A stretch of 64,000 bases of DNA, taken from the NCBI RefSeq assembly GCF_030268965.1, contig NZ_BSSE01000004.1, forward strand, positions 1-64,000, read 5' to 3'. Below, one piece after another: positions 1-64,000 of this stretch (within the stretch, counting starts at the first letter, position 1; every line of letters starts with the position of its first letter). Below the pieces are notes generated by a model, which saw nothing but the letters and a program-made list of their open reading frames with translations, was not told the origin of the DNA and made no database searches. The stretch comes from Microtetraspora sp. NBRC 16547. GTDB lineage: Bacteria > Actinomycetota > Actinomycetes > Streptosporangiales > Streptosporangiaceae. Both the position numbers and the translations under genes were made by a program.

Positions 1-85
1 GGTAGACGACCGGGTTGATAGGCCGGAAGTGGAAGCGCGGTAACGTGTGGAGCTGACCGGTACTAATAGGCCGAGGACTTGTCCA
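1..85 (+). rRNA. rrl: 23S ribosomal RNA, 3' end only
   Basis: The first bases match the conserved 3' terminus of bacterial 23S rRNA, including the GACCGGTACTAATAGGCCGA segment at about 54-73, which lies just before the mature end. The rest of the gene is upstream of the window. The mature 3' end is placed near base 85 by similarity to actinobacterial 23S ends and is approximate. The 90 bases to the 5S gene are transcribed spacer. Confidence 0.93.
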
Positions 86-175
86 TAGATGTTCGCGTCG
101 GCTATGCAATTCAGAGACTGCAAACAGCCCTGCCTGCGCTGATTGTGTGGGTGGTCTGGTTGTGTGTTTCATAGG

Positions 176-293
176 GTTACGGCGGTTATAGCGGTAGGGA
201 AACACCCGGTTACATTCCGAACCCGGAAGTTAAGCCTTCCAGCGCCGATGGTACTGCACTGGGGACGGTGTGGGAGAGTAGGACGCCGCCGGA
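176..293 (+). rRNA. rrf: 5S ribosomal RNA
   Basis: The segment begins GTTACGGCGGTTATAGCGG and ends TAGGACGCCGCCGGAC. The two ends pair to form helix I of 5S rRNA. The universally conserved internal core (CCGAACCCGGAAGTTAAG) lies at about 218-235. Length (about 117 nt) and position after the 23S gene are as expected for the 16S-23S-5S order. Exact ends are within a few bases. Confidence 0.95.
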
Positions 294-308
294 CAATTTT
301 TGTGGGGG

Positions 309-340
309 AGGGTCACCTGTTGTGGGTGGCCCTTTCTCTG
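309..340 (+). terminator. rRNA operon terminator
   Basis: A 9-bp stem (AGGGTCACC 309-317 with GGTGGCCCT 325-333, one G-U pair) with a 7-nt loop is followed by the T-rich tract TTCTCTGTTTGT. It lies 16 bases after 5S rRNA and is the natural end of the rRNA transcript. Confidence 0.75.
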
Positions 341-651
341 TTTGTGGGGGGTCCGGGTGCCGGGCCCCCTTTTTGTTGCCCGCGGCCGGGGTGTGTCCCG
401 TTTTGTAGGGGCTTTCCGGGTGTAAGGTTGTGGTGTTGGTGGACGCTGCGGCGGCTAAGGTCCGTAGGCGCTGCGGCGGGGGCTGCTCCGGCCGGCCGTG
501 ATAGTTGCGTTCTGGTGATGCCGCTTTCGCGGCCGTCGCGGGCGCGGTGGTTGCTGGCACGGTCCTACGCCGGCCTCCGCAACCCCCGCCTCCGCGCCAC
601 CCTCTCCCGCCGCACCCCAGTGATAGGCATCTGTCAACGGACTCCCGATAG

Positions 652-694
652 TGACCCCCTGCGGTTCCCCGGGGTACCCCAGGGGGTCAGTTTT
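652..694. terminator. Bidirectional terminator hairpin
   Basis: A perfect 10-bp inverted repeat (TGACCCCCTG at 652-661, CAGGGGGTCA at 680-689) encloses a smaller GGTTCCCCGGGGTACC palindrome and is followed by GTTTT on the plus strand. It lies just beyond the stop of the minus-strand HxlR gene and probably ends that transcript. Confidence 0.6.
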
Positions 695-712
695 CAGGAT
701 CCGCCGACAGCA

Positions 713-1156
713 TCATGCGGATGCCCGCACCGCAGGCATCCGCAATGCCTCCAGCGTTGTGTGGTCCAGCTGCCGCCCGTCGACTGCGTCTGCGCGGCGC
801 GTTCTTGCGACATCGAGAAGCCCGTCACCGTGCTCGAGAATCCAGCGTCCAAGAGCCTCCATCGGCCCATCAACCAGGCTCTCGCCCAGGTCGGTCAGGC
901 TGTAGTCGACGCGAGGCGGGGCCGCGGCGTAGGCCCGTCGGTCGACCAGGCCGTTGGCGAGCAGGCGGTGCAACGCCTCGGTCAGCACCTTGTCGCTGAT
1001 GCCGCCGATCGCGGTGCGTAGCTCGCGGCGTCGATGCGGACGCGAACGTAAGGCCGCGAGCCCGACGGGATCCCATGTGTGGGCGAAGAGATCGATGGCC
1101 GCGCACAGGCGGCAATCGGCGACCAGTTCGTCGCAGTGTGCTCCGCGATCGCTCAT
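713..1156 (-). CDS. HxlR-family winged-helix transcriptional regulator
   Basis: A 147-residue DNA-binding protein of the HxlR/MarR-like winged-helix superfamily. The HxlR core is readable: a Cys-containing N-terminus (DCRLCAAIDLFAHTWD, residues 15-30), the strand-helix segment around LAALRSRPHRRRELRTAI, the recognition helix in GGISDKVLTEALHRL (51-65), and the wing around VDYSLTDLGESL. HxlR proteins often sense thiol-reactive compounds through an N-terminal Cys; Cys8, Cys15 and Cys18 could do so here, which is inference. It lies downstream of the PhzF-like gene on the same strand after a 155-bp gap, so co-transcription is possible but the gap allows its own promoter. Target genes are unknown. 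Confidence 0.85.
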   Translation of the reverse strand: MSDRGAHCDELVADCRLCAAIDLFAHTWDPVGLAALRSRPHRRRELRTAIGGISDKVLTEALHRLLANGLVDRRAYAAAPPRVDYSLTDLGESLVDGPMEALGRWILEHGDGLLDVARTRRADAVDGRQLDHTTLEALRMPAVRASA

Positions 1157-1311
1157 CCTGCCTTCTATTGTGGTGCGTTCGTCATGTACTGATCGGTGCG
1201 TAACGGGCTTACTACCGTGGCCCCAACGATCTCTGCTTGGGAGAGGCGAGACCGATGCGAATCGGGATCTTGGGGACCGCTCCTTCCGGGCAAACCTTGC
1301 CGGTCACCGCC

Positions 1312-2103
1312 CTAGACGTGAAGTTCGCCGGACCAGATCGTGAGGGCCTGGCCGACGAGCTCGACCCGGTCCCCCTTGACGGTCGTGCGCATCGTGCCGG
1401 TGCGCGGCGAGAGCTGCTTGGCGAGGAGGCTCTCCCGTCCCAGCTTCGCCGACCAGTACGGCGCCAGGACGCAGTGGGCCGAACCCGTCACCGGGTCCTC
1501 CGGGACGCCGACCCGAGGGGCGAAGAATCGGGAGACGTAATCAGCCTCGTCGGCGGGGCCGGCGGGAGCGGTGACGATGACGGCTCGGACGTCGAACGCG
1601 GACAGCGCGTCGATGTCAGGGGTCAGATCGCGTACCACTTGTGACGACTCGACCTCGGCGAGGAGATCGGTATGGCCCATTCCGGTCCACCGTACGGGCA
1701 CTCCGAGGGCCTCGGCCAAACTGTCCGGCGGGGTGATTTCCGACGGAGAATGCGCCGGGAAATCCATCACTATCGAGCCGCCTTCTGACTGGTCGACAGC
1801 GAGAATTCCACTCTGTGTCGAGAATTCGATCTTGCCTTCGGCGAGGCCCGTCGAATAGAGCACATGCGCCGCCGCGAGGGTGGCGTGCCCGCACAACGCG
1901 ACCTCGACGGTGGGAGTGAACCAGCGCAACGACCGGCGTCCGGTGGCATCGGGACCGAGCACGAACGCGGTTTCCGAGTGACGCATTTCGGCGGCGACGG
2001 ACTGCATCCAGGAATCGGCGGCCGAGGCTTCCAGCAAACAGACGCCCGCGGGGTTACCCTTGAAGGGTTGGTCGGTGAACGAATCCACGGTGAAGATGCG
2101 CAT
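1312..2103 (-). CDS. PhzF-family epimerase/isomerase-like protein
   Basis: A 263-residue member of the PhzF / diaminopimelate-epimerase-fold family. The start ATG at 2103 gives the classic opening MRIFTVDSFTDQPFKGNPAG. The catalytic Glu lies in MRHSETAFV (about residues 40-48). The second-half signature is FAPRVGVPEDPVTGSAHC (about residues 190-208), whose GSAH motif belongs to the active-site loop. The family includes the phenazine enzyme PhzF, but most members outside phenazine clusters have unknown substrates. No other phenazine gene is nearby, so a phenazine role is unlikely. It is transcribed divergently from sepF with a 166-bp intergenic region; the frame stays open upstream, but the longer version has no family similarity. 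Confidence 0.85.
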   Translation of the reverse strand: MRIFTVDSFTDQPFKGNPAGVCLLEASAADSWMQSVAAEMRHSETAFVLGPDATGRRSLRWFTPTVEVALCGHATLAAAHVLYSTGLAEGKIEFSTQSGILAVDQSEGGSIVMDFPAHSPSEITPPDSLAEALGVPVRWTGMGHTDLLAEVESSQVVRDLTPDIDALSAFDVRAVIVTAPAGPADEADYVSRFFAPRVGVPEDPVTGSAHCVLAPYWSAKLGRESLLAKQLSPRTGTMRTTVKGDRVELVGQALTIWSGELHV

Positions 2104-2269
2104 ACGAGTGATGCTATCGACGCTGTGAATGCGGCCTGGCGCGGGGGCGCACGCCGGACAAAAAGAAATACAAGTCGGGCGTGTCGCCCGGCTGGGGCCG
2201 AATAGTTGGTTACCGTCCTTTCTATCGGGGTAGCCCAAGGCGGCCGGATCTCGGGGAAAGGATGTGCCG

Positions 2270-2650
2270 ATGGGGGCAGTGCGCAAGATGGCGAGCTATC
2301 TTGGCCTGGGTGGGGTTGAGCAGTACGACGAGCCCTATGGTGACGAAGAATACGAGGATGACTGGATGCCGGCGTCCGAGCGGGCGGCCAGGCGCTGGCA
2401 GTCCGCGGAACAGCCCGCGCGGATCGTGATGGTGCGTCCGCAGAAGTATGACGACGCGTTGACGATCGGGCGGCACTTTCGCGAGGGCCACACGGTGGTC
2501 ATGGATGTGGTCGGCATGTCGATGGCTGAGGCCACAAGGATGGTCGACTTCGCGGCCGGACTGGCGTACGGCTGTGAGGGCAGGATCGAGCGCATCGCTG
2601 AGAAGGTCTTCCTGCTGACCCCTGCCAACGTCGAAGTCTCCATGGTGTGA
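2270..2650 (+). CDS. sepF: SepF-family cell division / membrane-binding protein
   Basis: SepF anchors FtsZ filaments to the membrane and helps organise the septum in Gram-positive bacteria. This copy has about 126 residues: an N-terminal amphipathic, membrane-targeting segment (MGAVRKMASYLGLG), an acidic linker (residues about 18-35), and the compact SepF domain from about residue 48 (ARIVMVRPQKYDDALTIG to the C-terminus), including the FAAGLAYG segment. The ATG at 2270 is preferred over the GTG at 2264 because AAAGGA sits about 7 bases before it. It is short and lies outside a dcw cluster, as do the sepF2/sepF3 paralogues of Streptomyces, so it may be an accessory SepF. Confidence 0.85.
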   Translation: MGAVRKMASYLGLGGVEQYDEPYGDEEYEDDWMPASERAARRWQSAEQPARIVMVRPQKYDDALTIGRHFREGHTVVMDVVGMSMAEATRMVDFAAGLAYGCEGRIERIAEKVFLLTPANVEVSMV

Positions 2651-2651
2651 C

Positions 2652-2699
2652 GCCGAGCCGGGTTTTTCGGGCCCCTGATTCCGCCCGTCCCGGCTCGGC
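2652..2699. terminator. Terminator-like hairpin after sepF
   Basis: An 11-bp perfect inverted repeat (GCCGAGCCGGG at 2652-2662, CCCGGCTCGGC at 2689-2699) begins one base after the sepF stop. The loop is 26 nt and carries TTTTTC right after the left arm; there is no T tract after the right arm. It sits between convergent genes and may serve both. Confidence 0.5.
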
Positions 2700-2710
2700 C
2701 CGTCCGTGAA

Positions 2711-2772
2711 CGATGGTCGGCGACCGATCCGGCCCCTACGTAATAAGCGATGACCGGCGACCGATCCGGCCC
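2711..2772. repeat. Two 25-bp imperfect direct repeats, period 37 bp
   Basis: Copies at 2711-2735 and 2748-2772 agree at 23 of 25 positions; the last 18 bases (CGGCGACCGATCCGGCCC) are identical. They fill the short spacer between the convergent sepF and membrane-protein genes. Function unknown; possibly a slipped duplication. Confidence 0.7.
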
Positions 2773-2776
2773 GAGA

Positions 2777-4090
2777 TCAGGCGGCGCGAGGTCCGCGGCG
2801 GAGCAGCCGGGTGAGCTCGGTGAAATCCTCGGCGGCCGCGTCGGCGCGTTTGGTTGACTCTCTCGCGTGTTCGTGCAGCGCCCATACGGCGCCTTCGGCG
2901 GTCTCGTTCAGTTCGGCGAGTCGAGCCTGAACGTAATCAAGATCGGCCTGCTCCTGGACCCGGCGCCTCCACAGGAGGAAGCCACCCCATCCGGCGACGG
3001 CGATCCCGGCGAGCGCGGTCGCCAGCGAGACCGCGAAGCCGGTGCCGAGCAGGACGACGCCGATGCCGATGAGCACGTATCCCAGCCAGTTTCCCCGGCG
3101 GTTCGGCACGGATTCGGTGACGATGCCGTGCTCGGCCGCGTACAGCGAATCCCGATCGGGGCCTTCCGGGCGCAGGATCACGGGATGCCCGAGCACCGGG
3201 ACGGTCACCGCCTCGGGAGGCGGCTCCTGCGCGGCCTGCAAGAGCGACTCCGCCGCGGCTTTCACTGCGGGAGCGGCGACATGGAGGGCGAGCGCCGCCA
3301 GGTGCGATTCCGCGCCGGGCTGGACATCCTGGAGCAAATGCCCCTGTAGTGAGCTGAGCGGCCCCTCGTGGCCGCCCTGTCCGATCAGCGTACGGAGCAC
3401 GGCGAGGGGCTCGGCGTCGGGCCATGCGGATCCGGCCGTGACCTTCGACACCGTTGCGGGCTCCCGGGACGCGGTGATCTCGGCACAGCGCTCGCGCAGG
3501 CGGGTGAGCCGGTCGGCGGCCTGGGCCGGACCTGAGATCTCGGGGATCTCGGCCAGCTGGGGGAAGTCGGCGAGCGAGCGCGGTACGACGATCGCGGGCT
3601 CGTCGGGGACGAGCGCCTCCAGCCAGAGCTCGTCCTCGGTGGGAACGGCGACCGCGTCGAGCTTACGCAGCACGAAGATCTTCCCGACCGGTCCGTACGC
3701 GCCGCGAGCGGCGGCGAGCCACACCGCCCGCTGGCCTGAGGTGACCGGGCGGTCGTCGCTGAGGTCACCGAAGGCCGTGCCGAGCCAGGAGGCGTGGATG
3801 CGGTCGCCGTGGCCGGCGACGGCGAGGGCGAGGCAGAGGAAAAGCGCGGTGCGGCCCTCGTCGAGCCGGGCGGCGCGGGAGAGCGGCTCCATCGCGTCCT
3901 CGCCGGCCAGGGTGCGGACCAGGGCTTGGAGGGCGGGGGCGAGCCAGTAGTCCGATATGTCCCCGATGTCTGGCGGCAGGCTGGGCGCGCCGCCGCCGGC
4001 GGTGAGGTGGACCAGGAGCGCCTCAGCGTACCGATGCAGCTCGGTGGTGTCGGCGAGACCCGCGGTGTCGGGGCTCTTGCTCAGGTCCAT
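2777..4090 (-). CDS. Conserved hypothetical membrane protein
   Basis: A 437-residue protein I do not recognise. The ATG at 4090 (MDLSKSPDTAG) is chosen because upstream in-frame residues look non-coding. Residues about 1-320 form a soluble, Leu/Ala-rich, probably helical region. Next come two closely spaced hydrophobic helices at roughly residues 340-382 (GYVLIGIGVVLLGTGFAV and TALAGIAVAGWGGFLLW), and a charged C-terminal helix of about 50 residues rich in Glu/Arg that could form a coiled coil. This implies a two-span hairpin membrane protein with both large soluble parts on the same side. It is transcribed toward sepF and away from argS (208-bp gap with the argS terminator), so it is probably monocistronic. 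Confidence 0.6.
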   Translation of the reverse strand: MDLSKSPDTAGLADTTELHRYAEALLVHLTAGGGAPSLPPDIGDISDYWLAPALQALVRTLAGEDAMEPLSRAARLDEGRTALFLCLALAVAGHGDRIHASWLGTAFGDLSDDRPVTSGQRAVWLAAARGAYGPVGKIFVLRKLDAVAVPTEDELWLEALVPDEPAIVVPRSLADFPQLAEIPEISGPAQAADRLTRLRERCAEITASREPATVSKVTAGSAWPDAEPLAVLRTLIGQGGHEGPLSSLQGHLLQDVQPGAESHLAALALHVAAPAVKAAAESLLQAAQEPPPEAVTVPVLGHPVILRPEGPDRDSLYAAEHGIVTESVPNRRGNWLGYVLIGIGVVLLGTGFAVSLATALAGIAVAGWGGFLLWRRRVQEQADLDYVQARLAELNETAEGAVWALHEHARESTKRADAAAEDFTELTRLLRRGPRAA

Positions 4091-4260
4091 GCTCAACGCA
4101 GAACGCTCCCCGAGAAGGTGACGAAATGCCGCCGACTGAAGACCGCCCCTGGCGGTGGCCGCGCGCTGCGGGATCGGCGGGCATTCCCTTGACCGGGTCA
4201 AGGCTAGACCGTCGCGCCGGCATATCTGGACGAGACGCGCCGGATGGCGAACGGTGACTA

Positions 4261-4291
4261 CCCCGCCCGGAGCAGGTCGCTCCGGGCGGGG
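4261..4291 (-). terminator. argS terminator
   Basis: A perfect 13-bp stem (CCCCGCCCGGAGC 4261-4273, GCTCCGGGCGGGG 4279-4291) with a 5-nt loop lies 7 bases past the argS stop on the minus strand. The T tract is poor, as is common in high-GC actinomycetes. Confidence 0.7.
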
Positions 4292-4298
4292 AGAGTCG

Positions 4299-6020
4299 TC
4301 ACATCCGCTCGGGCACCTCGATGCCGAGCAGGTCGAGACCCTGGAGGAGGACCCGGAGGGTCAGCGCGGAGAGCGCCAGCCGGGACTGCCGCGTGGCGTC
4401 GTCTTCGGCCTTGAGCACCGGGCAGCCCTCGTAGAACGACGTGAACGCCTGGGCCACGTCGAACAGGTAGTTGCACAGCCGGTGCGGTTCGGACAGCTCG
4501 GCGACGCTCTCGACGACCGTGCCGAAGCCGAGGAGCTGCAACGCGAGTGCCCGCTCCGCGGGCTCGCCGAGAACGATCGGCCCGCTCACGGTGGCCGGGT
4601 CGATCGAGCCGTTACGGAAGATCGAGCGGATGCGGGCGGTGGCGTACTGGAGGTACGGCCCGGTGTTGCCGGTCAAGGCCAGCATCCGGTCGAAGTCGAA
4701 GACGTACTCGCTGTCGTGGCTGACCGACAGGTCGGCGTACTTCACCGCGCCCATGCCGACCTGGCGGGCGATCGCGCGGCGGACGGAGGGGTCGTAGCCG
4801 CGGTCGGCGATGACGGCCTCGGCCCGGATGACCGCCTCCTCCAGCAGCTCGGTCAGTTTGACCGACTCGCCGCTGCGGGTCTTGAACATCTTGCCGTCAC
4901 TGCCCAGCACGCTGCCGATCTGGACGTGCTCGGCGCTGGCGTCGTCGGTCAGCCAGCCGGCGAGCCGCGCGGAGGCGAACACCATCTGGAAGTGCAGCGA
5001 CTGGGTGGCGCCCACGACGTAGAGGATGCGGTCGGCCTTCAGGTCGCGCACGCGGTACCGGATGGCGGCGAGGTCGGTGGTGGCGTAGCCGTACCCTCCG
5101 TCGCTCTTGCGGATGATCAGCGGGAGCGGCTGGTCGTCGCGCCCGGTGAAGCCGGGCGGGAAGACGCACAGCGCGCCCTCGCTGATGACGGCGACGCCGG
5201 AGTGCTCCAGCTCGTCGCAGGCGTCGGCCAGCATCGGGTTGTACATGCTCTCGCCGGCGATGTCGTCGTCGGTGAGGGTGACGCCCAGCTGCTGGTAGAC
5301 GCGGTTGAAGTAGCGCTGGGTGTACTCGATGAACTCGCGCCACAGGCGGAGGGTGTCGGCGTCGCCGCCCTGCAACAGCGGCACCCGGCGGCGGGCCCGC
5401 GCCTCGAAGTCGGGGTCGCCGTCGAACTTGCGGCGGGCCTCCTGGTAGAAGGCGTTCCCGTCACCGGCGGCGAGCCGGGCGAGCGACTCCTCCTCGCCGA
5501 TATCGAGCAGGTGCTCGATGAGCATGCCGAACGGGGTGCCCCAGTCGCCGAGGTGGTTCTGCCGGATGACGTGGTCGCCGAGGTGCTCGTGCGTGCGCGC
5601 CAGGGTGTCGCCCACGATCGTGGTGCGCAGGTGCCCGACGTGCATCTCCTTGGCGGCGTTGGGCGCGGAGTAGTCGATCACGACGGTCTTGGGCGCGGGC
5701 TGCGGCACGCCGATCCGCCCGTCCTTCAGCAGCCGCGCGGCCTGCGCGGCGATCCAGCCGTCGGCGAGCGTGAGGTTGAGGAATCCCGGGCCGCTGATCT
5801 CGACGGTGATGTCGCTGGTGTCGAGCGCGTTCACCAGGGCCTGGGCGACCTCCCGCGGCGTACGTCGGAGCCGCTTGGCCAGGCTGAGCGCGACGTTCGC
5901 CTGGTAGTCGGCGAACTGTGAGGGCCTGATCAGCGGATCTTCGCCTGAGTACTCCTGGCCGAACGCGGTGCCCAGCGCCTGCTGGACCCGCTCGGCGAGC
6001 ACGAGTTGCGGGTCGGTCAT
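4299..6020 (-). CDS. argS: Arginyl-tRNA synthetase
   Basis: Class Ia aminoacyl-tRNA synthetase charging tRNA-Arg with arginine in the cytoplasm. The 573-residue length matches bacterial ArgRS. It has the N-terminal additional domain (residues about 1-110), the HIGH signature as HVGH in KEMHVGHLRTTIVGDTLAR, the NHLGDWGTPFGML segment typical of ArgRS, and a KMSKS-equivalent loop as KMFKTRSGE. The C-terminal DALR anticodon-binding region ends in GIEVPERM. The ATG at 6020 (MTDPQLVLAERV) is the conserved start; the frame is open upstream but unrelated. plsX lies 53 bp upstream on the same strand, so the two may be co-transcribed. Confidence 0.97.
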   Translation of the reverse strand: MTDPQLVLAERVQQALGTAFGQEYSGEDPLIRPSQFADYQANVALSLAKRLRRTPREVAQALVNALDTSDITVEISGPGFLNLTLADGWIAAQAARLLKDGRIGVPQPAPKTVVIDYSAPNAAKEMHVGHLRTTIVGDTLARTHEHLGDHVIRQNHLGDWGTPFGMLIEHLLDIGEEESLARLAAGDGNAFYQEARRKFDGDPDFEARARRRVPLLQGGDADTLRLWREFIEYTQRYFNRVYQQLGVTLTDDDIAGESMYNPMLADACDELEHSGVAVISEGALCVFPPGFTGRDDQPLPLIIRKSDGGYGYATTDLAAIRYRVRDLKADRILYVVGATQSLHFQMVFASARLAGWLTDDASAEHVQIGSVLGSDGKMFKTRSGESVKLTELLEEAVIRAEAVIADRGYDPSVRRAIARQVGMGAVKYADLSVSHDSEYVFDFDRMLALTGNTGPYLQYATARIRSIFRNGSIDPATVSGPIVLGEPAERALALQLLGFGTVVESVAELSEPHRLCNYLFDVAQAFTSFYEGCPVLKAEDDATRQSRLALSALTLRVLLQGLDLLGIEVPERM

Positions 6021-6073
6021 GCGTTCAAGTTTATCGACGGCCGTCCATCGATTTTCCAGCTCGGAAGCCCGTT

Positions 6074-7129
6074 TCACCAGAGCCGATGCGATCTCGGGAT
6101 GGAGGCGATCCGTTCGCCGATGCGGGTGACGATCTCTCCGGCGGCCAGGCGGGCGGCGAGCTCGCACGCGGCGGCGACGCCCCCGGCCCGGGACGAACCG
6201 TGCGCGATGACGACGGTTCCGTTCAGGCCGAGCAGTACGGCCCCGCCGTGGGCCTCGGGGTCGAGCCGGCGGTAGAGCCGGCGCAGCCGGGGGCGCTGGA
6301 GCATGCCGCCGAGCCGGGCGACGGCGCTCTCGTCGATCGCTTCCCGGAACTGCGCGAAGGCGTACTTGATGCTGCCTTCGAGGGTCTTCAGCGCGACGTT
6401 CCCGGTGAAGCCGTCGGCCACGACGATGTCGACCCGGCCGGTGAGCAGATCGTGGCCCTCGACGTTTCCGGCGAAGTCGATTCCGGGCGTGCCGGAGAGC
6501 AGTTCGTGCGCGCGCTTGACGAGCTTGTTGCCCTTCTCGGCCTCCGAGCCGATCGTGAGCAGCCCGACCCGGGGCCGGGGGAGATCGAGCGCGATCTGGG
6601 CGAAGGCCACGCCGAGATGTGCGAACTGGACCAGCATCTCGGGCTTGGCGTCGGCGTTGGCGCCCGCGTCGAGGAGCACGGTGGGCGTCGGCAGGGTAGG
6701 CAGGGTGACCGCGATGGCGGGCCGCCCGACGCCCTGCTGCCCGCGCAACCGGAGCTTTCCGGTGGCGACCACCCCGGCGGTGGATCCGGCGGACACGACG
6801 GCCGACGCGTCGCCACGCCGCAGCAGGTGACAGGCGACCGCGATGCTGGAACGTGGGCGGCGCAGGCTGGCGAGCGCGCCCTCGTCCATGGCGAGGGCCT
6901 CCTCGGCGCGGACGATGGGGATCTCCGAGGTGGCGTCGTGCGCGGCGAGCGCGTCGTAGAGCAGTCGCGGCTGGCCGACGAGGACCACGGGGACTCCGCG
7001 TTCCCTGACCGCCTGTACGGCTCCCGCCACGATCTCCCGGGGAGCGTTGTCCCCGCCCATGGCGTCGAGGGCCACCGGCAGCGCACCGACTGGTCCCAGG
7101 TCGGGCGCAACACGGTCCAATCGGTTCAC
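6074..7129 (-). CDS. plsX: Phosphate acyltransferase PlsX
   Basis: PlsX converts acyl-ACP and phosphate to acyl-phosphate, the donor for PlsY in phosphatidic acid synthesis. The protein opens after a 15-residue leader with LPVALDAMGGDNAP, the PlsX hallmark, followed by VSAGSTAGVVATGK and LLDAGANADAKPEML; the C-terminal half has VVADGFTGNVALKTLEG. At 351 residues it has full family length. The start is a GTG at 7129. Many bacteria place plsX beside rpmF and fab genes; here it is between a DUF1707 gene and argS. It is a peripheral membrane enzyme with no membrane segment. Confidence 0.95.
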   Translation of the reverse strand: MNRLDRVAPDLGPVGALPVALDAMGGDNAPREIVAGAVQAVRERGVPVVLVGQPRLLYDALAAHDATSEIPIVRAEEALAMDEGALASLRRPRSSIAVACHLLRRGDASAVVSAGSTAGVVATGKLRLRGQQGVGRPAIAVTLPTLPTPTVLLDAGANADAKPEMLVQFAHLGVAFAQIALDLPRPRVGLLTIGSEAEKGNKLVKRAHELLSGTPGIDFAGNVEGHDLLTGRVDIVVADGFTGNVALKTLEGSIKYAFAQFREAIDESAVARLGGMLQRPRLRRLYRRLDPEAHGGAVLLGLNGTVVIAHGSSRAGGVAAACELAARLAAGEIVTRIGERIASIPRSHRLW

Positions 7130-7194
7130 CTCACGAGTCTGCCACCTGCGCGGATCGTTGGCGCGAGCGTAGACCGTGCGTGCGGGCGGAGCCG

Positions 7195-7794
7195 TCAGTC
7201 GTGCCAGGGGGAATGCCAGTCGGCGGCGCCCCTGGAAAGGATGATTTTTCCGAACCTGGCCTTCCCCGTCACCCTGATGAGCGGCCCGTCACCCTCGTGG
7301 CCGCCGGAGACGTGGCGCTTGGAGAACAGGGCGCTGCCCTCATCCATGATCCGGGCGTTCTCCGGAACGCGGACGATCAGCTTGCCGCAGAACGAGTTGA
7401 GCTCGAGGGTGATCTCCCGGCCGGGCAGCACCGCGTCGCGCAGGTCGACGATCAGCGCCCCGAAGGTCGCGCGGAGCTCGGTGTGCCGGCCGGCCACCCA
7501 GCGCCCACCCCGGATGACCTTGCTGAAGACGGCGGTCACCTCCTGTCTTTCGGCCGTCACCGTCGTGCCGGAGGTGCCGGGGAGGCCGGGAAGGTCGCGG
7601 GTCAGGGGGACGAGGTCACCGATCGTCACCGCGGTGTAGGCCGCGGCGAGCCGGTCCGCGTGCTCCGTGGAGGTGAGACGGCCCGTGGCCAGGCCCTCGC
7701 CGAGGACGGCCGCGACCCTGTCCCGGTCGGCGTCCGAGGCCCGCTGGCCTGCGTCTCCATCGCCGTATGGGGTCAAGGAAGTCACAAGCCGCAC
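7195..7794 (-). CDS. DUF1707 / LiaF-C-terminal-like protein
   Basis: A 199-residue protein with the actinobacterial DUF1707 domain near the N-terminus (residues about 18-70: ASDADRDRVAAVLGEGLATG, then EHADRLAAAY). A C-terminal beta-rich region (about 95-199) resembles the cell-wall-stress LiaF C-terminal domain (GALIVDLRDAVLPGREITLE). In Streptomyces and Mycobacterium such proteins are common and poorly characterised. No membrane segment is visible. The start is a GTG at 7794; a later start is possible. It is divergent from the radical SAM gene (181-bp gap) and lies 65 bp upstream of plsX on the same strand. Confidence 0.75.
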   Translation of the reverse strand: MRLVTSLTPYGDGDAGQRASDADRDRVAAVLGEGLATGRLTSTEHADRLAAAYTAVTIGDLVPLTRDLPGLPGTSGTTVTAERQEVTAVFSKVIRGGRWVAGRHTELRATFGALIVDLRDAVLPGREITLELNSFCGKLIVRVPENARIMDEGSALFSKRHVSGGHEGDGPLIRVTGKARFGKIILSRGAADWHSPWHD

Positions 7795-7975
7795 GATACC
7801 TCTTTTCGCGATATGTCGCGAGATCTGGAGCGATGCGGCAGAACCTCACAAGAAAGCTTCCTGGCTGTGGAACCTGTGGTTGAGGTGGTCGCTCGGGTTA
7901 TATGAGAACCTCAGACGCGCGACAGGGGTAGTTGGTTTACACAGTTCCCAAAACCTACTGAGAAAGGAAGGCCGA

Positions 7976-9295
7976 GTGATCTTTAGCAAAGGCGCACGCG
8001 GCTTCCGGGCCTACACCACCAAACATCTCGACGAACTTCTTGGCCGCGGCGGCCTGGACGAGCAGGCCCGGCTGCGGGTGCGCGCCGTGGCGACGGTCCT
8101 GCCGTTCCGCACGAACGCCTACGTCGTCGACGAACTGATCGACTGGTCGGCCGTCCCCGACGACCCGATCTACCGGCTCGTCTTCCCGCAGGAGGACATG
8201 TTGCCCGAGGCGGACGTCTCGCGGCTGGCAGGCCTACTGCGCGACGCCGCGCCGGCGGCGCGGGTCCAGGAGGCGGCCCGCGAGATCCGGATGCGGCTCA
8301 ACCCGCATCCGGCCGGGCAGCTCGAACTCAACGTGCCCCGCGTGGACGGCGAACCTGTTCCGGGGCTGCAGCACAAGTACTCCGAGACCGTGCTGTTCTT
8401 CCCGAAGCAGGGTCAGACCTGCCACGCGTACTGCACCTACTGTTTCCGCTGGGCCCAGTTCATCGGTGAGCCCGACCTCAAGATGGCCTCCGACGACATC
8501 GGCAACCTCGTCGAGTACGTCAAGGCGCATCCCGAGGTGACGAGCATCCTCTTCACCGGCGGCGACCCGATGATCATGAGCGAGGCGGTGCTCCGCCGCT
8601 ACGTCGAGCCGCTGCTCGGGCTGGAGCAGATCGAGTCGATCCGCATCGGCACCAAGTCCCTGGCGTACTGGCCGGACCGGTTCGTCGGCGACCCGGACGC
8701 GGGCGCGACGCTCAAGCTCTTCACCGAAGTGGTCGAGTCGGGCAAGAGTCTCGCCTTCATGGCGCACTTCACCCACCCCCGGGAGCTCGAACCCGACATC
8801 GTCCAGACGGCGGTCGGGCGGATCCTGGAGAGCGGTGCGACGATCCGGACCCAGGCGCCGCTCATCCGCTCCATCAACGACCGCCCCGACACCTGGTCCC
8901 ACATGTGGCGGCGGCAGACCGCCATGGGCATGATCCCCTACTACATGTTCGTCGAGCGCGACACCGGCCCGCAGGACTACTTCGCGGTCACCCTCGCCGA
9001 GGCGCACCGGATCTTCCGCGACGCGTACGCCCAGGTTTCCGGGCTGTGCCGTACGGTCAGGGGGCCGTCCATGTCGGCCACCCCCGGCAAGGTCTGCGTC
9101 GACGGCGTCACCGAGGTCGCCGGGCAGCGCGTCTTCGTCCTCCATTTCATCCAGGCACGCGATCCCGAACTGGTCGGGCGCCCCTTCTTCGCCCACTACG
9201 ACCCCCACGCGGTCTGGCTCGACGATCTGAGACCGGCGTTCGCGGACCGTTTCCCCTTCGAGTTCACCGAGGCTCCCAACCGGCTCAGCGCCTGA
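7976..9295 (+). CDS. KamA-family radical SAM protein (lysine 2,3-aminomutase-like)
   Basis: Radical SAM enzyme of about 439 residues. The GTG at 7976 follows a good ribosome site (GAAAGGAAGG) and gives VIFSKGARGFRAY. The [4Fe-4S] cluster motif CX3CX2C is present as CHAYCTYC (about residues 148-155), followed by the GGDP motif in FTGGDPMIM. In lysine 2,3-aminomutase a late Lys binds PLP; the Lys of SATPGKVCVDG (about residues 366-376) may be the counterpart, though the usual Gly-rich loop is reduced. These actinobacterial KamA-like proteins have no settled substrate; beta-lysine formation is possible but unproven. No acetyltransferase or mutase partner lies nearby, which argues against the classical lysine route. 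A GC-rich hairpin follows the stop. Confidence 0.85.
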   Translation: MIFSKGARGFRAYTTKHLDELLGRGGLDEQARLRVRAVATVLPFRTNAYVVDELIDWSAVPDDPIYRLVFPQEDMLPEADVSRLAGLLRDAAPAARVQEAAREIRMRLNPHPAGQLELNVPRVDGEPVPGLQHKYSETVLFFPKQGQTCHAYCTYCFRWAQFIGEPDLKMASDDIGNLVEYVKAHPEVTSILFTGGDPMIMSEAVLRRYVEPLLGLEQIESIRIGTKSLAYWPDRFVGDPDAGATLKLFTEVVESGKSLAFMAHFTHPRELEPDIVQTAVGRILESGATIRTQAPLIRSINDRPDTWSHMWRRQTAMGMIPYYMFVERDTGPQDYFAVTLAEAHRIFRDAYAQVSGLCRTVRGPSMSATPGKVCVDGVTEVAGQRVFVLHFIQARDPELVGRPFFAHYDPHAVWLDDLRPAFADRFPFEFTEAPNRLSA

Positions 9296-9670
9296 CCCGA
9301 GGCGGAATCAGCCCCGAAAACGGTCTGTCGCGCGGCTCCGTAACGGGCTGAATTCTCAAGCGAGAGGAAAATCTGCTCCTCCGGCCTGGGAGGCATGTTT
9401 ACCGAGCCTTTTTCCCAGGCCGGGGATCGCTTCATGTGAAATCCCGATGAAACCGGATTCTTGGGGATGACTGGAAGGTGATCGCTAGTCCCCGAATTTC
9501 TGGACATTCCGGTCATCATCCCTGGTAGCGGCGTGGACGCGCAGGACAGCCCGACCTTCGAGAAGGGTGATAGAAATGCCGTCCGTAGCTGAGTCCTGGC
9601 CGACGACGTACGTCGGCGCACGAGAGGTAAATTCCCGCTCTCGTGAAAAGGGATATGAACCGGGGGAATT
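9296..9670. other. Intergenic region with four hairpins
   Basis: The 375 bases between the radical SAM gene and the repetitive exported protein contain the terminator-like hairpin at 9381-9423. They also hold a CCTTCGAGAAGG hairpin near 9560, CCGACG/CGTCGG at 9600-9616 and CACGAGAG/CTCTCGTG at 9619-9645. The last one lies just before the ribosome site GGGGGAA of the next gene. I could not match the leader to a known riboswitch class. Confidence 0.5.
9381..9423 (+). terminator. Terminator-like hairpin after radical SAM gene
   Basis: A perfect 10-bp inverted repeat (CCGGCCTGGG 9381-9390, CCCAGGCCGG 9414-9423) has an internal AGGC/GCCT pairing and a TTTTT run just before the right arm. It lies 86 bp past the stop. 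There is no T tract after the stem. Confidence 0.55.
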
Positions 9671-10711
9671 ATGAATCGAATCATTAAGGCCGCCGCGGTC
9701 CTCGTCACCGCCGGTATCGCGGGCATGTCCGCCGTGCCGGCCCAGGCCTCGGCCGCTGACACCGGCGCCGACGCACAGCTCGCGGCCGTCACCAGGGCGC
9801 TCTCCGACGTCCGCGCCGATGTGGTCGCCGGCGCGACCGGCTCCCTGCAGGGCCAGCTCGCCACCGTGGCGAACCTGGCAGCTCACGCGGACGCGACCGT
9901 CAACGCGACGGTGGCGGCCCAGCTCACCGCGACGGCCAACGTCGCCCTCGGCGCGGTCGTCGACGTCAGGGCCACCACCGAGGCGCAGCTCGCGGCCGCC
10001 GCGGACCTGACCGCGGGTGTCACCGCCGCGCTCGCTGCGAACGTGAACGCGAACGTCCAGGCGCAGCTCACCGCCGCCGCGAACCTGACCGCGAACGTCG
10101 CCGCCGCCCTCACCGCCAACGTGAACGCCGCGGCCACGGTCGCGGTGAACGCGAACGCCGTCGTCGCGGCCCAGCTCGCCGTCGCCGCCAGTGCCGCCGC
10201 GAACGCCGCCGCCACCCTCACGGCCGTCGCCGACGCGCGTCTGGGCGCCGGCGTGTGCGTCCTCGCCGGCATCAGGATCCCCGTCGTCGTCCTGGTGGGC
10301 AACGTCCATGCCCTGGCCAACGCCTCGGCCGTGCTCGCCGCGAACGTGAACGCCGCCATCAACGTCGGTCTCGTGGCGAACCTGACCGCCCTGCTCAACG
10401 TCAACGTCGGCGTCAACGCGCTGGCCGGCATCAGGGTGCTCGTGCCCGGGGTTGCCACCTCCACCATCAACACGGTGAAGTCCACCTCCTCGACCACGAC
10501 CACACGTGCGAACGGTTGGACGAAGACGGTGACCACGTCCATTGTGCCGTGGAACACGGTGACGGTGATCAAGAACACCAGCACCACGACCAACAGCACC
10601 GGCACCACCGGCACCACCACCGGCACCACGCCGGGGACGTCGACCACCACGACGACCACCAACACTCCGGGCACCTCGGGCGCCCCGGGCTACGCCCGCC
10701 TCGCCCGCTAG
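9671..10711 (+). CDS. Exported Ala/Val/Asn-rich repetitive protein
   Basis: A 346-residue exported protein of unknown function. Residues 1-28 form a Sec signal peptide (MNRIIKAAAVLVTAG..., cleavage after AQASA). Residues about 30-260 are almost entirely Ala, Val, Asn, Thr, Leu and Gln. A 26-residue unit of the type AQLTAAANLTANVAAALTAN is seen in two near-identical tandem copies and several degenerate ones. Residues about 270-340 are a Thr/Ser-rich tail. The only Cys is in the middle (GAGVCVLAGI). The composition suggests a regular helical or solenoid fold or a wall-associated matrix protein; that is inference. A strong ribosome site (GGGGGAA) precedes the ATG and a terminator follows, so it is monocistronic. 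I know no family with a defined function that it fits. Confidence 0.8.
   Translation: MNRIIKAAAVLVTAGIAGMSAVPAQASAADTGADAQLAAVTRALSDVRADVVAGATGSLQGQLATVANLAAHADATVNATVAAQLTATANVALGAVVDVRATTEAQLAAAADLTAGVTAALAANVNANVQAQLTAAANLTANVAAALTANVNAAATVAVNANAVVAAQLAVAASAAANAAATLTAVADARLGAGVCVLAGIRIPVVVLVGNVHALANASAVLAANVNAAINVGLVANLTALLNVNVGVNALAGIRVLVPGVATSTINTVKSTSSTTTTRANGWTKTVTTSIVPWNTVTVIKNTSTTTNSTGTTGTTTGTTPGTSTTTTTTNTPGTSGAPGYARLAR
9983..10138 (+). repeat. Tandem 78-bp coding repeat (26 residues)
   Basis: Two adjacent copies start with GCGCAGCTC at 9983 and 10061 and encode units of the AQL-AAA-LTA-V-AAL-ANVNA type. Further units before and after are degenerate. This shows the repetitive protein has grown by in-frame duplication. 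Confidence 0.65.
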
Positions 10712-10751
10712 GCGAACGGTGATCGCGTGCTGACGAAGCACTGAAAGGATG

Positions 10752-10790
10752 AGAGCCGGTCGGCGCCCTCCAGGCGCCGGCCGGCTCTTT
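10752..10790 (+). terminator. Strong terminator of repetitive-protein gene
   Basis: A 16-bp stem, AGAGCCGG + TC + GGCGCC (10752-10767) pairing with GGCGCC + GG + CCGGCTCT (10773-10788), with a 5-nt loop and TTTTCGTG after it. It lies 41 bp past the stop codon. Confidence 0.85.
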
Positions 10791-10868
10791 TCGTGTCGTC
10801 TGCTCGCTCCCGCCTGCGCCGTCCCCGCGCGGAACCGCTTTCCCGGCGTGCGGGCGCCCGGCGCGGGA

Positions 10869-11030
10869 TCAGTTGTAGGCGCCGCGCACGCAGGTGCGCC
10901 GCCCGATCTCGGCCTGGAGCCGGGCCATCTGCCAGTGCAGATCGATCAGCTGCTCGGCGATCAAATTGAACGGAAGCTCCGAGGGATCTTCGGCGGCCAA
11001 ACGGTCGATCGCCGTCGCGAGGTCACCCAT
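10869..11030 (-). CDS. Small hypothetical protein
   Basis: A 53-residue protein starting at the ATG at 11030, which is preceded by a clear ribosome site (GGAGGGTGGG). The sequence (MGDLATAIDRLAAEDPSELP...) is predicted to be helical, with an Asp/Glu-rich first helix and a second helix around LIAEQLIDLHWQMARLQAEI. It resembles the N-terminal helix of DUF222-type proteins, but too little is present to assign it. It is 64 bp downstream of the PEBP gene on the same strand and may be translated from that message. Confidence 0.55.
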   Translation of the reverse strand: MGDLATAIDRLAAEDPSELPFNLIAEQLIDLHWQMARLQAEIGRRTCVRGAYN

Positions 11031-11094
11031 CCCACCCTCCGATGTCCAGGTCGAATCTACGTTCGAATCATAATGGAACACCGGGACGGGCGCA

Positions 11095-11631
11095 TCAGGT
11101 TTCGTAGGTCGGCGCGATGTATCCGCGGGCCAGGGTGCTCGCCGTGATGTTGAAGCCCACCACGGCGGGCGGCGCGTCGTCGCCCACCCCGAGCTTCTCG
11201 ACCTTCAGCGCGTGCACGGCGAAGACGTAACGGTGCGGCCACCCCGGCGGCGGAGCGGCGCCGCCGTACGCCCGCTGGCTGTAGTCGTTGCGGCCGTGCA
11301 CGGCGCCCTCGGGAAGGCCGGCGAAATCGGGGGCCGTCCCCGCGCCCGTCGGCAGCTCGGTGACGTCCGCCGGGATGTCGTACAGGAGCCAGTGCCAGAA
11401 TCCGCTGCCGGTGGGCGCGTCCGGGTCGAAGCAGGTCACCGCATAGCTTTTCGTGCCCTCGGGCGCTCCCGACCAGCGCAGGTTCGGCGACAGGTTCTGC
11501 CCGGTCATGCCCCAGTCGTTGAAGACGTGGGCGTCGGACAGGCGTTCGCCGTCCCGCGCGTCGTCGCTCTCGACCGTCAGGCCGGGCACCTGGGGCAGAT
11601 GGTCATAGGGAATCGGCGGCTGCGTCGGCAC
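11095..11631 (-). CDS. YbhB/YbcL family (PEBP) protein
   Basis: A 178-residue phosphatidylethanolamine-binding-protein-fold protein (Raf-kinase-inhibitor-like). Family motifs are [19 protein letters not shown] (about 47-65), the ligand-loop signature [19 protein letters not shown] (about 69-87) and [11 protein letters not shown] (about 132-142). There is no signal peptide, so it is cytoplasmic. Bacterial members have no established physiological role. It is followed by the small helical gene and lies 78 bp downstream of the polysaccharide exporter ATPase on the same strand, so it could be read from the exporter transcript; no functional link is evident. Confidence 0.9.
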
Positions 11632-11709
11632 GGTCCGTCCTCCGATGGTTCGACGTCATGGTCGCGTCCCATCCTGGTACGGCCGCCGCGTGGTCGCCAC
11701 TGGCCGCGC

Positions 11710-12528
11710 TCAGGCCTTGTTGTACGCGGCGAGGACCTTCGTCGGGTCGCCATCCATCTTGATCTTGCCCTTGTGCAGCCAGATGACGCGGCTGCAGGTG
11801 TCCTCGATGACGTCGAGGTTGTGGGCCACCAGGAAGACGGTGCCGGCGGACTCGCGCATCTCCTTGATGCGCTGCTGGCTCCTCTTCTTGAACTCGCGGT
11901 CGCCGGTGGCCAGCGCCTCGTCGATGAGGAGGACGTCGTGCGTCTTGGCGGAGGAGATGGCGAAGCGCAGCCGCGCGCCCATACCGGAGGAGTAGGTGGA
12001 CATCGGGAACTGCACGAACTCGCCGATGCCGGAGAAGTCGACGATCTCGTCGTACTTCTCCTGCAACTCGCTCGGGGACATGCCCATGGCGTAGCAGCCG
12101 AGGACGATGTTGCGCTCGCCGGTGAGCTCCTTCATCAGGGCCGCGTTGACGCCGAGCAGGGACGGCTGGCCGTCGGTGTAGACGGCGCCCTTGTGCGGCG
12201 GAAGCAGTCCGGCGATCGCTCGCAGCAGCGTCGACTTGCCGGAGCCGTTGCGGCCGACGATGCCGATCGCCTCTCCGTGGCGGGCGACGAAGGAGACGCC
12301 CTTGACGGCGTGGACCTCCTTCATCTGGGGACGGCCCTGGCGCCGGACGATGCGCATGAGCGCGTTGGCGGCGTTGCCCTTCTGCGCGTCGGAGGCGGCG
12401 CCGTAGACCTTGTAGACGATGTGGAGGTTGTCCACGATCACCGTGGGCGTCCCGAGCTCCTGAGGGGGCGTGGGCGCCTGCGATTCTTCCTGGGGCACGT
12501 GGGACAGCTCCTTGGTCAGCTCAGCCAC
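11710..12528 (-). CDS. Wzt/TagH-type polysaccharide ABC exporter, ATPase
   Basis: A 272-residue ATP-binding subunit of an ABC-2 exporter for lipid-linked cell-surface polymers. Walker A is GRNGSGKST, the ABC signature is STYSSGMGARL and Walker B is DVLLIDEALATGD, a variant typical of the Wzt/TagH/RfbE class. There is an N-terminal extension of about 28 residues but no long C-terminal carbohydrate-binding domain, so substrate specificity lies elsewhere. The start is a GTG at 12528 that overlaps the permease stop by 8 bp, so translation is coupled. No glycosyltransferases are nearby; the substrate may be teichoic acid, galactan or another wall glycan. Confidence 0.92.
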   Translation of the reverse strand: MAELTKELSHVPQEESQAPTPPQELGTPTVIVDNLHIVYKVYGAASDAQKGNAANALMRIVRRQGRPQMKEVHAVKGVSFVARHGEAIGIVGRNGSGKSTLLRAIAGLLPPHKGAVYTDGQPSLLGVNAALMKELTGERNIVLGCYAMGMSPSELQEKYDEIVDFSGIGEFVQFPMSTYSSGMGARLRFAISSAKTHDVLLIDEALATGDREFKKRSQQRIKEMRESAGTVFLVAHNLDVIEDTCSRVIWLHKGKIKMDGDPTKVLAAYNKA

Positions 12529-13426
12529 GTCCGTACCTCTCCTCGGCCCGCCAGAAGTACCAGAAGCCGACGATCAGCGCGAATACCGCCCAGAATACGC
12601 ACGTTATCCAGGCCCAGCGTTCCGGGAACCTTTGGTAGATCAGCAGATCGCGCATGAACTCGATGTAGGCGGCGGCCGGGTTGAACTCCAGGACCCACCG
12701 GAGCGCATCCGGCAGCTTCCCCGTGCGCTCGGTGATGCTGTAGAAGACGCCGGAGGCGTACAGCCAGGTGCGGGTGATGAACGGCAGGAGCTGGTTCATG
12801 TCGCGGACGAACGCGCCGACGCGGGCCATGAACAGGCTGACGCCCATGTTGAAGACGAGCTGCAGGACCAGTGAGACGGGGATGAGCAGCCACAGCCAGG
12901 TGATCGGCATCCCCATGGCGAGGACGAGCAGGATGAGCACGCCCATCGACCAGGCGAGCTGCTGCAGCTCCTGCACCGCGTACGCCAGAGGAAGCGAGGC
13001 GCGGGGGAAGTGCAGGGCCCTGATGAGCGACAGGTTCGAGGAGATGGACTTCGCGCCGCCGGTCACCGTCCGCTGGGTGAAGGTGAAGACCATGACCCCG
13101 GTGATGAGGAACGCGGGGTAGTTGGGGATGTTCTTGCTCTGGCCGAGGATGACCCCGAACATCAGCCAGTAGACAGCGGCGTTGAGCAGCGGGGTGAGCA
13201 CCTGCCAGAGCTGGCCGAGCGCCGACTCGGAGTACTTCGAGACGTTCCTGGACGTGGCGTACGTCAGGATGAAGTGCCTCCGCGTCCACAATTGGCGCAG
13301 GTACGCGGGCAGGGTGGGGCGCGCGATGGCGCGTCGCAACCCGTGACGCTCGGCGAGCGCGGCCAGTGATTCCGGCGCCCCGCCGCCCGCCTGGGCGTCC
13401 GCGACCGCGGAATCCGGCTGGCTCAT
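12521..13426 (-). CDS. Wzm/TagG-type polysaccharide ABC exporter, permease
   Basis: A 301-residue ABC-2 membrane subunit and partner of the overlapping ATPase gene. After a cytoplasmic N-terminus of about 70 residues it has six predicted membrane helices from about residue 75 onward (WQVLTPLLNAAVYWLMFGVI, ..., CVFWAVFALIVGFWYFW). It shows the family's QLLPFITRTWLYASGVFYS segment before the last helices. The ATG at 13426 (MSQPDSAVAD) is taken as start because the frame upstream is not protein-like. Transcription starts somewhere in the 473-bp divergent region shared with the peptide-importer operon. Confidence 0.92.
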   Translation of the reverse strand: MSQPDSAVADAQAGGGAPESLAALAERHGLRRAIARPTLPAYLRQLWTRRHFILTYATSRNVSKYSESALGQLWQVLTPLLNAAVYWLMFGVILGQSKNIPNYPAFLITGVMVFTFTQRTVTGGAKSISSNLSLIRALHFPRASLPLAYAVQELQQLAWSMGVLILLVLAMGMPITWLWLLIPVSLVLQLVFNMGVSLFMARVGAFVRDMNQLLPFITRTWLYASGVFYSITERTGKLPDALRWVLEFNPAAAYIEFMRDLLIYQRFPERWAWITCVFWAVFALIVGFWYFWRAEERYGRG

Positions 13427-13899
13427 GGGATGGACTCTATTGGATGGCGATGAGTAAGAGACCGGTGATGGTGATCCGTTGGCCTCTCGTGGACGTCGGC
13501 CGTGACCGTCACGGGGAGCGGGGCCGGCGGCTTGGTCAAAGGTAGCCCAGTGGCTCATGGTATGGGGACAAGGCGCGAGGTCAGATGTCATGAAGACTCC
13601 GATGCCTGACCAATCGCATCCTATGTGTACCTTGTTGGGTGGTTTGGGCTTCGCATCGGCATTTAGCCCGGCCTTGTTGGTATGCGTATGACGCCCCACC
13701 GACGCACGTGTGACCGAACTGCAACGCACAAGAGACTCGTCTGGTGCGCGGAGTGAGGGATGCTCGCGACGACTGGCAGGGCGTCGGCAGGCTTGACCAT
13801 GTTTGCAAACGAGGGGACCTCACCACCATGAGAGGAACCCGCGCGTGGAAACGGGACATGCCAGCCAACGCCCATCCTTAGAGGGAGGATCAATCCACT
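13427..13899. promoter_or_regulatory. Divergent promoter region, exporter / peptide importer
   Basis: About 470 bases without a gene between divergent operons. Near the importer side is a TTGACC hexamer (13793-13798) directly followed by a perfect 10-bp palindrome GTTTGCAAAC (13801-13810), a plausible operator. I found no convincing -10 at standard spacing. The ribosome site for the binding-protein gene is GGGAGGA at about 13882-13889. Confidence 0.4.
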
Positions 13900-15588
13900 A
13901 TGCGCGTAGCTAAGGGCGCACAGATCGCCGCGGGCACCGCGCTGCTTGCGCTTGGTGTCGCAGCCTGCGGCGGCGGCGGCAGCGGTTCCGGCGGCAGCGA
14001 CGGCGGTACCAACCCCCGCGCGGCCGAGAGCACGGTGTACATCAGGGGATGTGAGCCCCAGACCGGCTTCGTCCCGGGCAACATCAACGAGACGTGCGGC
14101 GGCACGATCAACGGGTTCGTGTACGACCGCCTCGTCAAGTACAACAGCGACACCGCCGCCCCCGAGCTGAACCAGGCCGAGTCGATCGAGACGTCGGACA
14201 ACAAGGTCTGGACGATCAAGCTCAAGCCGGGGCTGAAGTGGAGTGACGGCTCGCCGGTCACCGCCAAGAACTACGTCGACGCCTGGAACTACACCGCCTA
14301 CAGCCCCAACGCGCAGATCGGCACCTCGTGGTTCGAGGGCGTCGAGGGCTACGACGACGTCGCGACGCAGGACCCGGACGGCCCCGACGGGCCGAAGAAG
14401 GCTCCCGAGCCGAAGAAGGACACGATGTCCGGCCTCGAGGTCATCGACGACCTCACCTTCAAGGTCACGCTGAAGGCCCCCGAGGCGGTGTTCCGCACCA
14501 AGCTCGGCTACACGACCTTCGCCGCGCTGCCCGAGGCCTTCTTCAAGGACCCCACGGCCTTCAAGGACAACCCCGTCACGAACGGCCCCTTCAAGTTCGT
14601 GAAGTGGGACCACAACTCCCAGATCGTGGTCGAGGCCAACCCCGACTACCCGGGTGCCGAGAAGCCCAAGGTCAAGAAGATCGTCTACAAGATGTACAAG
14701 GACGACGACGCGGCCTACGCGGACCTGGTCTCCAACAACCTCGACTTCACCGAGCTCGTCCCGCCGTCGGCCCTGGCCGGCGACAAGTGGAAGAGCGACC
14801 TCGGTGACCGCGCCATCGAGGGCCAGCAGGGCGTCATCCAGACGCTCACCGTCGCGCTGTACGACAAGAAGTACGGCGGCAACGCCGACTTCCGCAAGGC
14901 GCTCTCCATGGCGATCGACCGGAAGACCATCACCGACAAGATCTTCAACAAGGGTCGCGTCCCGCTCGACGGCTGGATCTCCCCGCTGGTCGACGGCTAC
15001 AAGTCGCCGGGCGCCTGCGGCGAGCTCTGCACCTTCGACCCGGCCAAGGCCAAGGAGTACCTCGCCAAGGCCAAGGCCGCGGGTTACACGCCGCCGGCCG
15101 AGTACCCCCTCTGGTACAACGGCGACTCCGCGCACAAGGAGTGGGTGGACGCCACGGCCAACAGCATCAACCAGGCCCTGGGCGCCGACTCCGGCTTCAA
15201 GGTCGTGGGCAAGGCCACGCCGACCTTCGCCGAGCTGCGCGACATGGCGACCACGCACAAGGTGACGGGCATGCTCCGCACCGGCTGGCAGATGGACTAC
15301 CCGCACATCGAGAACTTCCTGAACCCGCTGTACAAGACCGGCTCCTCCTCGAACGACGGTCTGTTCAGCGACAAGGAGCTCGACGCCAAGCTGCGTGAGG
15401 GCGACACCAACGCCGACCCGGCGCAGTCCATCGCGGCCTACCAGGCCGCGGAGGCCATGATGGTCAAGGAGATGCCGGTCATCCCGCTCTGGTCGTTCGG
15501 TCTGCAGGCGGGCACCTCGAAGTGGGTGACCGGGGTTAAGGTCACGCCGTTCGGCGAGCTCGACCCGCTGTCCATCGCGATCAAGTAA
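13900..15588 (+). CDS. Oligopeptide ABC importer substrate-binding lipoprotein
   Basis: A 562-residue family-5 extracellular solute-binding protein (OppA/DppA type). The signal peptide ends in a lipobox (LGVAAC, Cys at about residue 24), followed by a Gly/Ser linker (GGGGSGSGGSDGG), so it is a lipoprotein anchored outside the membrane. Core family features include the region NETCGGTINGFVYDRLVKYN and the late segment RKALSMAIDRKTI. It captures peptides (or similar ligands) and delivers them to the permease encoded downstream. The operon order is binding protein, two permeases, two ATPases. A hairpin separates this gene from the permease genes, which would favour higher expression of the binding protein. 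Confidence 0.93.
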   Translation: MRVAKGAQIAAGTALLALGVAACGGGGSGSGGSDGGTNPRAAESTVYIRGCEPQTGFVPGNINETCGGTINGFVYDRLVKYNSDTAAPELNQAESIETSDNKVWTIKLKPGLKWSDGSPVTAKNYVDAWNYTAYSPNAQIGTSWFEGVEGYDDVATQDPDGPDGPKKAPEPKKDTMSGLEVIDDLTFKVTLKAPEAVFRTKLGYTTFAALPEAFFKDPTAFKDNPVTNGPFKFVKWDHNSQIVVEANPDYPGAEKPKVKKIVYKMYKDDDAAYADLVSNNLDFTELVPPSALAGDKWKSDLGDRAIEGQQGVIQTLTVALYDKKYGGNADFRKALSMAIDRKTITDKIFNKGRVPLDGWISPLVDGYKSPGACGELCTFDPAKAKEYLAKAKAAGYTPPAEYPLWYNGDSAHKEWVDATANSINQALGADSGFKVVGKATPTFAELRDMATTHKVTGMLRTGWQMDYPHIENFLNPLYKTGSSSNDGLFSDKELDAKLREGDTNADPAQSIAAYQAAEAMMVKEMPVIPLWSFGLQAGTSKWVTGVKVTPFGELDPLSIAIK

Positions 15589-15613
15589 GCGTAGGCTCGC
15601 CTCGCATGCGCCA

Positions 15614-15644
15614 CGAGGCCGGTTCCAGACCGGGGCCGGCCTCG
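15614..15644 (+). promoter_or_regulatory. Intercistronic hairpin
   Basis: A 9-bp stem (CGAGGCCGG 15614-15622, CCGGCCTCG 15636-15644) lies 26 bp after the binding-protein stop, with no T tract. It is suited to partial termination or 3'-end stabilisation inside the operon, a common arrangement that makes binding protein more abundant than permease. Confidence 0.5.
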
Positions 15645-15787
15645 CTGGCTGTCTGACGGCGGATACGTAAAGTCACGGCTTCCGCCACTGTCCAGCCCTT
15701 CTTTTCGGTCCCCGCACTCACCCACCTGCGGCATTGTGGACCGGAAAGGATGCATGTACGACCTTTAGCGTCAGAGTGGAGGTGCGC

Positions 15788-16714
15788 ATGGGCCGATACG
15801 CGATCCGGCGCCTGCTGCAACTCATCCCCGTGCTTTTGGGCACGACATTTCTCATCAACTTCATGGTGTGGCAGCTGCCCGGTGACCCGTTCGCCGCGCG
15901 CTGCGGCCAGCGGGCATGCCCCGACTCCTACATCAGCGCCATGCGCGAGCAGTTCGCCCTGGACCAGCCGATCCTCGTGCAGTATTGGCACTTCCTGAAG
16001 AACCTGCTCTCCGGCGACCTGGGGGTGAACTTCAACCAGGTCTCCGTGGCGACGCAGCTCGCCGACGCCTGGCCCATCACCATCCGGCTCGCCCTGATGG
16101 CGGTCGCGTTCGAGGCGATCGTCGGCATCGCCGCCGGCGTGCTCTCCGGCCTGAAGCGCGGCGGCTTCCTCGACAACGTGATCACGATTTCCACGTTGCT
16201 CATGCTGTCGCTCCCGGTCTTCGTCACCGGCTTCATCCTGCAGTGGCTGCTCGGCGTGCAGCTCCAGTGGATCAACCCGACGGTCTCTCCGGAGGCTCCC
16301 CTCTCCGAGCTGGTCATCCCGGCCTTCGTGCTGGCCAGTCTCAACCTCGCGTTCACCGCCCGGTTGACCCGTACGAGCATCGTCGAGAACCGGCGTTCCG
16401 ACTACGTCCGTACCGCGATCGCGAAGGGGATGACGAACAAGCGCGTGGTGGCGGTGCACCTCCTGCGCAACTCGCTGATCCCCGCGCTGACCTTCCTCGG
16501 CACCGAGGTGGGATCGCTCATGTCCGGTGCCATCGTCACTGAGGGTATTTTCAATATTCACGGCATCGGCGGCCTGCTCTTCAGCGCGATCAACAACCAG
16601 GACTTCACGATCGTGGTGCCCGTCACCTCCCTGCTGGTGTTGATCTACCTTGTGACCAACCTGCTCGTCGACCTCCTCTACGGCGTGCTCGACCCGAGGA
16701 TCCGCTATGAGTGA
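15788..16714 (+). CDS. Peptide ABC importer permease, DppB/OppB type
   Basis: A 308-residue inner-membrane subunit with six predicted helices. The opening (MGRYAIRRLLQLIPVLLGTT) is the standard DppB N-terminus. The cytoplasmic EAA loop is seen as DYVRTAIAKGMTNKRVVAVH (about residues 205-224), which docks onto the ATPases. The end, LVDLLYGVLDPRIRYE, is also typical. The ATG at 15788 follows GGAGG; an earlier in-frame ATG at 15734 has no similarity. The stop overlaps the next permease start by 8 bp. Confidence 0.95.
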   Translation: MGRYAIRRLLQLIPVLLGTTFLINFMVWQLPGDPFAARCGQRACPDSYISAMREQFALDQPILVQYWHFLKNLLSGDLGVNFNQVSVATQLADAWPITIRLALMAVAFEAIVGIAAGVLSGLKRGGFLDNVITISTLLMLSLPVFVTGFILQWLLGVQLQWINPTVSPEAPLSELVIPAFVLASLNLAFTARLTRTSIVENRRSDYVRTAIAKGMTNKRVVAVHLLRNSLIPALTFLGTEVGSLMSGAIVTEGIFNIHGIGGLLFSAINNQDFTIVVPVTSLLVLIYLVTNLLVDLLYGVLDPRIRYE

Positions 16715-17594
16715 AGCAAACGAGAAGACGCGCAGCCTGTGGCACGACACCTGGGACATCCTGAAGCGGAGGAAGATCTTCTGGATCTCCTTGGTGCTGC
16801 TCGTGCTGTTCCTGGTGATGGCGGCGTTCCCGACGCTGTTCACGCACAAGGACCCCGAGTTCGCCGAACTCGCGCGAAGCATGGAGCCGCCGAGCAAGGA
16901 CGCCTGGTTCGGGTTCGACCTCCAGGGTCGGGACGTGTACGCGCGTACGATCTACGGGGCCCGGACCTCGATCATCGTGGGCACGCTCGCCACGCTGGGC
17001 ACGGTGCTGCTCGGTGGCGTCGCCGGTGTGATCGCGGCATACCGCGGCAGGTGGATCGACTCGCTCCTGTCCCGCGTCGGTGAGATGTTCCTCGGCGTGC
17101 CGTACGTGCTCGGCGCGATCATCATCCTCGGCACGGTGGCCCCGGTCCAGTCCAACCCCACCAAGACGATGATCATGGGCGTTGTGATCATCGTGCTGGC
17201 CGTGCTCGGCTGGCCGGTGCTCATGCGCATCGCCAGGTCCGCCGTCATCCAGGCCAAGCACCAGGACTATGTGCAGGCCGCCCGCGCGCTGGGCGCGGGT
17301 CCGTTCCGGATCATCTTCAAGCACCTGCTGCCCAACTCGCTGGCGCCCATCCTGGTCTACTCCACGATCACCATCGGCAGCTACATCGGCGCCGAGGCGA
17401 CCCTGTCGCTCCTCGGCATCGGCCTGCGCTCGCCGGTCATCTCCTGGGGCATCGCGATCGCCGACCACACCCGGTACATCCGGACCGGCGCGCACGCGAT
17501 GCTGTTCCCGGCCGCGTTCCTGTCCCTCTGCGTGCTCACCTTCGTCATGCTTGGCGAGGCCGTACGCGACGCACTCGACCCCAAGCTTCGCTAG
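16707..17594 (+). CDS. Peptide ABC importer permease, DppC/OppC type
   Basis: A 295-residue permease that pairs with the DppB-type subunit. After a cytoplasmic N-terminus with a first helix (IFWISLVLLVLFLVMAAFP, about residues 30-48) come the OppC hallmark FGFDLQGRDVYARTIYGART (about 70-90) and five further helices. The EAA loop is DYVQAARALGAGPFRIIFKH (about 188-207). The end, AVRDALDPKLR, is typical. The reading frame overlaps the upstream permease, which indicates coupled translation. Confidence 0.95.
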   Translation: MSEANEKTRSLWHDTWDILKRRKIFWISLVLLVLFLVMAAFPTLFTHKDPEFAELARSMEPPSKDAWFGFDLQGRDVYARTIYGARTSIIVGTLATLGTVLLGGVAGVIAAYRGRWIDSLLSRVGEMFLGVPYVLGAIIILGTVAPVQSNPTKTMIMGVVIIVLAVLGWPVLMRIARSAVIQAKHQDYVQAARALGAGPFRIIFKHLLPNSLAPILVYSTITIGSYIGAEATLSLLGIGLRSPVISWGIAIADHTRYIRTGAHAMLFPAAFLSLCVLTFVMLGEAVRDALDPKLR

Positions 17595-17606
17595 GAGGCA
17601 CGAGCA

Positions 17607-18638
17607 ATGATCGAAGTGCTTCCCGAGTCCGCGGGCAGCGGCACGGGCAGTGGAGCTCTGCTGGAGGTGGAGAACCTCCACGTCGAATTCCACACCCGGA
17701 CCGGCGTGGCCAAGGCGGTGAACGGCGTCACCTACAGCGTGGACGCGGGGGAGACGCTCGCCGTGCTCGGCGAGTCGGGCTCCGGCAAGAGCGTCACCGC
17801 CCAGACGATCATGGGCATCCTCGACATCCCGCCCGGCAAGATCGCCGGCGGGGCGATCCGCTTCCGCGGGGTCGACCTGCTGAAGCTGCCCGAGGACGAG
17901 CGCAGGAAGATCCGCGGCGAGGGCATCGCCATGATCTTCCAGGACGCGCTGTCGGCGCTGAACCCGGTGTTCCCGGTGGGCTGGCAGATCGCCGAGATGT
18001 TCCGCATCCACCGGGGCATGTCCCGGGCCGACGCCAAGAAGAAGGCGATCGAGCTCATGGACCGCGTGCGCATCCCCGCCGCCAAGGACCGGGTGAACGA
18101 CTTCCCGCACCAGTTCTCCGGCGGTATGCGCCAGCGCATCATGATCGCGATGTCGATCGCGCTGGACCCCGAGGTCCTGATCGCCGACGAGCCGACCACC
18201 GCGCTCGACGTGACGGTGCAGGCCCAGATCATGGAGCTGCTGGCGGAGCTCCAGCGGGACAGCAACATGGGGCTGATCCTGATCACCCACGACCTCGGCG
18301 TGGTCGCCGACGTCGCGGACAAGATCGCCGTCATGTACGGCGGGCGGATCGTGGAGAACGCGCCGGTCCACGAGCTCTACCGGAACCCCACGCACCCGTA
18401 CACCAAGGGCCTGCTGGAGTCGATCCCCCGGGTCGACCTCAAGGGCCAGGAGCTGTACGCGATCAAGGGCATGCCGCCCAACCTGCTCCAGATGCCGACG
18501 GGCTGCGCGTTCCACCCCCGCTGCCCGTACAAGCAGGAGAAGTGCGTGAGCGAGGTTCCCCCGCTGCACACGATCAGCGGCACGCGCAGCAGCGCCTGCC
18601 ACTTCTGGAGGGAGGTTCTCGATGGCGACGCCCAGTGA
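17607..18638 (+). CDS. Peptide ABC importer ATPase, DppD/OppD type
   Basis: A 343-residue ATPase. Walker A is GESGSGKS, the Q-loop is MIFQDALSALNPVF, the signature is FSGGMRQRIMIAMSIA, Walker B is EVLIADEPTTALDVT, and the H-loop lies in LILITHDLGVVADVAD. The C-terminal extension carries the oligopeptide-transporter Cys cluster (GCAFHPRCPYKQEKC), which in related proteins ligates an iron-sulfur cluster. It overlaps the following ATPase gene by 17 bp, as expected of a tightly packed operon. Confidence 0.95.
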   Translation: MIEVLPESAGSGTGSGALLEVENLHVEFHTRTGVAKAVNGVTYSVDAGETLAVLGESGSGKSVTAQTIMGILDIPPGKIAGGAIRFRGVDLLKLPEDERRKIRGEGIAMIFQDALSALNPVFPVGWQIAEMFRIHRGMSRADAKKKAIELMDRVRIPAAKDRVNDFPHQFSGGMRQRIMIAMSIALDPEVLIADEPTTALDVTVQAQIMELLAELQRDSNMGLILITHDLGVVADVADKIAVMYGGRIVENAPVHELYRNPTHPYTKGLLESIPRVDLKGQELYAIKGMPPNLLQMPTGCAFHPRCPYKQEKCVSEVPPLHTISGTRSSACHFWREVLDGDAQ

Positions 18639-19641
18639 GGTCGTGCTCGAAGTCCGCGACCTGGTCAAGCACTTCCCGCTGACCCAGGGCATCCTCTACA
18701 AGCGGCAGATCGGCGCGATCAAGGCGGTCGACGGCATCTCCTTCGACCTCCATCGCGGCGAGACGCTGGGCATCGTGGGGGAGTCGGGCTGTGGCAAGTC
18801 CACCCTGGCCAAGCTCCTCATGGCGCTCGAACGGCCCACCTCGGGCAAGGTCCTCGTCCAGGGCAAGGACATCGCCGCCGCCCGGGGGTCCGAGCTCAAG
18901 CACATGCGGCGCAACATCCAGATGGTGATGCAGGACCCGTACACCTCGCTGAACCCGCGGATGACCGTCGGCGACATCGTCGGCGAGCCGTTCGAGATCC
19001 ACTCGGAGGTCGTGCCGAAGGGCGACCGCCGCAAGCGGGTGCAGGAACTGCTGGAGGTCGTGGGCCTCAACCCCGACCACATCAACCGGTACCCGCACCA
19101 GTTCTCCGGCGGCCAGCGCCAGCGCATCGGCATCGCCCGGGGGCTCGCGCTCCAGCCTGAGATCATCATCTGCGACGAGCCGGTCTCCGCGCTCGACGTG
19201 TCGATCCAGGCCCAGGTGATGAACCTGCTGGACGGGCTCCAGAAGGAGTTCAACCTCGCGTACATCTTCATCGCCCACGACCTGTCGGTGGTGCGCCACA
19301 TCTCCGACCGCGTCGGCGTGATGTACCTGGGCAAGATGGTCGAGCTGGGCAAGGACACCGAGATCTACGACCAGCCGAGCCACCCGTACACCCAGGCGCT
19401 GCTCTCGGCCGTCCCGGTGCCCGACCCCGAGGGGCGCGAGCAGCGTGAGCGGATCATCCTGCAGGGTGACCCGCCCTCGCCGGCGAACCCGCCGTCGGGC
19501 TGCCGGTTCCGTACGCGCTGCTGGAAGGCGCAGGACATCTGCGCCGAGCAGGAGCCGCTGCTGGAGATCCGCGCGAACGCGGGCGACCACCCGAGCGCCT
19601 GCCACTTCGCCGAGTCCGAGGACGTCGTTCACGTGAACTGA
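18622..19641 (+). CDS. Peptide ABC importer ATPase, DppF/OppF type
   Basis: The second ATPase, 339 residues, forming the heterodimer with the DppD-type subunit. It opens with VVLEVRDLVKHFPLTQGILY, characteristic of the OppF class. Walker A is GESGCGKST, the signature is FSGGQRQRIGIARGLA, and Walker B is IIICDEPVSALDVSIQ. The C-terminal Cys-bearing motif is GCRFRTRCWKAQDIC. It is the last gene of the importer operon, 17 bp from the convergent subtilase gene. Confidence 0.95.
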   Translation: MATPSEVVLEVRDLVKHFPLTQGILYKRQIGAIKAVDGISFDLHRGETLGIVGESGCGKSTLAKLLMALERPTSGKVLVQGKDIAAARGSELKHMRRNIQMVMQDPYTSLNPRMTVGDIVGEPFEIHSEVVPKGDRRKRVQELLEVVGLNPDHINRYPHQFSGGQRQRIGIARGLALQPEIIICDEPVSALDVSIQAQVMNLLDGLQKEFNLAYIFIAHDLSVVRHISDRVGVMYLGKMVELGKDTEIYDQPSHPYTQALLSAVPVPDPEGREQRERIILQGDPPSPANPPSGCRFRTRCWKAQDICAEQEPLLEIRANAGDHPSACHFAESEDVVHVN

Positions 19642-19658
19642 CGCCACCGGTCGACGGG

Positions 19659-20702
19659 TCACAAACGCCCGGCCGCCTCAAGGGCGCGCCGGGCGTTCGC
19701 CATTCCGGCGCCGTACACGTCGTCGTGCCCGCCGCGCGGGCGTTCGACCGCGCCCCGCTGGAGCGCCCGGCGCACCTGCTGGGCCGACAGGTCGGGGTAG
19801 CGGGAGCGGATCAGCGCGGCGACACCCGCGACGAGGGCGGCGGCCGAGCTCGTCCCGTCAGCCATCACGTAGGAGCCGCGTCCCTGCGCGCTGACGATTT
19901 CCGTGCCCGGGGCGACGAGGGACAGGTAGTCCTGACGGTTGGAGAACGAGGCGGGACGCCCCGCGCGGTCCACCGCGCCCACCGCGATCACGCCCGGATA
20001 GGCGGCGGGGAAGTTTCTCTGGTTCGCTCCCGCGCCGTCGTTGCCGGAGGACGCGATCAGCACGACCTGGTGGGACAGGGCGTAGCGCACGGCCCTCTCC
20101 TCGACGGCCGATCCCCGATAGGAGCCCCTGCCGCCGCCGAGCGACATGCTGATCACCTGCGCGCCGTGGTCCACGGCGTACCTGATGCCGCGGGCGACCG
20201 CGTCGTGGCAGACGTCGCGCGTGCCGCCGGTCCGCGGCGCATCGTCGTCCAGAGTGACCTTGATCGAGAGGATCCGTACCTCGGGGGCCACGCCGAGGAT
20301 GCCGTGCGTGTCGCTCGGGCCGTGCCCGCGTCCCGCGATCAGGGCGGCCATCGCGGTGCCGTGCTCGCCGGAGGACACGTGCGGCGTCTGCCGGACCGCG
20401 TCCGGCCCCGCGCCGCAGGATCCCCGCTTCCTCCCCGTCGCGGTTCCGGTGAGATCCGGGCCCCGGACGATCGCTCCCTTGAGGTCAGGGTGCCGGTCGT
20501 CCACGCCCGTGTCGAGCACGGCGACGGTGACTCCGGAGCCGCGGGTGATCCGCCACGCCTCCCTGACCTCCATGGCCTGCAGCGGCCACTGGCGCGCGCG
20601 CATCGTCGCGCCCACGTCCCCAGAGGGGCCGGCCGTCGCGCCGGTGAGCAGGCAGGCGGCGAGCAGGAGCGGTACGACGCAGAAGAGCAGCGCCGACCTC
20701 AT
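19659..20702 (-). CDS. Secreted subtilisin-like serine protease (S8 family)
   Basis: A 347-residue subtilase. A hydrophobic signal segment (FCVVPLLLAACLLTGATA, about residues 7-24) directs export. The catalytic triad is visible: Asp in VAVLDTGVDDRHPD, His in SSGEHGTAMAALIAG, Ser in ADGTSSAAALVAG; the oxyanion Asn is in LIASSGNDGAGANQ. It lacks the C-terminal membrane anchor of type VII mycosins and has a very short N-terminal propeptide region, so it is probably released into the medium or wall space. LLAACLL could act as a weak lipobox, but its fit is poor. It is convergent with the peptide importer, a plausible functional pairing (peptide release and uptake) that remains inference. Confidence 0.93.
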   Translation of the reverse strand: MRSALLFCVVPLLLAACLLTGATAGPSGDVGATMRARQWPLQAMEVREAWRITRGSGVTVAVLDTGVDDRHPDLKGAIVRGPDLTGTATGRKRGSCGAGPDAVRQTPHVSSGEHGTAMAALIAGRGHGPSDTHGILGVAPEVRILSIKVTLDDDAPRTGGTRDVCHDAVARGIRYAVDHGAQVISMSLGGGRGSYRGSAVEERAVRYALSHQVVLIASSGNDGAGANQRNFPAAYPGVIAVGAVDRAGRPASFSNRQDYLSLVAPGTEIVSAQGRGSYVMADGTSSAAALVAGVAALIRSRYPDLSAQQVRRALQRGAVERPRGGHDDVYGAGMANARRALEAAGRL

Positions 20703-20812
20703 GCCGCGACGAGCCTCCTCCCCGGGACGGCGGGCCAGGGAGGGCCAATTCTTTCACGGGACCGTTGACCCGAGTTGATGTTTCGGTGAACGACCCCTTG
20801 CTGTCCGTTATG

Positions 20813-21646
20813 TTACGGCTGCCCCTTCTGTGATTGGAGCGACAGCCGTACGTGGGCGCCGGGAGGGAGCCCGAGCCGCTCGGAGGCGTCTCCGGAGTTC
20901 ACCGCGAGCGCGATGAGCCCGGCGGAGTCCGTGAAAACGACCAGGTCGCCGGGCGGCACCGCCGCGAACGTCTCCCGGTACGGCACGGCGAGTTGCCGCC
21001 TGCCGAGCCACACACCCAGGGTGTCTCCCGGGTGCACGCCCAGGACGGCCAGGTCCGCGCCGGTGATGGAGAGCTGGACGTTGCCGTGGCGGTCCACCGA
21101 GAGCACCTCGCCCTCGACCGCGCCGTCCCGCACCCGGGACGTGGGGGCGGGCAGCGAGACCAGGCCGAGGACGTCGATCCGCGGGCCCACGTCGCCCGGC
21201 CGGCGCCCGGCGCAGAGGTGCGCCGCCACCGGCGCGAAGATGTCCCGTCCGGGAAAGGTCGGCGAGACCGGCTTCAGGAACAGGTCCTCGTTGGCGATCT
21301 CGTAGGCCGCCTCGGCACCGCCCGCGGCGTGGAGCGCCCAGGACAGCACACCGTTGTCCGGGCCGAGGAACACCCGTCCGCCCGCCTCGACGGCGACCAG
21401 GCGGCGGTTGCCCCCCATGGCGGGATCGATGACCGCGACGTGCACCCCCGGAGGCAGGTAGGGCAGGGTCTGCGCCAGGATCGCCGCGCCGCGTCGTACG
21501 TCCCCCTCGGGCACGAGGTGCGCGACGTCGATGATCCGGGCCTCCGGCGCTATTCCGATGATCACTCCGTGGCACGCGGCGACGAACCCGTCTTCCAGCC
21601 CGTAGTCGGTGAGGAGCGTGATAACTGAGGTCACACCTGGTGACAT
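20813..21646 (-). CDS. S-adenosyl-L-methionine hydroxide adenosyltransferase (DUF62/SalL fold)
   Basis: A 277-residue member of the DUF62 family, which uses hydroxide to cleave SAM to adenosine and methionine; related enzymes use chloride or fluoride. Motifs are ITLLTDYGLEDGFVAACHG (about 8-26), VAVIDPAMGG, FLGPDNGVLSWAL, and FPGRDIFAPVAAHLCAG; the C-terminal domain contains VDRHGNVQLSI. The hydroxide-specific enzymes carry an Asp-Arg-His triad; candidate Asp (in VIDPAMG) and the FPGRD/HLC residues are present. The ATG at 21646 is used because the open upstream extension is unlike the family. It is cytoplasmic and not clustered with halogenation genes. Confidence 0.9.
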   Translation of the reverse strand: MSPGVTSVITLLTDYGLEDGFVAACHGVIIGIAPEARIIDVAHLVPEGDVRRGAAILAQTLPYLPPGVHVAVIDPAMGGNRRLVAVEAGGRVFLGPDNGVLSWALHAAGGAEAAYEIANEDLFLKPVSPTFPGRDIFAPVAAHLCAGRRPGDVGPRIDVLGLVSLPAPTSRVRDGAVEGEVLSVDRHGNVQLSITGADLAVLGVHPGDTLGVWLGRRQLAVPYRETFAAVPPGDLVVFTDSAGLIALAVNSGDASERLGLPPGAHVRLSLQSQKGQP

Positions 21647-21728
21647 TACGTCCGGCTTTCCGCTCTGAACACCCCGGCGTTCCACTACTACCATGTGGGC
21701 GGGCGACAAGCCCGCTGAGGAGGAGAGC

Positions 21729-22037
21729 ATGGATACTGCGCCGGCAGGCGGCGAAGGTCCCGCTCCCGAGAACGCCCCCCGGCCTCAGGCACTCTCGGAT
21801 CGCGATCGCCAGGTGCTCGCGTTCGAGCGTCAGTGGTGGCGCTACGCGGGAGCCAAGGAACAAGCCATCAGGGAGACCTTCGACATCTCCGCGACCCGTT
21901 ACTACCAGATCCTCGGGGAGCTGATCGACCGGGTCGAGGCCATGGAGCACGACCCGATGCTGGTCAAGCGCCTGCGACGGATGAGGGCCACGCGCCGGCG
22001 TGATCGTGCCGGGCGCCGTTTTGGTCCGCACTCGTGA
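21729..22037 (+). CDS. DUF3263 helix-turn-helix protein
   Basis: A 102-residue small actinobacterial protein. After a Pro/Ala-rich N-terminus of about 22 residues comes the DUF3263 domain (LSDRDRQVLAFERQWWRYAG, then KEQAIRETFDISATRYYQIL), which looks like a compact helix-turn-helix, followed by a very basic tail (KRLRRMRATRRRDRAGRR). A nucleic-acid-binding role is likely but untested in the family as far as I know. The ATG at 21729 is preceded by a strong ribosome site (GAGGAGGAGA). It is divergent from the SAM hydrolase and lies 37 bp upstream of otsB. Confidence 0.85.
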   Translation: MDTAPAGGEGPAPENAPRPQALSDRDRQVLAFERQWWRYAGAKEQAIRETFDISATRYYQILGELIDRVEAMEHDPMLVKRLRRMRATRRRDRAGRRFGPHS

Positions 22038-22074
22038 CTGTTTTGGGGGTATGTAGCCCGCTATGGGAGACCAG

Positions 22075-22911
22075 ATGACGCCCGTCGAGGCGCTGATCAG
22101 GACCGAGGCGGGACGCGCCGGACTGGCGGCGGTGCGGGATGATCCCTCCGGGGCGGTGATCGGCCTCGACTACGACGGAACGCTGTCGCCCATCGTGTCC
22201 GACCCCGCGTCCGCCCGGATCCACCCCGACGCCCCCGCCGTGCTCGTACGGCTCGGCGAGCTGGTGCGCTCGGTCGTCATCGTGACCGGCCGCCCGGCCC
22301 TCCAGGCGCTCGCCCTCGGTGAGGCGTCCGACGGCCCGTCCCTCGCCGACGTGCCGGGGCTGGTCGTCCTCGGCCACTACGGCATGGAGCGGTGGGAGGG
22401 CGGGGACGTCACCGCGCCGCCTCCGCCGCCCGGTCTCGACCGCGTACGCGCCGAGCTGCCCTCCATCACGCGGGCCTTCGACGGCGTCCTGATCGAGGAC
22501 AAGGGCCGGGCGGTGGCCGTGCACACCCGGACGGCGGCCGACCCCGAGGGAGCGCTGCTCGCGCTCAATGAGCCGGTGGCGAAGCTGGCCGCGGCCTCCG
22601 GGCTGATCGTCGAGCCGGGACGGCTGGTCCTGGAGCTGCGGCCGCCCGGCATGGACAAGGGGCAGGCCCTGCGCGCGTTCCTCACCGAGCGGTCGGCTCG
22701 GTCCGTCATGTTCTTCGGGGACGACCTCGGCGACATCGCGGCTTTCGACGCGGTGGCGACCTGCGGCCTGCCGGGGGTACGGGTGTGCAGCGGCTCGGCC
22801 GAGGTCACCCGGCTGGTCGAGCACGCCGACGCTGTCGTGGACGGCCCCGAGGGCGTCGTCCGGTTTCTCGGGTCACTCGTCCGGTTGATCTCGCCGGACA
22901 GGGCGGTGTGA
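22075..22911 (+). CDS. otsB: Trehalose-6-phosphate phosphatase
   Basis: HAD-superfamily phosphatase converting trehalose 6-phosphate to trehalose. The nucleophile motif is GLDYDGTLSPI (DXDGT, about residues 30-40), motif II is VVIVTGRP, and the late acidic motif is MFFGDDLGDIAAFDAV, all as in OtsB. Length is about 278-282 residues. ATG 22075 (MTPVEALIR) is preferred because GGGAG lies 5 bases before it; ATG 22063 is the alternative. It is on the opposite strand from otsA, with an exported-protein gene and an MFS gene in between. Confidence 0.92.
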   Translation: MTPVEALIRTEAGRAGLAAVRDDPSGAVIGLDYDGTLSPIVSDPASARIHPDAPAVLVRLGELVRSVVIVTGRPALQALALGEASDGPSLADVPGLVVLGHYGMERWEGGDVTAPPPPPGLDRVRAELPSITRAFDGVLIEDKGRAVAVHTRTAADPEGALLALNEPVAKLAAASGLIVEPGRLVLELRPPGMDKGQALRAFLTERSARSVMFFGDDLGDIAAFDAVATCGLPGVRVCSGSAEVTRLVEHADAVVDGPEGVVRFLGSLVRLISPDRAV

Positions 22912-23055
22912 TCTGCGGTCAGTGGGCGCCTGCGAACGTTCTCAGGGCTTCCGGCAGGGGTCCGTCAACCTCCTGGCCGAGGTTGCCGGCGGGCTACCAA
23001 AGAGCCGCAAATCAACGCTAAGCCAGTTGCAATCGGGCAAGCTTACGATTCGGTC

Positions 23056-23661
23056 ATGGTCAAAAAGACGATCGCCACCGCGTTCGCCGGTCTCGCCGCG
23101 CTCGCGGTCTCCGCCGCCGTGTCCCCTGCCGCGTTCGCTTCCGGCGCGGATTACGGAACCAAGACCCTCGCGCTCCGCAAGGGCCTCACGCTGAGCATCC
23201 CCAGCTCCTGGAAGGTCTACAAGGTCGCCAAGGACTGGACCCGCGTGGTGACGGGGTCGTGCCCCACCGCGGGCACTAGGTCGTTCGGCTTCCGGGACTC
23301 CGGATGCCATAGTTTCTGGGTGATGGGCCCGGCCGCGATCAAGGTCGGTCACGAGCACTTCGACCCCTACACGCCCGACGGCCCCTTCTATCCGGCCAGC
23401 GACGTCGGCCCCTGCGTCTACGACAAGAAGCTGTGGCTCGGCCCGATGACTCTCGCGGGCAAGGGCCTGCGCCAGGTCGGCCCCGGGCACAAGGCGTACT
23501 ACCGCGCCTGGTCCGCCGAGTGTGTCTCTCCGAAGACGCACAAGGTCACGGGCCACTTCACGCAGCGCGAGTGGTTCCTGCCGAAGTCGAAGATCCTGGT
23601 CATCGACCAGTGGAACACCCCCGGCCTGCCGGCGATCCTCAAGAACGCGACCTGGAACTGA
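23056..23661 (+). CDS. Exported hypothetical protein
   Basis: A 201-residue protein with a clear Sec signal peptide (MVKKTIATAFAGLAALAVSA, cleavage after PAAFA at about residue 28). The mature part begins with a segment like a beta-sandwich lipoprotein (LALRKGLTLSIPSSWKVYKV) and contains five Cys (in GSCPTAG, SGCHSFW, VGPCVYD and SAECVSP among others), suggesting disulfide bonds outside the cell. I do not recognise the family. Its 3' end overlaps the end of the convergent MFS gene by 23 bp. Confidence 0.65.
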   Translation: MVKKTIATAFAGLAALAVSAAVSPAAFASGADYGTKTLALRKGLTLSIPSSWKVYKVAKDWTRVVTGSCPTAGTRSFGFRDSGCHSFWVMGPAAIKVGHEHFDPYTPDGPFYPASDVGPCVYDKKLWLGPMTLAGKGLRQVGPGHKAYYRAWSAECVSPKTHKVTGHFTQREWFLPKSKILVIDQWNTPGLPAILKNATWN

Positions 23662-24949
23662 GGATCCCCCCGCAGGCCAGGAGGATCAGCGCGGGGACGA
23701 GCAGGAATGCCTTGTGGGTGCCGAACCCGTCGCCCAGGGCGCCGAGGACGAACGGCCCTCCGCCGGAGCCGACGCCGGCCCAGATCGACGCGACCCCGGA
23801 CGCCTTGTCCGGGCGGCCGCCCGACGCGTCGATGACCCTGAACAGGGCCAGCGGGAAGTGGACCGAGATGCCGAGGCCGCTGAGCGCCAGCCCGGCGTAG
23901 CCCAGGGGCGCCGCCGCGCTCGTCCAGAAGATCGCCCATCCCGCCAGGGTCACGGCGAGGGCACCCAGCAGCACCGCCCACGACGGGTAGCGCAACGCGA
24001 GGCGGGCGCCCCCGAACCGGCCGGTGGCGACCCCGGCCAGCATGGCGGTCAGCCCGGTGGCCGCCTCGGCCGCCGTGAGGCCGGTCCGCTGGGAGAACAG
24101 CTCGGCGGCCCACAGGTTGAAGGTGAACTCCAGGGCCACGCAGCACAGCAGCACCGCGCCCGCGAGGTGGAACCGCCAGCCGTACGACGTGCGCGGTGCT
24201 CCGGCCCGCGCTCGCGGCCCTGAGACCGGCTCTGAGATCGGCTCTGAGACCGGCTCTGAGATCGGCTCTGAGACCGGCTCTGAGATCGGCCCTGAGACCG
24301 GCTCTGAGACCGGCTCTGAGACCGGCTCCGAGAGCGGGGCCGTCACCGGCGGGGGAGCGGGCACCCAGACCCGGCCCATGGTCAGCGCGAGCAGCACGGT
24401 CGCGACGACCGGGATGTAGAGCGCGGAGCGCCACCCCAACGCGGACCCGGCAGCCATGCTGAACACGTACGAGACGGCGATGCCGGCCGTGACGCCGACG
24501 GCGTTGGCCTCGCTGATCGCGGCGGGTCCGGCCAGCCCGTGATGGTCGCTGAGCGTCGCCATGGTGACGTAGAGAGCCAGCGAGGCCGAGCCGCCGGCCA
24601 CGAGGTAGCCCAGCAGCGTCACGGGGAGCACGTGGCCGAGTGCCACGATGATCATGCCGATGTTCATGCCCGCGAGCCCGGCCCAGGTGACGGCCCGCCG
24701 CCCGAACCGCTTCGTCATCGCGGACAGAGTCAGCCCGGCGACGATGCCGCCGAGCGCCATGGCGGTGCCGTGCAGCCCGGCGGCGGCCTGGGAGACGCCG
24801 AGTTCGGCCCTGAGCGTGGGTAACGCCGCGGCCAGTCCGTAGAGGTACGTCGCGAAGGTGGCGAGTTGGAGGTAGATCAGCCATGTGGGCCGGTCTCTGG
24901 CGAGCCTCGTCGCCACGGCGGTGGTCACGCCCTGTCCCCCTGCTTTCAT
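23639..24949 (-). CDS. MFS transporter with tetrapeptide-repeat central loop
   Basis: A 436-residue major facilitator protein with 12 predicted helices. The helix 2-3 loop motif is [15 protein letters not shown] (about 65-79). The loop between helices 6 and 7 (about residues 207-243) is an expanded array of Ser-Glu-Pro-Val/Ile tetrapeptides made by a 12-bp DNA repeat. Helix sequences such as [19 protein letters not shown] suggest the cyanate/nitrate-like or drug-type MFS subfamilies, but no substrate can be named. It lies between otsB and otsA yet on the otsA strand, 55 bp downstream of otsA, and may be co-transcribed with it. A later GTG start (VTTAVATR) is possible. Confidence 0.88.
24221..24328. 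repeat. Nine tandem 12-bp repeats inside MFS gene
   Basis: Nine consecutive 12-bp units alternate mostly between TGAGACCGGCTC and TGAGATCGGCTC, with one GGCCC variant; a decayed tenth follows. Each unit encodes Ser-Glu/Gly-Pro-Val/Ile on the minus strand. In-frame copy-number change would not disrupt the protein. Confidence 0.95.
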
Positions 24950-25004
24950 GCCGAACGCAGGGGGACCGTATCACCCGCGATCACCGGCGGACAGCAGCGG
25001 ATAG

Positions 25005-26432
25005 TCAGGACAGAGCGGCGATCTGCTCCGCGAGCCATTGCCGTGGAGGGAGAGCGGCGGCCGCGATGCGCAGTCGCGCGCACCGCTCCGCCCGCTCGTC
25101 CTCGGGCATGACCAGCGCCTCGTGCAGGGCGGCCGCCGTTCCCGAGATATCGAAGGGGTTGACCAGCAGCGCGTCCGCCCCCAGCTCGGCGGCGGCGCCC
25201 GCCTCGCGGGAGAGCACGAGGGCGCACCGGGACGACAGGATCGGGCCCTCCTTGGCGACGAGGTTCATGCCGTCCCGGATCGGGTTGACCAGCAGCACGT
25301 CGGCCAGCCGGTACGCCGCGAGGGACCGGGGGTAGTCGTCGTACACGCTGAGGATGAGCGGGTCCCACTCCTCGGTGGCGTAGGTGTCCTCGATCTCCTT
25401 GGCGCACCGCTGCACCGCGGCGGTGTACTCGCGGTATTCGGGCAGGTCGTGTCGCGAGGGGTAGGCGAAGGCGAGGTGGACCACCTTGCCGTGCCACTCG
25501 GGGTGCTCCGCCAGGAACTCGCGATAGGCCATCAGACCGCGGACGATGTTCTTGGACAGTTCGGTCCGGTCGACGCGGACGATCAACCGCCGGTCGCCCA
25601 CCTGCTGCTTGAGCGCGGTGATGCGTGCCTCGACGTCCGGCTCGGACGCCCTGGCCCGCAGCGCGTCGCCGTCCACCCCGAGCCCGTGCACGCCGACGCG
25701 GGTGGTCCTGCCCCTGTGGGTGACCGTACGGGCGGCCCGGTCGACCCGCGCGCCCAGGATGGCCGCGCAGCAGTCCATGAACGCGTCGGCCCAGCGGTAC
25801 GTGAGGAACCCGGCGTGATCGGCGCCGAGGATGCCCGACAGCACCTCGGCGGCGACGTCGTCGGGCAGGAGCGAGAAGTACTCGGGCGGGGCCCAGGGCG
25901 TGTGCGAGAAGTGCGAGATCCGCACGTCCGGCCGCACGGCCCGCAGCATGGCCGGAGCCAGGGTGAGGTGGTAGTCCTGGATCATCACCTTGGCGCCATG
26001 TGCGGCCTCCTCGGCGAGCGCGAGCGCGAACGCGCCGTTGTACTCCTGGTAGGACGCCCACTCACGACGGAAGCGCGCGTCGAATCGCGGCGCGGTCGGG
26101 GTGTTGTAGAGCAGGTGGTTGACGAACCACAGGGTCGAGTTCGCGACCGCGTTGTAGGCCCGGTGGAAGGTCGCCGGGGGGATGTCGAGCATCCGCAGCC
26201 GCCCCGCGTCGTGCCCCGCCTGGTCCAGCCGCCCGCCCGGCGCGAGCCGTACGGCGCCACGGTCGCCGTCGGAGAGCGCCGCGCAGACCCAGAGCAGGTC
26301 CGAGCCCTTCAACGCCTCGGACAGCCCGGACACGAGACCACCGCCGCCGCGCCGCATGGTGAGCGTGCCGTCGTCGGACAGGCTGAACGAGACCGGCCCC
26401 CGGTTGGAGGCGATCAGCACGTCGCTGCTCAT
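25005..26432 (-). CDS. otsA: Trehalose-6-phosphate synthase
   Basis: GT20 glycosyltransferase making trehalose 6-phosphate from a nucleotide-glucose donor and glucose 6-phosphate. At 475 residues it has OtsA length. Key segments are [11 protein letters not shown] at the N-terminus, the donor loop [22 protein letters not shown], and [15 protein letters not shown]-terminal ones are [14 protein letters not shown] and [14 protein letters not shown]. The segment usually reading RLDYTKG is [14 protein letters not shown] here, so the tyrosine and first Gly are altered; many actinobacterial homologues look like this. Together with otsB it makes the compatible solute trehalose. It is divergent from the sigma-factor gene with an 86-104-bp gap. 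Confidence 0.92.
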
Positions 26433-26536
26433 GGCCCGGCTCCCGTTACTGTGAGGGCGCGTATTTCGGAAGAGTAATAAATCCTGACCGTCGCCAATAG
26501 GATGTCAGGGAACCGCGGGTGCCCCGGCGAGGCGGG

Positions 26537-27100
26537 ATGAGAACAGAGATGGCACTGGACGAGACGACCGAGGAACTGGCCCGATCGGCCGCCCAGGGCG
26601 ATCACCGCTCGCTCGGTGAGCTGCTGCGCAGGATCGAGCCCGACGTGCTGCGGCACTGCGAGCGGCTGCTGCCCTACCGTCAGGACGCCGAGGAGGCGTC
26701 GCAGGACACCCTGCTCGCGGTCGCTCGCAACATCGGCAGGTTCGAGGGCCGGGCCAAGTTCAGCACCTGGTTGCACATCGTGACCGCGAACTGCGCCCGC
26801 ACCACATACCGGTCGCTGAAGCGCCGCGCGTCCGAGCAGGCGGAGGAGCTGCCGGAGCAGCGCCCCGACCCGCGCCGGGTCAGCGTGATCGCCGGATCGC
26901 GGCTCGACCTGCTGGACGCGATGGAGGCGCTGGAAGCGGAGAAGCCCGACCTCGCCCAGGCGCTGGTGCTGCGCGACATCTGCCAGCTCGACTACGCCGA
27001 GGTCGCCGAACAGCTCCGCATCCCGCTCGGCACCGCCAAGTCGCGCATCCACCAGGCGCGCAAATATGTGCAGACGGCCCTGGGCGAGGCATACGGCTGA
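26537..27100 (+). CDS. ECF-family RNA polymerase sigma factor
   Basis: An extracytoplasmic-function sigma factor of about 187 residues. Region 2 includes CERLLPYRQDAEEASQDTLL and RFEGRAKFSTWLHIVTANCA, the -10-recognition helix; region 4 is DICQLDYAEVAEQL followed by the recognition helix of GTAKSRIHQARKYV. Start codons at 26519 (GTG), 26537 (ATG) and 26549 (ATG) are all possible; none has an ideal ribosome site. No anti-sigma gene adjoins it, so control is probably transcriptional or by a distant partner. It is followed by a small hairpin and then the SAM riboswitch. Confidence 0.9.
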   Translation: MRTEMALDETTEELARSAAQGDHRSLGELLRRIEPDVLRHCERLLPYRQDAEEASQDTLLAVARNIGRFEGRAKFSTWLHIVTANCARTTYRSLKRRASEQAEELPEQRPDPRRVSVIAGSRLDLLDAMEALEAEKPDLAQALVLRDICQLDYAEVAEQLRIPLGTAKSRIHQARKYVQTALGEAYG

Positions 27101-27124
27101 TCGTCTTACTTGATAATGCGATTC

Positions 27125-27143
27125 CGTCTCGAATATTGAGACG
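27125..27143 (+). terminator. Small hairpin after sigma-factor gene
   Basis: A perfect 6-bp stem (CGTCTC/GAGACG) with loop GAATATT lies 25 bp past the sigma-factor stop. It is weak and lacks a T tract, so it may be only a partial terminator or an operator. Confidence 0.35.
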
Positions 27144-27247
27144 TCGGATCGGACACCGGGGACGGCAAGGTACAGTGCTAGGAAGTGTCCCGAGATGATC
27201 TTCGGGACATGCCCTGCGGCACGCCCGACAGGGCACAACTGAATATT

Positions 27248-27393
27248 GCTCATCCAGAGGGGTGGAGGGACCGGCCCTGCGAAGCCCCGGCAACCTCCCC
27301 GGTGCCCGTGCCCGTGCTCGTGACGCACGAGGCCGGCCGGGACAGGTGCCAATTCCGGCTCGTGACCAGGGTGGCCACGAGCGAAGATGAGGG
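27248..27393 (+). promoter_or_regulatory. SAM-I riboswitch (S-box)
   Basis: The SAM-I core can be read in order. The P1 5' strand CTCATC (27249-27254) is followed by CAGAGGGGTGGAGGGA, the conserved CCGGCCCTGCGAAGCCCCGG and CAACC, a variable GC-rich P3 arm, then AGGTGCCAATTCCGGC, and after the P4 arm GAGCGAAGATGAG, whose GATGAG closes P1. The arrangement is that of SAM-I and not SAM-IV, because AGAGGGGTGGAGGGA and GGTGCCAATTCC are the classic S-box blocks. The ribosome site of the next gene (GGGGAAGG, about 27390-27397) overlaps and abuts the 3' strand of P1, so SAM binding could hide it or drive termination; the mechanism is not resolved by eye. Confidence 0.93.
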
Positions 27394-27407
27394 GAAGGCC
27401 TCGCTTC

Positions 27408-28670
27408 ATGGCGCTCGCAAGCACTGCAAACACCTCTCTCGACTTCGGCCCCGCCTCCGCTCTGTCCTGTCGTGAGTGCGGCACCCGCTACGACCTCGGC
27501 CCGATCTTCGCGTGTGCCGAGTGTTTCGGGCCGCTCGAGGTGGCGTACGACTTCGGCCCGGTGACCCGCGAGGAGATCGCGGCCGGACCGACCAACATCT
27601 GGCGATACAGCAAGCTCCTCCCCGTCCCAGGAAACGTCGAGACCCGCCCCAACCTGCAGCCGGGCTGGACCAAGCTGGTCAAGGCCGACACCCTTGCGAC
27701 AGAGCTGGGCCTCCGCTCGCTGTACATCAAGGACGACTCGGGCAACCCCACCCACTCCTTCAAGGACCGCGTGGTGGCGATCGCCCTGGAGGCCGCGCGG
27801 AACTTCGGCTTCCACACGCTGTCCTGCTCCTCCACGGGCAACCTCGCCGGAGCCGTCGGCGCGGCCGCCGCCCGCGCGGGGCTCGACTCGTGCGTGTTCA
27901 TCCCCTCCGACCTCGAAGCGGCCAAGATCACCATGGCCTCGGTGTACGGCGGCCGCCTGGTCGCCATCGAGGGCACCTACGACGAGGTCAACCGCTTCTG
28001 CTCCGAGCTCATCGGCGACGAGCTGGGCGAGAAGTGGGGCTTCGTCAACGTCAACCTCCGCCCGTACTACGCGGAGGGCTCCAAGACGCTGGCCTACGAG
28101 ATCGCCGAGCAGCTCGGCTGGCGGATCCCCGACCAGATCGTCATCCCGGTGGCCTCCGGATCCCAGCTCACGAAGATCGACAAGGGCTTCCGTGAGCTGA
28201 TCAAGCTGGGGCTCGTCGAGGACAAGCCCTACCGCGTCTTCGGCGCGCAGGCCGAGGGCTGCTCGCCGGTCTCCACCGCGTACAAGGCCGGGCACGACGT
28301 GGTCCAGCCGGTCAAGCCGGACACGATCGCCAAGTCGCTGGCGATCGGCAACCCGGCCGACGGGCCGTACGTGCTGGACATCGCGCGGCGTACCGGCGGC
28401 GGGGTCGAGGACGTGAACGACCGCGAGGTCGTCGACGCGATCCGGCTGCTGGCCCGCACCGAGGGCATCTTCGCCGAGACGGCGGGCGGGGTGACCGTCG
28501 GGGTGCTGCGCAAGCTCACCGAGAGCGGCACGCTCGACCCCGAGGCGGAGACCGTCTTGCTCAACACCGGCGACGGCCTGAAGACCCTGGACGCCGTCGC
28601 GGCCGAGGCCCGGCCCGCCGCGGTCATCCGCCCCTCCCTCGCGGCATTCCGTACGGCTTTCGCCAACTGA
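27408..28670 (+). CDS. metM: Threonine-synthase-family PLP enzyme, probable MetM homocysteine synthase
   Basis: A 420-residue fold-type II PLP enzyme. The N-terminus has a Cys-rich segment (CRECGTRYDLGPIFACAEC, residues about 24-42). The PLP Lys lies in NPTHSFKDRVV and the phosphate loop is likely SSTGNLAGAVG. By family it would convert O-phosphohomoserine to threonine (ThrC). Two contextual facts point to methionine instead: a SAM-I riboswitch lies directly upstream and a sulfur-carrier gene directly downstream. That is the layout of metM-metO reported from Streptomyces, where the threonine synthase homologue makes homocysteine from O-phosphohomoserine and a thiocarboxylated carrier. The activity is inferred from context and not seen in residues. 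ATG 27408 is the start. A true thrC should then exist elsewhere in the genome. Confidence 0.85.
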   Translation: MALASTANTSLDFGPASALSCRECGTRYDLGPIFACAECFGPLEVAYDFGPVTREEIAAGPTNIWRYSKLLPVPGNVETRPNLQPGWTKLVKADTLATELGLRSLYIKDDSGNPTHSFKDRVVAIALEAARNFGFHTLSCSSTGNLAGAVGAAAARAGLDSCVFIPSDLEAAKITMASVYGGRLVAIEGTYDEVNRFCSELIGDELGEKWGFVNVNLRPYYAEGSKTLAYEIAEQLGWRIPDQIVIPVASGSQLTKIDKGFRELIKLGLVEDKPYRVFGAQAEGCSPVSTAYKAGHDVVQPVKPDTIAKSLAIGNPADGPYVLDIARRTGGGVEDVNDREVVDAIRLLARTEGIFAETAGGVTVGVLRKLTESGTLDPEAETVLLNTGDGLKTLDAVAAEARPAAVIRPSLAAFRTAFAN

Positions 28671-28708
28671 CCGCGTTTTACCTACGAAGCAACGAAAGTG
28701 AGCGAAAA

Positions 28709-28984
28709 ATGAGCGTTTCTGTGCGGATTCCGACGATTCTTCGCACATACACGGGGGGAGTCGCAGAGGTCTCCGGTGAGGGCGGAACGCTGCGCGAGGT
28801 CCTGCAGAAGCTCGACGCCGACTATCCCGGAATCGGCGCCCGGATCCTCGATGAAACGGGCAAGATTCGGCGTTTCGTCAACGTCTATGTCGGAGAAGAG
28901 GATGTCCGATTCGCCGAGGGGCTGGACACCGCGACTCCCGAGGGCGTCCAGATCTCGGTGATCCCCGCCGTGGCCGGCGGCTGA
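28709..28984 (+). CDS. metO: ThiS/MoaD-like sulfur-carrier protein, probable MetO
   Basis: A 91-residue ubiquitin-fold sulfur carrier. It opens with SVSVRIPTILRTYTGG, has the conserved helix TLREVLQKLDADYPGIG, and ends in the diagnostic di-glycine (VAGG), which is adenylated and thiocarboxylated in this family. It resembles CysO more than MoaD in length. Lying 38 bp after the PLP gene and before a terminator, it is the second gene of a two-gene riboswitch-controlled operon. In the MetM/MetO route it delivers sulfur for homocysteine synthesis; a role in cysteine or cofactor sulfuration is the alternative. Confidence 0.88.
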   Translation: MSVSVRIPTILRTYTGGVAEVSGEGGTLREVLQKLDADYPGIGARILDETGKIRRFVNVYVGEEDVRFAEGLDTATPEGVQISVIPAVAGG

Positions 28985-29002
28985 CCCGTCCCGCCCCCTC
29001 GG

Positions 29003-29036
29003 CACCCACGCGCCCATGCCGGGCGCGTGGGTGTTT
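29003..29036 (+). terminator. metM-metO operon terminator
   Basis: A perfect 12-bp stem (CACCCACGCGCC 29003-29014, GGCGCGTGGGTG 29022-29033), 7-nt loop, then TTTGC. It starts 19 bases after the metO stop. Confidence 0.85.
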
Positions 29037-29346
29037 GCAGCTTGACGTGCGGTTCTGGCTAATGACCCTTTATGTGGCCATCGCGGCGAATGGTGCAATT
29101 CTCAACTAGCTAATCGTTAACCGCATATTGTCCTGATCCCGCTTTGAGCGAACGCCAAGAAGTAGTTTGGGGATTGACTCTGTTGCCCTATGGCTTGACA
29201 CGGGTATGGTCGAGAACGATCGACGTAACCGGGGGCCTCTTCGGTGTCGGCGGTCAGCACTGGTCTCGGGCGTCTGCATTGAGACCAGCTGTTACGGATC
29301 GCGCGGGAATGGGCGTGATCTTCAGCCCAGCAAGAGGAGTCGGAAA
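29037..29346 (+). promoter_or_regulatory. Long structured leader of cold-shock gene
   Basis: About 310 bases without a gene. They contain TTGACT (29174) and TTGACA (29195) hexamers as -35 candidates but no convincing -10. A perfect 8-bp hairpin (CTGGTCTC 29260-29267, GAGACCAG 29281-29288) is extended by a bulged CAG pairing. The ribosome site AGAGGAG lies about 8 bases before the GTG start. Long structured leaders that refold with temperature are typical of csp messages; whether this one does is unknown. Confidence 0.45.
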
Positions 29347-29550
29347 GTGGCGCAGGGCACCGTCAAGTGGTTCAACGCGGACAAGGGCTATGGCTTCATC
29401 GCGGTAGACGGTGGTAAGGACGTGTTCGTCCATTACTCGGCAATCATGATGGACGGTTACAAGGCCCTGGAGCAGGGGCAACGGGTGGAGTTCGACGTCA
29501 CGCAGGGTCAGAAGGGGCCGCAGGCGGAAGGTGTGCGGGCCGTCGTCTGA
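29347..29550 (+). CDS. CspA-family cold-shock protein
   Basis: A 67-residue single cold-shock-domain protein. Both RNA-binding motifs are present: RNP1 as KGYGFI and RNP2 as VFVHYSAI. It acts as an RNA chaperone that melts mRNA secondary structure in the cytoplasm. The start is GTG at 29347 ([18 protein letters not shown]). The GTG-initiated length and ending (QAEGVRAVV) match actinobacterial CspA-like proteins. It lies between metO and groEL, an order also found in Streptomyces. Confidence 0.95.
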
Positions 29551-29592
29551 TCTGAGGCGGCGTTTGGCGGTGCTTCGGCGGAGCGCCGCCGC

Positions 29593-29628
29593 AGGCCCGG
29601 TTCGCGTGGGGCGAGCCGGGCCTTCGCC
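29593..29628 (+). terminator. Cold-shock gene terminator
   Basis: A 13-bp stem (AGGCCCGGTTCGC 29593-29605 with GCGAGCCGGGCCT 29611-29623, one G-T pair) is followed by TCGCCTT. It lies 42 bp past the stop. Confidence 0.75.
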
Positions 29629-29782
29629 TTGCGGGAGCGCGCTCTCCAGCGCGCTGTCCGGCGTGCGACCTGATGCGCGATCTGGTGTGCGGCCTGGTGT
29701 GCGGCCTGCGGTACAGCCGGGGTAGATCCATGATGCGGGACGTGCGAAAAGAGCGATGCTGCCAGCTCAGACCCGTTGCGGC

Positions 29783-31579
<1,797 letters not shown>

Positions 31580-31592
31580 GTCTGCTCGTCAA

Positions 31593-31636
31593 CAGAGAAG
31601 GGCGGTTCCCCTCGCGGGGGGAGCCGCCCTTCTCTG
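31593..31636 (+). terminator. groEL terminator
   Basis: A perfect 13-bp stem (CAGAGAAGGGCGG 31593-31605, CCGCCCTTCTCTG 31624-31636) with a smaller CCC/GGG stem inside the loop. It lies 13 bp after the groEL stop and close to the end of the convergent membrane-protein gene. Confidence 0.8.
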
Positions 31637-31660
31637 TCGGGGTGATCCGCGGAGTCGGCG

Positions 31661-32602
31661 TTACCGCTTGACCTTTTCGGTCAGCTTGCCGCCGTTCGCG
31701 TCGACCACCAGGCACTTGACGGACCGGTCTTTCCTCCACGACGCGGCGTCGGGCGGGTAGAGGATGAAACCGGAGAGCCGGTCGACCATCGGGCTGTCGG
31801 ACAGCATGCGCGCAAGCCGCTTCTCGCACCCGGACGTGGCCTTGTCGCTCACGGCGTCCCTGCCGGGCCACGCACCGATGGACAGGTCGAACTTGGTGAT
31901 CACTTCGGCGTCGTGCGGCTCCGAGCACGACTTGGCGCTGATGGTGTACGACACCTTGCCGTCGGCGACACCGTTGAGGCAGTCGCCGATCCGTAGATCC
32001 ATGACGCTCAGGGAGCCGCTTTCCGTGATCGCGCCGGAGCCGTCCCGCTTCGCCGAGCTCAAGGAGGTGATGGCGATGGCGGCGACGATCACCAGCACCC
32101 ACACGCCGGAGAGGATGAGCCCCGCTATGGCGAGGCCGCGGCCCTTGTCGCCCCGCTTCCTGATCTGGGCCAGCGCGACGATTCCGAAGATGACGGAGAA
32201 CAGCAGGCCGCCGAGGATTCCGAAGACGAGCGACACCACGGCGAAGCTGTTGGTGCTCCGCGGACGAGCCTCATAGGGCGGATAGGGCTGGGGTGGATAG
32301 GAGCCCGGACCGTACGGGCCATTGGGGTTCGGGCCGTACGCGCCGTACGGGCCGTTGGGGTCCGGGTTGTACGTGCCGTATGGGCTGTTGGGGTCCGGGT
32401 TGTACGTGCCGTATGGGCTGTTGGGGTCCGGGTTGTACGCGCCGTACGGGCTGTTGGGGTCCGGGGACGGCGGGCCGTACGGATTGGGGGTCGGCCCGTA
32501 ACCGGATCCTCCCGAGCTTGGCGGATATGGGAGACCCGAGTCCGGAGGCGGAGGATAGGCGGAACCCGAGGCAGTGGGCGAACCTGGGGGAAATTCGTTC
32601 AC
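31661..32602 (-). CDS. DUF4190 / septum-formation-domain membrane protein with Pro-Tyr repeats
   Basis: A 313-residue protein. Residues 1-115 are a Pro/Tyr/Gly-rich cytoplasmic region built on an 11-residue unit, PDPNSPYGTYN and variants. Next come two hydrophobic helices (about 117-143 and 158-181; SFAVVSLVFGILGGLLFSVI and LAIAGLILSGVWVLVIVAAI), the DUF4190 pattern. The extracellular part (about 190-313) begins VMDLRIGDCLNGVADG and includes CSEPHDAEV and two more Cys, matching the septum-formation-type domain (Septum_form). The role is unknown; possible participation in division or the envelope is inference. The start is a GTG at 32602. Confidence 0.82.
   Translation of the reverse strand: MNEFPPGSPTASGSAYPPPPDSGLPYPPSSGGSGYGPTPNPYGPPSPDPNSPYGAYNPDPNSPYGTYNPDPNSPYGTYNPDPNGPYGAYGPNPNGPYGPGSYPPQPYPPYEARPRSTNSFAVVSLVFGILGGLLFSVIFGIVALAQIRKRGDKGRGLAIAGLILSGVWVLVIVAAIAITSLSSAKRDGSGAITESGSLSVMDLRIGDCLNGVADGKVSYTISAKSCSEPHDAEVITKFDLSIGAWPGRDAVSDKATSGCEKRLARMLSDSPMVDRLSGFILYPPDAASWRKDRSVKCLVVDANGGKLTEKVKR
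32342..32466. repeat. 33-bp tandem repeat in Pro-Tyr membrane protein
   Basis: Units start at 32342, 32375, 32408 and 32441, period 33 bp, each containing TTGGGGTCCGGGTTGTACG. The second and third copies are identical in nearly all bases. A degenerate unit precedes at about 32309. They encode PDPNSPYG-type 11-mers. Confidence 0.9.
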
Positions 32603-32885
32603 GCGACCACATAGTGGCTTGTGGTCCTTATTTGCGGCAAGTCGTACATGTCAGGCGGGCGGTCAAGCCGCGCTGCGACCTGCGCCACGCGCCGAGTCTC
32701 ACGCCCGGTTCAGCACCGGCTTCGGGTGACCGGATCGGCTGGAGCTGGGCCGTCCTCGGCTTCGATCAGGAGGTGCCGAAGTGCATGGGCACGGCGCCGA
32801 TGCTGCGCCTCGACAAGGGCGGCTACACGGTCCGCGACTGAGCGAACCGCTCCCCTCATCTCGCCGAATCGGGAGCTGGCGCGGT

Positions 32886-32903
32886 TAGGTCGTGTTTCGT
32901 GGA
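32886..32903 (+). repeat. 18-bp direct repeat, copy 1
   Basis: TAGGTCGTGTTTCGTGGA here is identical to 35320-35337. The two copies have the same orientation and bracket the HelD-like gene 2.4 kb apart. Confidence 0.85.
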
Positions 32904-32910
32904 CGAAACA

Positions 32911-32941
32911 AGCCCCCCGAACGTGGGTTCGGGGGGCTTTT
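32911..32941. terminator. Terminator after HelD-like gene
   Basis: A perfect 12-bp stem (AGCCCCCCGAAC 32911-32922, GTTCGGGGGGCT 32927-32938) with a 4-nt loop, TTT on the plus side and AA before the left arm, so it can act in both directions. It lies 19 bp past the stop of the minus-strand HelD-like gene. Confidence 0.85.
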
Positions 32942-32959
32942 CGGTCATCCGTACGGGGG

Positions 32960-34981
32960 CTATCCGGCCAGTTCGGCGGGGAGGTCCTTCCCGTGGACGA
33001 CGGTCAGCGAGGTGACGGCCCGGGTGAGGACCACGTAGAGCCGGGCGAGGCCGCGTTCCTCCGCCGCGACGATGTCGGCGGGCTCCGCGACGACCACGTG
33101 GTCGTACTCCAGGCCCTTCGCGAGGCTCGCCGGGATGACCAGCAGGCGATGGTCGCCGGTCGAGTCGGGCCCCAGGACCCCGTGCTCGACGCCGTCCTCC
33201 GCCAGGGCCGCCGCCACCTCGGCAACGCCGGCGTCCGCCACGATCACGCCGATGGAGCCGGGTTGCGCGAGCGCCGGTCGCACGGCCTGGACGATCTCCG
33301 TGACCACGTCGGATGCCGGCCGTACGGACAGGGAGCCGGCGCCGGGGCGGAGTGAGCGCGGGACGGCGAGCTCGGGGGCCACGGAGGGGAGCAGCCGGGC
33401 GGCGTAGTCGAGGATCTCGCGCGGCACGCGGAAGCCCAGCGTCAGCTCGGTGATCTCGCCTGACGGCTGGCCCAGGTGATCGAGCACGTCCTTCCACGAG
33501 CGGGCGGACCAGGGGGTGGTGCCCTGGGCGATGTCGCCGAGGATGGTCGCCGAGCCGTTGCGGCAGCGCCGCCCGAGGGCGCGCAGCTGCATGGCGGAGA
33601 GGTCCTGGGCCTCGTCGACCACCATGTGCCCGTGAGAGGCCGTGCGTTCGACGAGGTCACCCAGCTCGTCGAGGAGGGCCGCGTCCGCCGCCGTCCATCG
33701 CGCCGACTTGTACGACCGGTACGGCTTCCGCCAGATCAGGATTTCCTGCTCGTCGGGTGACAAGTCGGTTTTGGCGGCCCGGGTGAGGAACTCCGCGTCG
33801 GACAGCAGCCGGAACAGGATCTGTTCGGGTACGAGCTTCGGCCACACCGCGTCCAGAACCTGCTTCACCGGCCGGGATCTGGCCACGGCGTCCTGGACCC
33901 GGTCGTCCGGTGACTCACCGCGGCGCTCCATCTGGACGAGCACGGCGTTGGCCAGCCGCTGGGCGAGAGCCGTACGGCCCGGGCCGTAGCGGGTCGTGCC
34001 CCGCAGCGAGGCGACGATCTCGCGGACCTCGTAGTCGGCCACGCGGTAGCGGTTGACGCCCTTGGTGAAGAGCACGCCCTCCTCGGGTTTGGCGACGTGC
34101 AGCCAGAGGGCGCGCTTGAGCACCGCGGCCATCCGCGCGTCGCCCTTGACCGCGGCCACCGACGGGTCCTCGGGATGGTCGTGGTCGCCGAGGACACCCG
34201 TCACGGTCGACTGGTCGACCTTCACCTCGCCCAGTGCGGGCAGCACGGAGGAGATGTAGGAGAGGAAGGCGCGGTTCGGGCCGACGATCATCACGCCGGA
34301 CCTGGACAGCCGCTCCCGGTGCGTGAACAGCAGGTAGGCCGCCCGGTGCAGACCGACGGCGGTCTTCCCGGTGCCGGGCGCGCCCTGCACGCAGACGGTC
34401 ACACCGAGGTCGGAACGGACGATCTCGTCCTGGTCGGGCTGGATGGTGGCGACGATGTCGCGCATGGGGCCGGTGCGGGGGCGTTCGATCTCCTCGGTGA
34501 GCAGCCTGCTCTGTCCGAGTTCGCGGCCGTCGAGGGGCTCGTCCTCGTACGCGGTGAGCGAGCCGCCCTGGTAGCCGAAGCGGCGGCGTAGCGCCACGCC
34601 CATCGGATCGGCCGGGCTGGCCTGGTAGAACGCGCGGGAGACCGGCGCCCGCCAGTCGAGCACGAGGGCGCGGCTGTTGTCGTCGTGGACGTGCCTGCGG
34701 CCGACGTAGATCGTGTCCGGGAGGTCGTCGTCCGCCGACCTGTTGAGTCGGCCGAAGAAGAGCGGGGTGTCGGGGTGGTCGGCGAGCGCGGCGACCCGCT
34801 GGTTGAGCAGCCCCTGCAGCACCTGCTGGGAGACCCAGTCGCCCGCCGCGTCGGCGGAGAGGGACGCCGCGTGGTCCCGCATGTCCTTCAGCGCGGCGCG
34901 GGAGGTGGCCAGATGGGCGCGCTCCGCTTCGAGCACGTCATCCGGCGCGGGTATGTCGGGGGCCAGCTGGTGTCCGGGCAT
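32960..34981 (-). CDS. HelD-like UvrD-type helicase / RNA polymerase-associated ATPase
   Basis: A 673-residue superfamily-1 ATPase. Walker A is VQGAPGTGKTAVGLHRAAYL (about residues 198-217) and Walker B is MVVDEAQDLSAMQLRAL, followed by GDIAQGTTPWSARSW and LTLGFRVPREI. A coiled-coil N-terminus (residues 1-60, LEAERAHLATSRAALKDMRD) and the absence of full UvrD DNA-binding motifs suggest the HelD family, which removes or recycles stalled RNA polymerase; relatives called HelR protect polymerase from rifamycins. I saw no clear rifamycin-associated palindrome upstream, so a resistance role is only a possibility. It is flanked by the 18-bp direct repeats and ends at a terminator. Confidence 0.88.
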   Translation of the reverse strand: MPGHQLAPDIPAPDDVLEAERAHLATSRAALKDMRDHAASLSADAAGDWVSQQVLQGLLNQRVAALADHPDTPLFFGRLNRSADDDLPDTIYVGRRHVHDDNSRALVLDWRAPVSRAFYQASPADPMGVALRRRFGYQGGSLTAYEDEPLDGRELGQSRLLTEEIERPRTGPMRDIVATIQPDQDEIVRSDLGVTVCVQGAPGTGKTAVGLHRAAYLLFTHRERLSRSGVMIVGPNRAFLSYISSVLPALGEVKVDQSTVTGVLGDHDHPEDPSVAAVKGDARMAAVLKRALWLHVAKPEEGVLFTKGVNRYRVADYEVREIVASLRGTTRYGPGRTALAQRLANAVLVQMERRGESPDDRVQDAVARSRPVKQVLDAVWPKLVPEQILFRLLSDAEFLTRAAKTDLSPDEQEILIWRKPYRSYKSARWTAADAALLDELGDLVERTASHGHMVVDEAQDLSAMQLRALGRRCRNGSATILGDIAQGTTPWSARSWKDVLDHLGQPSGEITELTLGFRVPREILDYAARLLPSVAPELAVPRSLRPGAGSLSVRPASDVVTEIVQAVRPALAQPGSIGVIVADAGVAEVAAALAEDGVEHGVLGPDSTGDHRLLVIPASLAKGLEYDHVVVAEPADIVAAEERGLARLYVVLTRAVTSLTVVHGKDLPAELAG

Positions 34982-35319
34982 GCGAAGACTCCTCGCGGGT
35001 CGGTGGTGGTTCGCCGCGTGGTCACGGCGGGTAGCGAAACGCAGAAGTCTACTCGTGCGGGAATGCGCTCCCCAACCGGTTTCCCATTCCGCCGGGCGTC
35101 GTGTCGGGGGCCGTCGACCGGGTTCGTCATGACCTCCCGGTAGTCACCCCAACACTGTGCGAAATAGAACAAATCGGCATGGCTTCAATGCTGAAAAATC
35201 CGCGCAGATTACGTGATTTGCCCTAACGATGGGGTATGCCGCGACCGATCGTGATGGGTACTCGGCTGGCGTACGAGGGGGTGATGCGATTGTCTCGAAC
35301 CGACGGAATTTCCTGGACC

Positions 35320-35337
35320 TAGGTCGTGTTTCGTGGA
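35320..35337 (+). repeat. 18-bp direct repeat, copy 2
   Basis: Identical to 32886-32903 (TAGGTCGTGTTTCGTGGA). Bases beyond the 18 differ, apart from one or two matches. It could be one end of a decayed mobile element or a recombination footprint; no transposase is present. Confidence 0.8.
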
Positions 35338-35482
35338 TCTTTTTGGCCTACTGCGGTCGCCCAGATGGCGCCTCGCTTCGTTGTCGGAGTCGGCCGGAGG
35401 CTCCGCTCCGACCTCCTCCTCCGCCTTGCGCGGCATCCATCTGGCCGATCCTCGCTACGGGCGGCATTTGTCAGAAATTCCC

Positions 35483-35521
35483 CAGGTCTTGTCTGCAGGT
35501 CTTATCTGCAGGTCTTGCCTG
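35483..35521. repeat. Triple 13-bp tandem repeat
   Basis: CAGGTCTTGTCTG, CAGGTCTTATCTG and CAGGTCTTGCCTG are immediately adjacent and differ at one position each. A further CCAGGTC follows at 35525. It is an iteron-like or slippage array upstream of nothing obvious. Confidence 0.85.
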
Positions 35522-35538
35522 ACCCCAGGTCATGGACG

Positions 35539-35564
35539 CACGGGACGGCGGCAGCCGTCCCGTG
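35539..35564 (-). terminator. Terminator of XPB-like helicase gene
   Basis: A perfect 11-bp stem (CACGGGACGGC 35539-35549, GCCGTCCCGTG 35554-35564) with a GGCA loop, 22 bp after the stop of the minus-strand helicase. Confidence 0.7.
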
Positions 35565-35586
35565 CTGAGGAAACACCCGGCGAAGA

Positions 35587-37251
35587 TCACCTCGCCGGGT
35601 CCTCCTCACCCTCGGCCAGGACCTCATCGGCGTCGATGATCTGGTACGAGTATCCCTGTTCTGCGAGGAAGCGCTGCCGGTGGGCGGCGAAGTCCTGGTC
35701 GACGGTGTCGCGGCTGACCACGGAGTAGAACCGGGCGCCGCCGCCGTCGGCCTTCGGCCGGAGCACGCGGCCGAGCCGCTGCGCCTCCTCCTGCCGCGAC
35801 CCGAACGTGCCGGACACCTGGATGGCGACGGACGCCTCGGGCAGGTCGATGGAGAAGTTGGCGACCTTCGACACCACGAGCACCTGGATCTCCTTGTCGC
35901 GGAACGCCTGGAACAGGCGCTCGCGCTCGCGGACCCGCGTCTCGCCCTTGATCACCGGCGCGTCCAGGTGCTCGCCCAGCTCGTCGAGCTGGTCGATGTA
36001 CTGCCCGATGACGAGGACCTGCTCGCCCGCGTGCCGCCGTACGAGGGCCTCGGCGACCCGGTTCTTGGACGGGGTCGTGGCGCAGAACCGGTAGCGCTCC
36101 TCGGCCTCCGACATCGCGTAGGCGAGCCGCTCCTCGTCGCTCAGCGTCACCCGGACCTCGACGCAGTCGGCCGGGGCGATCCAGCCCTGGTTCTCCATCT
36201 CCTTCCAGGGGGCGTCGTACCGCTTGGGGCCGATCAGCGAGAACACGTCGCCCTCGCGGCCGTCCTCGCGGACCAGCGTGGCGGTCAGCCCGATCCGGCG
36301 GCGGGCCTGGAGGTCGGCCGTCATCCGGAAGATCGGCGCGGGCAGCAGGTGGACCTCGTCGTACACGACCAGGCCCCAGTCGCGGGCGTCGAACAGCTCC
36401 AGGTGGCGGTACACGCCCTGGCGCTTGGTCGTCATGACCTGGTACGTCGCGATGGTGACCGGCCGGATCTCCTTCTTGGTGCCGGTGTACTCGCCGATCT
36501 CGTCGGCGGTCAGCGACGTCCGCTTGATCAGCTCCTGCTTCCACTGGTGCGCGGAGACCGTGTTGGTGACCAGGATGAGCGTGGTCGCCTGGGCGTGCGC
36601 CATCGCCGCCGCGCCGACGATCGTCTTGCCGGCGCCGCAGGGCAGCACGACGACGCCGGAGCCGCCGTGCCAGAAGGCGTCCGCCGCCTCCTGCTGGTAC
36701 GGCCGGAGCGTCCAGCCGTCCTCGGCGAGCGCGATGGCGTGGTGCTCGCCGTCGACGTAGCCGGCGAGGTCGTCGGCCGGCCAGCCGAGCTTGAGAAGCA
36801 CCTGCTTGATGTTGCCGCGCTCCGAGGGATGCACGATGACCGTCTCGGCGTCGAGCCGCTCGCCGGTCAGGGGCTGGACCTTCTTGGAGCGCAGCACCTC
36901 CTCCAGGACCGCCCGGTCGGTGCTGGTCAGCACCAGGCCGTGGCTTGGGTGCTTCTCCAGCCGGAGCCGCCCGTAGCGGGCCATCGTCTCGACCACGTCC
37001 ACCAGGAGCGCGTGCGGCACCGGATAGCGGCTGAAGCCGATCAGCGTGTCCACGACCTGCTCGGCGTCGTGCCCGGCCGCGCGCGCGTTCCACAGCGCGA
37101 GCGGGGTCACCCGGTAGGTGTGGACGTGCTCGGGGGCCCGCTCCAGCTCGGCGAACGGCGCGATCGCCTTACGGCACGCGTTGGCCCGTTCGTGATCGAC
37201 CTCGAGCAGCAGCGTCTTGTCCGACTGAACGATCAGCGGCCCGTCATTCAA
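35587..37251 (-). CDS. XPB-like superfamily 2 DNA repair helicase
   Basis: A helicase of about 554 residues of the XPB/Ssl2 type. The N-terminal damage-recognition-like domain precedes an SF2 core: Walker A region VVLPCGAGKTIVGAAA, DEVH box LVVYDEVHLLPAP, motif III in IGLTATLVREDGREGD (the RED motif), and motif VI in EEAQRLGRVLRPK. A thumb-like segment lies after the RED motif. Bacterial XPB homologues are 3'-5' helicases with uncertain cellular role. A TTG at 37251 with AAGGGAG 6 bases upstream is the likely start; a TTG at 37284 gives 11 more residues. It is one of two helicase-related genes in this stretch (see 38034-40544). Confidence 0.92.
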   Translation of the reverse strand: MNDGPLIVQSDKTLLLEVDHERANACRKAIAPFAELERAPEHVHTYRVTPLALWNARAAGHDAEQVVDTLIGFSRYPVPHALLVDVVETMARYGRLRLEKHPSHGLVLTSTDRAVLEEVLRSKKVQPLTGERLDAETVIVHPSERGNIKQVLLKLGWPADDLAGYVDGEHHAIALAEDGWTLRPYQQEAADAFWHGGSGVVVLPCGAGKTIVGAAAMAHAQATTLILVTNTVSAHQWKQELIKRTSLTADEIGEYTGTKKEIRPVTIATYQVMTTKRQGVYRHLELFDARDWGLVVYDEVHLLPAPIFRMTADLQARRRIGLTATLVREDGREGDVFSLIGPKRYDAPWKEMENQGWIAPADCVEVRVTLSDEERLAYAMSEAEERYRFCATTPSKNRVAEALVRRHAGEQVLVIGQYIDQLDELGEHLDAPVIKGETRVRERERLFQAFRDKEIQVLVVSKVANFSIDLPEASVAIQVSGTFGSRQEEAQRLGRVLRPKADGGGARFYSVVSRDTVDQDFAAHRQRFLAEQGYSYQIIDADEVLAEGEEDPAR

Positions 37252-37318
37252 TGCCTGCTCCCTTGTCCGGCTACCGCCTATCAAACAAGGGATCGAGCCG
37301 AATCACTCCCGGGTTGGC

Positions 37319-37831
37319 TCATTCGGTGGTGGTGGCGTCGAAATAGCCGTTCACACCGGCCCAGATGAATGCCCCGATGCCGATGATGATCAGCACCACA
37401 TTGATGCCGATGGAGATCCACGTCCATTTCAGCAGGCGCCTGGCCGTGTCCGGCTCGGTGTCGACCTTGCTGAGCGCGATGCCGGACAGGATGGCCCCCG
37501 CGATGCCGCCCAGTGTTATGTAGCAGGTCATCCCCATCACGATGCTGATGACCAGGGCCACGATCGCGTGGGTGCGCGGGCCCTCCTGCCGGGGTGGGTA
37601 GCCGTACGGCGGCTGGCCGTAGGGGGAGCCGTACGGCTGCCCGAACGCCTGCTGGCCGTACGGCTGCCCATAGGGCGGCTGCTGGCCGTACTGGGGCCCG
37701 TACTGCTGACCGTATTGCTGACCGAATTGCGGATCGCCGTGGGAGGGCCCGGCCTGGGGGTCCGTCCCGTACGGGTTGTGCGGGCTCTGCCAATCCTGGG
37801 GATTCTGGCCCGGCTGGTCTGGGGTCGTCAC
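37319..37831 (-). CDS. DUF4190-like membrane protein with Gln/Pro/Tyr N-terminus
   Basis: About 170 residues. The GTG at 37831 (VTTPDQPGQN) gives a cytoplasmic Gln/Gly/Pro/Tyr-rich stretch of repeated YGQQ, YGQP and YG-type words (about residues 30-85). After it come two predicted helices (IVALVISIVMGMTCYITLGG and WISIGINVVLIIIGIGAFIW) with the DUF4190 connecting loop (GIALSKVDTEP). The second helix end, GVNGYFDATTTE, is short and probably outside. It resembles the gene at 31661-32602 in layout but lacks the Cys-bearing extracellular domain. Unknown role; possibly an envelope stress or division-associated protein. Confidence 0.75.
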   Translation of the reverse strand: MTTPDQPGQNPQDWQSPHNPYGTDPQAGPSHGDPQFGQQYGQQYGPQYGQQPPYGQPYGQQAFGQPYGSPYGQPPYGYPPRQEGPRTHAIVALVISIVMGMTCYITLGGIAGAILSGIALSKVDTEPDTARRLLKWTWISIGINVVLIIIGIGAFIWAGVNGYFDATTTE

Positions 37832-38033
37832 CGTCGGTCGATCCTTCGTCGGGTCGGGGTCCAGATTAGGGAAGTCCAGAAATATCACGGTATGGCGCTC
37901 CCCGCTCCGGTGCTGAGGACCGCATCGAAACGGGGAGCGCGGCGACCGCGAGGGGCCAGTCGCCAATCCAGCCCCTACCGGTCAGCCGGATCATCGCCAG
38001 ATCGGGCACCGAAGGGCAACGGATTTAATCGGC

Positions 38034-40544
38034 CTAATTGACGTCGGCGATGCCCGTGATGCGGTGCAGCGCGAACCGGTGGACGGCCGCGCGGGTCTCG
38101 TCGTAGGCGGTCAGGTAGCCGCCCTCCATCCGGGCCGGCTCCAAAATGCGGCTGGTGGCGTGCCCCTGGGAGTCGAGGTAACCGATCCACACCCGCGCCC
38201 CCTGGCGGATCGCCTCCTTGAGGGCGCTGATCGTCGCGGTCGAGGGCGAGCGCGGGACCTGTCCGCGGGGCGCGTCCGACGGGCCGCGCCGCGCGAGGTG
38301 AGCGTCGTCCCCGGCCCTGATCGCGCGTACGGCCGCCGCCACAATGTCGGGGTCCGGTCCGGTCGCGGTCGCGGCGCGGGTGAGCGGCTGGCCCTCGGTC
38401 CGCCTGGCGTCCGCGCGTGCCACCAGCATGTCCCCTTCCAGGGACTCCGCCATGGGGGCATAGCCCATCGCGCGCAGCGCGTCGACCAGGGACGCCCGGG
38501 ACGTCTTGGACGCGAGCACGGTGGGCGCGAGCCGCCGCAGGCGCAGCGCGGCCGCCCGCCGGTCGGCCACCACCTCGTCCAGGACGGCGGGGTCGTCGCA
38601 GCGGATGTAGGCCGAGGCCGTACCGACTCGGATGCGGCCGTGCCTGCGGGCCACGTCGGTGATCAGGTAGCGCAGCGGCTGCGGGACCGGCGTGGCGGAG
38701 TGCCGCTCCAGCATCGCGAGCAGTTCGCCCGCCGACTGGCCGGCGTCGAGCGCTCGGCGGATCGACCCCTCGCCGAAGCGGTAGACGGTCGCGCCGCCCT
38801 TGGACTCCACGTCCGCCGCCAGCGCGAGCCAGCGGCCGAGGTCGCTGACGAGCGGCCCCGGCGCCACGGCGGTCAGGTCCGCCTGCAGCAGCACGCGGTC
38901 CACTGGTTTGGGCAGCAGCGGCGCCAGCAGCTCCGCGGGCGCGCCTTCGGCGCCGGCCTCGGCGCCGCTCCCCTCGCCGGACGAGTGGCCGTAAGAGCGG
39001 CCGTGGGAGGAGCCGTATCGAGGGAAGGCCCGCAGCAGCGCCCGGCCGTGGCCGGACAGGACGCCGAGTCCGGTGACACCGATGTGCTCGGCCTCGCGCA
39101 GCGCGAACTCGGCCAGCCGGTCGCGGTGCGCGATCCGGCGGCGCGGCTGCTCCCAGGCGAGGCGATCGATCACCGACGCGGGTGTGGGCGCGATGCCGGG
39201 GCCGACGGCGGCGAGCACGGACAGTGTGCGCAGCCGCACCTCGGCGGCGGCCGACCGGCGGAGGTCCGGGTGCAGGGCGTTGATCGGCCGGTCGCGCTCG
39301 TCGCGCTCGCCGATCAGACCGGGGGCGCGGTCCATGCCCGCCCAGGCGGTGGCGAGCACGGCCCACCGGTCCTCGGTCGCCTTGACCCGCCAGACGTCGT
39401 ACGCGGAGGTGGGCAGCCACTCCCCGTCGACCGATCCGCCGGACGCGATCAGCCCGGCCGCGTGCGTGACCTCCACCACGAGCCCCGCCGCCCATTCGGG
39501 AAGGTCGAGGAGCTGCGCCGTCCGCTTGAGATCCCGTACGGCGAGGCCGCCCGCGCGCAGGACGCCAGGAGGATCGTGGCTCCAGAGCTCGCAGAGCTCC
39601 TCGACCGTCCGGACGAAGGTGAACGCCTGACCGGCGGCGGTCCGGTCGGCCAGCGCCTGGTCGCGGGCCACGCCGTCGAGCTCGGGCGGACTGGGGGACA
39701 GGTCCTGGTGGATCCGGCCCCCACGCAGGAACAGCGCCACCTCGCGAGGCAGCGTCACGGTCTCCTCGCCGGTCGCCCCCAGGAGGCCACGCGCGAGCAG
39801 CTGCTCGATCGGCGACTGCGCGGTGGCGGTGCGGACCTCGCGCCTTGCGTCCGCCACCCGGCCGCTCGGCGGGCCCCAGGCCAGCTCGTCCAGCGCCGCG
39901 CGGGCCTGCGGGGACACCTCGGCGATCAGCCGTTCGACGGTGCCGGGGGCGGCGAGCAGCGCCGCCAGCCGCCGCCCCGGAGGCGCCGTCGGATCCGCCG
40001 CGTCCGCCGGGCCCTCCGCCGCGTCCGTTCCCGCCGGGGCGATGTCGGCGAGCAGGACCGTGAGGGACTCGGGCGAGTGGTGCCGGAAAACGTCCGCGGC
40101 CGGCGGCCCGAGACCCGCCGGAGGGTCGAGGGCGCCTCTGACTCCCGGTGCCGGCAGCAGCGCGTCATCGGGCCCGAAGATCAGGCACGCAGTCCTCAGC
40201 CGCTCGACGGCCTCCCGGAGCGCGATGTCCAGCTCGGCGGCGCGCCGCCTGTTGTCCGCGCGGCTCCCGTGGGGAAGCGCGCGGGCGATGAGCGAGCGCA
40301 GCTCCCCGTACGCCAGCGGGCCGGGCTGGAGGGTCAGCGTCTCGGCGACGGACAGGGTGAAGCGGTCGAGCCGGTCGAGCGCCCGCCCGACGGCCGACGG
40401 GGTGCCCGCGCGCGCCGCCAACCCCTCCACGTGCGGCGGGACGGGCATGATGAGCTCCGGGCGCGCTGCCACGAGGGCACGAAGCTGCTCGTCCGCGCGG
40501 CCGCGCAGCCACGCGGTGAAGTCACCGCCCATCCCCTCACTCAT
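38034..40544 (-). CDS. Helicase-associated / WYL-like DNA-binding protein
   Basis: An 836-residue actinobacterial protein with no SF2 motor of its own. The early region (MSEGMGGDFTAWLRGRADEQ and PPHVEGLAARAGTPSAVGRA) and the middle region (about residues 480-650, QPLRYLITDVARRHGRIRVG) fit the conserved helicase C-terminal-type domain found in XPB/Ssl2-like proteins. The last 70 residues look like a WYL-type ligand- or DNA-sensing domain (ALKEAIRQGARVWIGYLDSQ). Its homologues usually sit near the XPB-like helicase, as here (35587-37251), separated by the DUF4190 gene; they may work together in a repair process. The exact start among ATGs at 40553, 40544 and 40532 is uncertain. Confidence 0.8.
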   Translation of the reverse strand: MSEGMGGDFTAWLRGRADEQLRALVAARPELIMPVPPHVEGLAARAGTPSAVGRALDRLDRFTLSVAETLTLQPGPLAYGELRSLIARALPHGSRADNRRRAAELDIALREAVERLRTACLIFGPDDALLPAPGVRGALDPPAGLGPPAADVFRHHSPESLTVLLADIAPAGTDAAEGPADAADPTAPPGRRLAALLAAPGTVERLIAEVSPQARAALDELAWGPPSGRVADARREVRTATAQSPIEQLLARGLLGATGEETVTLPREVALFLRGGRIHQDLSPSPPELDGVARDQALADRTAAGQAFTFVRTVEELCELWSHDPPGVLRAGGLAVRDLKRTAQLLDLPEWAAGLVVEVTHAAGLIASGGSVDGEWLPTSAYDVWRVKATEDRWAVLATAWAGMDRAPGLIGERDERDRPINALHPDLRRSAAAEVRLRTLSVLAAVGPGIAPTPASVIDRLAWEQPRRRIAHRDRLAEFALREAEHIGVTGLGVLSGHGRALLRAFPRYGSSHGRSYGHSSGEGSGAEAGAEGAPAELLAPLLPKPVDRVLLQADLTAVAPGPLVSDLGRWLALAADVESKGGATVYRFGEGSIRRALDAGQSAGELLAMLERHSATPVPQPLRYLITDVARRHGRIRVGTASAYIRCDDPAVLDEVVADRRAAALRLRRLAPTVLASKTSRASLVDALRAMGYAPMAESLEGDMLVARADARRTEGQPLTRAATATGPDPDIVAAAVRAIRAGDDAHLARRGPSDAPRGQVPRSPSTATISALKEAIRQGARVWIGYLDSQGHATSRILEPARMEGGYLTAYDETRAAVHRFALHRITGIADVN

Positions 40545-40706
40545 CCCTCTCATCGTAGGAGCACGGGTACGGGTGATTCTCCTGGAAGGCGGGCTGTCGT
40601 CGAGGAGCGAGATCGGGGTCGCGACAGGTCCGTTCCGGGGCCCGGGCAGGCGAGGCGGGCCATATGCCGGTGCGCGACGCTGTCGCGCTTTGGCATCCTT
40701 TATCAG

Positions 40707-41318
40707 GTGAACTCGGTGGGATTCGACCTTGACCTGACCCTTGCCGACACGCGCGCCGCCATCGCCGCCGTGTACGAGGCGATGGTGCCGCGGCTGGCCT
40801 ACCCCATCGACGTGGACGTGGTGGTCTCCCGGCTCGGGCCTCCCTTGGAGGAGGAGCTGGCCTACTGGATGCCGGAGGAGGAGATCCCCGCCGCGGCGGC
40901 GCTGTACCGGGAGCTCTACCCGCAGATCGCGCTGCCGGCGACAGGGCTCATGCCCGGCGCGCAGGAGGCGCTCGCGGCGGTCCGCGGGGCCGGCGGCCGG
41001 ATCATCGTCGTGACGGGGAAGAACGTGCTGGACGCCCGGCGCACCGTGGACGCGCTGGGGTTCGAGGTGGACGAGGTCGTGGGGTCCCTTTTCGGGGCGG
41101 ACAAGGGCAGGGCCCTCGCGAGTTTCGGCGCCGGAGCATATGTTGGAGATCACGTGGCCGACATCGAGGCGGCGCGTGCCGGTGGTGCCACGAGCGTCGC
41201 GGTGGCCACCGGATCGTTCACGGCGGACCAACTAGTCGATCATGGAGCTGACGTGGTGCTGGAAGACCTCACGCAGTTCGTCGCGTGGTTCGACTCATGG
41301 ACCGCCGCATCCGCGTAA
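40707..41318 (+). CDS. HAD-family hydrolase (phosphoglycolate-phosphatase-like)
   Basis: A 203-residue HAD phosphatase. Motif I is GFDLDLTLADTR with the nucleophile Asp7, motif II is IIVVTGKN, motif III Lys lies in GADKGRALASF, and motif IV is YVGDHVADIEAA. The cap region (residues about 18-90) is helical. The substrate is unknown; phosphoglycolate or another small phosphoester is likely. The start is a GTG at 40707 (VNSVGFDLD). The conserved Streptomyces-like neighbourhood places it before the cold-shock-domain and MFS genes. Confidence 0.88.
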   Translation: MNSVGFDLDLTLADTRAAIAAVYEAMVPRLAYPIDVDVVVSRLGPPLEEELAYWMPEEEIPAAAALYRELYPQIALPATGLMPGAQEALAAVRGAGGRIIVVTGKNVLDARRTVDALGFEVDEVVGSLFGADKGRALASFGAGAYVGDHVADIEAARAGGATSVAVATGSFTADQLVDHGADVVLEDLTQFVAWFDSWTAASA

Positions 41319-41406
41319 AACACGGCCGTCAGGCGGTCCACAGGCGCCCTTCGCGGGCATAACCTACATCCATTCCTTTCACGACAGTCTGAACGAGGTC
41401 ACCCCT

Positions 41407-41805
41407 GTGCCGAGTGGCAAGGTCAAGTGGTACGACGCCGACAAGGGATTCGGCTTCCTCACGCGCGACGACGGCGGTGAGGTTTTCGTGCATTCATCGG
41501 CGCTGCCCAAGGGCGTGGACGTCCTGAAGCCCGGGCAGAAGGTCGAGTTCGGAGTGGCCGAGGGCCGTCGCGGTCAGCAGGCTCTGTCGGTCCGGGTTCT
41601 CGAACAGCCGCCCACCCTCGCCAGGACCGCGCGGGTGAAGGGCAAGCGTAAGAAGCCGGACGAGATGGTCGTCATCGTCGAGGATCTGATCAAGCTGCTC
41701 GACGACATCTCGACGTCCTACCAGAAGGGCAAGCAGCCGGACTCCGCGCACGCCAAGAAGGTCGCGAGCGTGCTCCGCGCCGTCGCGGACGACATCGACG
41801 GCTGA
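41407..41805 (+). CDS. Cold-shock-domain protein with helical extension
   Basis: A 132-residue protein. Residues 1-65 are a cold-shock domain (VPSGKVKWYDADKGFGFLTR; RNP1 KGFGFL, RNP2 VFVHSSAL) that binds single-stranded nucleic acid. Residues about 66-132 add a basic stretch (RTARVKGKRKKPDEM) and a helix-rich end (VVIVEDLIKLLDDISTSYQK), which is unusual for CspA proteins and resembles the longer CSD proteins of actinomycetes. The start is GTG 41407. It is 88 bp after the HAD gene on the same strand, possibly in one transcript, and convergent with the MFS gene. Confidence 0.9.
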   Translation: MPSGKVKWYDADKGFGFLTRDDGGEVFVHSSALPKGVDVLKPGQKVEFGVAEGRRGQQALSVRVLEQPPTLARTARVKGKRKKPDEMVVIVEDLIKLLDDISTSYQKGKQPDSAHAKKVASVLRAVADDIDG

Positions 41806-41858
41806 TCCCTCGGCTGCCGGCCCGTCGATCGACGTTTCCGGGACGGGGAGGGCCACGC

Positions 41859-43571
41859 CTAATAGGGGTTCGTCAGCGGTTTGGTGTCGTCCCGCCGCGG
41901 CCGTAGCGGCTCGTGCGGGACGACGGGGGTGACGTCGGGGTCGGCGGAGTCGGCGGGGGTGACGTCGGAGTCCACGTGCGGGGTCCACGCCGTGCCCTGC
42001 GACGGCGCCGTCTCGTCGTCTGGTGCGTCCGGTGGCGTACCGCCGCCCTCGGGGGCTCGCCGCGCCGCGGCGGCGAGCCGGGTCCGCCGCCGGATGAGGA
42101 GCCAGACGAAGGTGACGGCGAGCCCGGCGGAGACCACCGCGAGCCCGGCCGGGCCGTGCGCGGACAGCGACATCACGAGGCCGACCAGGCCGCCGAACAC
42201 CCAGGCGATCTGGAGCAGCGCCTCGGTGACGCCGAACGTCGAGGACCGCACCTCCTCGGCGATCTCCCGCTGCACGATCGCGTCCAGCGCGAGCTTGCCG
42301 AGCCCCTGGGCGAAGGCCGCCACCAGTGCCACGACGACCGCCGTCCACAACGTGAAGTAGACCGTCGTGACGATCGTCGCGACGGTGGCCAGGGCGAGCG
42401 TGCCCAGCACGATGATCTGGGGAGAGCGCGACCGCGTCCACGAGGCGACGGCCGCTCCGAGAAAGCCGCCTCCTCCGGCGGCGACGGCGAGCAGGCCGAG
42501 CGTGATGTGCGGGGCCAGGCCGGGGATGTTGCCGTCCTGCACGAGGAAGAGCAGGAAGAAGACGAGGAATCCGGCCTGTACGCGGATCGCGGCGTTCGCC
42601 CGCATGGCCTCGCCGACGATCGGCCCGACCTGGACCAGCTCGCGCCAGCGGGTTCGCGACCGGACCTTGTCACCCTGGCTGATTCCTTGGCCGGTCCCCT
42701 GATCGATCCCACGGTCGCCGCCGGTCGGGCCGGGGTGGGGGCCGCCCGGCGTGCCGGTGGCCGGGGCGGTGTGCGGAGAGGGCTCCGCGTCTGCGCCGGG
42801 CTCGGGATCGGGGGCGAGGTCGCTTTCGAGATCGGGGGAGTCGACGTGCCGCGGCAGCCGTACGGCGGCGACGCCCGCGACGAGGAAGAGCGCCGTGGTG
42901 GCGCGCAGGACCCAGTCGGCCCCCAACCAGGCGGTCAGCCCGGTGGCGACGCCCGCCGCGGCGCCCGCGGAGACCAGCGCGAACAACGCCACCCGGGCAT
43001 TCGCCGCGACCAGGGTGATGTCGGCGGGCAGCACGCTCGGCATGATCGCGGCCCGGGACACGTTGTAGGCCTTCGACAGAACCAGTACGGCGAGGGCCGC
43101 GGGAAAGAGCGTGAGCGCGTCGGACGGCCGGATCGCCGCCGCCATGCCCCAGCACAGGAGCCCGCGCGCGAACAGCGTTCCCGCCATGACATAACGGCGG
43201 CCGGAGCGGAAGCGGTCGAGCACCGGGCCCACGAAGGGCGCGACCACCGTGAACGGGACCATCGTGATCAGGAGGTACAGCGCGACCTGGCCGCGCGCCT
43301 GACCGACCGGCAGCTTGAAGAACAGCGCCCCCGCCAGCGCCACGGTGACGAGCGCGTCGCCCGCCGAGTGCGCTGAGGTGAGCTCGATCAGGCGGCCGAG
43401 CCCGGTGCGCCCCGCCCCCTGGGCGTGGGTGAGCCGCCGCGTCGCCTGCCCGAGACTCCGGGTTCCCTGCCCGATCCGCCGGCCGGCGTACGCGACGGAC
43501 CGGCCCGCCCGGCGGGACGCTCCCGCGGTGGTCTGGCTCGCGCGCCGTACTCGGTTCCAGGCATTCCCCAC
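41859..43571 (-). CDS. MFS transporter, actinobacterial conserved type
   Basis: A 570-residue major facilitator protein. An unusual N-terminal region of about 60 residues is rich in Arg/Ser/Gly (RRASQTTAGASRRAGRSVAY); then come 12 predicted helices. The helix 6-7 loop is long, polar and rich in Pro/Gly (about residues 255-308). The C-terminal tail of about 75 residues is acidic/Pro-rich with DVTPADSADPDVTP repeats. This gene and DUF3027 form a conserved pair in Streptomyces-like genomes. Substrate unknown. It is divergent from DUF3027 by 87 bp, so they may share a control region. Confidence 0.88.
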   Translation of the reverse strand: MGNAWNRVRRASQTTAGASRRAGRSVAYAGRRIGQGTRSLGQATRRLTHAQGAGRTGLGRLIELTSAHSAGDALVTVALAGALFFKLPVGQARGQVALYLLITMVPFTVVAPFVGPVLDRFRSGRRYVMAGTLFARGLLCWGMAAAIRPSDALTLFPAALAVLVLSKAYNVSRAAIMPSVLPADITLVAANARVALFALVSAGAAAGVATGLTAWLGADWVLRATTALFLVAGVAAVRLPRHVDSPDLESDLAPDPEPGADAEPSPHTAPATGTPGGPHPGPTGGDRGIDQGTGQGISQGDKVRSRTRWRELVQVGPIVGEAMRANAAIRVQAGFLVFFLLFLVQDGNIPGLAPHITLGLLAVAAGGGGFLGAAVASWTRSRSPQIIVLGTLALATVATIVTTVYFTLWTAVVVALVAAFAQGLGKLALDAIVQREIAEEVRSSTFGVTEALLQIAWVFGGLVGLVMSLSAHGPAGLAVVSAGLAVTFVWLLIRRRTRLAAAARRAPEGGGTPPDAPDDETAPSQGTAWTPHVDSDVTPADSADPDVTPVVPHEPLRPRRDDTKPLTNPY

Positions 43572-43658
43572 GAAGACGACTCCCTTCCCAACTGGGGAAT
43601 TCCAGTTCTACCCACAGATCAGGGTGCCGTCTGCTCGCGGAGTGGGTGAAAATGGAGT

Positions 43659-44525
43659 GTGAGTCGCATCCGAACCCGAAGCACCGCAGCGGACCAGGCA
43701 TGTGTTGCGGCCGTCGACCTGGCTCGCCGGGCCGTCGAGGAGGTCGCCCGGCCCGCGGAGGTGGGCGAGCACCTCGGCTTCGACAGCGAGGGTGACCGCA
43801 TCGTCACGCACTTCTTCGATTGTCTTGATCGAGCGTACAAGGGCTGGCGCTGGGCCGTCACCGTCGTCCGCGCGGCGCGGGCGCGTGTTGTGACGGTGAG
43901 CGAGACCGTGCTGCTACCCGGATCGGGCGCGCTGCTCGCGCCGAGCTGGGTGCCGTGGAACCAGCGGCTCCTCCCCGGAGACCTCGGCGTGGGCGACCTG
44001 CTGCCGGCCGAGGCCGACGACGACCGGCTGGCCCCCGGCTTCACCGCCACGGACGACGACTCCGACCGTCAGATGATCTTCGAGTACGGCCTGGGCAGGG
44101 CTCGGGTGCTCTCGCCGCTCGGCCGCGATCTCGCGGTGCGCCGTTGGTACTCCGGCGACGCCGGCCCGCACAGCCCCATCGCGCACGCGGCTCCGGCCCA
44201 GTGCTCCACGTGCGGGTTCTTCTGGCCGCTCGCGGGCGCGCTGCGGCTCGGGTTCGGCGTCTGCACGAACGAGTACGCCCCGGACGACGGCCGCGTGGTC
44301 GCGGCCGACCACGGATGCGGGGCCCACTCCGAGGCCACCACCGTGCCCTCGATGATCGTCGATCAGCCGCCGCCGATCCTCGACGACCTGGGATACGACC
44401 TGCTTCCCGCCGAGGCGGAGGAGGAGGGGGCGGCCGGGGCCGAGGGCGTCGTGCCCAATGGCGGCCCCGCCGAGTCCGCCGGCTCCGTGGACGAGTCCGA
44501 CTCGGAACCGCTCGGCCACTCCTGA
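43659..44525 (+). CDS. DUF3027 protein
   Basis: A 288-residue actinobacterial protein of unknown function. The N-terminal part includes AADQACVAAVDLARRAVEEV and the segment HFFDCLDRAYKGWRWAVTVV. The central part has a Trp-containing LAPSWVPWNQRLLPGDLGVG. The second half has a zinc-ribbon-like CSTCGFFWPL, then FGVCTNEYAPDDGRVV and DHGCGAHSE, giving four Cys and a His that could bind zinc. The last 50 residues are acidic and disordered. The start is GTG 43659. No enzymatic residues can be assigned. Confidence 0.88.
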   Translation: MSRIRTRSTAADQACVAAVDLARRAVEEVARPAEVGEHLGFDSEGDRIVTHFFDCLDRAYKGWRWAVTVVRAARARVVTVSETVLLPGSGALLAPSWVPWNQRLLPGDLGVGDLLPAEADDDRLAPGFTATDDDSDRQMIFEYGLGRARVLSPLGRDLAVRRWYSGDAGPHSPIAHAAPAQCSTCGFFWPLAGALRLGFGVCTNEYAPDDGRVVAADHGCGAHSEATTVPSMIVDQPPPILDDLGYDLLPAEAEEEGAAGAEGVVPNGGPAESAGSVDESDSEPLGHS

Positions 44526-44742
44526 TCGACGCTCCGCCGGCGGGCCGGGCCGCGTCCCGGGGCCTACGGCCGACATTCCCGGGCCCCGCGGAAGGTCCGA
44601 GCCTGCGAGGAGTTTTCGTGGGTGGGGCGACAACGCGGCGAGGTGCCACCCTGGGCGACGCGACGGGGCAAAGACTGACGGGCGGGGCACTAAGGTACGT
44701 CCGGACGTGGCGGCGAGATCTGGGACCTTGGGGGCTCTAGAG

Positions 44743-47700
44743 ATGAACGACTCCTTCGGCACCGCGCGGATGCGCGACACCGTTCTCGCGGCGTGGACGG
44801 CGTCTCCCGCCCGGTTCCGCGAGGACGCCAACGCGGAGGAGGATTTCGCGCTCGGCGGCTACCGGGACCGGCTGGTCGTCGAGCTGGCGCAGAACGCGGC
44901 GGACGCCGCGCTGCGCGCCGGGTCGCCCGGTCACCTGCGGCTGACCCTGCGTGACGGCGTCCTCTTCGCCGCCAACACCGGAGCCCCGCTGGACGCCGAG
45001 GGCGTGGAGGGCCTGTCCACGCTCCGGGTGTCCGGCAAGAAGGACGAGACCGGCGCCGTCGGCCGGTTCGGGGTCGGCTTCGCCGCCGTGGTCTCGGTGT
45101 GCGACTCCCCGTCGATCACGTCCCGCGAGACGGGCGGCGTGCGCTGGTCCCGGGAGGAGACCGCCGCGCTGGTGGCCGAAAGGCCCGCGCTGGCCGCCGA
45201 GCTGACCGGGCGCGAGGGGCACGTGCCCCTGCTCCGGCTGCCCTTCCCCGGCGAGCCCGCCGACGTGCCGGACGGTTTCGACACGCTCGTACGGCTCCCG
45301 CTCCGGGATGAGGCGGCGGAGCGGGCGGTGCGCCGGATGCTGCGGGAGGCGGGCCCGGCGCTGCCGCTGGCCATGCCGGCGCTGGCCACCATCGAGATCG
45401 AGCTCGACGGCGAGACCCGCACGATCTCCGCCGACGGCTGGCACTGCGTCACCGCCTCCGGGTCGTTCACCCCGAAGCAGGTGGCCGAGCTGTTCGCCGA
45501 CCGTCCCACCGAGGAGCGTGCCCGGCCGTACTGGCAGGTCCGCTGGGCGGTCCCGGCGACGGCGTCTGGCGAGCCGCGCCCGCTGCCGGACGACGTGCCG
45601 CCCGTCGTGCACGCGCCGACGCCGAGCGACGAGCCGCTCGACCTGCCCGCGCTGCTGATCGCCACCCTGCCGATGGCCACCGACCGGCGGCACGCCGCTC
45701 CCGGCCCGCTGGCGGACTTCCTGGTCGAGGGGGCGGCGGACGCGTACGTCGAACTGCTGGCGTCGCTGCCGCGCACGCCGCGACTGCTCGACCTGGTGCC
45801 GGGACTCATCGGCAAGGGCGAGCTGGACGCGCGGATCCGCCGCGCGATCCTGCGCCGCCTGCCGGACGTCCCCCTGCTGCCGGCCGTCTCCGCGCCCGAG
45901 GAGGGGCAGGACGGCACGCCCGGGACGGCAGGGACGGCCGATGCGGCGCCCGCGCCACGGGCCGAGCTCGTGGACGGCGGATCGGGTTGGCTGGTGGCCG
46001 GTCGCGAGGCCAGGGCCGTGGCCGGACCGGCGGAGTTCCTGGAGAAGATCGCCGACATGGTGCCCGGGCTGCTGCCCGCGGGCTGGCCGGTCCGCCATCC
46101 GGCCCTGACCGCCCTCGGCGTACGGCGGGTCGAGCTGGCCGACGTGATCGACATGCTTTCCGGTGACGCGGTGAAGGACAGGGAGCCCGCGTGGTGGCGG
46201 TCGCTCTACGAGGTGCTGCCCGCGGACGATCCGGAAGCGGTCGGCGCGGTTCCCGTGCCGCTGGCCGACGGCCGGCTGGTGCGCGGGCCCCGCGGCACGC
46301 TCGCCCTGACGAACGGCTCAGGCGAGGGCGAGGGCCCGCTCGACCCGTCCGTCCTCGCGCCGCTGGGCCTGCGCGTCGTGCATCCTGACGCCATGCACCC
46401 GCTGCTGCTGCGGCTGGGGGCGGCCGAGGCGACGCCCCGCACCGTCCTGGAGGACCCGCTCACCCATGCCGCGGTGACCGAGTCGCTGGACAGCGCCGAT
46501 CCCGAGCCGGTGGCGCAGGCCGTGCTCGCCCTCGTCGAGGCGGCCGGGCTGTCGGCGGGAGAGGCTCCGTGGCTGGCCGACCTGGCGCTGCGCGGCGCGG
46601 ACGGCGAGCTGTATCCCGCGGGTGACCTGCTGCTGGCCGAGGGGTCCCTGGTCTCGCTGATCGACCAGGACGTGCCGTTCGGCGTCGCGGCGCCCGACCT
46701 GGTGGAGCGGTACGGCACGCACGTTCTCGCGGCGGCCGGCGTCCTTGACGGCTTCGCCGTGGTGAACGACGCCGATGTGCTGCTCGACCCCGAGGAGTGC
46801 GACCACGATCTTGACCGGGAGGACGAGTGGCTGGAGGCGGTGCTCGACCTGCTGCCGGAGCTCGACGTCCCTCCCGTCGCCCGGGAGTTCACCGCCGTCC
46901 GCGATCTGGAGTACGTCGCCGACTGGCCGGCGGCGCTCGCGCTCCTGTCCCGGCCGCCGCTGCGCGCCGCCCTGCAGCCGCTTCGCGTGCTGGTCGCGGG
47001 TGAGGTCGTCGAGGTGCCGTCGTACACCGCGTGGTGGCTGTCCAGCCATCCGGTGCTCGACGGCAGGCGGCCGACGTCCCTGCGGCTTCCCGGCGGCGAC
47101 CCGCTCCTGTTCGGCCTGTACGGCGACGCGCCCGCCGGGGTGGACGAGGTCGCGTTGACGATGATCGGGGTCCGGTCGTCCCTGGCCGAGTTGCTGGCGT
47201 CCCACGGCGGCCCGGACCAGCTGCTCGACCTGATGGCCGATCCCTCGATCGAGGTGGACCGGGCGCAGCTCCGCGCCCTGTGGATCGCCCTGGCGGCGGT
47301 CGATCCGGCACGGGTGCGTCCGCCGTCGGCGGTGCGTGCCGTACTGGACGGGGCCATCGTGGTGGCGGACGTCGAGGACGGGCGCGTCCTCGACGGGCCG
47401 AACTCGGAGGAACCGGAAGAGGGGCCGGGCGAGCCGGTGGTGGTGGAGGCGCCGGACCTGCTCGCCCTGGTGGCGGAGCGGCCGCTGGTGCTCGCGCCCT
47501 TCGACCTGGCCGAGGTGCTGTCGGAGGTGCTCGACCTGCCGCTCGCGGGTGAGCTGGCGAACGGCGTGGTCACGTCGTCGGGCCAGGAGCGGCCGGTGCC
47601 CGCGGAGGTGCGCTCGCTGCTGCCGTCGGCTCCGCTGAGCTACGTCGAGCACGGCGAGCTGCTGGTGGACGGCAGGCCGGTGCCGTGGCGTTTCTTCGAG

Positions 47701-47850
47701 GGGAAGGTCCACGCGTCGGGGGTCGAGGGCCTGGCCCGGGGGCTCGCGTGGGCGTCCGGGCAGTGGGGCGACCGGCTCGCCGTCGCGGCGCTCCTACGCG
47801 ATCCGGCGCGGGTCCCGCTGCTGCTCGCCGAGGCGGATCTGGACTCCTGA
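44743..47850 (+). CDS. Sacsin/Hsp90-like GHKL ATPase
   Basis: A 1035-residue protein of actinomycetes with a GHKL (Hsp90/MutL-type) ATP-binding domain at the N-terminus: the Asn-bearing motif LVVELAQNAADAALRAG (about residues 45-61), FAANTGAPLDAEGVEGLSTL, and the Gly-rich lid GAVGRFGVGFAAVVSVCDS. The remaining 800 residues are repeats of a mixed helical region with no recognised motif, apparently of the sacsin-related type. It starts at ATG 44743 (MNDSFGTARMRDTV); the upstream in-frame extension is unlike the family. Expected role: an ATP-driven chaperone or conformational switch in the cytoplasm, inferred from the fold only. It follows DUF3027 on the same strand by 217 bp. Confidence 0.85.
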   Translation: MNDSFGTARMRDTVLAAWTASPARFREDANAEEDFALGGYRDRLVVELAQNAADAALRAGSPGHLRLTLRDGVLFAANTGAPLDAEGVEGLSTLRVSGKKDETGAVGRFGVGFAAVVSVCDSPSITSRETGGVRWSREETAALVAERPALAAELTGREGHVPLLRLPFPGEPADVPDGFDTLVRLPLRDEAAERAVRRMLREAGPALPLAMPALATIEIELDGETRTISADGWHCVTASGSFTPKQVAELFADRPTEERARPYWQVRWAVPATASGEPRPLPDDVPPVVHAPTPSDEPLDLPALLIATLPMATDRRHAAPGPLADFLVEGAADAYVELLASLPRTPRLLDLVPGLIGKGELDARIRRAILRRLPDVPLLPAVSAPEEGQDGTPGTAGTADAAPAPRAELVDGGSGWLVAGREARAVAGPAEFLEKIADMVPGLLPAGWPVRHPALTALGVRRVELADVIDMLSGDAVKDREPAWWRSLYEVLPADDPEAVGAVPVPLADGRLVRGPRGTLALTNGSGEGEGPLDPSVLAPLGLRVVHPDAMHPLLLRLGAAEATPRTVLEDPLTHAAVTESLDSADPEPVAQAVLALVEAAGLSAGEAPWLADLALRGADGELYPAGDLLLAEGSLVSLIDQDVPFGVAAPDLVERYGTHVLAAAGVLDGFAVVNDADVLLDPEECDHDLDREDEWLEAVLDLLPELDVPPVAREFTAVRDLEYVADWPAALALLSRPPLRAALQPLRVLVAGEVVEVPSYTAWWLSSHPVLDGRRPTSLRLPGGDPLLFGLYGDAPAGVDEVALTMIGVRSSLAELLASHGGPDQLLDLMADPSIEVDRAQLRALWIALAAVDPARVRPPSAVRAVLDGAIVVADVEDGRVLDGPNSEEPEEGPGEPVVVEAPDLLALVAERPLVLAPFDLAEVLSEVLDLPLAGELANGVVTSSGQERPVPAEVRSLLPSAPLSYVEHGELLVDGRPVPWRFFEGKVHASGVEGLARGLAWASGQWGDRLAVAALLRDPARVPLLLAEADLDS

Positions 47851-47874
47851 GAACCGCGGGTGGTGGATCCCCGT

Positions 47875-48087
47875 CTAGTGCCGGCGGCGGTCGCGGCGGC
47901 GGAGGTAGGCGAGGCCGAACACGCCGAGTCCGACCCCCGCCGCGCAGGTCCACAGCCACCGGGTCTCCTCCGGACGCACGATGAGCAGCGCGACCAGCGC
48001 GACCAGCCACAACGCCGTCCCGGTGAGGACGGTGGCGGTGTCGTTGGTCTTGATCGGCTGGAGGTCCGGCCGGGGCTGCTGGCTCAC
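47875..48087 (-). CDS. DUF2530 small membrane protein
   Basis: A 70-residue actinobacterial membrane protein. The family opening PRPDLQPIKTNDTATVLTGT is followed by two hydrophobic helices (ALWLVALVALLIV and WTCAAGVGLGVFGLAYL) and a basic tail RRRDRRRH. The GTG at 48087 (VSQQPRPD) is used as start. Function unknown. It is convergent with the sacsin-like gene (24-bp gap). Confidence 0.82.
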   Translation of the reverse strand: MSQQPRPDLQPIKTNDTATVLTGTALWLVALVALLIVRPEETRWLWTCAAGVGLGVFGLAYLRRRDRRRH

Positions 48088-48405
48088 GGGACCCAAGCTT
48101 AAAGCCCCCGCAAACCGAGGGGCGCGGAGCAACCGGGGCGAGGGCGTCCGGCCCGCCGAGCGTGGTGCGCCGGCCGTACGGGTGATCTGCAGGTACGACT
48201 ACATCATGATGGGCTTGCTCGAGCACGAGCTGCGGTAGGGGGCGCCGGGGAGCGGGGGCCGCGTGAAGATCGTTTATGATCGTACGATTCCGGGAGAACG
48301 GGGCATCTCGCCCTAGGCCGTAAAATATGCACAAATCGGTCACGGAACCGTCACACTGATCACCAAACTCTTCTCGCAGGTCATCCCGCCTGCCACTCTT
48401 CGCGC
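48088..48405. promoter_or_regulatory. Divergent control region with palindrome
   Basis: About 320 bases between DUF2530 and the purine-permease gene, no gene seen. It holds a perfect 10-bp palindrome ATCGTACGAT (48279-48288), itself flanked by GATCGTTTATGATCGT, which is a good operator candidate for the permease. A purine riboswitch signature is not visible. Confidence 0.4.
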
Positions 48406-49890
48406 GTGAGTAACAGCATGAATCCTCGAGCCACTGGCTTTCTTGATCGTTTCTTCTTTATCTCAGAGCGTGGCTCGACCATCGGCCAGGAGGTACGCGG
48501 CGGGTTCGCCACCTTCTTCACGATGGCGTACATCGTCGTTCTCAACCCCATCATCATCGGCACGGTCACCGACAAGACCAACAGCGTCCTCGGGGGCGGC
48601 ACCGACCCCAACTTCCCGATGATCGCGGCGGCCACCGCCTTCGCGGCCGGAATCCTGACGATCGCGATGGGCGTGTTCGGCCGCGTGCCGCTGGCTCTGG
48701 CGACGGGCCTCGGCCTGAACGCGTTCGTGGCCTTCGGCATCGCCACCCAGATGACCTGGGCGGACGCCATGGGCCTCGTGGTGCTCGAAGGCCTCGTGAT
48801 CGCGATCCTTGTGCTCACCGGGTTCCGGGTCGCCGTGTTCAACGCCATCCCGGCCCAGTTGAAGACCGCGATCAGCGTGGGCATCGGCTTGTTCATCGCG
48901 CTGATCGGGTTCGTCGACGCGGGCTTCGTCCGCCGCATCCCCGACGCCGCGAACACCACCGTCCCCGTGAAGTTGGGCGCTCTCGGTAACGGCTCGCTCA
49001 CCGGTTGGCCCACGCTGGTCTTCGTCGTCGGCCTGATCGTGACCGCGTTCCTGATCGCGCGCAGGGTCAAGGGCGCCATCCTGATGGGCATCGTCGGCAC
49101 CACGATCCTGTCGATCGTCGTGGAGGCCATCGGCAAGATCGGTCCGCAGATGGCGCAGGGTCAGCCGGTCAACCCCAGTGGCTGGGCGCTGAACGTGCCG
49201 CAGTGGCCCTCGACCGTGCTGGAGTTCCCGGACCTGTCGCTGCTCGGCCACTTCAACCTGTTCGGCGGCTTCGCGAAGATCGGCGGCGTCGCGGCGATCC
49301 TGCTCGTCTTCACCCTGCTGCTCGCCGACTTCTTCGACACCATGGGCACCATCGTCGGCGTCGGCCAGCAGGCCGGCCTGGTCGCGCCCGATGGCACGAT
49401 GGAGCGGACCCGGGCGATCCTGATGGTCGACTCCCTCGCGGCGGCCGGCGGTGGCGCGGCCGGCATCTCGTCGAACACCACCTACGTCGAGTCCGCCGCC
49501 GGTGTCGGTGAGGGCGCCAGGACCGGTCTGGCCAGCGTGGTCACCGGCCTCCTGTTCCTCCTCGCGATGTTCTTCGCGCCGCTGACGAAGGTCGTGCCGT
49601 CCGAGGCGGCGACTCCGGCGCTGGTCATCGTCGGCTTCCTGATGATGACGCAGATCAGGGAGATCGACTTCAGCGACTACGAGATCGCGATCCCGGCCTT
49701 CCTCACGATCGTGCTGATCCCGTTCACGTACTCGATCACGGCGGGCATCGGCGCCGGGTTCATCACCTACGTGTTCATCAAGACGATGAAGGGCCACGCG
49801 CGGCAGATCCACCCGCTGCTCTGGGTCGTCGCGGCGCTCTTCCTCGTCTACTTCACCGTGGAGCCGATCAGGTCCCTCCTCGGTCTCTGA
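48406..49890 (+). CDS. NCS2-family purine permease (AzgA type)
   Basis: A 494-residue proton-coupled nucleobase permease. The N-terminus includes STIGQEVRGGFATFFTMAYI, the AzgA hallmark. Helix-3 motif ALATGLGLNAFVAFGI and the middle DFFDTMGTIVGVGQQAGL are the substrate-site signatures of the AzgA branch, which takes up adenine, guanine and hypoxanthine. About 12-14 helices are predicted and the length is typical. No purine-catabolic gene is adjacent. A terminator follows. Confidence 0.93.
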   Translation: MSNSMNPRATGFLDRFFFISERGSTIGQEVRGGFATFFTMAYIVVLNPIIIGTVTDKTNSVLGGGTDPNFPMIAAATAFAAGILTIAMGVFGRVPLALATGLGLNAFVAFGIATQMTWADAMGLVVLEGLVIAILVLTGFRVAVFNAIPAQLKTAISVGIGLFIALIGFVDAGFVRRIPDAANTTVPVKLGALGNGSLTGWPTLVFVVGLIVTAFLIARRVKGAILMGIVGTTILSIVVEAIGKIGPQMAQGQPVNPSGWALNVPQWPSTVLEFPDLSLLGHFNLFGGFAKIGGVAAILLVFTLLLADFFDTMGTIVGVGQQAGLVAPDGTMERTRAILMVDSLAAAGGGAAGISSNTTYVESAAGVGEGARTGLASVVTGLLFLLAMFFAPLTKVVPSEAATPALVIVGFLMMTQIREIDFSDYEIAIPAFLTIVLIPFTYSITAGIGAGFITYVFIKTMKGHARQIHPLLWVVAALFLVYFTVEPIRSLLGL

Positions 49891-49932
49891 CCGGCCCCAC
49901 CTCGTCGTACGCTGACGCCGTACGCACACGCG

Positions 49933-49970
49933 CGCGACCCCCGCGGTCCTTCCGCGAGGGTCGCGTTTTG
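49933..49970 (+). terminator. Permease-gene terminator
   Basis: A stem of 13 pairs with one mismatch (CGCGACCC-CCGCGG 49933-49946 with CCGCG-A-GGGTCGCG 49952-49965), loop TCCTT, then TTTTGCGTTT. It lies 43 bp past the stop. Confidence 0.85.
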
Positions 49971-50000
49971 CGTTTCTTGACGGAACCCTGACCCCCGGAA

Positions 50001-50047
50001 TACCGGCGACGCCGGTATAGTTAGCAAAGGTAATGACGCATGCTAAC
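50001..50047 (+). promoter_or_regulatory. MarR promoter with overlapping operators
   Basis: A -10-like TATAGT (50015-50020) lies between two perfect inverted repeats: TACCGGC/GCCGGTA (50001-50017) and GTTAGCA/TGCTAAC (50020-50026, 50041-50047). The second spans the ribosome site AAAGG and the ATG at 50040. This layout suits autorepression by the MarR protein. A matching -35 at standard spacing is not obvious. Confidence 0.55.
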
Positions 50048-50501
50048 GAACGAACCCAAGACAGAACCGATCGCGAACCTACGCACCGACGCAGGGCTGG
50101 CGTCCGCGCTGCGCGTGTCCCTGGCACGGCTGAATCGACGGCTGCGCAAGCAGGCCGCGCAGCACTCCTTGACCCCCACCCAGCTCGCGACGCTGGCCGC
50201 CGTCGAGCGGCACACCGCGATGACGCCCGGCGAGCTGGCGGAGCACGAGAAGGTGCAACCACCCTCGATGACTCGCGTCATCGCAAAACTGGAGGAGCGC
50301 GGCCTGCTGGCACGCAGCCCCCACCCCAAGGACCGGCGGCAGGTCACCCTGAGTGTGACGGCCGAGGGAGCGACGCTCCTCAAGGAGGAGCGGCGGACCA
50401 AGGAGGCATGGCTGGCCCGGCAGCTGAAGGGGCTGACGGCCGAGGAGAGGGCGACGCTGAGGGCGGCGGCGCCGATCCTGGAGAAACTCTCCAAGACCTG
50501 A
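50040..50501 (+). CDS. MarR-family transcriptional regulator
   Basis: A 153-residue winged-helix dimer. Helix-turn-helix: AEHEKVQPPSMTRVIAKLEERGLLAR (within about residues 68-93), then the wing SPHPKDRRQVTLSVT with the conserved DRR, then the dimerisation helix. It probably represses itself and the following MFS gene, whose start lies 62 bp downstream, and would be released by an exported compound. The ATG at 50040 sits within an inverted repeat, consistent with autoregulation. Confidence 0.93.
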   Translation: MLTNEPKTEPIANLRTDAGLASALRVSLARLNRRLRKQAAQHSLTPTQLATLAAVERHTAMTPGELAEHEKVQPPSMTRVIAKLEERGLLARSPHPKDRRQVTLSVTAEGATLLKEERRTKEAWLARQLKGLTAEERATLRAAAPILEKLSKT

Positions 50502-50563
50502 CCGGAGCCGGGGAAGCCGCCGGGGAAAGCGGTAAGGCCGATCCCGCACCCCCGCGCGGCGGC

Positions 50564-51835
50564 ATGTTCCGGTCGCTGCGCAACTACAACTACCGGCTGT
50601 TCGCGGCCGGCGGCATCGTGTCCAACGTCGGCACCTGGATGCAGCGGACCGCCCAGGACTTGCTGGTGCTCCAGCTGAGCGGCGGCAGCGGCGTGGCGCT
50701 CGGCGTGACGGTGGCGCTGCAGTTCCTGCCGGTGCTCCTGTTCGGGCTGTGGGGCGGGATGCTCGCCGACCGCTACCCGAAGCGCCCGGTGCTCATCGTC
50801 GCCCAGTCGCTCATGGGCGTGCTCGCCGTCACCATGGGTGTGCTCACCCTCAGCGGTTCCGCCCAGGTCTGGCACGTGTACGTGATGGCGTTCGTCCTCG
50901 GCGTCATCTCGTGCGTCGAGGTCCCCACTCGGCAGTCGTTCGTCGTGGAGATGGTCGGTCGTGACGACCTGTCGAACGCGATCGCGCTGAACAGTTCGAC
51001 GTTCAACCTGGCCCGGGTGTTCGGCCCGGCCCTGGCGGGCGTGCTCATCTCCTGGATGGGCACCGGTCCGATCTTCCTGTTGAACGCCGTGTCGTTCGCC
51101 GCGGTGATCGCCGGGCTCGCGCTGATGCGCAAGTCGGAGCTGCGCACCCCCGAGCCGGTGCCGAGGGCCAAGGGCCAGCTCCGCGAGGGGCTCCGGTACG
51201 TCGGGCGGCGCCCCGACCTGCTGCTGCCGATACTGCTCGTGGGCTCGATGGCGATATTCACGCAGAGCTTCTCGACCAGCATCGCGCTCATGGCCACCCA
51301 GGTGTTCGGCGCGGGCGCGTCCTCGTTCGGCGTCGCCTCCAGCGCGTTCGCCGTCGGCGCCCTCGGTGGTGCGCTGCTGGCCGCCAAGCGGGTCAGGCCG
51401 AGCCGCCGGTTCCTGATAATCGGAGCGATCTGCTTCGGCGTGTTCCAGGTCGTCGCGGGGCTCGCGCCGAGCTACCCGGCGTTCCTGGCGTTCCTGATCC
51501 CGGCGGGCATGGCCATGGTCACGGTGAACACCACCGCCAACGCCACCGTCCAGATGGGCGCGTCGCCCGAGATGCGCGGACGCGTGATGGGGATCTACAT
51601 CCTGGTCTTCACCGGCGGCGCTCCCATCGGTTCGCCGCTGGTGGGCTGGCTGGCCGAGGTGGCCGGTCCGCGGGCGTCGGTCGTCGTGGCGGGCATCCTC
51701 AGCGTCCTCGGCGTCGGTCTCGCCGTTCTGGTGACCAGGATCGTGGCCGCGCGGATGCGGTCGCGGAAGGCGCCGGACGCGGAGCGGGCACGCAAGGCCG
51801 TGCCGCCGCGATGGAGCCTGCGGCGGGCCACCTGA
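50564..51835 (+). CDS. MFS drug-type exporter
   Basis: A 423-residue MFS_3-class transporter (TetA/enterobactin-exporter type) with 12 predicted helices. The N-terminus FRSLRNYNYRLFAAGGIVSN and the motif GGMLADRYPKRPVLIVAQ (helix 2-3 loop) are typical. It is probably a drug or metabolite exporter controlled by the preceding MarR. The ATG at 50564 lacks a good ribosome site and the frame is open back through the MarR gene, so translation may be coupled to, or begin within, that gene. The C-terminal tail is basic. Confidence 0.88.
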   Translation: MFRSLRNYNYRLFAAGGIVSNVGTWMQRTAQDLLVLQLSGGSGVALGVTVALQFLPVLLFGLWGGMLADRYPKRPVLIVAQSLMGVLAVTMGVLTLSGSAQVWHVYVMAFVLGVISCVEVPTRQSFVVEMVGRDDLSNAIALNSSTFNLARVFGPALAGVLISWMGTGPIFLLNAVSFAAVIAGLALMRKSELRTPEPVPRAKGQLREGLRYVGRRPDLLLPILLVGSMAIFTQSFSTSIALMATQVFGAGASSFGVASSAFAVGALGGALLAAKRVRPSRRFLIIGAICFGVFQVVAGLAPSYPAFLAFLIPAGMAMVTVNTTANATVQMGASPEMRGRVMGIYILVFTGGAPIGSPLVGWLAEVAGPRASVVVAGILSVLGVGLAVLVTRIVAARMRSRKAPDAERARKAVPPRWSLRRAT

Positions 51836-51888
51836 CGGCTCGCCGGGCCCCCGGCCCGTCTTGTTCGCCGATGGGCGAGAATCGCTGA

Positions 51889-52527
51889 ATGAGCAGGTTG
51901 TTCGTCGCGCTGTCGCCGCCTGTTGGGGTGCTGGCCGAGATCGCCGCCGAGGTGAGCCCGAGGCGGGCGGAGTGGCCGGGCCTGCGCTGGGTGGACGACG
52001 CGCTGTGGCATGTCACACTCGCGTTCCTCGGTGAGGTGCCGGACCCCGTGCGGCCCGAGCTCGACGTACGGTTGGCGCGCGCGGCCGCGCGCTACGCGCC
52101 CATGAGGCTGTGGTTCGGCGCCGCGGGGGCGTTCCCCTCGCCGGGCCGGGCCAAGACCCTCTGGATCGGCCTCAACACCGTTCTCGTCGAGCCTGCCGAG
52201 CCCGCTGGCTCCCAGGGCGCCGGGAGCTCCGAGGGGGCGCACGGGCGCCCCGGGCCGTTCGCGGAGCCGCTGGTGCGGCTGGCGGCGTCGCTCGCCGCCG
52301 GCGCCCGGCGGGCCGGGGCCGAGGAGGTGGACCGGAAGCGGTTCCACCCCCATCTGACCCTGGCCCGCTCACGGCACGGCGACGATCTGCGGACGCTCGT
52401 CGCCTCGATGAGCGCGTTCCGCGGGCGCGAGTGGGAGGCGGAGTCGGTCCAACTGGTGTGCAGCCATCTGGGATCACATGTTCGCTATGAGCGGGTAGCG
52501 GTCTACCCACTCGGCGGACGCGATTAG
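51889..52527 (+). CDS. thpR: RNA 2',3'-cyclic phosphodiesterase (2'-5' RNA ligase family)
   Basis: A 212-residue 2H phosphoesterase. The two H-x-T/S-x motifs are HVTLAF (about residues 43-48) and HLTLAR (about residues 155-160), which form the active site. Family members hydrolyse 2',3'-cyclic phosphates on RNA, with weak ligase activity in vitro. The segment between residues 104 and 121 (EPAEPAGSQGAGSSEGAHGR) is a longer Gly/Ser-rich insertion than usual. It follows the MFS gene by 53 bp. Confidence 0.9.
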   Translation: MSRLFVALSPPVGVLAEIAAEVSPRRAEWPGLRWVDDALWHVTLAFLGEVPDPVRPELDVRLARAAARYAPMRLWFGAAGAFPSPGRAKTLWIGLNTVLVEPAEPAGSQGAGSSEGAHGRPGPFAEPLVRLAASLAAGARRAGAEEVDRKRFHPHLTLARSRHGDDLRTLVASMSAFRGREWEAESVQLVCSHLGSHVRYERVAVYPLGGRD

Positions 52528-52537
52528 GCTCCAATGC

Positions 52538-52621
52538 GTGGATCGTCCTCGTCGCTGGTTGCTGCCCACGGTGCTCGCGCTGCTCGTGCTCATCGTGGTG
52601 CTCGGAACGTTGCTCCGATAG
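52538..52621 (+). CDS. 27-residue membrane micro-protein
   Basis: GTG 52538 to TAG 52621 encodes VDRPRRWLLPTVLALLVLIV plus VLGTLLR. It has a basic N-terminus and one 19-residue transmembrane helix, a composition expected of a real small membrane protein. It begins 10 bp after thpR and ends one base before the convergent aldo/keto reductase stop; the neighbouring genes are packed against it with no overlap, which argues for a selected reading frame. There is no clear ribosome site, so translation would depend on thpR. Function unknown. Confidence 0.45.
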   Translation: MDRPRRWLLPTVLALLVLIVVLGTLLR

Positions 52622-53590
52622 CTACCAGGCGTACTCCTCGGGAGAGGTCTTGAAGCCGGGGAAGATCTCGTCGATGCGGGCGAGCGCCTTCTCGTCGAGA
52701 GTGATCTCCAGGGCCTTCGTCGTCCCGTCGAGCTGGTCCACCGTACGCGGCCCGATGATCGGCGCGGTGACGGCCTTCTGGTGAAGCAGCCAGGCCAGGC
52801 CGACGTTCGCCGGGTCCTCGCCGAGCTCGTCGCAGAACGCCTCATAACGCTCGATCTTGTCGCGGTGCTTCTCCAGCTCCTTGGCGATGGTGTCGGAGGC
52901 GGAGCGGCCCTTGTCGATCTTGCGGAGGATGCCTCCGAGCAGGCCGCCCGCGAGCGGGCTCCACGGGATCAGGCCGAGCCCGTAGTCCTCGCACGCCGGG
53001 ATGACCTCCAGTTCGGCCGCCCGGACGATCAGGTTGTAGTGCGACTGCTCCGAGACCAGGCCCAGCGAGCTGCGGCGGCGGGCCGACTCCTGCGCCTTGG
53101 CGATGTGCCACCCTGCGAAGTTGGACGACCCGACGTACAGGATCTTGCCCTGCTGCTTCAGGATGTCCATGGCCTCCCAGAACTCCTCGAACGGGGTGTT
53201 CCGGTCGACGTGGTGGGCCTGGTAGAGGTCGATGTAGTCGGTCTGCATGCGCTTCAGCGACGCGTCGCAGGCCCGGCGGATGTTGAGCGCCGACAGGCGG
53301 CCCTCGTTGGGCCACCCGCCCATGTCGCCGTAGAGCTTGGTGGCGATGACCGTCCTCTCGCGGCGGCCTCCGCCCTGGGCGAACCAGCGCCCGATGATGT
53401 TCTCGGTGATGCCCTCCCCGAGCTTCCAGCCGTACACGTTGGCGGAGTCGAAGAAGTTGATCCCCAGCTCGTGGGCCCGATCCATGATGGCGAAGGAGTC
53501 GTCCTCCGAGGTCAGGGGGCCGAAGTTCATCGTGCCGAGGCAGAGCCTGCTGACGCGGAGACCTGTGCGGCCAAGCTGTCGGTAATCCAT
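52622..53590 (-). CDS. Aldo/keto reductase
   Basis: A 322-residue NADPH-dependent oxidoreductase of the AKR superfamily. It starts MDYRQLGRTGLRVSRLCLGT. The catalytic tetrad is visible as Asp and Tyr in FFDSANVYGWK, Lys in VIATKLYGD, and His in LYQAHHVDRNTP. The NADPH loop is IGPRTVDQLDGT. The substrate is unknown; relatives reduce small carbonyl compounds or potassium-channel-like ligands. ATG 53590 is the start. It is divergent from the anchored exported protein gene. Confidence 0.94.
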   Translation of the reverse strand: MDYRQLGRTGLRVSRLCLGTMNFGPLTSEDDSFAIMDRAHELGINFFDSANVYGWKLGEGITENIIGRWFAQGGGRRERTVIATKLYGDMGGWPNEGRLSALNIRRACDASLKRMQTDYIDLYQAHHVDRNTPFEEFWEAMDILKQQGKILYVGSSNFAGWHIAKAQESARRRSSLGLVSEQSHYNLIVRAAELEVIPACEDYGLGLIPWSPLAGGLLGGILRKIDKGRSASDTIAKELEKHRDKIERYEAFCDELGEDPANVGLAWLLHQKAVTAPIIGPRTVDQLDGTTKALEITLDEKALARIDEIFPGFKTSPEEYAW

Positions 53591-53779
53591 GGAGCCCACC
53601 CTAGGAACCTGGAGTGGACTCCAGTCGAGTACGCGCCGTACGGAATCGGAATCCGGTCCGCGAGCACAACGGCAGCACACCGTCGGCGGCGGACCGGCGT
53701 CCGGTTGATCACCCTGTCGGCGGCCGCCCGCGACTCGTGTCGGCGGAGTCCGGAGGTGCCCATCGGGAATGATTGCCAC

Positions 53780-55093
53780 ATGGGGAGCAGGCCGGGGACA
53801 TCGACATCACAAGGGGCGAACCGCCTGAAGCGTTCGCGAGGACGGGACAGGTGGTCGCGCGCCGCCTTCGCGGCCGAGGGCGGCCCGAAGCGGGTGCCTC
53901 ACCAGGAGCTTCACCGGGAACGGTCGCTTCACCAGGAGCTTCACCGAGAACGGTCGCCTCACCGAGAGCTTCACCGGGAGTGGTTGCTCCACCGAGGGCT
54001 TCATCCGGGGCGGCTGGTTCGCGCGGTGCTGTTCGTGATGCTGATGTTCGTGTCGCCCCTGCTCGGGTTGACGGTCGCGGCCGGGACGGCGGAAGCGAGC
54101 CCCCTTCCGGCGCGCGCGGCGGACGACGGGCGGCAGCTCTTCACCTTCCGCGACCCGCGGATCGACGAGTCCAGCGGGCTCGCGGTCTCACCGACCCATG
54201 ACGGCATCGTCTACACCCACAACGACAGCGGCGACAGCGCGCGGTTCTTCGCCGTCGGCATGGACGGGCGGACCCGGGCGACGTTCCGCCTGGCCGGGGT
54301 GAACGCGCGGGACTGGGAGGCCATGGCGGCGTCCGTTGACCCCGCGACCGGAAAGGGCGTCCTGTGGTTCGCCGACATCGGCGACAACCTCGACGGCGCC
54401 TGGCCGGACGTCTCGGTCTACAAGGTCGACGAGCCCGACACGATGCGGTCGGCGACGCTCCAGGCCACGCGGTACCGCTTCCGCTACGAGGGCGGCGCCA
54501 GGAACGCCGAGGGCATGATGATCCACCCCAAGACCGGCCGGCTGTACATCGTGAGCAAGGAGTTCTCCGGCTCCATCTACGCGGCGCCCAAGGAACTGCG
54601 CACCGACCGGATCAACCTGCTCCGCCGCGTCGGCCCGGCGCCGATCATGGCGACGGACGCCGCGTACGCGCCGGACGGGTCGAGCTTCGTGATCCGCACC
54701 TACTTCTCCGCCTCGCTCTACCGCGCGCCCGGCGACCTCATCGCCCACCTCACCATGCCGCCGCTCAAGCAGGCCGAGTCCATCGCGTACACGCGGGACG
54801 GCAAGGCGCTGCTGACCGGCTCCGAGGGCGTGCACAGCCCGGTCTATCTCGTGCCTCTCCCGGCCCGTGCGACCTCGGTGTCGGCCTCGGCCTCCGCGAC
54901 GCCGGTGGAGGCCGTGGACGCCCCGGCCGGTACGGCGCGGTCCGGCGACACGGGCACGGTCACGGCGTCGGGGAAGCAGCCGGGCAAGGAGGAGGGTGGC
55001 GGGATCCCGTTTTCGATGGTCGCGCTCTGGCTGGGAACGGCCGTCGGCGCGATCGGCATCATCACGGTGATCGCCTACCGCACCGCCCGCTGA
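53780..55093 (+). CDS. Membrane-anchored exported protein, repeat-rich N-terminus
   Basis: A 437-residue protein. An unusual basic, His/Arg/Leu-rich region of about 80 residues comes first (GANRLKRSRGRDRWSRAAFA, then four HQELHRERSL-type 10-mers). A signal or start-stop helix follows (VLFVMLMFVSPLLGLTVAAG, about residues 80-99). The extracellular domain (about 105-360) has repeated SSGLAVSP, YTHNDSGDSARFFAV, GVLWFADIGDNLDG and YIVSKEFSGSIYAAP units that suggest a six- or seven-bladed beta-propeller. The last part has a Ser/Ala-rich linker and a C-terminal anchor helix (FSMVALWLGTAVGAIGIITV). Start codon choice within the repeat region is uncertain. Unknown function. Confidence 0.7.
   Translation: MGSRPGTSTSQGANRLKRSRGRDRWSRAAFAAEGGPKRVPHQELHRERSLHQELHRERSPHRELHREWLLHRGLHPGRLVRAVLFVMLMFVSPLLGLTVAAGTAEASPLPARAADDGRQLFTFRDPRIDESSGLAVSPTHDGIVYTHNDSGDSARFFAVGMDGRTRATFRLAGVNARDWEAMAASVDPATGKGVLWFADIGDNLDGAWPDVSVYKVDEPDTMRSATLQATRYRFRYEGGARNAEGMMIHPKTGRLYIVSKEFSGSIYAAPKELRTDRINLLRRVGPAPIMATDAAYAPDGSSFVIRTYFSASLYRAPGDLIAHLTMPPLKQAESIAYTRDGKALLTGSEGVHSPVYLVPLPARATSVSASASATPVEAVDAPAGTARSGDTGTVTASGKQPGKEEGGGIPFSMVALWLGTAVGAIGIITVIAYRTAR
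53896..54015 (+). repeat. Four 30-bp tandem repeats in exported-protein gene
   Basis: Units begin at 53896, 53926, 53956 and 53986 (pattern GC-TCACC-AGAGCTTCACCGGGAACGGT, drifting in the last two). They encode ten-residue units HQELHRERSL, HQELHRERSP, HRELHREWLL and a degraded fourth. Confidence 0.88.
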
Positions 55094-55238
55094 CCGCTGT
55101 GCTCAATTGCCTCGCTCGCTCGGCGGCTCGGGGCGCCTGAAGTCGGCTCGTGCCCTCGTCACGTCCTCACTCCTTCGTCACTCCGGGCGTTCCTCGGTTA
55201 CTTCACCGCCGCGCCCCTCGGGTCTCCGGCGCGGCGGC

Positions 55239-55613
55239 TCACATTTTGGCGACGAACGGCTCGCCATGCAGCGCGTGCTCGACCAGCTCGACCGACCGGG
55301 CCAACCGCACGAGGCGGGTGCCCTCGCGGCGGTAGGCGTCGAGCACGGCCTCCACGGCGTGCGGCGGCAGATGGCCCTTCAGGTCGACCGCGGCGCCCCG
55401 GTAGCCGGTCCTGGCGGCCTCGATCTCCGCCTGGACGTGGTGGCGGGCCATCCGGGCGAGCGCGAGCGGGTGCCGTCTGAGCACGCCGTACGCGCGGTAG
55501 TCCGGAGGGACGGCGTCGAGTAGCCACGCCGCCGCCGACTCCTCCCAATCGGGGGTGTCCGGGGCGCGCACCTCGGACGGCCATCCGGGAGGCAGATACA
55601 CGCGAACCAGCAT
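55239..55613 (-). CDS. Hypothetical actinobacterial protein (DUF6912-like)
   Basis: A 124-residue protein starting at ATG 55613 (MLVRVYLPPGWPSEVRAPDT). The opening RVYLPP, a central block AYGVLRRHPLALARMARHHV and the C-terminal helix RLVRLARSVELVEHALHGEP resemble the small actinobacterial proteins that begin MRVYVPLT, now called DUF6912; the similarity is partial. It is soluble, probably alpha/beta. It is divergent from the L-2-hydroxyglutarate oxidase gene. Confidence 0.65.
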   Translation of the reverse strand: MLVRVYLPPGWPSEVRAPDTPDWEESAAAWLLDAVPPDYRAYGVLRRHPLALARMARHHVQAEIEAARTGYRGAAVDLKGHLPPHAVEAVLDAYRREGTRLVRLARSVELVEHALHGEPFVAKM

Positions 55614-55708
55614 ACCGAACAAGAGTTCGATCACGGGGTCTGTCCCTCATGGTGTCGTCTGCGCTAACTTGCGATGATGCGCGTTCAGGGGGCGAAAGCC
55701 GTGCGGCC

Positions 55709-56890
55709 ATGAAGATCGGGGTCATCGGCGCCGGCATCCTCGGGCTGGCCGTCGCGCGGGAGCTGGCGGGCTCCGGCGCCGAGGTGACCGTGCTCGACAA
55801 GGAGAGCCGGGTCGCGGCGCACCAGACCGGGCACAACAGCGGGGTCGTGCACGCCGGCATCTACTACGCCCCCGGATCGCTCAAGGCGCGATTGTGCCGG
55901 GACGGCGTCGCCATGCTCCGGGAATACTGCGCCGAGCACCGCCTGCCGTACGACGAGGTGGGCAAGCTGGTCATCGCCTCGACTCGGGCGGAGCTGCCGG
56001 GGCTGCGCCGCCTCGCGGCCCGGGCGCGCGAGAACGGGGTGCCCGGCATCGCCGAGCTGGACGCGCTCGGCCTACGCGAGATCGAGCCGTTCGCGGTGGG
56101 CGCGGGGGCGGTGCACTCGCCCACCACCGCGATCACGGACTTCCCGGCCGTGGCCCGCCGCCTCGCCGAGGACGTCATCGCCGCAGGCGGGTCGGTACGG
56201 CTCTCGCACCCGGTCGAGCGGCTGCGCGAGACCGCGAGCGGCGTCGAGGTGATCGCGGGACGCTCCCGGTTCGCGTTCGACGCGGTGGTCTCCTGCGCGG
56301 GGCTGGGCACGGACCGGATCGCCGCGCTGGCAGGGGCTCCGGGAGAGGTGCGGATCGTGCCGTTCCGGGGCGAGTACCGACGGCTGGCCGCCGCGGCGCG
56401 GAACCGGGTGCGCGGGCTGATCTATCCGGTGCCCGACCCGCGTTATCCGTTCCTCGGCGTCCACCTGACCAGGCGCGTCGACGGCGAGGTCCTGGTCGGC
56501 CCCAACGCGGTCATGGCCCTCGCGTTCGAGGGCTACCGGTGGCGGGACGTGTCCCCGGCCGATCTGCGGGAGATCCTCGGCTGGCCGGGCACCTGGCGGA
56601 TGGCCGGGCGGAACTGGCGCACCGGCGTGCACGAGGTGTACGGCTCGCTGGCCGCGGACGCGTTCCTGGCCGCCGCCAGGCGCTATGTCCCCTCGCTCGG
56701 CCCGGGTGACCTGGAGCCGGCCGAGGGAGGCGTGCGGGCCCAGGCGGTCGGCCGGGACGGGCGGTTGCTCGACGACTTCGCGATCGACGTCCGCGGGCGG
56801 ATCGTGCTGGTCAGGAACGCGCCGTCACCCGCGGCGACGGCGAGCCTCGCCATCGCCCGACATGTCGTCTTAACGGTGCCTTTAAGCTGA
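55709..56890 (+). CDS. lhgO: L-2-hydroxyglutarate oxidase
   Basis: A 393-residue FAD-dependent oxidoreductase. It starts MKIGVIGAGILGLAVARELA, the Rossmann GXGXXG flavin site. The LhgO/DAO-family segments HQTGHNSGVVHAGIYYAPGS (about 37-56) and VPFRGEYRRLAAAARNRVRG (about 212-231) follow. The end, VRNAPSPAATASLAIARHV, binds FAD. It oxidises L-2-hydroxyglutarate to 2-oxoglutarate in the cytoplasm or at the membrane. The ATG at 55709 is chosen for the Rossmann motif; upstream in-frame residues are not family-like. Confidence 0.93.
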   Translation: MKIGVIGAGILGLAVARELAGSGAEVTVLDKESRVAAHQTGHNSGVVHAGIYYAPGSLKARLCRDGVAMLREYCAEHRLPYDEVGKLVIASTRAELPGLRRLAARARENGVPGIAELDALGLREIEPFAVGAGAVHSPTTAITDFPAVARRLAEDVIAAGGSVRLSHPVERLRETASGVEVIAGRSRFAFDAVVSCAGLGTDRIAALAGAPGEVRIVPFRGEYRRLAAAARNRVRGLIYPVPDPRYPFLGVHLTRRVDGEVLVGPNAVMALAFEGYRWRDVSPADLREILGWPGTWRMAGRNWRTGVHEVYGSLAADAFLAAARRYVPSLGPGDLEPAEGGVRAQAVGRDGRLLDDFAIDVRGRIVLVRNAPSPAATASLAIARHVVLTVPLS

Positions 56891-56931
56891 ACCTCATATA
56901 GTCCGAACGTCATCTTCACGTTGCCTTAAGG

Positions 56932-56951
56932 AAATTCGGTCAAATTCGGCC
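56932..56951 (+). promoter_or_regulatory. Direct-repeat operator before response regulator
   Basis: AAATTCGGTC and AAATTCGGCC are adjacent 10-bp direct repeats, the type of half-site array OmpR/PhoB regulators bind. They lie 8 bp before the regulator's ATG, so they may be autoregulatory. Confidence 0.45.
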
Positions 56952-56959
56952 AATATGTC

Positions 56960-57673
56960 ATGGTGAGCGAATTCCCAGAAGCCCGGTTGCTGATCGTTGA
57001 GGACGAGCCCAACATCCTGGAGCTGCTGGCGGCCAGCCTGCGGTTCGCGGGATTCGAGGTCACCACCGCCTCCAGCGGCGGCGAGGCGGTCGCGGCGGCC
57101 CAGCGCCATCGGCCCGACCTGATCGTCCTTGACGTGATGTTGCCCGACATGGATGGATTCGACATCGTCCGCCGCTTGCGAAGTGGCGGGGCGCACACGC
57201 CTGTCGTCTTCCTCACCGCTCGGGACGCCACCGAGGACAAGATCCGTGGACTCACCCTGGGCGGTGACGACTACGTGACCAAGCCGTTCAGCCTCGAAGA
57301 GGTCATCGCCCGCATCCGCGCCGTGCTCCGCCGTACGACGGGCGACCCGATGGCGCCGCCGCCCCGGCTCACCTTCGCCGACATCGAGTTGGACGAGGAG
57401 ACCCACGAGGTGTGGCGCGGCGGTTCGGCGATCCCGCTGTCCCCGACCGAGTTCAAGCTGCTGCGGTATTTCATGGCGAACGCCGGGCGGGTGCTGTCCA
57501 AGGCGCAGATCCTCGACCACGTGTGGGACTACGACTTCCGCGGTGACGCGGGCATCGTCGAGTCGTACGTGTCGGTGCTCCGCCGCAAGGTCGACAACTC
57601 CCATCCCCGGCTCATCCACACGCTCAGGGGCGTCGGATACGTCATGCGGACGCCCCCGTCCGGCGCCGTGTGA
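56960..57673 (+). CDS. OmpR/PhoB-family response regulator
   Basis: A 237-residue regulator. Receiver domain: acidic pocket LLIVEDEPN, phospho-acceptor Asp in LIVLDVMLPDMDGFD, Thr in VFLTARDA, and Lys in DDYVTKPF. The C-terminal winged helix has SPTEFKLLRYFMANAGRVLS and the recognition helix near VVESYVSVLRRK (here GIVESYVSVLRRKVD). The partner kinase overlaps by 4 bp. It probably controls the adjacent efflux genes. The gene lacks a ribosome site within 15 bases of the start, so translation may be leaderless. Confidence 0.95.
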   Translation: MVSEFPEARLLIVEDEPNILELLAASLRFAGFEVTTASSGGEAVAAAQRHRPDLIVLDVMLPDMDGFDIVRRLRSGGAHTPVVFLTARDATEDKIRGLTLGGDDYVTKPFSLEEVIARIRAVLRRTTGDPMAPPPRLTFADIELDEETHEVWRGGSAIPLSPTEFKLLRYFMANAGRVLSKAQILDHVWDYDFRGDAGIVESYVSVLRRKVDNSHPRLIHTLRGVGYVMRTPPSGAV

Positions 57674-59184
57674 CCGGGGCGGGGAGGCGGTCGGACCGCA
57701 CACCGCTGCGGATCAAGCTGATCGCCGCGATGCTGGCGCTGGTCGCCGTCGCCCTCGCCGTCATCGGCGTGGGCAGCGTCTCGATGCTCAACGGCTACCT
57801 CGTCGACAGGGTCGACACGCAGATCGACACGGTCGCGCAGGACGTCGACAGGCAGCTGAAGCGCAGGCCCCTGGAATACATCAGGCTGCGCCCCCCGCCC
57901 GACGGCTATGTCGCGGTCTACGACCTGGACGGCGTCCTGATCACCACGCAGGCCGGGATGTCCGTCGAGAACGCCCCCGAGCCGCGCTCGCCCTCGCACG
58001 ACATCGAGTCGCCGCAGACCGTCCCGGCCAAGTCGGGGGACGGCATGTGGCGGGTGCGTGTCGTACGGGAAGAGGACGCCGGCAGCGCGCTCGTCGCCGT
58101 CGACCTCGCCTCGGTCCGGCAGATCACCACCCGGCTCGCGCTCATAGAGCTGCTCGGAAGCGGCCTCGTCATGGCCGTGCTCGCCGTGGTCGGCGTCGTC
58201 ACCGTACGGCGGAGCCTGCGCCCGCTGGCCGAGATCGAGCGGACCGCGGAGGCCATCGCCGACGGTGACCTCAGCAGCCGCGTGCCCGACCGCCATCCGC
58301 GTACCGAGGTGGGGCGGCTGTCCCGCTCGCTCAACGGCATGCTGTCCCAGATCGAGGCGGCGTTCCAGGCGAAGGCGTCGTCGGAGGCCGCCGCGCGCGA
58401 GTCGGAGGAGCGGATGCGCCGGTTCGTGGCGGACGCGTCCCACGAACTGCGCACGCCCCTCACCTCGATCCGGGGGTTCGCCGAGTTCCATCGGAGGGTG
58501 CCGGGCAACGACGCCGGCCGCCTGATGCGCCGGATCGAGGACGAGGCCGCCCGGATGGGCCTGCTCGTGGACGATCTGCTGCTCCTCGCCCGGCTGGACC
58601 AGCAGCGCCCGCTCCAGGAGCACCCGGTGGACCTGCTCGCCATCGCCGCCGACGCCGTCTACGACGCGCGGATCCTGGCGCCGGACCGGGACGTCTCCCT
58701 CCTGGTCGAGTCCGACATCGCCCTGATCGTCGAAGGTGACGAGGTACGGCTGCGCCAGGTCGTCGGCAACCTGATGACCAACGCCATGACCCACACGCCC
58801 CCGGGCACGCCGGTGACCGTACGCGTCGGGACGGCCGGCGAGCGTGCCGTCGTCGAGATCGCGGACAAAGGCCCCGGCATGACGGCCGAGCAGGCGGAAC
58901 GCGTCTTCGAGCGCTTCTATCGGGCCGACCTGTCCCGGGCGCGCAAGGACGACGCGGCCATGCGGGCGGCCGGGGGGAGCGGCCTCGGGCTGTCCATCGT
59001 CTCGGCGATCGTCCGCGCGCACGGCGGCGGCGTGACCGTGGAGACGGCGCCCGGTGCGGGCGCGGCCTTCCGCGTCGTGCTCCCGCTCACCCCCGAGGTC
59101 CTCACCCCCGAGGACGCCCGGGAGGAGGAACCGGACCCGGCCGAGGAGATCTCACCCGCTTCTCAGGCGACCCGCACCGAGTAA
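57670..59184 (+). CDS. Sensor histidine kinase
   Basis: A 504-residue membrane kinase. Helices at about 14-38 and 158-180 bracket an extracellular sensor of about 120 residues; then HAMP (about 180-232), the dimerisation helix with the phospho-His in FVADASHELRTPLTSIRGF, and HATPase_c with N box VVGNLMTNAMTHTPPG, G1 EIADKGPGMT, and G2 GGSGLGLSIVSAIVRAHGG. The start GTG overlaps the regulator stop (GTGA). It senses an unknown envelope signal and, with its regulator, likely controls the efflux genes that follow. Confidence 0.95.
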   Translation: MTGAGRRSDRTPLRIKLIAAMLALVAVALAVIGVGSVSMLNGYLVDRVDTQIDTVAQDVDRQLKRRPLEYIRLRPPPDGYVAVYDLDGVLITTQAGMSVENAPEPRSPSHDIESPQTVPAKSGDGMWRVRVVREEDAGSALVAVDLASVRQITTRLALIELLGSGLVMAVLAVVGVVTVRRSLRPLAEIERTAEAIADGDLSSRVPDRHPRTEVGRLSRSLNGMLSQIEAAFQAKASSEAAARESEERMRRFVADASHELRTPLTSIRGFAEFHRRVPGNDAGRLMRRIEDEAARMGLLVDDLLLLARLDQQRPLQEHPVDLLAIAADAVYDARILAPDRDVSLLVESDIALIVEGDEVRLRQVVGNLMTNAMTHTPPGTPVTVRVGTAGERAVVEIADKGPGMTAEQAERVFERFYRADLSRARKDDAAMRAAGGSGLGLSIVSAIVRAHGGGVTVETAPGAGAAFRVVLPLTPEVLTPEDAREEEPDPAEEISPASQATRTE

Positions 59185-59196
59185 AAGGCCTGGCGG

Positions 59197-61236
59197 TCAG
59201 GGGGAGGGGGGCGGCGTGGGGGACAGACCGGGGAAGCTTCCGTCGGGGAAGGTGCCCGCGCCCGCCGTGCCGTCCGGTACGACCACCTCGTCGCCCTCGC
59301 CGAGACCCTCGACGATCTGGACGTACTGGTCCCCTTCGACACCGGTACGCACCTGGCGGCGGACGTCCTCGTCGCCGACCCGTACGGTCACCGTCGCCGT
59401 CCCGCCCGGTCCGGTCTCCACCGCACGTGCGGGGACGTAGACCGCGTTCTCGGCCGCGCCGGTCGTTACCGAAACGTACGCCGTCTGGCCGGCGAGCAGG
59501 TTCTTCGGTGCGCTGGACAGGGCGACGCGTACGCCGTACCGGACGAGCTGGTTGGCCGTCGTCGCGGTGATGTCGATGTGGGTGATGGTCCCGGCGAACT
59601 CCTGCCCGGCGTGGGTGTCCATGGTCACCGTGGCTCGCTGGCCGACCTTGAGCTTGCCGACGTCGGACTCGGTGAACAGCGCGTTCACCTGGAGCTCGTC
59701 GAGGTTGCCGAGGGTGATGAACGCGGCGCCCGCGTTCGCCGTGTCCCCGGCCTTTCCGCCGACGCTCATGACCGTTCCCCTGGACGGGGCCTTGATGGTC
59801 ACTCCGGCCAGCGCCTCCTTGGCGCCCGACAGTTCGCGCTTGGCGGTGGCGACGTCGGCCTCGGCCTGCTCCACCGACACAGCCGTGCCGCCGGAGGGAC
59901 CGCCTCCGTTGCGACCCTCGCCGACGGAGCCACCCGCGCCGCCCGAGGACGCGCCTCCGGAGCCGCCCTTGGCCGAGCCGCCGCCCTTGGAGGTGCCGCC
60001 GCCGGAGTCGTTCGAGGCGGTGGCGCGGCCGGCGGTGGACTTCGTGCCGGTGGTGGACGTCCCGGTGCCGGTCGCGCAGTTCGCGGCCGGGCCCGCCGTC
60101 GCGGACGAGTTCCCGGCGTCGGTCGCCGCCGCGGAGCCGCCGCCCAGGATGCCGCCCGAAGTGTCGCCGGCCGGGTTCCCGCCGACGGTGAGCATCTTGA
60201 CGATGGTCTCGATGATGCCCTGGGTGATCGTCACCGTTTCCCTGACGGTCACCCGCTCGGTGACGACGACCGTCTGGGTGACGGTAACCGTGGGGACCGG
60301 CTCGGGTGCCTGGCTCGGCTCAGGCTGAGGCGCCTGGGACGGTTTGGGGGTGGGCTCGGACCCTGAGGCCGTCGGCTCCGGATGCGTCCCCCGTGCGGGC
60401 CGCCGTGCTTCGGAGCGCCCGGACGTGCCGGTCTTGGCCGATTCGGCCTCGGACGTCGCTGCCTTGGCCGATCCGTCCCCGCTTCGGGACGCGGACGTCC
60501 CGCCTCTTTCGGCGGAGCGCCGTACGGCGTCGCGTACGGGCTCGGACGTGGTGGTGATCGTGGTCGTGGCGATCGGCGACGGCTTCGACGTCGTCGTGGA
60601 GATGGGCGTCGGACGCGAGGTGGTCGTCGAGATCGGCACCGGCGCCGTCGTCACCACGGGAACGGGGGTCACCACGATCGGGTCGGCCGCCGAGGCCGAG
60701 GCCGAGGGCGCGGCCGCGGAGGGCCGGGGCGAGGCCGACGTGCCCTTCCCGGGCGGGCATGAGGCCGCGGCCGAGGGGGTGGGGCCGGTGGAGGGAGTGG
60801 TGGACCGCTGGGGCACCGTCCGATTCGGCGTGGAGGTGGCGGAGTCTGTGGAGGAGCTCTCCGCCTTTTCCGCGTTGTCGAGCGCCTCGTACGCGGCCGA
60901 CAGCGCGGCGCGGGCCGCGAGGTAGTTCTCCTTGGCCTCGGTCGCGTCCACCCGGGCGAGGGCCTGTCCCGTCCGTACCTTCTGGCCGGGCTTCACGTAC
61001 ACCTTCCGCACCATGCCCGAGGCGCCGAAGGACAGGTCGCGGCTGTGCGCGTCCACCGTGTTGCCGCTCGCGGAGACGACGGAGGTGACGTCGCCGCGTC
61101 TGGCGGCCACCAGCTCGATCCTCGCGGTGGGGGCGGCGTCGTCGCCGCCGCCGAGGAGGTAGACGCCGCCGCAGGCGAGTACGGCGCAGGCGAGAACCAG
61201 ACCTCCTGTGCGAAGGACCTTGGGCGGAACAGTCAT
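59197..61236 (-). CDS. HlyD/MacA-like adaptor with giant low-complexity insertion
   Basis: A 679-residue periplasmic-adaptor-type protein. After an N-terminal signal/anchor helix (VLRTGGLVLACAVLACGGVY) the first lipoyl half is present (LSFGASGMVRKVYVKPGQKV, about residues 67-87) with its helix (to about 126). A low-complexity stretch of about 325 residues (about 127-451), rich in Ser, Thr, Ala, Pro and Gly, follows. Then come the return helix (about 452-476) and the second lipoyl half (GVTIKAPSRGTVMSVGGKAG). The beta-barrel domain ends in Pro-rich tail. The hairpin tip thus is replaced by a long, flexible arm. It is convergent to the kinase gene and divergent from the second adaptor. ATG 61236 is used; TTG 61242 adds two residues. 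Confidence 0.85.
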   Translation of the reverse strand: MTVPPKVLRTGGLVLACAVLACGGVYLLGGGDDAAPTARIELVAARRGDVTSVVSASGNTVDAHSRDLSFGASGMVRKVYVKPGQKVRTGQALARVDATEAKENYLAARAALSAAYEALDNAEKAESSSTDSATSTPNRTVPQRSTTPSTGPTPSAAASCPPGKGTSASPRPSAAAPSASASAADPIVVTPVPVVTTAPVPISTTTSRPTPISTTTSKPSPIATTTITTTSEPVRDAVRRSAERGGTSASRSGDGSAKAATSEAESAKTGTSGRSEARRPARGTHPEPTASGSEPTPKPSQAPQPEPSQAPEPVPTVTVTQTVVVTERVTVRETVTITQGIIETIVKMLTVGGNPAGDTSGGILGGGSAAATDAGNSSATAGPAANCATGTGTSTTGTKSTAGRATASNDSGGGTSKGGGSAKGGSGGASSGGAGGSVGEGRNGGGPSGGTAVSVEQAEADVATAKRELSGAKEALAGVTIKAPSRGTVMSVGGKAGDTANAGAAFITLGNLDELQVNALFTESDVGKLKVGQRATVTMDTHAGQEFAGTITHIDITATTANQLVRYGVRVALSSAPKNLLAGQTAYVSVTTGAAENAVYVPARAVETGPGGTATVTVRVGDEDVRRQVRTGVEGDQYVQIVEGLGEGDEVVVPDGTAGAGTFPDGSFPGLSPTPPPSP

Positions 61237-61563
61237 GCGCAAAATGGTGTCGGCGCCAGGTCGGACCAGGCTCAGTCATGCCTGAGAGTTGTCTGTGTAC
61301 GGCCTCGGCGCCGGACGTTTCCCGAGCTCGAAATCCGCCCAAATCGCCACAGAAGAGCGGAGCGGGCGGGAGTGAGGACTGCGGCGAAGGCCCGGCGGAG
61401 CGGCTTCGCAAGGACCGGAGCTTCCGGGCGGCGCAGCGGAATCCCCCATTTTGTCCTGTGGAACCCGTGTCGCCGGACGTCGGGCGCGCATGAGCGGAGT
61501 TATCAGCAAAGCTTCAGGCTCGTCCGAAGTTGGCCCAAGCCCGGCCCGGCAAGGTGAAGGCCC
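61237..61563. promoter_or_regulatory. Divergent region between two adaptor genes
   Basis: About 330 bases without a gene. It must hold promoters for both adaptors. I see no strong palindrome or -10/-35 pair. The plus-strand gene has AAGGTGAAGG as ribosome site before GTG 61564. Confidence 0.4.
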
Positions 61564-62772
61564 GTGAAGCTGTCGACCAGGCGCAGGGCGCTCATCGTGA
61601 ACGGCACCCTCGGGGTGCTGGTGGCGGGTGGCGCGGTCGCCGCCTACCTCTCCCTCGCGGGCCCCACCGGCCCGGCGAGCGCGTCCGGTGCCTCGACCGT
61701 GACCGTGGGACGGGGAACGGTCCTCGACTCGGTCTCGGCCTCCGGCTCCCTGGAGAGCGCCCGGAGCGGGTCCCTCAACTTCCGTACCAGCGGGACCATC
61801 TCCTCGATCAGCGTCAAAGAGGGCCAGAAGGTCAAAAAGGGGCAGGCGCTGGCGCGGTTGGACGGCTCCTCGCAGCGCGACGACCTCGCCGCCACGTCCG
61901 CGAGCCTCAGCGTGGCCAAGGAGCAGAACGAGAGCCAGGCGACCGCCTCCAGCTATTCGCAGTACGTGAAGGCGCTCAACTCCTACAAGAGCGCCAAGCG
62001 GGCCCTGGCGGAGACCGTCCTCACGGCGCCGTTCAGCGCCACGGTCACCGCGATCAACGGTGTGGTCGGAGACAGCGCCGGATCCTCGTCGGGAGGCGGC
62101 GGGGCCCCCTCCGGCGGAGGGGCGTCATCGGGCGGCGGCGGGAGCGGCGCGTCGGGTGGGAGCTCGTCGGGCTCCTCTGGACTGATCGAGCTGATCGACA
62201 TTTCGAAGATGCAGATCGTCGGTAACTTCACCGAGTCCGACGTCACCAAGCTGAAGGTCGGCCAGGCGGCCACGATCTCCTTCGACGCCCTGGCGGGGGT
62301 GACCACCCAGGGCAGGGTCAGCATCATCAACCCGGTCGCCGCCACGAGCAACAACGTCGTGCAGTATCCGGTGACCGTCACCCTCACCGAGATCCCCGAC
62401 GGCGTACGGCTGGGCCAGACGGCCACGGTCCAGGTGGTGGTCGGCAAGGCGGAGAACGTCCTGACCGTGCCGACCTCGGTGATCACCACCGCCGGAGGCC
62501 GTACGAGCGTCACCGTGCTGCGGGATGGGCGGCAGGCCGCCCAGCCCGTGGAGGTGGGCGTCGCGGGCGACGGCGTCACGGAGATCAAGTCCGGCGTAGA
62601 GGAGGGCGACCAGGTGGTCCGTCCAGCCGTCACGCCGGGCGGGACCGGCGGATCCACCGGAGGCGGGGTCCGCATGCAGGGAGGCTTCCCCGGCGGCGGT
62701 GGAATGCCCGGTGGCGGTGGGATGCCCGGTGGCATGACCGGGCGCGGCGGCGGATCGGGTGCCGGCAGATGA
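61564..62772 (+). CDS. HlyD/MacA-like efflux adaptor
   Basis: A 402-residue membrane-fusion-type protein. The N-terminal anchor is ALIVNGTLGVLVAGGAVAAYL. First lipoyl half: LNFRTSGTISSISVKEGQKV (about 70-89). The coiled-coil is short (about residues 105-145), then the second lipoyl half AETVLTAPFSATVTAINGVV with a Gly/Ser-rich insertion of about 36 residues. The beta-barrel follows (ISKMQIVGNFTESDVTKLKV), and the C-terminus is Gly-rich (FPGGGGMPGG-type). The start is GTG 61564. Its stop overlaps the MacB ATPase start by 4 bp, giving a complete exporter with the two downstream genes. Confidence 0.92.
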   Translation: MKLSTRRRALIVNGTLGVLVAGGAVAAYLSLAGPTGPASASGASTVTVGRGTVLDSVSASGSLESARSGSLNFRTSGTISSISVKEGQKVKKGQALARLDGSSQRDDLAATSASLSVAKEQNESQATASSYSQYVKALNSYKSAKRALAETVLTAPFSATVTAINGVVGDSAGSSSGGGGAPSGGGASSGGGGSGASGGSSSGSSGLIELIDISKMQIVGNFTESDVTKLKVGQAATISFDALAGVTTQGRVSIINPVAATSNNVVQYPVTVTLTEIPDGVRLGQTATVQVVVGKAENVLTVPTSVITTAGGRTSVTVLRDGRQAAQPVEVGVAGDGVTEIKSGVEEGDQVVRPAVTPGGTGGSTGGGVRMQGGFPGGGGMPGGGGMPGGMTGRGGGSGAGR

Positions 62773-63551
62773 GCGAAACCGCCGAGGGCACGGCGACCGC
62801 GGCCGACCCGGTCCTTCTCATCCGCGACGTCACGAAGGTCTACGGCGAGGGAGAGGCGGCCGTGCGCGCCCTGCGCGGCGTCTCGCTGACCGTCGAGCCC
62901 GGCGACTATGTGGCGATCATGGGTGCGTCCGGCTCCGGCAAGTCCACTCTGATGAACATCATCGGCTGCCTGGACGTACCGACCGCCGGGACGTACCTGC
63001 TCGGTGGCGTGGACGTGGGCGCCCTCGACGAGGTCAGGCTGGCTCGCGTACGCAACCGGCGGATCGGGTTCATCTTCCAGTCGTTCAACCTGATCCCCCG
63101 GATGAGCGCGCTGGCGAACGTCGAGCTTCCGCTCGCCTACGGCGGCGTGCGGGCGGCCGAGCGGCGCAGGCGGGCGCTGGCGGCGCTGGGCCTGGTCGGG
63201 TTGTCCGACCGGGTGCGACACCAGCCGAACGAGCTGTCCGGCGGCCAGCAGCAGCGCGTCGCGGTCGCCCGCGCGCTCGTCACCTCACCGACGCTGCTGC
63301 TGGCCGACGAGCCGACCGGCGCTCTGGACAGCACGTCCACGAAAGACATCCTGGCGATCTTCGATCGGCTGAGCCTGAGCGGAAGGACGATCGTCGTGAT
63401 CACCCACGAGGACGACGTGGCCGCGCATGCCAAGCGGGTCGTCCGGCTGATGGACGGCCGGATCGTCGACGACCGCAGGCAGGCGCCGGTGGACGGGCCG
63501 CCGCCGCTGATCGACGACCGATCCTCGACGGGAGCGATGAGCGAGCGATGA
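62769..63551 (+). CDS. MacB/LolD-type ABC exporter ATPase
   Basis: A 260-residue ATPase. Walker A is MGASGSGKSTLMNIIG, the signature is NELSGGQQQRVAVARALV, Walker B is TLLLADEPTGALDS, and the H-loop lies in VVITHEDDVAAHAKRV. It is the separate-gene version of the MacB ATPase, which powers mechanotransmission rather than pumping through the membrane. It overlaps the adaptor and the permease by 4 bp each. Substrates of such exporters are often antimicrobial peptides or lipids; here it is unknown. Confidence 0.95.
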   Translation: MSETAEGTATAADPVLLIRDVTKVYGEGEAAVRALRGVSLTVEPGDYVAIMGASGSGKSTLMNIIGCLDVPTAGTYLLGGVDVGALDEVRLARVRNRRIGFIFQSFNLIPRMSALANVELPLAYGGVRAAERRRRALAALGLVGLSDRVRHQPNELSGGQQQRVAVARALVTSPTLLLADEPTGALDSTSTKDILAIFDRLSLSGRTIVVITHEDDVAAHAKRVVRLMDGRIVDDRRQAPVDGPPPLIDDRSSTGAMSER

Positions 63552-64000
63552 ACGTCCTGGAGATCAGCCGGTTCGCCGTACGCGGCCTGACCGCGAACAA
63601 GATGCGGAGCGTCCTGACGATGCTCGGCATCCTCATCGGGGTTGCGGCGGTGATCCTGCTCGTCGCGGTCGGCCAGGGTTCGTCGGACGCGATCAAGCAG
63701 CGCATCCAGAGCCTGGGCGCGAACACGCTCACCGTCTCCGCGTCGTTCTCGGGCGGGTTCGGCGGCCCGGCGGGAGGTCGCGGTGGCGGCGGCGGCGCGG
63801 CCGGCCCGCGTACGCAGGCGCGCGGCCTCACGCTTGAGGACGCCCGCGCCATCGCCGCCTCCGGTGACGCGCCCTCCGTCAAGAGCGTCTCGCCGGTCGT
63901 GACCTCCTCGTCCGCCACGACGACGTACGAAGGGGCGAGCCACAGCATTTCCCAGGTCGTCGGTACATATCCGAGCTATTTCGAGGCGACCAACAAGCCG
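63548..64000 (+). CDS. MacB/FtsX-type ABC exporter permease, N-terminal part
   Basis: The window ends inside this gene; the first 151 residues are visible. It starts MNVLEISRFAVRGLTANKMR, has the first helix LTMLGILIGVAAVILLVAVG, then the extracytoplasmic domain (IKQRIQSLGANTLTVSASFS, and a Gly-rich stretch GFGGPAGGRGGGGGAAGP about residues 61-78), as in MacB permeases. The remaining three helices would lie beyond the window. It is translationally coupled to the ATPase by a 4-bp overlap (ATGA). Confidence 0.93.
   Translation, partial: MNVLEISRFAVRGLTANKMRSVLTMLGILIGVAAVILLVAVGQGSSDAIKQRIQSLGANTLTVSASFSGGFGGPAGGRGGGGGAAGPRTQARGLTLEDARAIAASGDAPSVKSVSPVVTSSSATTTYEGASHSISQVVGTYPSYFEATNKP

Follow-up and report, generated by a model that had tools for sequence, protein, structure and literature searches.

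A SAM-I riboswitch, a threonine-synthase-like gene and a sulfur-carrier gene form a probable MetM/MetO methionine operon in Microtetraspora

We analysed a stretch of 64,000 nucleotides from Microtetraspora sp. NBRC 16547 (contig NZ_BSSE01000004.1, positions 1 to 64,000; hereafter the window) and conclude, with a probability of about 0.86, that it carries a two-gene MetM/MetO methionine operon under a SAM-I riboswitch, the products of which would make homocysteine. PMC12172450 describes, from the work of Hasebe et al. (2024, Appl Environ Microbiol, e01247-24), MetM and MetO of Streptomyces albulus, with a SAM riboswitch upstream, as an O-phosphohomoserine route to homocysteine. Since this route has already been reported in Streptomyces, we regard the locus as a well-supported further case and not as a new system. 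It shares with the S. albulus pair the threonine-synthase-like enzyme, the adjoining carrier and the upstream SAM riboswitch; the window comes from the Streptosporangiaceae, and the likeness is to the published description, not to S. albulus sequence. Streptomyces homologues that we fetched (S. albulus not among them) are 75–80% identical to the window protein and have the carrier adjoining. The first-pass annotation of this DNA had proposed the same MetM/MetO reading, which gains support at the level of sequence from the SAM-I element, a clade of its own for the enzyme, a separate ThrC, the lack of metX or metA matches and the S. albulus precedent.

Table 1. Positions of the features in the window and, in the last row, in the leader of one relative (L177)
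Feature	Position	Strand	Basis
SAM-I riboswitch aptamer (RF00162)	27247..27393	+	71.4 bits vs gathering 44.4, full model 1-108
P1 5' strand CUCAUC	27249..27254	+	complementary to 27386-27391; paired in RF00162 alignment
P1 3' strand GAUGAG, also in competing anti-P1 hairpin	27386..27391	+	RF00162 alignment, folding
Predicted anti-P1 hairpin GAAG-A-UGAGG / CCUCG-CUUC, ending just 5' of start codon	27383..27407	+	free fold
Shine-Dalgarno-like GGAAGG, in anti-P1 hairpin loop	27393..27398	+	folding and shuffled-tail control
metM-type gene, threonine-synthase-like PLP enzyme, 420 aa, N-terminal CxxC...CxxC	27408..28670	+	ORF, TIGR00260, PF00291, tree
metO-type sulfur carrier, 91 aa, C-terminus AVAGG	28709..28984	+	PF02597 ThiS
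15-bp terminator-like hairpin, then short U run (UUU)	29001..29035	+	folding vs shuffles
T-box leader, then hairpin with six U, directly 5' of metM-type gene	L177:281-549	+	Rfam match

The leader clears the gathering threshold of the SAM-I covariance model and matches it end to end (E = 1e-14 in a search of the 64-kb window), beginning one base 5' of the start first noted, 27248. This is the single RF00162 match in the 7.8-Mb genome, and it lies on metM; for other SAM-riboswitch classes the search covered the window. The whole leader folded no better than shuffled sequences (z = −1.46), so the evidence for the aptamer is its covariance-model match. Fourteen nucleotides separate the aptamer from the PLP gene, and an in-frame ATG at 27387, upstream of the metM start, falls within the aptamer. 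The carrier gene follows after 38 nt; its product scores 54 bits against PF02597 (cut-off 22.5) and is thus a GG-ending carrier of the ThiS/MoaD type adjoining metM. Its best sequence matches among solved structures are 3dwg chain C, which we take to be CysO of M. tuberculosis (3dwg presumably being CysO/CysM), and 4n6e (ThiS/MoaD protein), and those of the MetM-type enzyme are threonine synthases. Among named organisms, the nearest matches to the enzyme come from Streptosporangiaceae, for example Microbispora rosea (87% identical); no relative turned up among viral contigs. These matches bear out the full SAM-I core, the threonine-synthase-family PLP gene and the GG-ending ThiS/MoaD-type gene described in the first-pass annotation. 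The terminator that it placed after them stood in part: the hairpin downstream of metO is strong (−32.3 kcal/mol against −19.8 for shuffles, s.d. 2.6), but its U run is short, and a stricter terminator pattern therefore had no match between 27050 and 29300.

Databases would be expected to call the enzyme a threonine synthase, as had been foreseen, and it does pass the NCBIfam thrC model TIGR00260 (274.1 bits, cut-off 167.1); it also shares with ThrC the PALP family and the PLP-lysine motif SFKDR. The second, true thrC predicted to lie elsewhere was found on another contig (C15, L022:7176-8273), where thrB adjoins it and hom and a lysA-like gene are close by; thrC, thrB and hom are each named by NCBIfam above cut-off, and lysA was recognised by eye. 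The window enzyme is 36% identical to this ThrC and occupies a separate branch. In a tree, 72 MetM rows including the window gene, which groups with Streptomyces homologues, were split from 29 ThrC rows with SH-aLRT support of 100, and the window enzyme falls outside the phylum's ThrC group. The tree was built by a quick method with a midpoint root, and the program flags long branches; five divergent rows (L224, L226–L229) lie on the ThrC side of that root. Comparison of 69 MetM rows with the 29 ThrC rows (eight divergent rows excluded) gave 27 alignment columns that are at least 90% conserved in each group, with different residues in the two. The PLP core (SFKDR/STGN) is common to both, and examples of the differences are SFKDR-VV in MetM versus SFKDR-GM in ThrC, STGN-LA versus STGN-TS, and N216/R218/Y221 versus S/N/R. 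Some of these columns presumably contact the phosphate site of ThrC; a literature search on the residues of that site yielded nothing usable. Four N-terminal cysteines (CxxC...CxxC) are present in 69/69 MetM rows, probably as a zinc ribbon, and are absent from ThrC. Among the divergent homologues, L225 (genome G358), about 42% identical, sits on a long branch of the tree; it has no SAM-I above the gathering score, and the carrier beside it is 59% identical to MetO. Two genomes (L230 and L231, in G333 and G377) hold a second MetM-like copy, 40–43% identical, besides their own MetM; for these extra copies no SAM-I scored above gathering, and no MetO was seen next to them.

We propose that the products of hom and thrB, encoded elsewhere in the genome, would make O-phosphohomoserine, which MetM would condense with sulfur borne by MetO to give homocysteine. 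MetO would carry the sulfur at its C-terminal GG in thiocarboxylate form, its likely charger being a MoeZ-type E1-sulfurtransferase of the same genome, and plentiful SAM would turn the operon off through the riboswitch. The genome does encode a MoeZ equivalog (730.7 bits, cut-off 647), which, judged by its sequence, is likely to act as E1 and sulfurtransferase for several carriers. It has four ThiS-family carriers: MetO, a CysO-like carrier with a JAB protein and a cysteine-synthase-type enzyme, one with thiG in the same stretch, and one more ending in GG. A PLP enzyme that accepts sulfur from a thiocarboxylated carrier is known from CysO/CysM. Compared with the CysO/CysM/Mec system, MetO is 53% identical to the genome's own CysO-like carrier, whereas the window enzyme is ThrC-like; neither a JAB protease gene nor cysM lies beside metO, the JAB–carrier–CysM set being elsewhere in the genome. 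The CysO-like carrier of that set (L253:2098-2376, contig C23) ends AVAGGAR, two residues past GG, and the JAB protease gene near it could serve to trim this end. If the published chemistry holds, the methionine route of the window relies on a sulfur-carrier protein and not on free sulfide.

We surveyed 398 Actinomycetota genomes, taking as MetM type any homologue with at least 50% identity (142 genomes; ten with weaker matches were excluded from these). A separate ThrC occurs in 140/142 MetM genomes and in 113/256 others, counted with the ThrC of the window's genome as query at E 1e-60 or better; some of the others may carry different ThrC types. SAM-I is present somewhere in 132 of the 142 MetM genomes, with no match in the other ten, against 93 of the 256. 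Of these 132 genomes, 88 had their riboswitch matches listed, and the aptamer lies 15–174 nt ahead of the aligned start of metM in 86 of them. Among 52 diverse loci (30 family codes), 42 have an aptamer above gathering upstream of metM; a repeat search of the ten without one, at E 1 or better, still gave no SAM-I. None of the eight more divergent homologues (L224–L231) has an aptamer above gathering. MetO adjoins metM in 107/109 close loci. It is within the fetched stretch of 39 of the 52 diverse loci and was not found in that of the other 13, one of which (L183) stops 88 nt past metM; start codons in the diverse loci were chosen by script and are rough, and gap lengths there were not used. 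SAM-I regulation across the phylum thus appears to mark metM as a methionine gene. In three loci of one family (L179–L181, f20), neither SAM-I nor an adjoining MetO was found for the MetM-type gene, which in L180 comes after the apparent end of ilvD. In another family (L208, f50) the ORF 3' of metM reads by eye as a sulfite/nitrite reductase. MetX is less frequent in MetM genomes (44/142) than in the others (126/256; Fisher p = 5e-4, kinship ignored). A strict alternation of MetM and MetX is ruled out by the 44 genomes that hold both, and the two routes are therefore compatible in one genome.

One of the ten diverse loci without SAM-I, L177 (genome G003, family f16), has a T-box leader in front of its metM-type gene, which also has no adjacent MetO. 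The match scores 75.1 bits, under the gathering threshold of 93, yet spans the full model (E = 5e-15). The stretch that follows, with a hairpin and six U, folds at −25.7 kcal/mol (z = −3.1), and the minimum-energy fold of stem I was not better than shuffles (z = 0.55). In the alignment, GAA-C-AUG-A-UC lies under the consensus GAA-a-uuc-a-CC. According to the accessible text of PMC7583486, the column of the consensus C usually holds the third specifier base and the next column a conserved purine; by these two rules the specifier reads AUG, probably for methionine. The acceptor bulge is UGGU, which by the acceptor-bulge/discriminator pairing rule in the available part of PMC4695836 calls for a discriminator base A. 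The specifier is placed 1–5 nt 5' of a conserved GAG in the part of PMC2494555 available to us; the L177 AUG is 6 nt ahead of GAG, outside that range, as are the corresponding Rfam consensus columns, likewise at 6 nt. Triplets closer to GAG read as a stop codon or have no purine after them, except CCC adjoining GAG. One base earlier, CAU (His) is disfavoured because the discriminator base of tRNA-His is C. The genome has ThrC and is not among the MetX matches listed. A methionine T-box before metM is thus one case in one genome, and a search of open-licence literature for T-boxes upstream of metM or thrC and for T-box specifiers returned general T-box papers only.

We weighed two other accounts of the enzyme's role. 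The gene might encode a second threonine synthase, its link to SAM arising because O-phosphohomoserine is common to threonine and methionine synthesis. The TIGR00260 score and the f20 loci, where SAM-I and an adjacent MetO were not seen, fit this account, as does the Microcystis MetM-like enzyme described in the available text of PMC12172450: 51.6% identical to S. albulus MetM and without a switch, it turned O-phosphohomoserine into threonine in vitro and gave an unidentified peak instead of homocysteine. Against it stand the normal ThrC of the window's own genome and of nearly all MetM genomes, and the different residues that MetM conserves at the 27 columns. Neither a carrier gene nor a SAM switch would make much sense for threonine, and the probable methionine-type T-box of L177 also speaks against this account. 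We therefore consider a threonine role improbable.

The other account assigns homocysteine mainly to a plant-like cystathionine gamma-synthase using O-phosphohomoserine, with MetM/MetO in a side role. The assembly (151 contigs, rated 100% complete) encodes four full-length Cys/Met-metabolism PLP proteins (PF01053), one of them over the NCBIfam PRK07811 'cystathionine gamma-synthase' cut-off (671 vs 513 bits), so a further homocysteine source is possible. Enzymes of this type are often lyases of reverse transsulfuration. The check for metX suggested with the first-pass reading found none in the genome: the best match scores 32 bits, against 405–476 bits for the MetX matches listed from the phylum sample, and neither MetA nor HcyBio had a credible match. 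The usual bacterial substrate of cystathionine gamma-synthase would then be absent, and the sole RF00162 element of the genome sits on metM; we judge that this account has little chance of being right. A genome with a sole threonine synthase and a full metX/metY pathway, the combination held at the outset to be incompatible with MetM/MetO, is not what we found: a separate true ThrC is present and an acyl-homoserine route was not detected. A firm grouping with true ThrC, likewise named at the outset as incompatible, did not occur in the tree. The MetM/MetO reading is consistent with these results.

Folding of the window leader suggests how the switch may act. In the free fold, the printed stem positions of the anti-P1 hairpin are unpaired with a probability of at most 0.03, and GGAAGG is unpaired at 0.99–1.00; with P1 forced, its four G fall to 0.02–0.27. 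As a control we made 200 dinucleotide-preserving shuffles of the 62 nt that follow the loop. With the natural tail, the probability that the four G are unpaired is 0.996, falling to 0.09 once P1 forms; with shuffled tails it averages 0.23 in the free fold, and none of the 200 attained 0.95 or matched the drop of the natural sequence. Poor access under forced P1 is commonplace, 108/200 shuffled tails being equal or lower. The model predicts SAM as an off signal with control at translation. When SAM is absent, the anti-P1 hairpin would take up the P1 3' strand and leave the Shine-Dalgarno sequence open to the ribosome in its loop; when SAM is present, P1 would capture that strand, the anti-P1 hairpin would be lost and the Shine-Dalgarno sequence would be paired. 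In the model, the P1 form lies 7.6 kcal/mol above the free fold, a difference that SAM binding and contacts outside the model would need to cover.

Access to the Shine-Dalgarno sequence dropped with P1 in 19/19 Streptosporangiaceae leaders, whose tails are near-identical, so that the 19 count as about one case. Other leaders were mixed, with access lower in 62/91 and higher in two; the search pattern fixes four of the six P1 pairs, and pair counts are no evidence here. Arms of the form GAGG...CCTC occur in 103/110 leaders, mostly of Streptomyces and Streptosporangiaceae, which is conservation and not covariation. The riboswitch might act instead by stopping transcription. Several distant MetM leaders (L187, L192 and L193) have, by eye, a hairpin and T run between aptamer and gene, and transcriptional control therefore looks likely in such leaders, as in L187 and L193. 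The window leader, however, leaves merely 14 nt between aptamer and ATG, has no T run, and gave no terminator-like site in a scan. For the window we consider transcriptional control unlikely and favour control at translation.

Taken across the phylum, these data raise the tentative idea that MetM is the more ancient and more widespread path to homocysteine in Actinomycetota, long hidden under the name of threonine synthase, with two unrelated RNA sensors, SAM-I in most lineages and, in one or more, a tRNA-Met T-box, and with an unusual switch in Streptosporangiaceae in which the Shine-Dalgarno sequence lies in the anti-P1 loop. The new details are that predicted switch and the L177 metM-type gene after a T-box with a probable AUG specifier. 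With this gene named after the wrong amino acid, such a genome, if judged by its gene names, would seem to have two threonine synthases and no homocysteine route; the phylum-wide link to a SAM sensor, with the one probable methionine T-box, offers a simple rule for renaming the gene. We found no further open-licence literature on MetM, no mention of metM in the accessible parts of PMC12452182, PMC3766115 and PMC7311316, and no open-licence precedent for the phylum figures, the T-box case or the switch model, part of which the original MetM paper may hold. The 2021 reannotation of S. lividans TK24 (PMC8079986) has an RF00162 element upstream of two genes; Table 3 there enters it under 'Threonine biosynthesis', with no tie to methionine in the portion available, and records 21 of 22 elements as seen transcribed.
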